A DNA stretch of 32,516 bases from positions 1 to 32,516 of the forward strand of contig MKUV01000061.1 of NCBI GenBank assembly GCA_001898725.1. Reading direction: 5' to 3'. Positions 1 through 32,516 of the stretch are shown in pieces (within the stretch, counting starts at the first letter, position 1; the number at the start of each line of letters is the position of its first letter). The stretch is from Caedibacter sp. 37-49 (GTDB lineage: Bacteria > Pseudomonadota > Alphaproteobacteria > Caedimonadales > Caedimonadaceae). A model generated the notes under the pieces. The model had not been told where the DNA came from and did no database searches. It saw only the letters and a program-made list of their open reading frames with translations. A program made the position numbers and the translations under genes.

Positions 1-10
1 ACTTTTCCGT

Positions 11-119
11 TGTCATCCTCGCGAAAGCGGGGATCCAGCTCTAGGTTGAGAGGCATCGATTGGTGATAGGCGCGATCTACCGCTTGCTTAAGATCCTAGG
101 CATAAAACTCAAGATGACA
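11..119. repeat. GC-rich palindromic intergenic repeat element
   Basis: The ends are inverted copies of one another (TGTCATC at 11-17 and GATGACA at 113-119). The left part contains an 8-bp stem, 15-22 pairing with 27-34 and including one T-G pair, closed by a GAAA tetraloop. A second pair, AAGCGG near 25-30 and CCGCTT at 80-85, could extend folding. The element is much more GC-rich than the DNA around it. The left end resembles the widespread GTCATCCCCGCGAAAGCGGGGATCC type of dispersed bacterial repeat. It lies just downstream of cvpA, where its hairpin could also end or protect the cvpA transcript; that role is inference. No second copy was noticed in this window. Confidence 0.6.
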
Positions 120-186
120 CTTTAAGGATATAATTAAAAAAAGTTTTTTAGGTCTAAAAGAGAATTCTAACAAAAGTAATATTAAC

Positions 187-882
187 TTAAGCTTCGTCTT
201 CGGCTTTATAATTTTGAATGAGCCTATCCATTGAATGGCGATGTTGAGAGCGATAACCGTCAGTTTTATCTTTATTAATTTCTTTAGGTTTAGGTTGGGA
301 TAAGGCTTCCATCAACTTATCAGGGTTTTCTAAAAGCTGATGAGGAAGCTGCTCATGGGTATAAAATGTTTTTGAAACTGTGCCTTTTGGAAGAATTGCA
401 AAGGCATATTCTGTTCCTTTAAGCAAGAAAGGATATGATTTTGCTGCAAGAAGCAGAGGAGGACGATTTGAAGGCTTCCATAAAATATTACTTCCTAAGA
501 AAAGTAAGATTATAATGATACTTCCTCTGACAATTCCAAAAAGAAGTCCCAATGAACGATCTAAACTTCCAAGGATACTGCTTTTTACATGATCTGACAT
601 GGCACGAATTACTGTCATAAATGTCACAAAAGAAATGATAAAAAGACCCATGGCAGAAATGATGTCTGCAAAAAAAGCATTGCCAACCCATTCGCGCATG
701 TAAGGTTTTAAAAACGGCATCCCCCAGAGCGTCACAAAAGCTGCGCCTACCCAACCAGCGATTCCGAAAAATTCTCTTGTAAAACCTCTTATAACGCCAA
801 TGAGAGCTGATAAAGCGAGTAATGCCAAAATACTCATGTCAACAGCATTAAATTCAGAAATGATTAAAATAGGCTCAGTCAT
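187..882 (-). CDS. cvpA: CvpA family inner-membrane protein
   Basis: A 231-residue protein with an N-terminal block of about four hydrophobic segments (residues 16-155) and a charged, hydrophilic C-terminal tail. The segment around residues 20-45, with SALIGVIRGFTREFFGIAGW, is the typical CvpA pattern of a first helix followed by G.xRGF.RE and a second helix. CvpA proteins are needed for colicin V production in E. coli and are linked to envelope stress resistance; their molecular activity is not settled. The ATG at 882 follows a GAAGG ribosome site. It lies 15 bp after radA, so it is probably the last gene of the mlaE-mlaF-radA-cvpA run. In many proteobacteria purF follows cvpA; here only a repeat follows before the window edge. 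Confidence 0.85.
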   Translation of the reverse strand: MTEPILIISEFNAVDMSILALLALSALIGVIRGFTREFFGIAGWVGAAFVTLWGMPFLKPYMREWVGNAFFADIISAMGLFIISFVTFMTVIRAMSDHVKSSILGSLDRSLGLLFGIVRGSIIIILLFLGSNILWKPSNRPPLLLAAKSYPFLLKGTEYAFAILPKGTVSKTFYTHEQLPHQLLENPDKLMEALSQPKPKEINKDKTDGYRSQHRHSMDRLIQNYKAEDEA

Positions 883-897
883 GTTCTAGCCTTCGTC

Positions 898-2256
898 TTA
901 AAGATGAATAAAGTCATTTAATAACGCAATTTCATGTAAACGAACACCCAAATCTTGATTGAGTGTATGCTTTTGTCGGAAGAGGGGTAAAAAGGCCTTC
1001 TTAAACCCAAGTTTAGCAGCTTCTTTGAGGCGAATTTCGACTTGCCCGACGGAACGAAGTTCTCCTGACAAACCGATTTCTCCAAAAAAAATAGCGTCAT
1101 GAGGAAGAGGTTTTCCATTTAAGGCAGAAATAAGAGCAGAGGCAACAGCAAGATCGGCTGCTGGCTCAGAAATTTTTAAACCTCCCGCAACATTTAAATA
1201 AACATCCTTCGTACTAAATGGAATGCCACAGCGTGCTTCAAGTACGGCTAAAATCATGGCAAGACGTCCAGCATCCCAGCCGATGACGGCACGACGTGGG
1301 GTGCCGTAGGAAGCTGGGGAAACAAGCGCTTGAATTTCCACAAGAAGAGGACGTGTCCCTTCAATGCCAGCAAATACAGCAGAACCGCTCGCATCTCCTT
1401 GGCGTTCTGAAAGAAACAGGGCAGAAGGGTTCGCCACTTCCTGCAAGCCCATTTGCGTCATTTCAAAAACGCCAATTTCATCAGTTGCGCCAAAGCGATT
1501 TTTTACAGCTCTTAAGATACGGAATTGATGACCTCTCTCGCCTTCAAAATAAAGAACAGTATCAACCATATGCTCGAGAACTTTGGGGCCAGCAATCATG
1601 CCTTCTTTCGTCATATGGCCAACCATAATAACGGTGATTCCTCGCTTCTTGGCAAGGCGGGTTAATTCATGAGAAGCGGCACGTACTTGGCTAACAGATC
1701 CAGGGGCAGATTCAATGGCATCGATTGCCATCGTTTGTATAGAGTCAATAATGACTAAAGGCACGGGATTAACATGGTCTAATGAAGCAATAATCTCACC
1801 AACATTTGTACTTGAAGCCAATAGTAATGGTGATTCTTGAAGGTGTAAGCGGTGAGCTCTCATCCTTACTTGCTCAACAGCTTCTTCCCCAGAAATATAA
1901 GAACAAGCCTGACGTTTGCTTAATAGAGCTGCAACTTGTAATAGGAGTGTTGATTTACCAATTCCAGGATCGCCTCCGACAAGGATAACAGAGCCAGGAA
2001 CGAGGCCACCTCCACAAACTCGATCAAATTCACTCAGGCCTGTCAACGCCCTCGGAAGGGCGGGTGATTGTTCAGTTAATTTTGAAAATTCAATGACTTT
2101 CCCGCGTGTCTGCTTTTGATGTTTTAAAGCCGGGGAGGAAGCTTGAACTTCCTCAATAAGAGTATTCCAGCTTTCACAACCAGCGCAACGACCTGTCCAA
2201 CGAGGATGATTCATACCACACTGTTGACAGACATAGATAACAGCTGGTTTTGCCAT
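898..2256 (-). CDS. radA: DNA repair protein RadA (Sms), branch-migration ATPase
   Basis: A 452-residue protein of normal length with all RadA parts in order. A four-cysteine zinc finger is formed by C10, C13, C24 and C27. The RecA-like ATPase has Walker A GGDPGIGKST at 94-103 and the RadA-specific KNRFG motif near residue 253. A Lon-protease-like domain occupies the C-terminal third. RadA is a hexameric DnaB-type motor that drives branch migration of recombination intermediates in the cytoplasm. It starts 1 bp from the mlaF stop codon, so translational coupling is likely. Nothing in the sequence suggests loss of function. Confidence 0.96.
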   Translation of the reverse strand: MAKPAVIYVCQQCGMNHPRWTGRCAGCESWNTLIEEVQASSPALKHQKQTRGKVIEFSKLTEQSPALPRALTGLSEFDRVCGGGLVPGSVILVGGDPGIGKSTLLLQVAALLSKRQACSYISGEEAVEQVRMRAHRLHLQESPLLLASSTNVGEIIASLDHVNPVPLVIIDSIQTMAIDAIESAPGSVSQVRAASHELTRLAKKRGITVIMVGHMTKEGMIAGPKVLEHMVDTVLYFEGERGHQFRILRAVKNRFGATDEIGVFEMTQMGLQEVANPSALFLSERQGDASGSAVFAGIEGTRPLLVEIQALVSPASYGTPRRAVIGWDAGRLAMILAVLEARCGIPFSTKDVYLNVAGGLKISEPAADLAVASALISALNGKPLPHDAIFFGEIGLSGELRSVGQVEIRLKEAAKLGFKKAFLPLFRQKHTLNQDLGVRLHEIALLNDFIHL

Positions 2257-2257
2257 C

Positions 2258-3034
2258 TTATTTTATATCCACTTTAATAGGTCCTTCATGGCGTCCATGA
2301 ATAAATTGTTGAATATAAGGGTTATCAATTTTTTCAATTGTTTTTGCAGGACCTTGCCAAACAATTTTTCCTTTATAAATCATAGCAATTCTATCTGCAA
2401 TTTTTTTTGCGCTCGCCATATCATGCGTAATTGTAATAGCTGCCGCTCCTAATTCATTTACACTTGTGCGTATTAAATCGTTAATAATTCCTCCCATAAT
2501 AGGATCAAGTCCTGTGGTAGGTTCATCAAAGAAGAGAATTTCTGGTTTAGGTGCAATTGCTCGTGCAAGAGCAACACGTCGTTGCATACCACCAGAAAGC
2601 TCAGCAGGATAAAGATCGGCTACGTCTGCAGGTAAACCTACTGCTGAAAGTTTCTCTGCTGCATAGGATTTTGCTTGTGTGCGTGTTATTTTCTTTTCTT
2701 GAAGAAGAGCAAAACAGATATTTTCCCAAACGGGTAGGCTATCAAATAAAGCTGATCCTTGAAAAAGCATACTAATTTTGTGGCGTATCTTATCTAATTC
2801 AGAGCGAGAGGCATTTAAAACTTCTTGTTGATCGACTTGAATTATTCCTTTATCAGCTTGAATAAGCCCTAGGATGCATTTTAGCATAACAGATTTGCCG
2901 GTGCCTGAACCACCAATAATGACTAAAGATTCACCTGGATTTACTTCAAGATCTATGCCTTGGAGCACTTTTTTTGTTCCAAATGATTTATGAACATCTT
3001 TTAGAAAAATTCTTGGAAATTTATATTTTGTCAT
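2258..3034 (-). CDS. mlaF: MlaF-like ABC transporter ATP-binding protein (lipid asymmetry/MCE transport)
   Basis: A 258-residue ABC ATPase with Walker A GGSGTGKS (41-48), signature LSGGM (146-150) and Walker B ILFFDEP (166-172). The PTTGLDP segment after Walker B fits the MlaF/Ttg2A group that powers MCE phospholipid transport across the periplasm. The frame is open to 3181, but the extra 49 residues come from the 3' end of mlaE read in another frame. The ATG at 3034 overlaps the mlaE stop codon as ATGA, the usual sign of coupling, so that start was chosen. The MCE-domain partner MlaD is not in the window. Confidence 0.93.
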   Translation of the reverse strand: MTKYKFPRIFLKDVHKSFGTKKVLQGIDLEVNPGESLVIIGGSGTGKSVMLKCILGLIQADKGIIQVDQQEVLNASRSELDKIRHKISMLFQGSALFDSLPVWENICFALLQEKKITRTQAKSYAAEKLSAVGLPADVADLYPAELSGGMQRRVALARAIAPKPEILFFDEPTTGLDPIMGGIINDLIRTSVNELGAAAITITHDMASAKKIADRIAMIYKGKIVWQGPAKTIEKIDNPYIQQFIHGRHEGPIKVDIK

Positions 3035-3807
3035 TTGTCGAAAAAAATCGTTGTCAATAAATAGTTGAAAATAAGAATTAAAATTGAAGAGGAAACAACG
3101 GCATTCGTGGTTGCACTGCCCACACCTTGGGCGCCTCCTCTTGAATAATATCCATGATAGCAGCCCATAATGGCAATACAAAAGCCAAAAACGGCTGCTT
3201 TAATAAGGCCTGAGATTACATCAATAGCTTTTAAATATTGAATAGTTTGATGAAGATAATTTCCTGGGTTGAAGCCTAATTTATAAATTGAGACAAGATA
3301 TCCACCAAAAACCCCAATAATATCAGCGACAAAAACCAAGACAGGTAACATAATAGTTCCGGCAATAATTCGAGGCATAACCAGATATTGCAAAGGATCT
3401 GTTGACAATGTTGATAAAGCATCGATCTGTTCTGTAACCCGCATAGTGCCTAATTCTGCAGCAATTGCTGCGCCAATACGACCTGCTACCATTAAGCCTG
3501 CAAGAACAGGTGCGAGTTCTCGTGTTACTGAGAGGACAACAACTGTTGCAACAGCGCCTTCAGCTGAAAATCGCGCGAATCCGGTATAACTTTGTAAAGC
3601 AAGTACCATACCGGTAAAGGTGGCTGTTAAGCCGACAACAGGTAATGAAAAATAACCAATCTCTAAAATTTGTTTTAGAATTTGTCGAGCATAGTAAGGG
3701 GGACGAATACCAATCATGAGAGATTGGTTCATAAAAAGAATAAAATGACCTGTTCCTTGAAGAAAATTTAAAAAAAAGCGCCCAATATTAGCAAGAAAAG
3801 TAGACAT
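3031..3807 (-). CDS. mlaE: MlaE-like ABC transporter permease (lipid asymmetry/MCE transport)
   Basis: A 258-residue MlaE family permease with an N-terminal amphipathic stretch and about five membrane helices. The family motif ELGTMRVTEQIDAL lies near the middle and is almost perfectly conserved. With MlaF it forms the inner-membrane engine that moves phospholipids between inner and outer membranes and maintains outer-membrane asymmetry. The ATG at 3807 is preferred over an in-frame TTG at 3822; neither has a strong ribosome site. The stop overlaps the mlaF start by 4 bp. It is the first gene of its operon, so its promoter should lie within 3808-4000, but no convincing minus-strand box pair was found there. 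Confidence 0.93.
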   Translation of the reverse strand: MSTFLANIGRFFLNFLQGTGHFILFMNQSLMIGIRPPYYARQILKQILEIGYFSLPVVGLTATFTGMVLALQSYTGFARFSAEGAVATVVVLSVTRELAPVLAGLMVAGRIGAAIAAELGTMRVTEQIDALSTLSTDPLQYLVMPRIIAGTIMLPVLVFVADIIGVFGGYLVSIYKLGFNPGNYLHQTIQYLKAIDVISGLIKAAVFGFCIAIMGCYHGYYSRGGAQGVGSATTNAVVSSSILILIFNYLLTTIFFDK

Positions 3808-3943
3808 TAGTTTGGATCTCAAAATTCTAATTTTTAATTTTAAGAAAGTACCATGTTTTTACGAGTGTGTAAAAGGGATGGTTAAAGAAAAATAAAAAGA
3901 GCATATAAATATTGGAATTTATTACATAATATTGATACATCTA

Positions 3944-3960
3944 TTAAGAAATTTTCTTAA
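3944..3960. repeat. 17-bp perfect dyad upstream of mlaE
   Basis: TTAAGAAA and TTTCTTAA flank a single central base. The dyad lies about 140 bp upstream of the mlaE start and about 310 bp upstream of the plus-strand gene. It could be a regulator binding site, but AT-rich palindromes are common by chance in DNA of this composition. Confidence 0.25.
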
Positions 3961-4064
3961 TTTTTTACGATGTTTTGATAGACTAAATGTATAGTTAAAT
4001 GGTTGTTTGTCTTCTAACCAATTTAAAAAAATCTTTTTTTGTAATGTGGCATGGAGCAAAACAT

Positions 4065-4093
4065 TTGAAAAAAATTAAAAATAAACTTATTAA
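4065..4093 (+). promoter_or_regulatory. Possible sigma-70-type promoter for the NMO-like gene
   Basis: TTGAAA at 4065-4070 matches the -35 consensus at five of six bases. TATTAA at 4088-4093 matches the -10 consensus at four of six. The spacer is 17 bp. It would give a leader of about 170 nt. The AT-rich background makes chance matches likely. Confidence 0.3.
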
Positions 4094-4272
4094 AATTAAA
4101 TTTTATAAATGAGTTAATAAACTTAAAATAAATAAATGAAAAATAATTATAGGTAGTTTCAAAAAAGTTACTTTAAGGACAATAAGTCCTATAAAAAATA
4201 AAACTTCTTTCTTGCCTGTTTTCATAAAGAAGACTATGCAAAAGAAAACAATTAAGTACATGGAAAGTATAT

Positions 4273-5298
4273 ATGCAGGCATATTCATATTTAGATTCTT
4301 TATGGCATCGTGGGAAAGAATTTTTGGGCGTTGAGGTACCAATTCTTGCAGGAGCTATGACGTGGGTGTCTGATCGCCATTTAGTATCAGCTATCTCAAA
4401 TGCTGGTGGGTTTGGCGTTATTGCATGTGGTGCCATGGAACCGCACCATCTTGATCATGAAATTAGCGAAACAAAAAAGCTAACGACGCGTCCTTTTGGC
4501 GTAAATTTAATTACTTTGCATCCTGATTTAAATAAACTTATCGAAGTTTGTATTCAGCATCACGTAAGCCATATTATTCTAGCCGGCGGTTTACCAAATG
4601 CTGAATCAATAAAAATGGTTAAGAATGCTGGTATTAAAATGGTTTGTTTTGCACCAGCACTGGCTTTAGCAAAACGATTAATTCGAATGGGAGTTGATGC
4701 GCTTGTAATTGAAGGTCATGAAGCTGGAGGACATATTGGGCCCGTCACGACATCTGTTCTTGCTCAAGAAATTATCCCAGCTTTGAAAGAGGTCCCTATT
4801 TTTGTGGCTGGGGGAATTGGTCGTGGTGAAGCCATTTTGAGCTATCTTGAAATGGGCGCTTCAGGCTGTCAGTTGGGAACAAGATTTGTTTGTGCAACAG
4901 AATGCCGCGCGCATCCTAGATTTAAACAAGCTTTCATTCGAGCTTCCTCAAGAGATGCAGTGATTTCACCGCAACTTGATGCAAGATTTCCTGTTATCCC
5001 GGTTCGTGCTTTAGAAAACGAGGGAACGCAAAAATTTGTGGAATTTCAACAACAAACTATTGACCAAGTTAATAGGGGAGAGGTGGAACTTAAAGAAGGT
5101 CAGCTGCAAATTGAAAAATATTGGGCAGGTGCTTTACGACGTGCAGTTGTTGATGGTGATGTTGAGACAGGTTCTGTCATGGCAGGGCAAAGTGTTGGTT
5201 TAGTAAATAAAGAACAGCCTGCAAAAGAGATTATTGATGAACTTATTGCTCAGGCAATAACGACAATTGAGATGCGAAATAAAGTAAAAGTTTCTTAA
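4273..5298 (+). CDS. Nitronate monooxygenase / FabK-like FMN flavoprotein
   Basis: A 341-residue TIM-barrel flavoprotein of the NMO/2-nitropropane dioxygenase family. PILAGAMTWVSD (23-34) is the N-terminal barrel signature. EGHEAGGHIGP (147-157) carries the conserved active-site histidine region, and VAGGIGRGEA (about 177-186) is the phosphate-binding glycine motif for FMN. Members either oxidise nitronates or, in the FabK branch, reduce enoyl-ACP in fatty acid synthesis. The EAGGHIG..TT motif is shared with FabK, so either role is possible from sequence alone. The ATG at 4273 follows GGAAAG with a 5-nt spacer. The gene stands alone, with more than 300 bp of AT-rich DNA on each side. Confidence 0.85.
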   Translation: MQAYSYLDSLWHRGKEFLGVEVPILAGAMTWVSDRHLVSAISNAGGFGVIACGAMEPHHLDHEISETKKLTTRPFGVNLITLHPDLNKLIEVCIQHHVSHIILAGGLPNAESIKMVKNAGIKMVCFAPALALAKRLIRMGVDALVIEGHEAGGHIGPVTTSVLAQEIIPALKEVPIFVAGGIGRGEAILSYLEMGASGCQLGTRFVCATECRAHPRFKQAFIRASSRDAVISPQLDARFPVIPVRALENEGTQKFVEFQQQTIDQVNRGEVELKEGQLQIEKYWAGALRRAVVDGDVETGSVMAGQSVGLVNKEQPAKEIIDELIAQAITTIEMRNKVKVS

Positions 5299-5639
5299 TT
5301 AAAGTTTTTAGAACCAACTTTACAGAAAACATTTTCTTTAATTATTTTCTATTGTTCAAAAATTCCTTAAATTTACCATGATCAAACTTAATGATTATTT
5401 GTAACTTAAATAATATTATATTTTTTTATAGTAAATAATAAGTTTTAATAAATAAAATTTAATATATTTTCATGTTTTGATGGTAATATATTTATATTTT
5501 CCAATATAAAAATTCTTATATAAAAGGATAATATATTTATTTTTAAATTAATAAATTTATCTATACGGTTTTAAGATGGATTGACTTGTTTTTAATATGT
5601 AGCTATTCATTTAATAGTAACCATGGGGAAAGTGATTGA
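5299..5639. other. AT-rich intergenic region between the NMO-like gene and rodZ
   Basis: About 340 bp with extreme AT bias and no believable gene. An AT-only hairpin at 5324-5337 (AGAAAA, CA, TTTTCT) sits just after the upstream stop and is followed by T-rich sequence; it is at best a weak terminator. Close to the rodZ start, TTGACT at 5581-5586 lies 17 bp before TATTCA at 5604-5609. The -35 is good but the -10 is poor, so this is only a possible promoter. Confidence 0.45.
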
Positions 5640-6674
5640 ATGAATGCTAAAAGAAAACAGGTGGAAACGGTAAAACCTAAAGAAAAAAAAGAAATAAATA
5701 ATCAGAATGAGAATCTTCTCTCTAAAAAAGAGAGTAAAACCTCGCAGCATATAGGTCATCATTTCCGTAAAGTTAGAGAACGTAAACATTACAGTCTAGA
5801 AGAGATTTCCAAAGTCTTAAGAATTGGAGAACGTTATCTTGAGGCAATTGAAGAAGGGAACATAGAAATTCTTCCAGAAAGAGTTTACACTCTGGGATTC
5901 GTACGTGCTTATGCACAATATTTAGGTGAGAAACCCACGAAATGCGTTGAGCAGTTTAAACAGCAAATTTTGCTTGAAAACCAAGCTGTGCAATTAAATC
6001 TTCCCGATGCTTTAAGAAAATCAACAACGCCAAACAAAATGTATCTTCTTATTTCTATAGGCGTTGCAATTACAGTTTTATTACTTTTGTTTCTTGTAAA
6101 ATCTTTTTCACAAGAAAAACAAGAGATTCCAGATTTAATACCTTCAGAAAAAACATTAAGTAGATTAGAAACAAATGATTCTGCTCAAATTAAATTTCAT
6201 AATTCTGCAACTAAAAATTTAGATGAACGAGATTCTTCTAATTCTTTGTCTATTATGTCTCCAACTCAGGAAGCAAGTATCAAAGTTAATGAGTCGACGC
6301 CTTCAAGTGATGGTGAAAAGCAGTTAGAAGATTTAAAAGACAGTAAAACATTAAATCAATCTTCAGATAAAAACGCGGTTCTAGAAAACAATCTTCAAAT
6401 AACCTCTACACACATTAAATTAACATGTATTGAAGAAACCTGGGTGCAAATTAAAGATGCTCAAGGTAATATAATCTTAGTAAAAACAATGTTACCAGGT
6501 GAATCCTATGAGGTGCCTCAAAAAGAAGGTCTAATTTTACTTACAGGAAATGCCGGAGGACTTAATATAACCGTTGGAAATGCGCCTTCAAAGTCTTTAG
6601 GGGCAAAAGGTGAGGTCAAAGACAATATTTTGCTAGACGATGAATCATTACTTTCTTATCTTAAGGCACATTAA
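5640..6674 (+). CDS. rodZ: RodZ-like helix-turn-helix membrane protein
   Basis: A 344-residue protein with RodZ architecture. Residues 1-37 are a lysine-rich leader. Residues 38-110 form the HTH_25 domain, with the family signature Y.LGFVRAYAQYLG near 83-96. One membrane helix spans 134-156, a serine- and acid-rich periplasmic linker runs 157-255, and a DUF4115-type beta domain covers 256-335. RodZ links MreB to the membrane and supports the elongation machinery; the cytoplasmic HTH domain binds MreB rather than acting as a classical repressor. It lies upstream of hisS as in E. coli, where ispG separates the two; here ispG is missing. The ATG at 5640 has a GGGGAA ribosome site about 10 nt upstream. 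Confidence 0.82.
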   Translation: MNAKRKQVETVKPKEKKEINNQNENLLSKKESKTSQHIGHHFRKVRERKHYSLEEISKVLRIGERYLEAIEEGNIEILPERVYTLGFVRAYAQYLGEKPTKCVEQFKQQILLENQAVQLNLPDALRKSTTPNKMYLLISIGVAITVLLLLFLVKSFSQEKQEIPDLIPSEKTLSRLETNDSAQIKFHNSATKNLDERDSSNSLSIMSPTQEASIKVNESTPSSDGEKQLEDLKDSKTLNQSSDKNAVLENNLQITSTHIKLTCIEETWVQIKDAQGNIILVKTMLPGESYEVPQKEGLILLTGNAGGLNITVGNAPSKSLGAKGEVKDNILLDDESLLSYLKAH

Positions 6675-6727
6675 ATAAAAAAAATCCAAGTTTACGGATT
6701 AAACTTAAGAACTAATGGAGTAAATTC

Positions 6728-7969
6728 GTGTTTCAGCCAGTTCGTGGAACGCATGACTTGTTACCTGAGGAATGTCGTCAATATCGTTTTATTGTGAAAG
6801 AAGCCATGAAGGTGGCTCGGTGCTATGGGTTTGAAGAAATTTCAACACCTATATTTGAGTTTTCAGGCGTCTTTCATAGACTTGGCGAAACATCAGACGT
6901 TGTTAGTAAAGAAACTTATACCTTTCAGGATAGAGGAGGAGAGGATCTTACACTTCGTCCCGAAGGAACAGCGGGAATTGTTCGTGCTGTAATATCCCAT
7001 GGTTTAGGGCAACATGCGCCTTTAAAATTTTCTTATGCAGGTCCCATGTTTCGATATGAACGTCCTCAAAAAGGGCGTTATCGACAGTTTGATCAAATTG
7101 GTGTTGAACTTATTGGTGTCGCAAAGCCATTGGCTGATATTGAAGTTATTGCAATGGCACATCAGATTTTAAAAAATTTAGGTGTAGACGAAAGTGTTAA
7201 ACTAAACATTAATACGTTGGGAGATACTGAAAGTAGAGAAAATTACAAGAAAGCTCTTTTAAATTATCTAAAACCATTTCGCCCTAAATTATCTTTAGAA
7301 AGCCAAGATAGACTTGATCGTAATCCTTTAAGAATTTTAGATTCTAAATCTGAACAAGATGAAATGATTATAAAAGAAGCACCTGTTTATAGTGACTACT
7401 TAAATGAAACTTCAAAAACTTTCTTTAACGATGTTTGTAAGGGATTAGAAATTCTTGATATTTCTTACAAAGTTAATACGCGTTTAGTGCGGGGATTGGA
7501 TTATTATTGTCATACAACCTTTGAGTTCATTACTGATGTTTTAGGGGCACAAAGTACAGTAATTGCTGGGGGGCGTTATGATAATCTTGTTGAGATGATG
7601 GGCGGACCGCGTCTGCCAGGTGTTGGCTGGGGCGCTGGGGTTGATCGGCTCGCGTTATTAAGGCCAATAATTCCTTTAGAGCAAACGCCTATTGCGATGA
7701 TTCCTTTAGGTGATGAAGCAGAAAAAGCTTGTTTCAAATTGACTCAAGAACTTAGAGATAAAGGCATTTTCGTCGATATAGGATATCACGGGAATCTATC
7801 TAAACGTTTAAAGCGTGCTGATAAATTAAAAGCTACTTATGCAATTATTATTGGTGAAGATGAGATGAGGGCACAAGAAGCTTTGCTACGGGATTTTAAG
7901 ACGGGAGCTCAAGAAAAAGTTCCTTTTGAAAAGTTAGTCGATAAATTAGTGAAAGTACAATTAGCATGA
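6728..7969 (+). CDS. hisS: Histidine-tRNA ligase
   Basis: A 413-residue class II synthetase of normal length. [10 protein letters not shown] at the N-terminus, the motif 2 arginine region [16 protein letters not shown] and the histidine-binding [12 protein letters not shown] segment are all present. The C-terminal 95 residues form the anticodon-binding domain. It attaches histidine to tRNA-His in the cytoplasm. The KGRYRQFDQ motif is the ordinary bacterial form and not the divergent type known from some other alphaproteobacteria. The start is GTG at 6728 with GGAG 7 nt upstream. The stop overlaps prfA as ATGA, so hisS and prfA are probably coupled. Confidence 0.96.
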
Positions 7970-9045
7970 GTTTCGATTCTAAATTAGATCAAGTCCTTAC
8001 GCGTTATCATGAATTAGGAAATCTCTTGGGAACAGGGACACATGAAAGTGGACAAGAATTTGCACGCCTCTCAAAGGAATATGCTGATCTTAAGGATGTC
8101 TCAGAAGCCATTACAATGTTGCGAAAAGTGCAAAGTGAAGTTAAGGATTTAGAAGATTTACTGAATGATCCTGCACTTGATTTAGAATTTAAAACCTTAG
8201 CAGAAGAGGATTTAAAAGTTAAAAAGGAACAGATTCCTAATTTTGAACATCAAATAAAAGTCCTTTTATTACCTAAAGATGCTGACGATGAACGTAACGT
8301 TATCCTTGAAATACGCGGAGGAGCAGGTGGGGATGAAGCTGCTCTCTTTGCAAGTAATTTATTGCGTATGTACCAACGTTATGCGGAAGGTTTAAGGTGG
8401 CGTTTTGAGATCATAAGTTTAACAGATACAGGGATTGGTGGGATCAAAGAGGTTAGTGCTTCCGTAATGGGAAAAGGTGCGTATTCAAGACTTAAGTTTG
8501 AATCAGGTGTGCATCGTGTCCAGCGTGTACCAGCGACTGAATCACAAGGTAGAATCCATACGAGTACGGCGACTGTTGCTGTTTTACCTGAAGTTGAAGA
8601 TGTTGATATTGTGATAGAAGAAAAAGATTTGAGAATAGATGTTTATCGCTCAAGTGGTCCGGGAGGGCAATCCGTTAACACCACAGATAGTGCTGTTCGA
8701 ATTACCCATATTCCATCAGGCCTTGTCGTTCAACAACAAGATGAAAAATCACAACATAAAAATAAGGCAAAAGCTCTTAAAATCCTAAGGGCTCGCCTTT
8801 ATGATTTAGAGAGACAAAAGAAAGAGGCTGAAAGATCAGCTTCTCGAAAAAATCAGGTTGGTTCTGGAGATCGTTCTGAACGGATTAGAACTTATAACTA
8901 TCCTCAAGGGCGTGTAACAGATCATCGTATTAATTTAACTTTGTACAAGCTTGATCAAATCTTAGAAGGTGCGGCTTTAGATGAGCTCGTTGACGCTCTT
9001 GTTACAGAAGACCAAGCAGGTCGTCTTGCCGATGTTACAGAGTAA
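7966..9045 (+). CDS. prfA: Peptide chain release factor 1
   Basis: A 359-residue class I release factor. GGQ is at 233-235 within [10 protein letters not shown] and is the motif that triggers peptidyl-tRNA hydrolysis. PAT at 189-191 matches the P.T tripeptide of RF1, which reads UAA and UAG, rather than the SPF of RF2. The length is full. The ATG at 7966 overlaps the hisS stop by 4 bp and the stop shares one base with prmC. PrmC, encoded next, methylates the glutamine of the GGQ motif, so enzyme and substrate are adjacent in the operon. Confidence 0.97.
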
Positions 9046-9899
9046 TGTCGTTAACAATTTTTAAAGCTCTTACTGAAGCAAAAAAAAAACTTGAGTACGC
9101 TGAAATTAAAAATAGTCATCACGAAGCAAGATTATTGCTTAAGTATGCTTTAAATCTTTCATTAGAAGAAATAATAACGGCTTCAGATCGGGAATTAGCG
9201 CCGTATCAACTGGAAAAATATGAAAGTTGGGTTTTAAGACGAACTCTTCATGAACCTCTTTCAAAGATTAGAGAAGAAAAAGAATTTTGGAGTTTACCTT
9301 TTATTGTAAAAGCAGATGCTTTAGATCCACGTCCTGATAGTGAGACTTTAATCGAAGCTGTTTTTAAAACTTATCCTGTCCGAGAAAAGCGTCTCAATAT
9401 TCTTGATTTAGGGGTAGGAACTGGTTGTTTAATTATTACCCTTCTTAAGGAATATTTATATAGTTATGGGATTGGCATTGATAAGTCTATTCTTGCTTTG
9501 GAAGTTGCACGTCTAAATTTAGAAAAATTTAAACTACATGAACGACTTAAGCTTATCAATACTTTTTGGGGAGAGGGAATAGTAGAAGAATTTGATATTA
9601 TTGTTTCCAATCCGCCTTACATTGCAGAGACTGATCGGCAGATGCTTTCTCAAGAAGTAATTAAGTATGATCCTCATATTGCTTTATTTGGTGGAAGTGA
9701 TGGTTTAGATGCTTATCGTTCTTTAGCACCTCATGCTTTCCGTTTATTAAAGTCATTGGGACATTTGTTTCTTGAAATAGGAAAAAACCAAGAGTCATCC
9801 GTTCAAGAAATCCTTCTGGAAAATGGATTTACTCTCAAAGAATGGATCCCAGACTTAGCTGGGATCTTGCGTTGCGGTATTTTCCAAAAAGCAAATTAA
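9045..9899 (+). CDS. prmC: Release factor glutamine N5-methyltransferase
   Basis: A 284-residue methyltransferase. An N-terminal helical substrate domain is followed by RPDSE (about 96-100), the SAM-binding DLGVGTGC (121-128) and the catalytic NPPY (189-192), which defines glutamine methylation of release factors. It modifies the GGQ glutamine of RF1 and RF2. The ATG shares its A with the prfA stop codon. The 3' end overlaps the convergent aspS stop by 4 bp, leaving no intergenic space for a terminator. A strong hairpin lies within its last 60 bp. Confidence 0.95.
9845..9866. repeat. Strong hairpin inside the 3' end of prmC
   Basis: GATCCCAG at 9845-9852 is perfectly complementary to CTGGGATC at 9859-9866, with a 6-nt loop. 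It lies 33 bp before the prmC stop and, on the other strand, 30 nt downstream of the aspS stop. It could define the 3' end of the aspS transcript from inside prmC. No good U-run follows on either strand. The DNA encodes the conserved IPDLAG part of PrmC, so the symmetry may be partly coincidental. Confidence 0.35.
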
Positions 9900-11677
9900 G
9901 CTTGCTCAGGTGGTAGTTGTACTCGAATGTGGAGTTCTTCCAGTTGTTTTTGGGTTACTTCTGAGGGAGCTCCCATTAATAAATCTTGCGCTTGTTGATT
10001 CATTGGGAATGCTACAATTTCTCGCAAATTTGGTTCCTCAGCCAGAAGCATTACAATTCGATCAATACCTGGTGCAGACCCACCATGAGGAGGAGCACCA
10101 TATTTTAAAGCATTAAGCATGCCACTAAATTGCGTTTCAACTTCTTGACGCGTATAACCTGCAATTTCGAATGCTTTATACATAATTTCAGGCTTATGAT
10201 TACGGATTGCTCCGCTTGAGAGTTCATAACCGTTGCAGACTATATCGTATTGGTAAGCTTTAATATCTAAAGGATCTTTGGATTGTAAAGCTTCCAAGCC
10301 TCCTTGAGGCATTGAAAAGGGATTATGAGAGAAATCTATTTTACGCTGATCTTCATTATACTCAAACATTGGGAAATCAACAATCCAACAAAATTTAAAA
10401 CAATTTTGTTCAATGATATTTAGATCTTGAGCAATTTTTTGTCGTGCCAAGCCAGCGAGCTTTTCAGCCTCTTTTTGAGGTGCGCAAACAAAAAATACAG
10501 CATCACCTTCTTGAACATTCGTTAATCTTTTTAACTGTTCAAGGCGTGTATTGTCTAAAAATTTTGCAATAGGACCTTTTGCAGTTCCTTCTGAGAAAAT
10601 AATGTAACCAAGACCTGGGGCACCTTGTGTTCTGGCCCAATCATTTAGATTATCAAAAAACTTACGTGATTCCTTTGCTGCATTAGGAGCAGGAATAGCA
10701 CGAATCACTGATCCATTTGCAAGAGCATTAGAGAACACACTAAAATCTGACTTTTCAAAAACTTCATTTACTTGTGAAATGATGAGTGGGTTTCTTAAAT
10801 CTGGTTTATCTGTACCATATTTAAGCATTGCTTCTTCATAGGTAATCCTTGGAAAGGGTGTTGAAGTAATGACCTTATTATTGCCAAATTCAGTAAAAAG
10901 ACCATGGAGCACAGGTTCAAGAGCAGCAAAAACATCTTCTTGTGTTACGAAAGACATTTCAAAATCTAATTGATAAAATTCTCCAGGCGAGCGATCAGCA
11001 CGACCATCTTCATCTCGAAAGCACGGGGCAATTTGAAAATAGCGATCAAAACCTGCAATCATAAGCAATTGTTTGAACATTTGAGGGGCTTGAGGAAGGG
11101 CATAAAATTTGCCTGGATGAACACGTGATGGTACCAGAAAATCCCTTGCGCCTTCAGGAGAGCTGGCCGTTAGAATCGGTGTCTGGAATTCCATAAAGCC
11201 TTGCTTGATCATTCTTCGTCGAATAGAGGCAATAACCTGACTTCGAAGGACGATGTTAGCATGCATCTTTTCGCGACGTAGATCCAGAAAACGATAGCGG
11301 AGTCTTGTTTCTTCCGGAAAGTCTTGATCGCTGTTAACTGATAATGGCAGGACATCAGCAACTGAATCAATACTACATTCTTCAATCGCTAGTTCAATAG
11401 CACCTGTTGGCATTTTAGTATTCGTTGTTTCCGGAGTGCGTTGAAGGATATGGCCGGTTACGGTAATCACGCTCTCAAGTTTTGTAGCTTCAAGTGTTTT
11501 AAAATGAATATTACTTGCTTCAATAACACATTGTGTAATCCCATAATGATCTCTTAAATCGATGAATAAAAGATCTCCATGATCTCGTTTCCGATGAATC
11601 CATCCAGAAAGGCGGGCTTTTGAGCCGACATGTTCCACTCTTAATTCATGGCATTTATGTGTGCGATAAGGATGCAT
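9896..11677 (-). CDS. aspS: Aspartate-tRNA ligase, probably of the non-discriminating type
   Basis: A full-length 593-residue bacterial AspRS. The N-terminal OB-fold anticodon domain covers about 1-110. The catalytic core includes [19 protein letters not shown] (motif 2 region) and GIDRIVMLL (motif 3), with the GAD insertion domain between them. The residue after KRD in the anticodon domain is His33. In known enzymes His here goes with relaxed tRNA recognition (Pseudomonas type) and Leu with strict recognition (E. coli type). It therefore probably also makes Asp-tRNA-Asn for GatCAB. It is convergent with prmC and divergent from rnd. Confidence 0.95.
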
Positions 11678-11734
11678 AGTTTTCTCTTTCTAAATTTCTT
11701 TTTGGGTAAAATAGCAATTTATATTACGTTTTGC

Positions 11735-11740
11735 TATAGT
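11735..11740 (+). promoter_or_regulatory. Possible -10 element upstream of rnd
   Basis: TATAGT lies 29 bp upstream of the rnd ATG in the 92-bp divergent gap between aspS and rnd. The hexamer 17 bp further upstream (TAGCAA) is a poor -35, so this is a weak call. Confidence 0.25.
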
Positions 11741-11769
11741 TCTTCTCTTAAAGATGGAAAGATATTTTT

Positions 11770-12933
11770 ATGGAATTAATTTCAACGACTGAAAAGCTTT
11801 TGGCGTTTTGTAAAAAAATTGAAAATGAGAATTTTATTACAGTTGATACAGAATTTATTAGAGAAGATACTTATTGGCCTAAAGTTTGCCTAATACAAGT
11901 TGCAGGGCAAGAGGTAACAGCACTTATTGATCCTTTAAGTTCTGAAATTGATCTTTCACCTCTTTTTCAGATTATGAAAGATGAAAATATTGTTAAAGTA
12001 TTTCACTCAGCTTACCAAGATTTAGAGATTTTTTATCTTTTTATGAATGAACTTCCTAAACCTATTTTTGATACGCAAATTGCGGCAATGGTTTGTGGTT
12101 TTGGAGAGTCTGTAGGCTATGAGACATTAGTAAAATCACTTGCTAAAGCTACCCTTGATAAGTCTAGTCGCTATTCTAATTGGGCACGTCGTCCGTTGAC
12201 TGAAAAACAACTCAAATACGCTGCTAATGATGTTATTTTTTTAAGGACTATCTATGAAAAGTTGATGGAACGTCTTAAAAAAGATGATCGTTTTTTATGG
12301 ATAAAAGAAGAAATAGAAGTATTACAAAATGTCGATTCTTATAAGATTCACCCTGATAAAGCATGGCAAAGATTAAAACCGAGAAGCGGAGAACCACAAT
12401 TTTTAGCACGTCTTCAAGCTTTAAGTGCTTGGCGAGAGCGACAAGCTGAAAATAGAAATATTCCTAGAAATCGCGTATTGCGTGATGAAATTATAATTGA
12501 AATTGCAGCTCATAACCCTTCTTCTTTAGATGAGTTAAAAGAGATAAGAGGGAGCTCGCCAAAGTTAGCACATGGCTCAATGGGGGCTCAAATTATACAT
12601 ATTCTAAATGAAGCTAACGCAATTCCTCTTGAGAACTGTCCAACTCTACATTCAAAGCCAGAGAAATTAGGCGCATCAACTATATTAGTTGATTTATTAA
12701 GAGTCCTTTTAAAAATTAAAAGCCAAGAATCTCATGTTGCTGAAAGATTGATAGCGACGACAAAAGATCTTGATACTTTAATTATGTTAAGAGAAGAAGC
12801 ACCCATACATGCTATCAAAGGGTGGCGATACTCTATTTTTGGAGGAATGGCTCTTGATTTTTTGAATGGCAAAGTTTCAATTTCGCTTGAAAATCAAAAA
12901 ATATGTGTAAAAAAGAATACACCTGATTTTTAA
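11770..12933 (+). CDS. rnd: Ribonuclease D
   Basis: A 387-residue DEDDy 3'-5' exonuclease. D26 and E28 lie in VDTEF, D84 in HSAYQDLE, and Y150 with D154 in YAAND; these are the four acidic metal ligands and the tyrosine. An HRDC domain follows at roughly 210-290, with a further helical region to the end. RNase D trims the 3' ends of tRNA precursors and other small RNAs in the cytoplasm. It is divergent from aspS. The ATG at 11770 has GGAAAG about 9 nt upstream. A gap of 59 bp separates it from the transporter genes. Confidence 0.93.
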   Translation: MELISTTEKLLAFCKKIENENFITVDTEFIREDTYWPKVCLIQVAGQEVTALIDPLSSEIDLSPLFQIMKDENIVKVFHSAYQDLEIFYLFMNELPKPIFDTQIAAMVCGFGESVGYETLVKSLAKATLDKSSRYSNWARRPLTEKQLKYAANDVIFLRTIYEKLMERLKKDDRFLWIKEEIEVLQNVDSYKIHPDKAWQRLKPRSGEPQFLARLQALSAWRERQAENRNIPRNRVLRDEIIIEIAAHNPSSLDELKEIRGSSPKLAHGSMGAQIIHILNEANAIPLENCPTLHSKPEKLGASTILVDLLRVLLKIKSQESHVAERLIATTKDLDTLIMLREEAPIHAIKGWRYSIFGGMALDFLNGKVSISLENQKICVKKNTPDF

Positions 12934-12992
12934 AAGTTTTGCACTGAGAGAAATTTTCTCGTAGGGTGTCGCACAGTTTGCAAAAGGTAAAT

Positions 12993-13988
12993 ATGATGAA
13001 AGCACTTAAATTATTTCTCTTTATGGTCGCATTTACCATAATTGGAATATTTTATTATAAGTGGTTTTCCAAACCTTCTTCAAAAATTAAAACAATTGCT
13101 ATTAGCCAAATTGTTGAGCATCCCTCTCTTGAGGCTGTTAGGCGAGGAATAATTGATTTTCTTGTTCAAAGTAACTTACAAGAAGGTAAAGACTACAAGA
13201 TAATTTATAAAAATGCGCAAGGCAATATGAGTATTAACAATCAGATTGCAAAGCAATTTGTAGGGATAAAACCAGATGTCATCGTAGCTATTTCTACACC
13301 TAGTGCTCAAGCTCTTGCAGTTGCCTCTCACAACATGAACATTCCTTTTATATTTGCAGCCGTTACAGATCCTGTACATGCAAATCTTGTTAAAGATTTA
13401 AAGAGGCCGGGCGAATTTATTTCTGGCGTAAGTGATCTTCCTCCAGTGCATGCTCAAATAGAATTAATTAAGGACATCCTTCCTAAAGCGAGCAAAGTTG
13501 GTATTTTATATAATCCAGCTGAAGTTAATTCAGTAAAAATAATCAATAAATTTAAAGAATTGGCTCAGAAAATGGACATTGAAGTATTCTTAGCTCCAGC
13601 AACAAGGACTTCAGAAGTATTGTTTGCTGCCCAAAGTTTAGTTGGAAAAGTTGATGCAATTTACATACCTCAAGATAATACGATAGTATCCGCGATTTCT
13701 TCTCTAATTTCTTTGCAATATGAGAAAAATATCCCCTGTTTTACAAGTGATGAAGTGTTAGTTCAAAAAGGAGCATTTGCGGCTGTTGGCACAAGTTATT
13801 ATGAGCATGGAAAGCAGGTTGGCGAAAGAGTTATTAAATTTTTAAAACATACACCAGGTTTGCAAATTCCTATTGCCTTTCCTGAAAAACCTCAAATTTA
13901 TATTAATGAGACAACAGCTAAGCACTTGGGAATTAATGTACCAAGTAAAATCGCCAAAAGAGCACATTATTATAAAATTCAAAAATAG
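12993..13988 (+). CDS. ABC transporter substrate-binding protein (TrpX-type), membrane-anchored paralogue
   Basis: A 331-residue protein of the ABC_sub_bind family (PF04392), the group containing TrpX. Family blocks include ISQIVEHPS near the mature N-terminus, AISTPSAQAL and FAAVTDPVHA in the first lobe, and LYNPAEVNS in the hinge region. The N-terminus (residues 4-25) is a hydrophobic helix without a clear AxA cleavage site or lipobox cysteine, so it may stay as a membrane anchor. The ATG at 12993 is chosen because AAAGG lies 7 nt upstream; an in-frame GTG at 12966 is a weaker alternative. The next gene is a paralogue. Substrates of this family include aromatic amino acids; the substrate here is not known. 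Confidence 0.82.
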   Translation: MMKALKLFLFMVAFTIIGIFYYKWFSKPSSKIKTIAISQIVEHPSLEAVRRGIIDFLVQSNLQEGKDYKIIYKNAQGNMSINNQIAKQFVGIKPDVIVAISTPSAQALAVASHNMNIPFIFAAVTDPVHANLVKDLKRPGEFISGVSDLPPVHAQIELIKDILPKASKVGILYNPAEVNSVKIINKFKELAQKMDIEVFLAPATRTSEVLFAAQSLVGKVDAIYIPQDNTIVSAISSLISLQYEKNIPCFTSDEVLVQKGAFAAVGTSYYEHGKQVGERVIKFLKHTPGLQIPIAFPEKPQIYINETTAKHLGINVPSKIAKRAHYYKIQK

Positions 13989-14156
13989 TTGAAAAGGTTT
14001 ACTTTTTTGAAAATCTAAGTTACATTTCACGGCTAAATTATGAAATTATTAATGTTTGTCTGTTAGCATTATTAGTAAAAAAACTAAAAGACATATAGTG
14101 AAATTGTCTGATAAGCAACAACGAAAAATAATAAAAAAGTATAAAGGAACTTTATT

Positions 14157-15188
14157 ATGAATAATGCTAAAAACTTCTCTTTTTTAAAGAGTTGTAGAAA
14201 AGTTTTTCATTTAAAATTTTCTAGTCTTTTAACACTTATAAATTCTTTTATATGTATATCTTATGCTCATGCATTAGTAGATAAACCCATTATTGCTATC
14301 ACACAAATAATTGATCATCCTTCAGCTAATGCTGTTAGAGAAGGCATTAAAAAATCTCTCGAAGACCAAGGATACATCGATGGAAAAACAATTAAATGGC
14401 TTTACAAAAACCCTCAAGGGAACAGTGCGACTAATATTCAAATTGCTCAACAATTTGTGAGTTTAAAACCGAGCATTATGATTGCTATTTCTACACCAAG
14501 TGCACAAGCTTTAGTTTCATCAGCTCGCAATCATAGCATACCTATTGTTTTTGCAGCCGTCACTGATCCTATAAATGCAGGGATTGTCAAAGATCTAAAA
14601 AAACCAGGTGGTTTAGTAACAGGTGTGAGTGATTTCCCCCTTATTGAAAGACAGGTTAAACTTATTAAAAAGATGTTACCAAATGCAAAAGTGATTGGTG
14701 GTCTGTATAATCAAGGCGAAATTAATTCTGTGAAGCAGTTTAGGCTTTTTGAGGAACTTGCAAAGAAAGAGGGGTACGAGGTTATTTCTGTTGCTGCTAT
14801 GAAAACGTCAGATGTACATGCGGCAGCGTTAAGTCTTATTAAAAAAGTTGATGCTTTCTATATTACTCTAGATAACACTGTCCTTTCTGCCATGGATATT
14901 TTAATTAAACTTCAATTTGATTTTAAAAAACCCATTTTTACAAGTGAGACAGATTCTGTTTTTCAAGGTGCGTTAGCAACAGCTGGAGCTCATTTATTTG
15001 ATATAGGAAGAAGTGCGGGAAAAATGGTTATTAGAATTTTACAAGGGGAAAAACCTTCAGAGATTGCTGTCGAGACAGCCGAAGTTTCGGACATTACAGT
15101 TAACATGAAAACCTTAAATTATTTAGATTTAAAGCTTCCTGAAGATAAAGAATTTAATTTTAATAAAGTCGGATTTGAGAACTCTTGA
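14157..15188 (+). CDS. ABC transporter substrate-binding protein (TrpX-type), secreted paralogue
   Basis: A 343-residue ABC_sub_bind family protein that matches the preceding gene block by block: ITQIIDHPS, AISTPSAQAL, FAAVTDPINA and LYNQGEINS. Unlike that gene it has a signal peptide of about 40 residues with a long n-region, ending in SYAHA, a likely signal peptidase I site. It should therefore be a soluble periplasmic binding protein. It lies 19 bp upstream of the permease and is probably the main receptor of the system. The 168-bp gap before it may hold its own promoter, but no convincing boxes were seen. Tandem copies suggest duplication followed by specialisation. Confidence 0.85.
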   Translation: MNNAKNFSFLKSCRKVFHLKFSSLLTLINSFICISYAHALVDKPIIAITQIIDHPSANAVREGIKKSLEDQGYIDGKTIKWLYKNPQGNSATNIQIAQQFVSLKPSIMIAISTPSAQALVSSARNHSIPIVFAAVTDPINAGIVKDLKKPGGLVTGVSDFPLIERQVKLIKKMLPNAKVIGGLYNQGEINSVKQFRLFEELAKKEGYEVISVAAMKTSDVHAAALSLIKKVDAFYITLDNTVLSAMDILIKLQFDFKKPIFTSETDSVFQGALATAGAHLFDIGRSAGKMVIRILQGEKPSEIAVETAEVSDITVNMKTLNYLDLKLPEDKEFNFNKVGFENS

Positions 15189-15207
15189 TTTATAGAAAGA
15201 TAATTTT

Positions 15208-16113
15208 ATGAATGAATTACAGTTTTTAGGTGCAATAGAGCTTGGCCTAATTTATAGCATGGTCGCTTTAGGTGTTTATCTTTCTTTTCGAATATTAGAT
15301 TTTCCAGATATGACAGCAGATGGTTCTTTTCCTTTAGGCGCAGCAATTGCAGCAACTTTAATTTCTTACGGATGTAATCCCTGGTTGTCTACGTTTTGCG
15401 CTATTCTAGGTGGCTGTGGCGCTGGTTTCTTTACAGCTTGGTTGAGTGTGCGTTGGAAAATCTTAAATTTGCTATCTGGAATTCTAACTATGTTGGCTCT
15501 TTATTCAATTAACTTAAGGATTATGAAAGGGCCTAATGTAACCATTATGATGGATGTAAGAACAATTTTTAGTCCCTTTGAAATAATGTTCTCGACAAAA
15601 ATAACAGGAACAATTTTCTTATTAAGCCTGATTACTTTAGTTGCAGGTTTTTTATTATGGTACTTTATGCTCACTAAGACAGGCCTTGCTGTGCGTGCGA
15701 CAGGAACTAATCCGCGGATGGCTAGAGCACAAGGTATAAAAACTAGAGCAATGATTCTTTTAGGAATTTCTTTAAGCAATGGATTAATTGCTTTAGGAGG
15801 GGCGTTGTTTGCTCAACATCAGGGTTTTGCTGATGTGAGTATTGGTAGTGGAACTATTATTATGGGCCTTGCAGCTGTAATTATAGGGGAAGTTGTGTTC
15901 CAAACGCGAAGAATTTGGTTAACTCTTTTGGCTTGTATTATTGGCGCAATTCTTCACCGCTTTGCAATTGCATTAGCCCTCAATGCAGATGGTATTGGTT
16001 TGCAGGCGACAGATTTAAATTTAGTAACGGCGGCTATTGTGATTATTGCGATGATACTTCCGCGTTTGAAGGAAATAACAACAAATAAATTTACAGAGCG
16101 GAGTCGGTCATGA
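15208..16113 (+). CDS. ABC transporter permease (BPD_transp_2 family)
   Basis: A 301-residue hydrophobic protein with about eight membrane helices of the branched-chain/TrpY type. FPDMTADGSFPLGAA near residues 32-46 and LRATGTNPRMARAQGI-like sequence (VRATGTNPRMARAQGI here, about 162-177) are the family landmarks; the second is the cytoplasmic coupling loop that contacts the ATPase. A single permease implies a homodimeric channel. Its stop overlaps the ATPase start as ATGA, so the two are translationally coupled. With the two binding proteins and the ATPase it forms a complete importer. Confidence 0.9.
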   Translation: MNELQFLGAIELGLIYSMVALGVYLSFRILDFPDMTADGSFPLGAAIAATLISYGCNPWLSTFCAILGGCGAGFFTAWLSVRWKILNLLSGILTMLALYSINLRIMKGPNVTIMMDVRTIFSPFEIMFSTKITGTIFLLSLITLVAGFLLWYFMLTKTGLAVRATGTNPRMARAQGIKTRAMILLGISLSNGLIALGGALFAQHQGFADVSIGSGTIIMGLAAVIIGEVVFQTRRIWLTLLACIIGAILHRFAIALALNADGIGLQATDLNLVTAAIVIIAMILPRLKEITTNKFTERSRS

Positions 16114-16907
16114 TTAAGCTTGAAAAAATACGTGTTCTTTTTAATCAAGGAACAGCATTAGAAAAAATGGTTCTGAATAACGTCTCCCTTGCTATTGAAG
16201 AAGGAGAAGTTGTCACTGTTATTGGTGGAAATGGGGCAGGAAAATCGACTTTATTAAATGTTTTAACTGGTGATATTAGACCATCCTATGGAAAAGTCTT
16301 TTTTGAAAACATTAATGTTACAGACTGGTCAGCAGAAAAAAGAGCAAGTATGGTAGCGCGTGTTTTTCAAGATCCTTTAGTAGGGACATGCGGGAATTTA
16401 ACTGTGGAGGAAAACTTAGCTCTTGCCTTTTATCGTGGTAAAAATCTTGGTCTTCGTTTTGCTTTATCACCTAATAATCGAAAAATTTTCCATGAATTTC
16501 TTGAAAAGTTAAATTTGGGGCTTGAAGCGCGACTTAAAGACCCTATTGGCCTTTTATCAGGAGGTCAAAGGCAAGCGATCTCTTTAATTATGGCTGTTCT
16601 TTCTCCTATGAAAATATTGGTTCTTGATGAGCATACAGCAGCTTTAGACCCACGAACTGCTGCTTTTATTATCCAGCTTACCTGTAATATTATATTAGAG
16701 AAAAACTTAACTGTTTTGATGGTAACCCATAGCATGCGTCAAGCGCTTGAAGTTGGAAATCGAACTCTCATGCTCACAGAAGGAGAAGTGGTTTTCGATG
16801 CAAATGGAAAAGAACATTCAAAATTAACAGAAGATGATCTTTTAAAACTTTTTAAAGAAGTTGTTGATAAAAAGGGAGAAGAGGACGAAATTCTTTTAAA
16901 CCCTTAA
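16110..16907 (+). CDS. ABC transporter ATP-binding protein (TrpZ-type)
   Basis: A 265-residue ABC ATPase. Walker A GGNGAGKST is at 39-47, the Q-loop lies in VFQDPLVGTC (about 85-94), the signature LSGGQRQ is at 149-155, and Walker B ILVLDEH is at 169-175. The H after the catalytic glutamate, in DEHTAALDP, is characteristic of the ATPases that partner ABC_sub_bind importers. The H-loop is in VTHSMRQA. It powers uptake by the linked permease. No terminator with GC stems follows; the next 95 bp are AT-rich. Confidence 0.92.
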   Translation: MIKLEKIRVLFNQGTALEKMVLNNVSLAIEEGEVVTVIGGNGAGKSTLLNVLTGDIRPSYGKVFFENINVTDWSAEKRASMVARVFQDPLVGTCGNLTVEENLALAFYRGKNLGLRFALSPNNRKIFHEFLEKLNLGLEARLKDPIGLLSGGQRQAISLIMAVLSPMKILVLDEHTAALDPRTAAFIIQLTCNIILEKNLTVLMVTHSMRQALEVGNRTLMLTEGEVVFDANGKEHSKLTEDDLLKLFKEVVDKKGEEDEILLNP

Positions 16908-17002
16908 TTTAATAAATTTAATTTAAAAATTTTCTTTTATTTACCTATTTTAAATAAACATTCAATTACAATTAAAATATGAAGTAATTGAAGGCATATA
17001 TA

Positions 17003-18037
17003 ATGATAAAAGAACCCTATAAATTTATGCATACTGCAGATGGTGCAAAAATACGCATAGGGTTTTGGCCCACATTACAACCAATTCGAAAACTGAATCG
17101 TACAATCATTTTGCTTCAAGGACGTGCGTCCTTTATGGAAAAATATGATGAAATGATTCAGAACTTACGCTTAAGAGGTAATAATGTCTGGGCTCTTGAT
17201 TGGCGTGGCCAGGGTCTTTCAAGCCGTATGCTCACAAATCATCATAAAAGTCATATAGATTCATATGATACATATTTACAAGACCTGCATCAGCTTATTA
17301 CAGAGCATGTTCAACCTAAAAGCCAACATCAATGTATTCTTTTAGGTCAATCCATGGGGGGGCATTTAGCATTACGATATTTAAGCGAACATCATAATGT
17401 GTTGGACGGGGCTGTATTAGTTTCTCCTATGATAGATATTAAAACAGGTGCTTATCCAAAATTTTTAGCTAGATTTTTAACACATTGCGCTTGTCTTGCA
17501 GGATTTCGGGATGCATATTTTTTTGGTCAAGGAAATTATAACCCCCTCCATGAGCCATTTGAGGGAAATTATTTAACGCATGACAGACGTCGTTATTTTG
17601 CGCACAGAGATTTACAGCTTAAGAATCCAGGGCTTGTATTGGGAGGCGGAACTTACGGTTGGCTTCATGCAACTTTTCAATCTATCCAAAAAATTCTTCA
17701 AGTATCTTATCTAAAAAATATCAATATTCCTATATTATTCTTAGCGGCTGGTGAAGAAGAGATTATAGATAATCGAGCCCTTAAACATATTGTAGAGAAC
17801 TTACCAAAATGTAATGTTAAAATTTATGAACATGCACGTCATCAGATCTTTATGGAAACAGATGAGATTCTCAAACAATTTTGGACTGATTATGATGCTT
17901 TCATTGAACAGAATTTTGGACAATTTGAGCAGGCACTAGCGAAACGCCGGCTCATCGAACCCTCTGAGCTTTCTGGAGTGCAGCGACGCGACGCCACGTT
18001 CACGAATGATACGAATAGCTTCCAGCCCAATTATTAA
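17003..18037 (+). CDS. Alpha/beta hydrolase, lysophospholipase/monoacylglycerol-lipase-like
   Basis: A 344-residue serine hydrolase of the Hydrolase_4 group. The nucleophile elbow GQSMGG places Ser117, DWRGQGLS precedes it as in PldB-like lysophospholipases, and the catalytic His lies in HARHQIF near the C-terminus. There is no signal peptide, so it is cytoplasmic or membrane-peripheral. The likely role is hydrolysis of lysophospholipid or monoacylglycerol, inferred from family only. The ATG at 17003 (AAGG 8 nt upstream) is preferred to a TTG at 16988. The last 33 codons plus stop are antisense to the end of amn, so the native C-terminus has probably been extended through a lost stop codon. 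Confidence 0.85.
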   Translation: MIKEPYKFMHTADGAKIRIGFWPTLQPIRKLNRTIILLQGRASFMEKYDEMIQNLRLRGNNVWALDWRGQGLSSRMLTNHHKSHIDSYDTYLQDLHQLITEHVQPKSQHQCILLGQSMGGHLALRYLSEHHNVLDGAVLVSPMIDIKTGAYPKFLARFLTHCACLAGFRDAYFFGQGNYNPLHEPFEGNYLTHDRRRYFAHRDLQLKNPGLVLGGGTYGWLHATFQSIQKILQVSYLKNINIPILFLAAGEEEIIDNRALKHIVENLPKCNVKIYEHARHQIFMETDEILKQFWTDYDAFIEQNFGQFEQALAKRRLIEPSELSGVQRRDATFTNDTNSFQPNY

Positions 18038-19429
18038 GTGTTGTTGAACTCTTTCACGATAAAAATTATTCGCCATTCCTCTTAGCTTAATTTCTCCGTG
18101 TATGGGCTTATCAGAAACGCAAAGTAATGTTCCATAAGGAACACGGAAGCGGAGACCATTTGCAGCAATAGTTGCTGATTCCATGTCTAGAGCCACGGCA
18201 CGACTTTGATTGAATTTTTCATAGATCTCATCAGATCTCAATTCCCAATTGCGGTTATCTGTTGTATAGATAGTACCTGTACGTAGCCTAAGTTTAGTGT
18301 CAGGACCATCCAGTCCTGTAACAGCAATAACAGCATCTTGAAGGGCTATTTGAACTTCTGCAATTGGGGGAACAGGTACCCATAATGGAAGATCTTCGTC
18401 CAAAACACCATCATCCCTGACATAGCCATGGGCAAGAATATAATCGCCAAGGTTTTGATTTCTTCTTAAGGCTGCACAATGTCCTAATGTGAGCCAGCAA
18501 TGAGGACGTAAAACAGCTAAATGATCTGTGATATTTTTTGCGTTTGTAGGACCCACACCAATATTTATAAAAGTAATCCCATTACCATCAGGGCGTTTCA
18601 AATGATATGCGGGCATTTGAGGAAGATGATCAAGTTCATCACCGCTTTTTACAAGCGTATTAGATTTGGTTTTGCTTGTAATAACATCCCCTGGTGTGAC
18701 GAGAGCGTTATATTCAGTTCCTTCTAAAAGTTTTTGCTCAGAAAATTGAATAAATTCACCTATGTATCTCTGGTAATTTGTTAATAAAATAAAATTTTGA
18801 AAGTGTTCAGGAGAAGTTCCTGAGTAATGGTGAAGCCTATGAAGTGAAAAGTCAACACGCTCTCCGGAAAAAAGAGCAAGAGGACGGGGGCTATTAATAA
18901 GAGGCTTATATGTATGGTTAACAATATGATCATTGAGTCTTGTTAAATTTGGGTGCTCAAAATTGAGATGTAACTGATCAATTTGAGATTGATTCAGCCT
19001 TGCTTTGCTAAAGTCAACAACGAATGCTAAGGGGATAGGCCATTCACTTCGACCAACAATGATAGGTTTTTTATAACGTTCAATGAGTAAAGAAATTTGT
19101 TCATGATAGTATGCTTCAAAAAATTCCGGATGTGTAAGGGTTGTTCCATAAAATCCGGGAGCATCAACAAATCCATATGAAAGCGCTGCATCAGATAATT
19201 TAATATCAGCACTATTTATATAAATTCCTACATAAGGGTAACAGCCTTCCTTTGGAGAAGATGCGTTTTTATCTCCTTCATTAAGATTTTCATAAGCTTT
19301 GCTTATAAGAGAGCTACTGTCATTATAAAGTTCTTTAATTCGTTGGACCGCTGCCGATGCATCTGTATATTCACGGACATCATAAATGCGAACGGAACCT
19401 TCAATTAAATCTGGTGAGGAGTGAAACAT
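17936..19429 (-). CDS. amn: AMP nucleosidase
   Basis: A 497-residue AMP nucleosidase of full length. The N-terminal regulatory domain (about 1-190) is followed by the phosphorylase-like catalytic domain. Motifs include HYSGTSPEHFQNFILLTNYQ near 200-220, VGPTNAKNITDHLAVLRPH and ALDMESATIAANG, the nucleoside phosphorylase-type site. It splits AMP into adenine and ribose 5-phosphate and so helps set adenylate levels. It keeps the family C-terminus LRGFDEPAFR. The ATG at 19429 has AAAAGGAAG just upstream, within the end of the DsbA-like gene 9 bp away. It ends a minus-strand operon and overlaps the convergent hydrolase by 102 bp. Confidence 0.94.
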   Translation of the reverse strand: MFHSSPDLIEGSVRIYDVREYTDASAAVQRIKELYNDSSSLISKAYENLNEGDKNASSPKEGCYPYVGIYINSADIKLSDAALSYGFVDAPGFYGTTLTHPEFFEAYYHEQISLLIERYKKPIIVGRSEWPIPLAFVVDFSKARLNQSQIDQLHLNFEHPNLTRLNDHIVNHTYKPLINSPRPLALFSGERVDFSLHRLHHYSGTSPEHFQNFILLTNYQRYIGEFIQFSEQKLLEGTEYNALVTPGDVITSKTKSNTLVKSGDELDHLPQMPAYHLKRPDGNGITFINIGVGPTNAKNITDHLAVLRPHCWLTLGHCAALRRNQNLGDYILAHGYVRDDGVLDEDLPLWVPVPPIAEVQIALQDAVIAVTGLDGPDTKLRLRTGTIYTTDNRNWELRSDEIYEKFNQSRAVALDMESATIAANGLRFRVPYGTLLCVSDKPIHGEIKLRGMANNFYRERVQQHLIIGLEAIRIIRERGVASLHSRKLRGFDEPAFR

Positions 19430-19438
19430 ATCTTCCTT

Positions 19439-20191
19439 TTATATTTTGTTTTTAGTGTCTGTTGATATTAATTTTTTAAGAGTCTCAAGATCCGGCCCCC
19501 CAGGAATAATAAGGTTATCATAAATAATAGTTGGGGTTGCTTCTATATTAAGTTTTGAAGCTAATTCTTCAGTTTCAGTAATTTTGCTTGCAATAATGCT
19601 AGAGGATAAATCAGCCTTGAATTGATTAATATCTAAGCCTATTTTTTGAGCAATATTCTCAATGTCTTCTTTGGTAAGATCTGAACTTGCTTCAAAAATA
19701 GCATTTTGGAATTCAGCGTATTTTCCTTGGTTCTTAGCGGCAAAGTTGGCTTGAACTGCTAATTTTGAAATTTCACCAAAAATTGGTAAATCTTTAAATA
19801 TAATTTTGAGATCTTTAAACGCTTTATCTTGAAGCGCTGAATTTAAAGTTTTATGAAATTTACGACAATGTCCACAAAAAGGATCCATAAACACGACAAG
19901 TTTTTTTTGACCTTGTGGATTCCCTATAAATGGATCTGTTGCATTATTAAAGAGAGCCTTTGCATTCTTTAAAACAGTTAATTTATTTTCAGCCGTTTTT
20001 TGACGTTGGCGTTTATCTTGTAAATTTTGAAATGCCTTTTCCATAACTTCAGGATTTTCTAACAGGAAATTTTCAACAACTTTTTCAATGTCTTTTGTCT
20101 GCTTTTTGGAAATAGGACTTTCTGCAATTGCTGGAACAGAGTTGAACAAAAGTGCTGCAAAGCCTAAATTGGCTATCATTATATTTTTCAT
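19439..20191 (-). CDS. Periplasmic DsbA/Com1-like thiol-disulfide oxidoreductase
   Basis: A 250-residue secreted thioredoxin-fold protein. The signal peptide ends at AIA, with cleavage after residue 23. A helical N-terminal region resembles the Com1/ScsC/BdbD type and could mediate oligomerisation. The active site is C106-G-H-C109, and a cis-proline lies in EATPTIIYDN near residue 222. It should introduce or shuffle disulfides in periplasmic proteins. The ATG at 20191 is preceded by GGGAGGA, the strongest ribosome site in this operon, suggesting high expression. It lies between the M48 protease and amn. Confidence 0.9.
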   Translation of the reverse strand: MKNIMIANLGFAALLFNSVPAIAESPISKKQTKDIEKVVENFLLENPEVMEKAFQNLQDKRQRQKTAENKLTVLKNAKALFNNATDPFIGNPQGQKKLVVFMDPFCGHCRKFHKTLNSALQDKAFKDLKIIFKDLPIFGEISKLAVQANFAAKNQGKYAEFQNAIFEASSDLTKEDIENIAQKIGLDINQFKADLSSSIIASKITETEELASKLNIEATPTIIYDNLIIPGGPDLETLKKLISTDTKNKI

Positions 20192-20267
20192 ATTTTCCTC
20201 CCATATTTAAATAAAATATTAAAAGATCCTTCCACTAAGATCAATAACACTTTTAAAAAGATTATGC

Positions 20268-21653
20268 TTACTGTTTTTTTAATTCACGTTCTGCAAAATC
20301 TTTTATATCTTCTGCTCGTATTTTTTGTGGACCTTTTGGAAGAAGATGTTCAGCTCTCTTCGCTTGATTTAAAGCGATATCATATTTACCGACTGAAAGA
20401 GCTTCTTCTGCAAGACATAAAGCTGATACACCAATATTATTTTGTCGCCCATGAGCAATTGCAAGTAGGTGCCATACAAAAGGGTTTTCTTTTTCTTTTT
20501 GAAGAACTTTATTAAGTTCACTAATTGCCTCACGATTTAAAGCAGGTGTATTGATCTCAAGAATAACTTGTGCATAGCTCAGTCTTATCAAAGGGGCATC
20601 AGGTTTTAAAATTTTAGCTTGTTTGTAAGCCTGAAGAGCAGGAGAGAGATTTCCATTTTCAAAATGAATTTGCCCTTTTAATTCCCAAAAATAAGGATCT
20701 TTAGGGTAATCTAGCAACAAGTTGTCTATGGTGTTCAAAGCCTCTATTATTTTTCCACTTCGATAAAAGCCGATTGCTCTTGCATAGCGCGCCTCCACAG
20801 AAGAATTATTCTCAGAATATTTAAGAAAAATCTGTCCTGAAGGTAAGAGAAATGCTTCTAATTTAGCCAGAATTCGATTGTAAGAAGCATAAAATTTATT
20901 AGGAAGAAGATTTTTTGAATAGGGAGAATGATTTACATGATCTTTTAAAAATTCAACCCTATCACGGCTAAAAGGGTGAGAACGCATATACAGATCTTGC
21001 CGTTCTGAACTGAGGAGTTCCTGCTTTTCTAATATTTGCATAAATTCGTAGAAACCTTTTGAAGACCAGTTCAGTTTATCAAGATACTTTACGCCAGCAC
21101 TATCAGCCGTACCTTCTTGGCCACGACTATAATGCATAAAAGTATTTTGTGCCATTTGCATGCCACCCATCATAAGACCTGCGGCTGCATCCGGACTTCC
21201 TGCGAGCATGGCCGCAGCTCCTAGCACCATACCCGCCATAGCCATTGTTGTTGCTTTAGATGCCATTCCTTCACGACCAGCTAGATGTCCTCCAGCAATA
21301 TGTCCTGTTTCGTGGGCAAGAACGCCAATCACTTGTTCAGGAAATTTTGACTTTAAAATTAAACCTGAATGAAGAAAAATAGAATACTCTGTCGTTGCAA
21401 AAGCATTAATATCTGAATCTGCAATAATAAAGATTTTTAAATTCTCAGGTTTCAATCCAGCAGCTTGGAAAATTGGTGAGGTAAAATCAACTAATACAGA
21501 CTCAATTTCTGCATCTCGAATAATTGTTCCTTCCCGAATTGGTTGTGCTCCTATAGAAAACGGTGGTAGGCAGAAGTTTATTAGCGAGATAATTAATAGG
21601 ATAAAATTTACATGCAAAATTTTACCTCTTAATCTAGTAACTTTTTCCACCAT
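20268..21653 (-). CDS. M48 family periplasmic metalloprotease with TPR region (BepA-like)
   Basis: A 461-residue protein with an N-terminal hydrophobic signal (about 13-37), an M48 zinc peptidase domain and a C-terminal TPR region (about 280-460). HETGH places the zinc ligands H114 and H118 and catalytic E115; E180 in RGQEGTAD is the third ligand. A glycine/alanine/methionine-rich segment (135-170) covers the site, as in BepA/YfgC. BepA degrades or assists stalled outer-membrane proteins such as LptD. The start overlaps the rne 3' end by 25 bp, so it is probably coupled to rne. All catalytic residues are present. Confidence 0.9.
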   Translation of the reverse strand: MVEKVTRLRGKILHVNFILLIISLINFCLPPFSIGAQPIREGTIIRDAEIESVLVDFTSPIFQAAGLKPENLKIFIIADSDINAFATTEYSIFLHSGLILKSKFPEQVIGVLAHETGHIAGGHLAGREGMASKATTMAMAGMVLGAAAMLAGSPDAAAGLMMGGMQMAQNTFMHYSRGQEGTADSAGVKYLDKLNWSSKGFYEFMQILEKQELLSSERQDLYMRSHPFSRDRVEFLKDHVNHSPYSKNLLPNKFYASYNRILAKLEAFLLPSGQIFLKYSENNSSVEARYARAIGFYRSGKIIEALNTIDNLLLDYPKDPYFWELKGQIHFENGNLSPALQAYKQAKILKPDAPLIRLSYAQVILEINTPALNREAISELNKVLQKEKENPFVWHLLAIAHGRQNNIGVSALCLAEEALSVGKYDIALNQAKRAEHLLPKGPQKIRAEDIKDFAERELKKQ

Positions 21654-23806
21654 TTTTTACCTGCGCCTTTTTTATGCGTTTTAAGTTCAGGACCATTAGG
21701 ACCATTATGTTCTTCTTGAGAAATATTATTCTCGCTGCTCATTTCTTGAGCATTCAAAGATTTTTCTTCCTCTGCTTTGTGAGAGTGATTAGAGGAAATT
21801 TGTTCTTCTTGAGAAGAAATACTGCTACTTCCCTCTGTTGAATTTTGGAAGTGTTGTCTTCGATTACGTGAACGGCGTCGTCGACGTCTTGGATGATCTC
21901 GTCTTTCAGTGTCTGAGGTTATTTGAACATCAGGAGTTTCTTGTTTATCGCCTTTATCTATCGTTGGTATATTGTTGTCTTGGTTAGATTGTTGTTGAGG
22001 TTGCGGGCGCCTAGATTTAGAACGCCGAGGTTTTTGTTTATCACTTTTTTCTTCTGAAATACTATCTTTGTTTGCAGGAATTTCACGTGCTAGCTGAGAA
22101 GTTTCCGAATCATTATCTTGAATTTCAGCATTTTTCCTTTTTATACGATTAAGGCGATATTGAGGGCTAATTAAACTCTCATCCCCTTCGATAAAGACAG
22201 ACATATTATGCCTTTCTTCTATAACTCTTAAGTGCGATCTTTTGCTATTAAGAAGATAAAAAGCAACTTTTGGAGGAACTTGAACTAAGATTTCTGTGGA
22301 ATTTCCTTTAAATCCTTCATCTTCAATAGTCCTCAAAATATAAAGAGACGTTGACTCTATAGAACGTACAAATCCTGTCGCATTGCAATGCGCACATGGG
22401 TGAGCGGTTGTCTCTAAAATACTGGGGCGAAGCCTTTGTCGAGAAAGTTCAAGAAGACCAAATGGGCTAATTTTGCCCATTTGTATACGGGCACGATCAT
22501 TTTTAAAGGCTTCTCTAACGCGCCTTTCAACGGTTGCGATGTGACGAGATTCATCCATATCAATAAAGTCAATAACAATTAACCCTGCAAGATCTCTTAA
22601 TCTTACTTGTCGTGCAATTTCATCTGCAGCTTCAAGGTTAGTTTTTAAGGCAGTTTCTTCTATATGACGTTCCCGTGTTGACCGTCCTGAGTTGATATCT
22701 ATAGAGACAAGTGCTTCTGTAGGATGGATAACTATAGATCCTCCTGATGAAAGTCTAACCGCTGGATTATACATTTCATCAATTTGCATTTCGACACCGT
22801 ATTTTCTAAATAAAGGAATCGTCGTGTTTTTGTAATTTTGAATACGTTTTATGTGGCTAGGCATCAAAGTTTTCATGAATGTTTTTGCAATTTTATAGCC
22901 TTCTTCACCAGCAACTAAAATAGATTCAACATCTTTCGTATAAAGATCTCGAATGGCTCGTTTAATAATGTCTTCCTCTTCGTAGATAAGGGCAGGGGCA
23001 ATTGATTCTAAAGTATGGAGCCGGATGCCATTCCATGTACGCATAAGGTATTCTGCATCACGTTTTATCTCTAGTTTCGTCCGTTCACGTCCTGCTGTTC
23101 GGATTATAAGCCCCATACCATCAGGTATAGATAAATCTTCTAAAATCTCTCGAAGACGATTACGGTCGCTCGTGTTTGAAATTTTGCGTGAAATACCGCC
23201 ACTGCGAGGAGAGTTTGGCATAAGGACACAATAACGACCAGCAATTGAAAGAAAAGTTGTGAGAGCAGCACCTTTCCCACCACGTTCCTCTTTAACAACC
23301 TGAATAAGCATTATTTGATTTTTATGAATAACTTCTTGAATTTTATACCGTCTGTGTAATGATGGACGACGTACAATAAGTTCATCTTCTTCAGGTGGAG
23401 GAGATTCACCACCTAATACTGAGATAGGCATTGAAAACTCTTCCTCTGTGTCATTATCAGAAGAAATTTCTTCTTGATTGCCTTCAACAGGCTCATCTGT
23501 TTTCTCTTCAAGTGCAGATTGATGTAATTCTGCTTTTAAGGCTTCACGATCAGAAATAGGAATACGAAAATAGTCTGGATGTATTTCACTAAAGGCAAGA
23601 AAACCATGTCTGTTACCACCATAATCGATGAACGCAGCTTGTAGGGAAGGTTCAACACGAGCAACTTTGGCAAGATAAATATTGCCTTTAAAAGTTTGTT
23701 TAAGCGTACTTTCGAAATCAAAATCTGAAAGACGATTGTTTTCATCGATGACAGCGACACGAGTTTCTTCTGGATGCGCTGCATCAATAATCATTGTTTT
23801 TTTCAT
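21629..23806 (-). CDS. rne: Ribonuclease E/G family endoribonuclease
   Basis: A 725-residue RNase E/G protein. The S1 domain at the N-terminus (about 37-185) is interrupted by an acidic insert near 100-145. The DNase I-like domain carries catalytic D370 (VSIDINSGRS) and D413/D416 (VIDFIDM). The zinc-link is C471-x-x-C474. Residues 560-715 are low-complexity, with arginine-rich RNA-binding clusters and acidic stretches, ending in a basic, tryptophan-containing KKWWKKLLD. It starts mRNA decay and processes rRNA and tRNA. It is longer than RNase G but has a short scaffold tail compared with E. coli RNase E. It leads a minus-strand operon with the M48 protease, DsbA-like protein and amn. The start has CAGGAG upstream. 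Confidence 0.93.
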   Translation of the reverse strand: MKKTMIIDAAHPEETRVAVIDENNRLSDFDFESTLKQTFKGNIYLAKVARVEPSLQAAFIDYGGNRHGFLAFSEIHPDYFRIPISDREALKAELHQSALEEKTDEPVEGNQEEISSDNDTEEEFSMPISVLGGESPPPEEDELIVRRPSLHRRYKIQEVIHKNQIMLIQVVKEERGGKGAALTTFLSIAGRYCVLMPNSPRSGGISRKISNTSDRNRLREILEDLSIPDGMGLIIRTAGRERTKLEIKRDAEYLMRTWNGIRLHTLESIAPALIYEEEDIIKRAIRDLYTKDVESILVAGEEGYKIAKTFMKTLMPSHIKRIQNYKNTTIPLFRKYGVEMQIDEMYNPAVRLSSGGSIVIHPTEALVSIDINSGRSTRERHIEETALKTNLEAADEIARQVRLRDLAGLIVIDFIDMDESRHIATVERRVREAFKNDRARIQMGKISPFGLLELSRQRLRPSILETTAHPCAHCNATGFVRSIESTSLYILRTIEDEGFKGNSTEILVQVPPKVAFYLLNSKRSHLRVIEERHNMSVFIEGDESLISPQYRLNRIKRKNAEIQDNDSETSQLAREIPANKDSISEEKSDKQKPRRSKSRRPQPQQQSNQDNNIPTIDKGDKQETPDVQITSDTERRDHPRRRRRRSRNRRQHFQNSTEGSSSISSQEEQISSNHSHKAEEEKSLNAQEMSSENNISQEEHNGPNGPELKTHKKGAGKKWWKKLLD

Positions 23807-23822
23807 TTTTTACTCCTGAGTT

Positions 23823-23843
23823 TGTCCTTTTAACATAAGGACA
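23823..23843 (-). promoter_or_regulatory. Hairpin in the rne leader
   Basis: A perfect 7-bp inverted repeat, TGTCCTT and AAGGACA with a 7-nt loop, lies 16 nt upstream of the rne start and just before its GGAG ribosome site. In the rne transcript it would form a stem next to the ribosome site. E. coli RNase E autoregulates through leader hairpins; a similar role here is inference. On the plus strand T-rich sequence follows it, but no plus-strand gene lies upstream to terminate. Confidence 0.4.
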
Positions 23844-23874
23844 TCAATTTTTTCTCAAGAGCTACCAAACAGCA

Positions 23875-23988
23875 CTAAGTGCCTTTATCCTTAGAAAGAA
23901 ACGATAATAGAACTCCTACTTGGATAGAAATATCTTCCTTATTTTCAAAACGTGGGATATGTAAGATTTCTATTTTTTCCTTGCTCAT
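23875..23988 (-). CDS. Possible small ORF of 37 codons, function unknown
   Basis: It starts with ATG at 23988, with AGG 8 nt upstream, and ends with TAG. The peptide starts MSKEKIEILHIPRFEN and ends LSKDKGT. It has no recognised motif or membrane segment. It could be a remnant of a lost gene or chance. It lies upstream of rne on the same strand. Confidence 0.2.
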   Translation of the reverse strand: MSKEKIEILHIPRFENKEDISIQVGVLLSFLSKDKGT

Positions 23989-23993
23989 TTCAT

Positions 23994-24110
23994 AAACCTG
24001 AAGTCACTATGTAATTTGGTATCTCTTAAATTAACATCATTTGATGTTTATTAATCCAGACTCAGGGGTGAGAAAATTAAAGCATTACACTCACAAACCT
24101 GAATCACTAT
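23994..24110. repeat. Imperfect direct repeat pair upstream of rne
   Basis: AAACCTGAAGTCACTAT at 23994-24010 recurs as AAACCTGAATCACTAT at 24095-24110, with one base deleted. Weaker similarity continues downstream for about 15 bases. The starts are 101 bp apart. The pair could be a local duplication or paired binding sites. Confidence 0.4.
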
Positions 24111-24146
24111 AAAAATTAGTTAAATCCACGATAACGTGCGTTTATA

Positions 24147-24172
24147 AAATTATCAATATTTTTTGATAATTT
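24147..24172. repeat. Perfect 10-bp inverted repeat upstream of the binding-protein/TRIC fusion
   Basis: AAATTATCAA at 24147-24156 pairs with TTGATAATTT at 24163-24172 around a 6-nt loop. It lies 131 bp upstream of the fusion gene start. It may be an operator or a chance AT palindrome. Confidence 0.3.
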
Positions 24173-24302
24173 AATTGAGGTAAAAATTTTTGTATCATTG
24201 TGAAATGGTCCATGAAAACTTAAGCTATGCTGATATATAGATAAAACCAATATTTTCTAATAAATTGGCGACAATAAAGTTTAAAGGTATTAAAAAAAAC
24301 TT

Positions 24303-25805
24303 ATGAAAATTTTTAACTGGTTATTTCTTTCATTCCTGCTTTTAAAAAATAATGTGGAGGCTTCTCCAGGACAGATATTGAGGTGTGGATGGTATTCATG
24401 GGAACCGTATCAATATATTGAACAACAAGTAGGTAGTAAACAGCTAACAGGGCTCGATGTTCATATATTAAATGCTATTATTAATATAGCTGGGTATAAA
24501 ATTACTTATGAAGAAATTTCATGGCAACAGCATCAAGAAAGGTTAAAAATTGGAAATTACGATATTGCTATGGGAGCAACTAAAATAGATGAACGTGAAA
24601 AACATTATTATTTTACAGAACCCTACCGCGAAAGTATTGATGCTCTTTTTATTTTGACAGATTCTTCCAAAAAACCAACTTTTCAAAATGCAATTGAATT
24701 TATTAGAGAAATTAAACAAAAGAAATTTAAATTGGGTGTAACAGAGGGATATTTTTATTCTGTTCCTGAACTAAATGATTTTATAAATGATAAGAATTAT
24801 CAAAACTTAATTGTTAAATCAAATAACACGATCAGCAATATGATGTTACTAGAAACTAAGCAGATTGATGGATTTTTGGCTGATCACGTTAATGGTACAA
24901 CAATTGCATGGCGCAAACGTATGCATGAAAAAATCAAAACTTATGAAATAAGCCGTAGTCCAATTTATTTTATGTTAAGTAAAAATTCTTTATCTGCGAA
25001 AGATTTGAAAAATATTAATGAAGCAATTTTATCGTTCAAAAGATCTAATGATTATAATGCCGTTTTTAAAACTTACTTAATTGCTCCGCTTTTGTTACAA
25101 AATATTGATAAAAAATGGTTTTATTTAATTGATATAATTGGTACTATAGCATTTGCATTGTCAGGTATTATTATTGCCTATCGTATGCGCTCTACCTTAT
25201 TTACAACAATAACATTAGCAATGCTTCCAGCAATTGGAGGAGGAATGATGCGAGATATTATTGTTGGGAGACGTCCTTTAGGTGTCTTACAAACACCAGA
25301 TTATTTATTTGCAGTGCTTTCAACAGTCTTCACATGTTATATTATTCTCCAGTTTTTATCAGTGGTTTCTTCAAAAAGTCGTTTCTATCCAAAGGTTCTT
25401 TTAAATAAGAAATTTTTGATACGAGCACTCGATGTTTTTGATGCTTTAGGTCTTGCTGCATTTACAGTTATTGGTACGAAAGTAGCAGTCATTTCAAAGT
25501 GTGAACCACTTTGGTTATGGGGACCTTTATTAGCAGCTATTACAGGAGCTGGAGGAGGAGTAATAAGAGACTTATTACGACCGGATCGACACGTTACTAG
25601 TTTCATGGGCGAGCTTTACGCCGAAGTTGCAATAATTTGGAGCTTTTTCTTATCAATTTTTTTGCATTTTCATCATACTTATTTATCTCCCGACGAAGTA
25701 TTATGGGCTATCATCATAACAATCGTAGGTGTTTTTGTCACACGCATGGGAGCTAGCATTTTTAATCTTAAGGGGCCAAATCTATCATCACGCTTCTCTT
25801 CATAA
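24303..25805 (+). CDS. Periplasmic amino-acid-binding domain fused to a TRIC cation channel
   Basis: A 500-residue fusion. Residues 1-20 are a signal or first membrane segment. Residues 26-262 are a complete SBP_bac_3 domain, the family of polar amino acid binding proteins. R98 (DEREKHYYFTEPY) and D194 (GFLADHVNG) align with the Arg and Asp that hold the carboxylate and amino groups of amino acids in HisJ-type proteins. Residues 272-490 are a TRIC/UPF0126 (YadS-like) channel of about seven helices, with both glycine-rich motifs, GGGMMRD (312-318) and GGGVIRD (417-423). The sequence is continuous with no internal stop. Ligand-gated cation flux is inferred from architecture only. The next gene starts 23 bp later and is probably co-transcribed. 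Confidence 0.9.
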   Translation: MKIFNWLFLSFLLLKNNVEASPGQILRCGWYSWEPYQYIEQQVGSKQLTGLDVHILNAIINIAGYKITYEEISWQQHQERLKIGNYDIAMGATKIDEREKHYYFTEPYRESIDALFILTDSSKKPTFQNAIEFIREIKQKKFKLGVTEGYFYSVPELNDFINDKNYQNLIVKSNNTISNMMLLETKQIDGFLADHVNGTTIAWRKRMHEKIKTYEISRSPIYFMLSKNSLSAKDLKNINEAILSFKRSNDYNAVFKTYLIAPLLLQNIDKKWFYLIDIIGTIAFALSGIIIAYRMRSTLFTTITLAMLPAIGGGMMRDIIVGRRPLGVLQTPDYLFAVLSTVFTCYIILQFLSVVSSKSRFYPKVLLNKKFLIRALDVFDALGLAAFTVIGTKVAVISKCEPLWLWGPLLAAITGAGGGVIRDLLRPDRHVTSFMGELYAEVAIIWSFFLSIFLHFHHTYLSPDEVLWAIIITIVGVFVTRMGASIFNLKGPNLSSRFSS

Positions 25806-25828
25806 AACGAAAATTAGGAAAGCAAAAA

Positions 25829-26797
25829 ATGGAAAAAGAAGAAAAATTACCTCTATGTATTGATCTTGATGGCACCCTAATCCGAACCGATGTTACACAA
25901 GAGGGTGTCTTATTATTTCTGAGAAAGTACCCTTGGAAATTTTTCTATATTTTGTATTGGCTTTGCAGAGGGAGAGCTTTTCTTAAAGCAAAATTAGCTC
26001 AAAAAGTAATGTTTAATCCAAAATTTCTACCCTATAATCAAGACTTTTTAAATTATCTTAAAGTTAAAGCCCGAGAGGGATATGATCTTTATCTAGTTAC
26101 TGCAGCAGATCAAAAATGTGCGAAAATGGTTTATGATCATCTAGGCATCTTTAAAGAATATCTTGCAAGCGATGGAAACAAAAATTTGCGTTCTTCAACT
26201 AAAGCGCAAGCTTTATGTGATCTTTTTGGAGATGAAGGTTTTATATATGCTGGAAATTCAAAACACGATCTTCCTGTTTGGGAGAAGGCTGGTGAGATTA
26301 TTGCAGTCAATACCCCCAACAATGTCCTTAAGAAAGTTAACATCCTTAATAAAAAAATCGAGAAATTTGAGGATAAGAAATTTGCTTTAAAAGATGTTGG
26401 TAGAGATTTCCTAAAATCCCCTTGGTTTAAATTCCAATTATCTTTTAATTTATTGATTATAATAATAAATTTATTATTTAATAAGTTTTATCTAGAGGTA
26501 TTTAATTTATTTAAATGGATAAGTTTTACTGCTTTTATATTTTTTCTTAGTGCAGCCGCTTCTTTAGTTGGTCAGTTATTTGCACTTGAAGAAATGAGAA
26601 GTAATTTAAGAACAAGCAAAATGTTGTTGGCTACAGGGTATCTAACTATTCCTTTAGCAATATACTTAAGTCTAATTTTTATAACTTTAGGTGTTATTTT
26701 AGGGTTATTTTTTCCACCATTTTATTACATTTTTATCGCTTTATTCTTTATAATTCAATTTGGCTATATTGGTCGGCTGATAAGAGAAAAAATTTAA
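25829..26797 (+). CDS. HAD-type phosphatase with a degenerate, truncated UbiA-like membrane tail
   Basis: A 322-residue protein. The HAD domain (about 7-165) keeps the nucleophile motif DLDGT (12-16), VTAAD (90-94), K125 and GNSKHD (142-147). It matches the HAD half of the HAD-UbiA fusions found in alphaproteobacteria. The C-terminal part (about 198-320) has four hydrophobic segments and lines up with the first part of UbiA. Where UbiA has its aspartate-rich prenyl-diphosphate motif, this protein reads VGQLFALEEMRSN (247-259), with no aspartate. It also ends about 150 residues short of the usual fusion length. Phosphatase activity may persist; prenyl transfer should not. AGGAAAG lies upstream of the ATG. 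Confidence 0.82.
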   Translation: MEKEEKLPLCIDLDGTLIRTDVTQEGVLLFLRKYPWKFFYILYWLCRGRAFLKAKLAQKVMFNPKFLPYNQDFLNYLKVKAREGYDLYLVTAADQKCAKMVYDHLGIFKEYLASDGNKNLRSSTKAQALCDLFGDEGFIYAGNSKHDLPVWEKAGEIIAVNTPNNVLKKVNILNKKIEKFEDKKFALKDVGRDFLKSPWFKFQLSFNLLIIIINLLFNKFYLEVFNLFKWISFTAFIFFLSAAASLVGQLFALEEMRSNLRTSKMLLATGYLTIPLAIYLSLIFITLGVILGLFFPPFYYIFIALFFIIQFGYIGRLIREKI

Positions 26798-26815
26798 AAA
26801 AGTAAAAGGAACTAT

Positions 26816-26935
26816 ATGCCTAAAGATTTTGATCCCTTCTTGAACTTTCTTCAAAAATGCTTGCATCTTAAGAAAAGTCTCGTTATACCAAACTTTATAT
26901 CGCACGCAGGTTCTGCGGTTCTTATATATAAATAA
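26816..26935 (+). CDS. Possible small ORF of 39 codons before rpsB
   Basis: ATG at 26816 follows AAGGA with a 5-nt spacer, a near-ideal ribosome site, 18 bp after the HAD gene. The peptide starts MPKDFDPFLNFLQK and ends GSAVLIYK. No family is recognised. The DNA includes two inverted repeats: ACTTTCTT/AAGAAAAGT at 26844-26878 and CGCAG/CTGCG at 26905-26917. It may be a leader peptide of the rpsB operon, the start of a decayed gene or chance. Confidence 0.3.
   Translation: MPKDFDPFLNFLQKCLHLKKSLVIPNFISHAGSAVLIYK
26861..26889 (+). promoter_or_regulatory. Possible promoter of the rpsB operon
   Basis: TTGCAT at 26861-26866 and TATACC at 26884-26889 are spaced by 17 bp. Each is only a partial match to the sigma-70 boxes (three and four of six). 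It would give a leader of about 110 nt that contains the rpsB structure. Confidence 0.25.
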
Positions 26936-26943
26936 AAGAGTCG

Positions 26944-26998
26944 CTCCGGTGGTTTTCAAATAAACTACATTCCTGCGGAGGTTTAACCGGAGAAAGGA
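26944..26998 (+). promoter_or_regulatory. Structured leader at the rpsB ribosome site, candidate S2 autoregulation element
   Basis: CTCCGGT at 26944-26950 pairs perfectly with ACCGGAG at 26986-26992. The stem closes a 35-nt loop that includes a GC-rich internal CCTGCGGAGG. The 3' side ends directly before the AAGGA ribosome site (26994-26998), 6 nt from the rpsB ATG. Ribosomal protein S2 represses its own operon in several bacteria through such leaders. No direct match to a described family was established here. Confidence 0.5.
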
Positions 26999-27004
26999 AA
27001 TACA

Positions 27005-27829
27005 ATGAAAAATGCTCTATTTACCATGCGTGATTTAATGCACGCAGGTGTTCACTTTGGTCACCATCCACGCCGTTGGAATCCTAAAATGGCGCCTTAT
27101 CTTTACGGTGTAAGGAATAGCGTCCATATTATCAATTTAGAAAAAACTGTCCCTCTCATCCATCAAGCACTCATAGCCTTAAAAGATGTCGTAACTAGTG
27201 GTGGACGTGTTTTATTTGTAGGAACAAAACGTCAAGCTTCTGAAGTTGTTGCTGAAGCAGCAAAGCATTGTGGTCAATATTATATTAACCACCGTTGGCT
27301 TGGCGGAATGTTAACAAACTGGAAGACAATATCGCAATCCATAAGACGCCTTAAAGAGTTGGAAGAATTCTTAGGTCAAGAGAACCTGGGACTTACAAAA
27401 AAAGAACTCCTTAAGCTCACAAGAGAAAAGGGCAAGCTGGAACTTTCTTTAGGTGGTATTAAAGAAATGCCAGGGTTACCAGATATTATGTTTGTTATGG
27501 ATAGTCTTAATGATCGCATCGCAATTAATGAAGCAAATCGTTTAGGCATACCTGTCATTGCGATTTTAGATAGTAATGCTGATCCAGCAGGTGTAGATTA
27601 CCCTATTCCTGGTAATGATGATGCAATTCGTTCTATTGAATTTTATTGTAGAGTAGCATCATCAACAATCCTTGATGGATTACAACATCAATTGCGTGCA
27701 GCAGGAGTGGATCTTGGGGGAGCCGCTCGCATTGCTCCAGGTGCAGAGCAAGAAACTTCTGAAAGCCAAGAAAACGTTTTTGAAGAAAATTCAGTTTCTG
27801 AGCAAGTTATAGCAACTCAAGAATTGTAA
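27005..27829 (+). CDS. rpsB: 30S ribosomal protein S2
   Basis: A 274-residue S2. The family N-terminus is intact ([20 protein letters not shown]), as are the central LFVGTKRQA and the [13 protein letters not shown] region. The C-terminal 35 residues are an acidic tail rich in glutamate and serine, longer than in E. coli S2. S2 binds the 30S head late in assembly and helps recruit S1. AAGGA lies 6 nt upstream of the ATG. It is the first gene of the conserved rpsB-tsf-pyrH-frr-uppS-cdsA run. Confidence 0.97.
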
Positions 27830-27864
27830 GTTTTATTCTTTATAAAGATTAAGGAAAAAGTATC

Positions 27865-28794
27865 ATGACAGAGATTTCTGCAAGTGCAGTAAAAGAACTC
27901 CGTGAGAGAACAGGCGCGGGAATGATGGATTGTAAGAAAGCTCTTACAGAAGCGAATGGCGATATGGAAGCAGCTGTTGATTGGCTGAGAGCAAAGGGCT
28001 TAGCTGCTGCTGCAAAAAAAGCAGGACGTACTGCTGCTGAAGGTCTTGTGGGAGCAGTAACAACAGGGACTTTAGGTGCTATTGTTGAAATTAATGCTGA
28101 GACTGACTTTGTTGCTCGAAATGAGAAGTTCCAAGAATATGTTCGAACGGCGTCAAACCTCGCTTTAAAATCTAACTCTGATGTGGAATTTTTTAAAAGT
28201 ATGCCTTATCCAGCAACAGGAAAAAGCGTTTCGGAAGAGCTAACAAATCTTATCTCTGTTATTGGTGAAAATATGGAAGTAAGACGTGTAAAAAGTTTGG
28301 AAGTTAATCAGGGCGTTGTAACAAGCTATATTCATAGTGCTATTGCCCCAGGTTTAGGGAGAATAGGCGTCCTTGTTGCTCTGGAATCCACAGGTGATAA
28401 ACTTAAATTAGAAACGTTGGGAAAGCAAATAGCTATGCATGCGGCTGCAGCAAATCCTCAAGCATGTACGATTTCCGATTTAGATCCGACTATTATCGAG
28501 CGTGAGCGTAAAATATTTGCAGAGCAAGCTCGTGAATCAGGTAAAAAAGAAGAGTTTATTGAAAAAATGATAGAAGGACGCCTTCGTAAATTTTATGAAG
28601 AGTCCGTGTTAGTAGAACAAGTTTATTTAATTGATGATACAAAAAGAAAAGTATCGCAAGTTATTGCTGATGCTGCAAAAGAACTTAATACATCTATTGA
28701 TTTAAAAGGATTTGCTCTTTTTAAACTTGGTGAAGGTATTGAGAAAGAAGTGACTGATTTTGCCGCAGAAGTAGCTCAACAGCTTGGACAGTAA
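27865..28794 (+). CDS. tsf: Elongation factor Ts
   Basis: A 309-residue EF-Ts of normal length. The UBA-like N-terminal domain holds VKELRERTGAGMMDCKKAL, and the core holds VEINAETDFVARNEKF, the segment that contacts EF-Tu. It exchanges GDP for GTP on EF-Tu. It lies 35 bp after rpsB, as in most bacteria. AAGGA is placed before the ATG. The stop codon forms part of a 10-bp inverted repeat that follows. Confidence 0.97.
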   Translation: MTEISASAVKELRERTGAGMMDCKKALTEANGDMEAAVDWLRAKGLAAAAKKAGRTAAEGLVGAVTTGTLGAIVEINAETDFVARNEKFQEYVRTASNLALKSNSDVEFFKSMPYPATGKSVSEELTNLISVIGENMEVRRVKSLEVNQGVVTSYIHSAIAPGLGRIGVLVALESTGDKLKLETLGKQIAMHAAAANPQACTISDLDPTIIERERKIFAEQARESGKKEEFIEKMIEGRLRKFYEESVLVEQVYLIDDTKRKVSQVIADAAKELNTSIDLKGFALFKLGEGIEKEVTDFAAEVAQQLGQ

Positions 28795-28832
28795 AAAATT
28801 ATCATTTAAAGAAATTTGTTAAGATAATTTTT
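28794..28832 (+). terminator. Possible weak terminator or attenuator between tsf and pyrH
   Basis: AAAAATTATC (28794-28803) and GATAATTTTT (28823-28832) are perfect complements around a 19-nt loop, and the stem ends in five T. Only one pair is G-C, so any effect would be modest. It may reduce read-through from rpsB-tsf into pyrH. Confidence 0.3.
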
Positions 28833-28867
28833 AATACATTTCTTTCTGAAATAAAGGAAATTGCTTG

Positions 28868-29632
28868 ATGAAAGGTAGCATTCAACCTTTACCCTTTAAG
28901 CGAATTTTACTTAAGTTATCTGGAGAAGCTCTTATGGGGGAGAAAAGCTATGGGCTTGACCCCGCGACAGTTGAGAGAATCGCTCTTGATATAAAAAGCG
29001 TCCATGCTTTAGGATGTCAAATTTGCATTGTTATTGGTGGTGGTAATATCTTCAGAGGGATAAATGGTGAGGCACAAGGAATTGATCGTTCTACGTCTGA
29101 CTATATGGGGATGCTTGCCACCGTTATGAACGCTTTAGCACTTCAAAATGCTTTAGAAAAACAAGATGTTGATACGCGTGTGCAATCTGCAATCCCTATG
29201 GAAACTGTGTGTGAAAGTTACGTACGCCGTAGAGCACTTTATCATTTAGAAAAAAAACGCGTTATAATTTTTGCTGCAGGTTCTGGGAATCCATTTTTTA
29301 CGACTGACACAGCAGCAGTCTTAAGAGCAAATGAAATGGGATGCGATGTTTTAATGAAAGGTACAAAAGTTGACGGTGTTTATTCATCAGATCCAACAAA
29401 TACTAAGAATGCAAAGAGATTCGAACATTTAAATTACTTACAGGTTCTTTCGGAAAATTTAAGAGTAATGGATATGGCAGCTATCGCTTTAGCTCGGGAA
29501 AATCATTTGCCATTGATTGTTTTTTCTATTCAGGAGCCTAATGGTTTTATCAAAGCCTTAACTGGACATGGCACATTTACTTCTATTTCTAATCACGCGA
29601 ATCAACAGCAGTTTTTACAAGGGAGATTATAG
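28868..29632 (+). CDS. pyrH: UMP kinase
   Basis: A 254-residue amino-acid-kinase fold UMP kinase. [14 protein letters not shown] is the N-terminal phosphate-binding strand, [10 protein letters not shown] follows it, and [21 protein letters not shown]-type sequence forms the nucleotide site. It makes UDP from UMP in the cytoplasm. The ATG at 28868 has AAGGA 9 nt upstream; an in-frame TTG one codon earlier is possible. It is followed 1 bp later by frr. Confidence 0.96.
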
Positions 29633-29633
29633 G

Positions 29634-30191
29634 ATGAGTGCATTTAATCTTGAAGATCTTAAAAAACGTATGCAAGGGGCTTTTGATGCTCTTGCAAAGG
29701 AATTTAACGGGTTGAGAACAAATAGAGCTTCTACACATCTTTTAGAACCTCTTATGATTGATGCTTATGGGTCGCGCATGCCGATTACACAAGTAGGCAC
29801 AATCAGCACGCCTGAAGCTAGATTGTTAACAGTTCAAGTGTGGGATAAAGAACTTGTAAAAGCTGTTGAAAAAGCGATTAGAGAGGCTAATCTAGGTTTA
29901 AATCCTTCAGCAGATGGTCAGATCGTTCGTATTCCAATGCCTGATTTGAGTCTTGAAAGGCGTCAAGAGATTGCAAAAATTGCGGCTAAATACGCTGAAC
30001 AAGGAAAAATCTCAGTAAGAGCAGTTCGGCGAGATGGTATGGATGAATTAAAAAAACTTGAGAAAGACAGTAAAATTTCTGAAGATCAGCATCATAATTA
30101 TGCTGATGAGATTCAAAAACTTACGGACGACTTTATTAAGAAAATTGATCAAGCATTACAACAAAAAGAAAAAGATATCCTACAAGTCTAA
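29634..30191 (+). CDS. frr: Ribosome recycling factor
   Basis: A 185-residue RRF, exactly the usual length. The conserved N-terminal helix has LRTNRASTHLLEPL, and the C-terminal helix has RAVRRDGMDELKKLEKD. With EF-G it splits post-termination ribosomes. The open frame extends 66 bp further upstream into pyrH, but the ATG at 29634 gives the family N-terminus and has GGGAG about 9 nt upstream. It starts one base after the pyrH stop. Confidence 0.97.
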   Translation: MSAFNLEDLKKRMQGAFDALAKEFNGLRTNRASTHLLEPLMIDAYGSRMPITQVGTISTPEARLLTVQVWDKELVKAVEKAIREANLGLNPSADGQIVRIPMPDLSLERRQEIAKIAAKYAEQGKISVRAVRRDGMDELKKLEKDSKISEDQHHNYADEIQKLTDDFIKKIDQALQQKEKDILQV

Positions 30192-30215
30192 GGGGCTTTA
30201 GAAAAGGTTTACAGT

Positions 30216-30947
30216 TTGTCTTCTTATACACCTTCTTTAGAAATAAATCTTCCACGGCACATAGGAATAGTGATGGATGGCAATGGACGTTGGGCCCAAG
30301 CTCAGGGACTTGAACGTTTAAAAGGACATTACGAGGGAGCTGAAGCTCTTAAACGCATCGTCCAAGCTTCTGTTGAATTGGGAATTGAATATTTAACAGT
30401 TTATGCGTTTTCAACAGAGAATTGGTCTCGTCCTGTAGAGGAAGTTAAGGGGTTAATGTTTCTTCTACGCCATCATTTAACAGCAGGTCTTAATGACCTT
30501 ATGAAAAATAATATAAAATTAAAAGTTATAGGATTTTTGGACAAATTAGAGCTAGATTTGCAAGAAGTAATTAATCAAGCCGTTAATAAGACCTCTCAAA
30601 ATACAGGATTAACATTTTGTATTGCTTTTAATTATGGTGGACGAGCAGAAATTGTTGAAGCTACTAAAAAAATTGCAGAAAAAATAAAATCTGAAGAATT
30701 AAAAATAGAGGCTTTAACCGAAGAAGTTTTTGCTCAGCATCTTTTAACGCGAGACCTTCCAGACCCAGATTTGTTTATTCGAACAAGTGGTGTATCTCGC
30801 CTTAGTAATTATCTCTTATGGCAAATGGCCTATACTGAGATGGTATTTTCAAATACACATTGGCCTGACTTTAAAAAAGAAGATTTAATCGATGCTATTA
30901 CCCAGTACCAACAACGAGAACGTCGCTTTGGTAAAATCGCTTCTTAA
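30216..30947 (+). CDS. uppS: Undecaprenyl diphosphate synthase
   Basis: A 243-residue cis-prenyltransferase. HIGIVMDGNGRWA holds the catalytic Asp21, followed by the GH.G-like region and AFSTENWSRP. RTSGVSRLSNYLLWQ near residue 190-205 binds the IPP diphosphate. It builds the C55 lipid carrier for peptidoglycan and other wall polymers from farnesyl diphosphate and IPP. The start is TTG at 30216 with AAGG 8 nt upstream; the first internal ATG would cut the catalytic motif, so TTG must be used. The 3' end overlaps cdsA. Confidence 0.95.
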   Translation: MSSYTPSLEINLPRHIGIVMDGNGRWAQAQGLERLKGHYEGAEALKRIVQASVELGIEYLTVYAFSTENWSRPVEEVKGLMFLLRHHLTAGLNDLMKNNIKLKVIGFLDKLELDLQEVINQAVNKTSQNTGLTFCIAFNYGGRAEIVEATKKIAEKIKSEELKIEALTEEVFAQHLLTRDLPDPDLFIRTSGVSRLSNYLLWQMAYTEMVFSNTHWPDFKKEDLIDAITQYQQRERRFGKIAS

Positions 30948-31596
30948 AAGTAATTTTATTCAAAGAACACTAACGACACTAATTTTAGGTTCGTTCTCAA
31001 TATTTGTTCTGCTACAAGGTTATCCTTATGCCCATATATATATGGGGGTTTTTCTTGTAGGAGCTATCGTCGAATGGATATGCCTTCTTTGGCCTATTCA
31101 ACGATCATGGTTGAAACGAAGTACATGGCTTATTATTGGGATTCTTTTCATTGCTTGCTCGGGGGTAGGTTTAGGAATACTTTCCTATGAAAATTCAACA
31201 ATATTTGTTGGGGTTCTCTTACTTGTGTGGTCAACAGATATAGGGGCGTATCTTTTTGGCAGATGGTTAAAAGGTCCTAAATTAGCACCGTCAATTAGCC
31301 CAAATAAAACTTGGTCAGGGGCTATAGGTGGTATCATTACATGTTTGTGCCTTATGACTTTATTCTTTCAGTTTTATAATTTTTCTTCTGTTCAGACGCT
31401 GTCGACGCTTTTAAGGTATGCACTTCTTATTTCAGTTATCTCTGAAATTGGAGACCTTTTTGAATCTTGGGTTAAACGTAAACTTAATGTTAAGGATTCA
31501 GGAAGTATTATTCCAGGGCATGGTGGAATTTTAGATAGACTAGATAGTCTTCTTGCCATTGGTTTGGGTTACTTCTGTATAAAGGTGTTTTGGTAA
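30892..31596 (+). CDS. cdsA: Phosphatidate cytidylyltransferase
   Basis: A 234-residue membrane protein with about six to seven helices and the CdsA signature near the C-terminus: SWVKRKLNVKDSGSIIPGHG then GILDRLD, ending near 219. It makes CDP-diacylglycerol from phosphatidic acid and CTP, the branch point for all phospholipids. The protein is shorter than the usual 260-285 residues, mainly at the N-terminus. The ATG at 30892 lies 56 bp inside uppS; a TTG at 30928 is another candidate, and neither has a strong ribosome site. In many alphaproteobacteria dxr comes next, but here a DUF6314 gene does. Confidence 0.92.
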   Translation: MLLPSTNNENVALVKSLLKSNFIQRTLTTLILGSFSIFVLLQGYPYAHIYMGVFLVGAIVEWICLLWPIQRSWLKRSTWLIIGILFIACSGVGLGILSYENSTIFVGVLLLVWSTDIGAYLFGRWLKGPKLAPSISPNKTWSGAIGGIITCLCLMTLFFQFYNFSSVQTLSTLLRYALLISVISEIGDLFESWVKRKLNVKDSGSIIPGHGGILDRLDSLLAIGLGYFCIKVFW

Positions 31597-32031
31597 ATGA
31601 TTGTTGATCTTAAAAAGTGGTTGCGTGGATCATGGCAGATTAATCGAGAAATTAGAGATTTTGAACATCAACTTTTAGGCCATTTTGAAGGAAGATTAAC
31701 GTTTACTGATGATGAATTTAATAATCTTGCGGCTCATGAAGAAGGGGAAACAACTTTTGGGGAACATCACGGATTAGCAACCTCAAACTTAATTTATCAT
31801 TTTCCATCACTCTCTCTCGCAAAAGTCCTATTTCATGATCGGCGCTATTTTCACGATTTAGATTTACGTTTAGGTTTTTGGAAAGTTGAGCATCATTGTG
31901 GTCAGGATCGTTACGTTGGACGCTTTACGGTACAGTCTGAACGACGTTTAGACGTTGAGTGGTCAATTAAAGGACCTAATAAAAAACTGGAGATTAAGAC
32001 GGTGCTTACGAGACTTAAAGAAACAAAATAA
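31597..32031 (+). CDS. DUF6314 family protein, function unknown
   Basis: A 144-residue soluble protein recognised as DUF6314 by its layout. WLRGSWQINREI opens it, HFEGRLTFT follows, then VLFHDRRYFHDLDL, VEHHCGQDRYVGRF, and a closing VEWSIKGPNKKLEIKT. It looks like a small beta-barrel, perhaps lipocalin-like; the true function is not known. The ATG directly follows the cdsA stop with no gap, so it is co-translated with the end of the operon. The link to cdsA hints at a lipid or envelope role, which is only inference. Confidence 0.75.
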   Translation: MIVDLKKWLRGSWQINREIRDFEHQLLGHFEGRLTFTDDEFNNLAAHEEGETTFGEHHGLATSNLIYHFPSLSLAKVLFHDRRYFHDLDLRLGFWKVEHHCGQDRYVGRFTVQSERRLDVEWSIKGPNKKLEIKTVLTRLKETK

Positions 32032-32463
32032 TTCGTTAGACATTTATTCGAGCTTTTCAAAACTCTACTAGCGGGCCTTGCAGCATAATTTAAAGGTGCT
32101 CTAGCTTTAATTTGCTTATATGTTAAAAAATAAGCTAATATAAGCAGTTATCGACGGGAAAGAGACAAAGAACAGCAATTGTCCACATAATGCAATCACT
32201 CAAAAGTCTAAAATTTCCCCAAGTGATCGGTTTTTAAAAAATTAGTTTTAGGTATTGAGCTTCATAACCCAAACTAAAAAGCCATACCCATAATAAAATA
32301 AAAGGCAGCGCCTCGCCACATTGCAAGCATAACAAGACTCTTATATGAAGTTAAGATAGCTCTTATTCATTTCGATTTCTCAATTAGATTTAATGATTAT
32401 TGATTTTTTTATCTCGAAAGGCATAGAGGCGTCTATAAAAGAGAATGTTTAAAAAATTTTGAG
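32032..32463. other. Gene-poor region between the DUF6314 gene and tRNA-Ser
   Basis: About 430 bp without a supported gene. It has a perfect 9-bp inverted repeat, TGCTTATAT at 32113-32121 and ATATAAGCA at 32138-32146, which could mark the end of the rpsB operon but lacks a T-run. A minus-strand open stretch ending at 32274 reads as an 18-codon hydrophobic peptide and may be a decayed membrane gene, but this is too short to call. Confidence 0.5.
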
Positions 32464-32516
32464 TGGCGGAGGGGATGGGATTCGAACCCACGATACGGAA
32501 TTACCCGTATAACGGT
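32464..32516 (-). tRNA. tRNA-Ser, partial (3' part, cut by the window edge)
   Basis: Read on the minus strand, the end is CCA after discriminator G, with the acceptor strand CCCCTCC. The T-loop TTCGAAT has a 5-bp stem (GTGGG with CCCAT). A long variable arm (ATACGG with CCGTAT) precedes it, which marks a class II tRNA. A G discriminator with a long variable arm fits serine, while leucine and tyrosine use A. The CCA is encoded. The anticodon lies outside the window, so the isoacceptor is unknown. Confidence 0.88.

Follow-up and report, generated by a model that had tools for sequence, protein, structure and literature searches.

Caedibacter sp. 37-49 has in all likelihood lost the MEP pathway of isoprenoid synthesis by reduction, taken on no mevalonate pathway in its place and come to import C5 diphosphates from its host, a reading to which we attach a probability of roughly 0.88. 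The genes that were tested for are absent, genes of the downstream steps are present and gene order is conserved, and we infer supply of the precursors by the host as the best explanation. The loss of ispG is well supported, and the system is of an already known type. Its wider interest lies in the absence of both ispG and dxr from ten of ten genomes of an apparently host-dependent order, in the distribution of idi across that order together with the need for both C5 diphosphates predicted for the window's genus, and in a suggested revision of what has been published on idi and MEP genes in the group.

The window, by which is meant the whole stretch of DNA analysed, is an entire contig of 32,516 bp (C61) from a genome of 1,832,742 bp in 78 contigs, with a completeness score of 99.96% and a contamination of 0.38%. 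No tRNA was found in the window with ARAGORN. The order was sampled through ten genomes, the window's own included, from five genera; eight are at least 90% complete and the other two 85 and 89%. The closest named relative found by a search with HisS is Caedibacter sp. 38-128, at 83% identity, and the 20 genomes beyond it, at 37-46%, served only as background in the neighbourhood comparison. The rodZ/hisS junction of Caedibacter sp. 38-128 and its identities agree with those of G003, a genome of the window's genus. NCBI taxonomy puts this name (our locus L003, MKUU01000050.1) in the Gammaproteobacteria, and despite that filing its genes in the rodZ-hisS region are the closest to those of the window's genome; the placement is probably a carry-over of the old genus name. 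According to the excerpted text of PMC11909080, the name Caedibacter was also formerly used for Caedimonas, an alphaproteobacterial genus of the Caedimonadaceae (Holosporales). We infer that the organism of the window is a Caedimonas-like member of the Holosporales, and its host would probably be a protist.

An earlier note on this DNA had remarked that rodZ and hisS are joined across a gap of 53 bp with no ispG between them, and on this the coordinates, the family matches and tblastn agree. The block reads as follows:

4273..5298, + strand: nitronate monooxygenase-like gene, 5' of rodZ (PF03060, E 2.5e-54)
5640..6674, + strand: rodZ (Pfam HTH_25, E 6.2e-20; RodZ_C, E 4.7e-15)
6675..6727, + strand: 53-bp gap between rodZ and hisS, the expected site of ispG (from ORF coordinates)
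6728..7969, + strand: hisS, with GTG as start codon (tRNA-synt_His, E 2.3e-43)
7966..9045, + strand: prfA, continuing the block (ORF named from sequence and context; neighbour in L003 90% identical)
9045..9899, + strand: prmC, continuing the block (ORF named from sequence and context; neighbour in L003 72% identical)

No remnant of ispG was found in the window when four IspG proteins, one of E. coli and three of the class, were used as tblastn queries; this search returned only three matches, with E values of 4.5 to 9.3, none of them at the gap. Across the order, rodZ adjoins hisS in seven of the ten genomes, the window's own among them, with a spacing of 20-61 bp. Two genomes of the order's family f4, G008 and G009 (loci L091 and L092), have no detected rodZ before hisS, while the contig of G007 starts inside hisS.

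That rodZ-ispG-hisS is the usual order, as the same note assumed, holds for E. coli K-12 and for many relatives in the class, though not for all of them. Of 385 genomes of the class, 305 are ispG-positive; 20 stretches around ispG were chosen from these, with long contigs favoured, and compared by tblastn with the window's proteins, a test that would miss a HisS of higher divergence. In 15 of the 20 stretches a rodZ match stands upstream of ispG at a distance of no more than about 1 kb, and in 8 ispG is immediately followed by a HisS match; 7 have the complete order, and one (L100) has no match to any protein of the window. In L099 a nitronate monooxygenase homologue, rodZ, ispG, hisS, prfA and prmC all stand in the window's order, the first of them just upstream of rodZ-ispG-hisS, and the homologue is found farther upstream in L098, L103, L109 and L111.

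The place of dxr differs between groups. In E. coli the order is frr-dxr-ispU-cdsA, with dxr before uppS, and in the alphaproteobacterial arrangement dxr would be expected after cdsA. The window holds, in this region:

29568-30191: frr (ORF named from sequence), the next gene being uppS at 30216
30216..30947, + strand: uppS, undecaprenyl diphosphate synthase (PF01255, E 2.2e-85; TIGR00055 over the cut-off; 44% identical to E. coli IspU)
30892..31596, + strand: cdsA, with no dxr after it (PF01148, E 5.7e-47)
31597..32031, + strand: DUF6314 gene, occupying the place after cdsA (PF19834, E 1.7e-28)

Between the DUF6314 gene and the contig end no ORF of at least 80 aa is listed. The note was right that dxr is missing after cdsA, and the place between frr and uppS is empty of it too; it was also right that uppS is present and brings a demand for isoprenoids, UppS being a retained consumer of FPP and IPP. 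The UppS encoded at 30216-30947 has RTSGVSR where the E. coli protein has RTGGEHR, a valine thus standing in the place of a glutamate that we take to be conserved and functionally important.

In the genome as a whole, ispG, ispH and dxr are absent and no dxs match exceeds its cut-off; ispG, dxr and dxs over cut-off were sought in all ten genomes of the order and found in none, while the search for ispH covered the window's own genome. The dxs model has a cut-off of 465.95 bits, and the best scores were 87.8 in the order and 82.5 in the window's genome. These matches, all short of the cut-off, were rejected as dxs; judged by their length and the part matched, they are probably pyruvate dehydrogenase E1 subunits and transketolase. 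The GHMP kinase N domain was sought in the window's genome and in 14 controls; it was found in 14 of 14 controls, which makes its absence from the former informative, and from that absence it follows that neither ispE nor mevalonate kinases are present. The kinases and the decarboxylase of the known mevalonate routes are members of the GHMP kinase superfamily, and the result therefore also speaks against replacement by these routes. Absence of the MEP pathway is accordingly judged on ispG, ispH, dxr, ispE and dxs, and that of the mevalonate pathway on the GHMP kinase domain. The earlier note had the MEP pathway lost or moved. With the tested genes missing genome-wide, loss is favoured over relocation, and the complete MEP set elsewhere in the genome that the note named as telling against its view was not found, ispG, ispH, dxr, dxs and ispE all being missed. 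In the class, ispG is missing from 80 of 385 genomes (20 named by the search, the remainder being genomes not among its matches) and from 58 of 315 among the better genomes, so that in this data set such a loss is no rarity.

The downstream half of the pathway is retained. At least one match to trans-prenyl diphosphate synthases is present in 10/10 genomes of the order, and two or more in nine. The window's genome has two, on contigs C49 and C3, in addition to the UppS of the window, and both carry the two aspartate-rich motifs that we take to be the recognised motifs of trans-prenyl synthases. The C49 copy, which lies beside xseB, passes the FPP synthase model NF045485 (301.4 against 275 bits); the C3 copy, of 340 aa, is probably IspB, an octaprenyl or similar long-chain synthase. 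E. coli has the order xseB-ispA-dxs. On C49, xseB-ispA is followed by an accC-like gene (named from sequence) on the opposite strand and not by dxs.

These observations are consistent with the following course of events. The MEP pathway would have been lost in the ancestor of the order, with a clean excision of ispG from a long-standing rodZ-ispG-hisS-prfA-prmC block, and would not have been replaced by a mevalonate pathway. Only the downstream half would have been kept, that is IspA (FPP synthase), a second trans-prenyl synthase (probably IspB) and UppS. With neither pathway present and this half retained, C5 diphosphates would have to be imported, and the host is their likely source. As type-1 idi is missing from the genus and type-2 isomerase from the window's own genome, this genome should need host IPP together with DMAPP or a short allylic diphosphate. 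No importer of prenyl precursors was identified in this analysis. The window does contain, at 12966-16907, genes for two similar proteins of substrate-binding type, then one for a permease-like protein and one for an ATPase-like protein; the group looks like an ABC uptake cluster and gives no sign of prenyl diphosphate cargo.

Longer prenyl diphosphates might be imported rather than C5 units only, as the excerpted text of PMC5615194 relates for Rickettsia, which is proposed to import FPP. This would agree with the lack of an isomerase of either type in the window's genome, where DMAPP should not arise from IPP. However, the retention of an FPP synthase with both of its motifs points to an uptake of C5 or C10 substrates, and UppS and IspB require IPP in any case, and we regard this alternative as unlikely. 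Quite improbable is the reading that the MEP genes exist and merely fall in assembly gaps, or lie on a contig or plasmid missing from the assembly. The assembly is indeed in 78 contigs, and the window is one whole contig. Yet the genome is 99.96% complete, the rodZ/hisS junction lies in the interior of an assembled contig and is seen again in six relatives, and ispG and dxr are missing from every genome of the order sample, including G004, whose 1,838,212 bp form one contig at 96% completeness; their absence from all ten makes an assembly gap unlikely. For five separate steps to be missing by chance from a near-complete genome, with nine relatives also devoid of ispG and dxr, is improbable. 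Completeness, the count for ispG and dxr and the single-contig genome were the grounds for discarding both the assembly gap and the relocation. The least credible alternative, that a horizontally acquired mevalonate pathway replaced the MEP pathway, has a precedent in another intracellular alphaproteobacterium, Candidatus Sarmatiella mevalonica (PMC11253213, in excerpt), but was rejected, as far as routes with GHMP kinases go, for want of any GHMP kinase N domain in the window's genome.

Loss of the MEP pathway with import of C5 diphosphates from the host has parallels among known intracellular bacteria. As excerpted from PMC5615194, Rickettsia lack the MEP and mevalonate pathways as well as IspA, most of them keep Idi, and import of IPP, in certain cases DMAPP, and FPP has been proposed for them; R. 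parkeri is inhibited when the host mevalonate pathway is blocked (PMC6854040, in excerpt). The likeness extends to the absence of both pathways, the retention of UppS and IspB and the dependence on host isoprenoids. In the same excerpts (PMC5615194, PMC6854040), however, Rickettsia are without IspA, which the window's genome keeps, and most have an idi thought to be laterally acquired, whereas the idi of the order studied here is of type 1 and mostly lies near gyrB. The Rickettsia pattern is thus departed from on two counts, the FPP synthase of C49 being present and an isomerase of either type lacking. Supply from the host, which the earlier note had offered as one explanation in the form of IPP as in Rickettsia, remains the most plausible account of the precursors, though the comparison with Rickettsia applies only in part. 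Holospora is closer and is the best match for the window's genome, as far as the excerpts of PMC5911502 go. There, Holospora are described as having only those steps of the ubiquinone route that lie downstream of DMAPP, with no interconversion of DMAPP and IPP, and as keeping a geranyl-diphosphate synthase; import of DMAPP is proposed. In the window's genome, likewise, no isomerase was found and a short-chain prenyl synthase is kept. If the organism of the window is Caedimonas-like, Holospora nonetheless differs from it in genus and in family within the Holosporales. Candidatus Sarmatiella mevalonica resembles it as an intracellular alphaproteobacterium with an unusual supply of isoprenoid precursors, and differs in carrying a full mevalonate gene set, reported in the excerpted text as horizontally acquired (PMC11253213), where the window's genome has no GHMP kinase. 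Of the 4,249 species surveyed in a paper of 2026, again as excerpted, 2.61% have neither pathway (PMC13001223). In the open-licence literature searched, so far as its accessible text goes, we found no description of isoprenoid supply in Caedimonas-like bacteria, and the isoprenoid terms sought do not occur in the main text of either PMC8163844 or PMC11724238.

The isomerase sets the window's genus apart from the rest of the order. Seven of the ten genomes of the order carry type-1 idi over the cut-off of TIGR02150, and the window's genus, with three genomes, has no match to this model. Type-2 isomerase (Fni, TIGR02151) was sought in the window's own genome and gave nothing over cut-off. A candidate on contig C4 was rejected at 52.6 bits against a cut-off of 281.3; the C4 protein scores 64.5 bits on the Fni model and 286.5 on that of L-lactate dehydrogenase (short of the latter's cut-off of 376), and by these scores it is taken for a lactate-dehydrogenase-type FMN dehydrogenase. 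The distribution of type-1 idi offers a natural comparison for a C5-diphosphate importer, since relatives that bear idi should need IPP only and the window's genus, without it, should need IPP and DMAPP.

In six of the seven loci of the order (L044, L045, L046, L048, L049, L050) gyrB lies within the 1.5-kb flank of idi; the exception is G001, of the window's family, where idi is flanked by ppk. The same neighbour is found in two of 29 further loci of the class, L058 and L062, which belong to a family outside the order (f9). A place near gyrB common to the order and to this family points to type-1 idi as an old gene that was later lost in the window's genus. A tree of 33 idi rows, from which L081-L083 were omitted as matches below cut-off, contains several long branches and divides the seven proteins of the order between two groups with no single supported clade; with this division the tree decides neither for nor against a single origin of the order's idi. 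Class-wide, idi is over cut-off in 10 of 80 ispG-negative and 17 of 305 ispG-positive genomes, 19 genomes with only sub-cut-off matches being scored as negative, and the Fisher p of 0.046 carries little meaning because related genomes are not independent; the coupling of idi with loss of ispG is weak. Somewhat tentatively, then, type-1 idi may be old and vertically kept near gyrB in Holosporales-like orders, where it would have enabled import of IPP alone after loss of the MEP pathway, the window's genus later losing idi and relying on an importer for IPP and DMAPP alike. A statement of 2017, excerpted from PMC5615194 and based on nine sampled Holosporales, has all other Rickettsiales and Holosporales without idi and with MEP enzymes. 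Provided that it belongs to the Holosporales, the window's order does not fit this statement on either point, and the published claim would be overturned if the reading of idi as an old gene is true.

Elsewhere in the window, at 25829-26797, a protein is encoded that combines a HAD part with a UbiA-like one. Its UbiA match spans only 16-105 of 250 profile positions, below cut-off, and the match to a second model, of 482 positions, runs from 7 to 318 and is likewise below cut-off; the protein is possibly shortened or decayed.

Follow-up and report, generated by a model that had tools for sequence, protein, structure and literature searches.

Fusion of an amino-acid-type solute-binding domain to a TRIC membrane domain in Caedibacter sp. 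37-49 and other bacteria

Caedibacter sp. 37-49 encodes a single polypeptide in which a solute-binding domain of the SBP_bac_3 family precedes a TRIC membrane domain. Both halves belong to known families and it is their fusion that is apparently new. The fusion is real, conserved and suggestive of mechanism; transport, ligand and gating are deduced. The protein is tentatively read as a one-piece, ATP-free, binding-protein-coupled device for amino-acid permeation (probability about 0.45). A literature search on SBP_bac_3 combined with a TRIC channel found no paper, although a 2011 survey may hold a mention: Silverio and Saier reportedly noted fused domains in prokaryotic TRICs that year.

The gene and its features lie as follows in the window, the whole stretch of 32,516 nucleotides that was analysed:

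24303..25805, + strand: SBP-TRIC fusion protein, 500 aa (ORF, Pfam, AlphaFold2 model, structural alignment)
24303..24362, + strand: probable Sec signal peptide, residues 1-20 (MKIFNWLFLSFLLLKNNVEA) (sequence and model helix)
24363..25040, + strand: type II solute-binding domain (SBP_bac_3), residues 21-246 (Pfam, model, structural alignment)
24594..24596, + strand: R98, expected contact of the ligand alpha-carboxylate (alignment to AncQR)
24882..24884, + strand: D194, expected contact of the ligand alpha-ammonium group (alignment)
25041..25112, + strand: helical junction, residues 247-270 (model, alignment of 43 fused proteins)
25113..25781, + strand: TRIC (UPF0126/Gly_transporter) domain with seven transmembrane (TM) helices, residues 271-493 (Pfam, model, structural alignment)
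25116..25121, + strand: W272-F273 at the top of TM1 (alignment)
25236..25244, + strand: TM2 glycine motif G312-G314, GGG (sequence, alignment)
25506..25523, + strand: periplasmic TM4-TM5 loop motif P402-x-x-x-W406-G407 (alignment)
25551..25559, + strand: TM5 glycine motif G417-G419, GGG (sequence, alignment)
25829..26797, + strand: downstream gene, HAD-like plus weakly UbiA-like, starting 23 bp after the fusion stop

The frame at 24303-25805 (+) is a single ORF that begins with ATG and is free of internal stops, while the one frame examined on the opposite strand is interrupted by many. No Met codon occurs between residues 224 and 295, and there is therefore no ATG start in that interval for a separate TRIC product. 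In Pfam the SBP_bac_3 match covers residues 32-259 (E 7.6e-17). The TRIC family PF03458, whose current Pfam name is Gly_transporter ('Glycine transporter'), matches above cut-off in two stretches that correspond to both repeats (E 1.4e-28, 99 bits). An AlphaFold2 monomer model built from 30 homologues (pLDDT 85.6, pTM 0.77) places the binding domain at residues 25-246, one helix at 249-268, TM1 at 271-294 and the seven TM helices up to residue 486. Its amino-terminal helix 2-13, together with the sequence, makes residues 1-20 a probable Sec signal peptide. Structural alignment of the model gives Z 24-26 to solved TRIC structures, with Z 25.7 and 2.1 A over 195 residues for model residues 272-493 on 5wuf. 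The binding domain has the two-lobe fold and scores Z 23-25 to amino-acid-binding proteins, reaching about 25 for glutamine- and arginine-binding proteins; the values for 3h7m and 1wdn are both about 25. ORF, Pfam, model and structural alignment agree with the sequence-only reading, which had proposed a complete SBP_bac_3 domain in one frame ahead of a complete TRIC domain.

After removal of copies, at least 43 distinct full-length fused homologues were found. Besides the window's fusion, the Caedibacter genome encodes another full-length one, 43% identical to it, and these two are its only TRIC proteins. Identity of full-length homologues is 70-75% in the same genus, 45% in the family and 35-39% in the order, others lying further out in the class. 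In a class-wide sample, 14 of 385 genomes have a full-length fusion, the window's own counted, and a named scan found fusions in Caedibacter, Caedimonas and Rickettsiaceae, including the complete chromosome CP084576.1 of 'Candidatus Megaira' (Rickettsiaceae). The fusion is common in small-genome relatives, Rickettsiaceae and Caedibacter-like bacteria among them. It is also present in metagenome-assembled genomes labelled Desulfobacteraceae, Desulfonema, Opitutia, Flavobacteriales, Chromatiales and Gammaproteobacteria, labels that may be wrong. No full-length copy was found on plasmids. Two genes joined by assembly error or by chance are excluded as an explanation, with negligible residual probability, because 43 fused homologues, the paralogue in the same genome and the complete chromosome speak against it; the architecture survey across genomes that the sequence-only reading had called for thus yielded the fused forms whose absence would have counted against it. 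Tandem SBP-TRIC gene pairs are found at four loci (L166, L167, L168 and L040), where hetero-oligomers or different ligands are possible. A related SBP_bac_3 domain occurs in a protein of 591 residues (L014:469-2241, - strand), where a long tail of Pro/Ala-rich repeats comes after it and TRIC is absent.

The junction is a constant feature of the family. From residue 246 to W272 there are 27 residues in 43/43 fused proteins, with no indel, unlike the cytosolic TM3-TM4 loop of the same proteins, which varies from 16 to 26 residues. Both halves and the junction evolve under purifying selection, with dN/dS of 0.17 for the SBP half, 0.15-0.16 for the junction and 0.07-0.09 for TRIC. Simple tethering, offered earlier as the alternative to a ligand-gated channel, is disfavoured because the junction length is constant; a loose tether would need neither fixed length nor purifying selection, and the alignment points to a rigid junction.

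Every one of the 43 fused homologues has R98 and D194, which extends to the family what had been noted for one sequence, that both residues are retained. The unfused SBP_bac_3 relatives (n=17) keep R98 in 16 cases and D194 in 8. By profile alignment the two residues pair with the Arg and Asp of the arginine/glutamine-binding AncQR; it is established for this family that these two residues grip the carboxylate and ammonium groups of the amino acid. GlnPQ domains rank among the best sequence matches of the binding domain, and its top Foldseek match is 3h7m, a histidine-kinase sensor.

Work on GFP-tagged E. coli YadS and the structure of SaTRIC put the TM2-TM3 helix outside and the TM5-TM6 helix inside (PMC5477506). 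The TRIC amino terminus is therefore outside and the binding domain periplasmic, as had been proposed. The mean net charge of loops in the fused family (+2.7 for TM3-TM4, +2.1 for the carboxyl terminus, -1.3 for TM6-TM7) is consistent with this orientation.

The TRIC half keeps both glycine motifs, in line with the sequence-only reading, and G313, R317, D318 and G418 are present in 43/43 fused proteins and R422 in 42/43. Gate (lock) residues were described on both membrane sides of SaTRIC (PMC5477506). Their equivalents, R317, D318 and Y334 at the periplasmic gate and D380, R422 and D423 at the cytosolic one, are all conserved; the pore looks functional because the residues of both locks are kept. 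Y439 is retained in only 27/43 fused proteins. With an inverted repeat gated at either face, a carrier is as compatible with these residues as a channel. The idea that the fused proteins have a longer plug loop on the cytosolic side was dropped, since 15 versus 14 residues is no real difference.

Judging from alignment and tree, the fused TRIC halves form one distinct clade with its own periplasmic signature. A strongly supported branch separates the fused proteins, together with two NMT1-TRIC and two TRIC-only proteins, from 20 unfused TRICs. W272, P402, W406 and E441 are found in 43/43 fused proteins and are seldom or never seen in 52 other TRIC proteins: unfused TRICs commonly have residues other than W at position 272, and P402 and W406 are missing from nearly all of them. 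F273 is present in 42/43 fused proteins, and position 309 is P in the fused clade versus T in other TRICs. The TRIC-only proteins L128 and L129 nest inside the fused clade and have thus probably lost the binding domain. Both keep the W/F pair and PxxxWG, which makes it less likely that the loop motif serves SBP docking alone. The binding-domain tree, weakly resolved, does not contradict a single origin of the fusion.

A second architecture occurs in the same TRIC clade. Two rare proteins (L130:1444-3327, - strand, NMT1 E 4e-25; L073:4942-6684, + strand, NMT1 E 1e-32), 31% identical to each other over their length, carry an NMT1/THI5-type binding domain fused to TRIC. No other full-length NMT1-TRIC was found among 299 sampled Pseudomonadota genomes. 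The ligands of NMT1 domains are usually other than amino acids. Attachment of a different flytrap class to the same pore suggests that coupling a flytrap to the pore is useful in itself. At the edge of the L058 contig (19-2715, + strand) a Peripla_BP_6/ANF-receptor-type binding domain is fused to an MscS mechanosensitive channel; the gene adjoins an ectoine synthase gene and lies two genes upstream of an SBP-TRIC gene.

The neighbours of the fusion gene in the window are ribonuclease E/G-like, HAD-like and rpsB. The HAD-like gene is also present in the genus relative L035 and absent beside the other homologues read; it is part of the surroundings, outside the system. Flanks are conserved within the genus and within one Rickettsiaceae group, in which a serS-like gene and one for a small membrane protein precede the fusion, but they differ between groups, and the search for an operon partner as a clue to function was fruitless. 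No shared neighbour pointing to amino-acid metabolism appeared across the homologue flanks read. Elsewhere in the window (12966-16907), translations indicate a pair of neighbouring ABC-type substrate-binding-like proteins, after which come a permease-like and an ATPase-like gene.

In the favoured explanation the periplasmic venus flytrap would use R98 and D194 to bind an alpha-amino acid or close analogue. The carboxyl-terminal helix of the flytrap continues by way of the fixed-length junction into TM1, one of the helices that line the pore of the TRIC trimer, the homotrimeric state being taken from literature on other family members. The loaded flytrap would most likely dock on the periplasmic mouth of its own protomer, at the PxxxWG loop and the W-F pair atop TM1, and would there hand over the amino acid or license its passage through the pore.

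Amino-acid permeation is put first because the attached domain is a predicted amino-acid binder and the membrane family is itself tied to an amino acid. Transposon fitness data show a dependence of glycine use on UPF0126 (bacterial TRIC) genes in 11 bacteria (PMC12173739), and these genetics, with the Pfam name of the family, make permeation at least as likely as ligand gating. The size of the fused family, the kept R98/D194 pair, the fixed junction, the clade signature, the purifying selection, the conserved gates and the NMT1 fusions on the same clade all speak for it, as does a PLP-dependent amino-acid decarboxylase gene that starts 2 bp after an SBP-TRIC stop (L060:5506-7053, + strand). 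Against permeation stand the K+ conduction of purified SaTRIC in bilayers (PMC5477506), the genetic nature of the glycine phenotype and its origin in unfused relatives, the want of a shared neighbour from amino-acid metabolism in the flanks read, the L060 arrangement being a single case, and the usual preference of NMT1 domains for ligands of another kind.

The K+ data lead to a somewhat less probable explanation, a ligand-gated cation channel in which flytrap closure would pull TM1 through the rigid junction and let K+ or Na+ flow through TRIC. Monovalent cations pass TRIC pores (PMC5477506, PMC5401562), and RsTRIC and SsTRIC are connected to K+ uptake in E. coli in work cited in PMC5401562. 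The helical junction of fixed length entering pore-lining TM1 would suit such gating, and the binding domain is similar to GluR0 and further receptor cores (2pyy, Z 23.5) and to the 3h7m sensor; the flytrap-MscS fusion near a homologue in L058 also fits. The likeness to GluR0 is, however, common to all SBPs of that class, and the glycine genetics of unfused relatives provide a direct substrate link instead. No computation separates the two explanations decisively, and permeation is preferred. It is rather unlikely that the family represents a second, independently evolved flytrap-gated channel onto which NMT1 domains were swapped for other ligands.

Efflux is improbable. A ligand-controlled homeostasis valve would sense an external solute and regulate how amino acids, osmolytes or K+ leave the cell by TRIC; Silverio and Saier (2011, as cited in PMC5401562) proposed that metabolites exit through prokaryotic TRICs, and in L058 ectoine synthase is encoded 18 bp upstream of the SBP-TRIC gene, but this context is one case and the glycine-use phenotype points to uptake. 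Mere co-localisation, with TRIC as an anchor and the binding domain feeding a distant ABC permease, is more improbable still. The genome does have one polar-amino-acid ABC permease, yet it also has two further SBP_bac_3 proteins outside the fusions, so that this importer does not require the fusion as its binding protein. No ABC permease or ATPase was recognised beside the window's fusion gene, nor beside the other homologues, whose ORF translations were read and few profile-searched, and a fixed junction and a TRIC-clade signature would be superfluous.

Evidence on the cargo of bacterial TRICs conflicts, structures and bilayers indicating K+ and fitness data glycine. Through its amino-acid-binding domain the natural fusion links the TRIC pore to a ligand and therefore offers a direct test of cargo. 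If permeation is true, one-chain, ATP-free, binding-protein-coupled amino-acid uptake would be new, and it would serve host-associated bacteria, to which the uptake of host nutrients is important. If ligand gating is true, a flytrap-gated channel unrelated to glutamate receptors would be new.

SaTRIC, CpTRIC, SsTRIC and RsTRIC (UPF0126, PF03458) share with the fusion seven TM helices, two inverted repeats, glycine motifs and gates, but have about 210 residues and no binding domain, and the fusion clade has motifs of its own (W272/F273, P309, PxxxWG, E441 and W446). The putative UPF0126 glycine transporters belong to the same Pfam family; their glycine role is deduced from a mutant phenotype in members outside the fusion clade (reviewed in PMC12173739). 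Amino-acid SBPs of ABC importers, including the permease-fused receptors of GlnPQ, have the binding fold and the ligand R/D in common with the fusion, whose chain contains neither ABC permease nor ATPase. The TRAP and TTT secondary transporters would share binding-protein-dependent, ATP-free uptake, with unrelated membrane parts. The likeness to ionotropic glutamate receptors, GluR0 included, put forward by the sequence-only reading holds in part: a flytrap of the same class, periplasmic in the fusion, is joined to a pore, but the P-loop pore inserted in the binding domain has no counterpart, the TRIC pore lying carboxyl-terminal to an unbroken binding domain.
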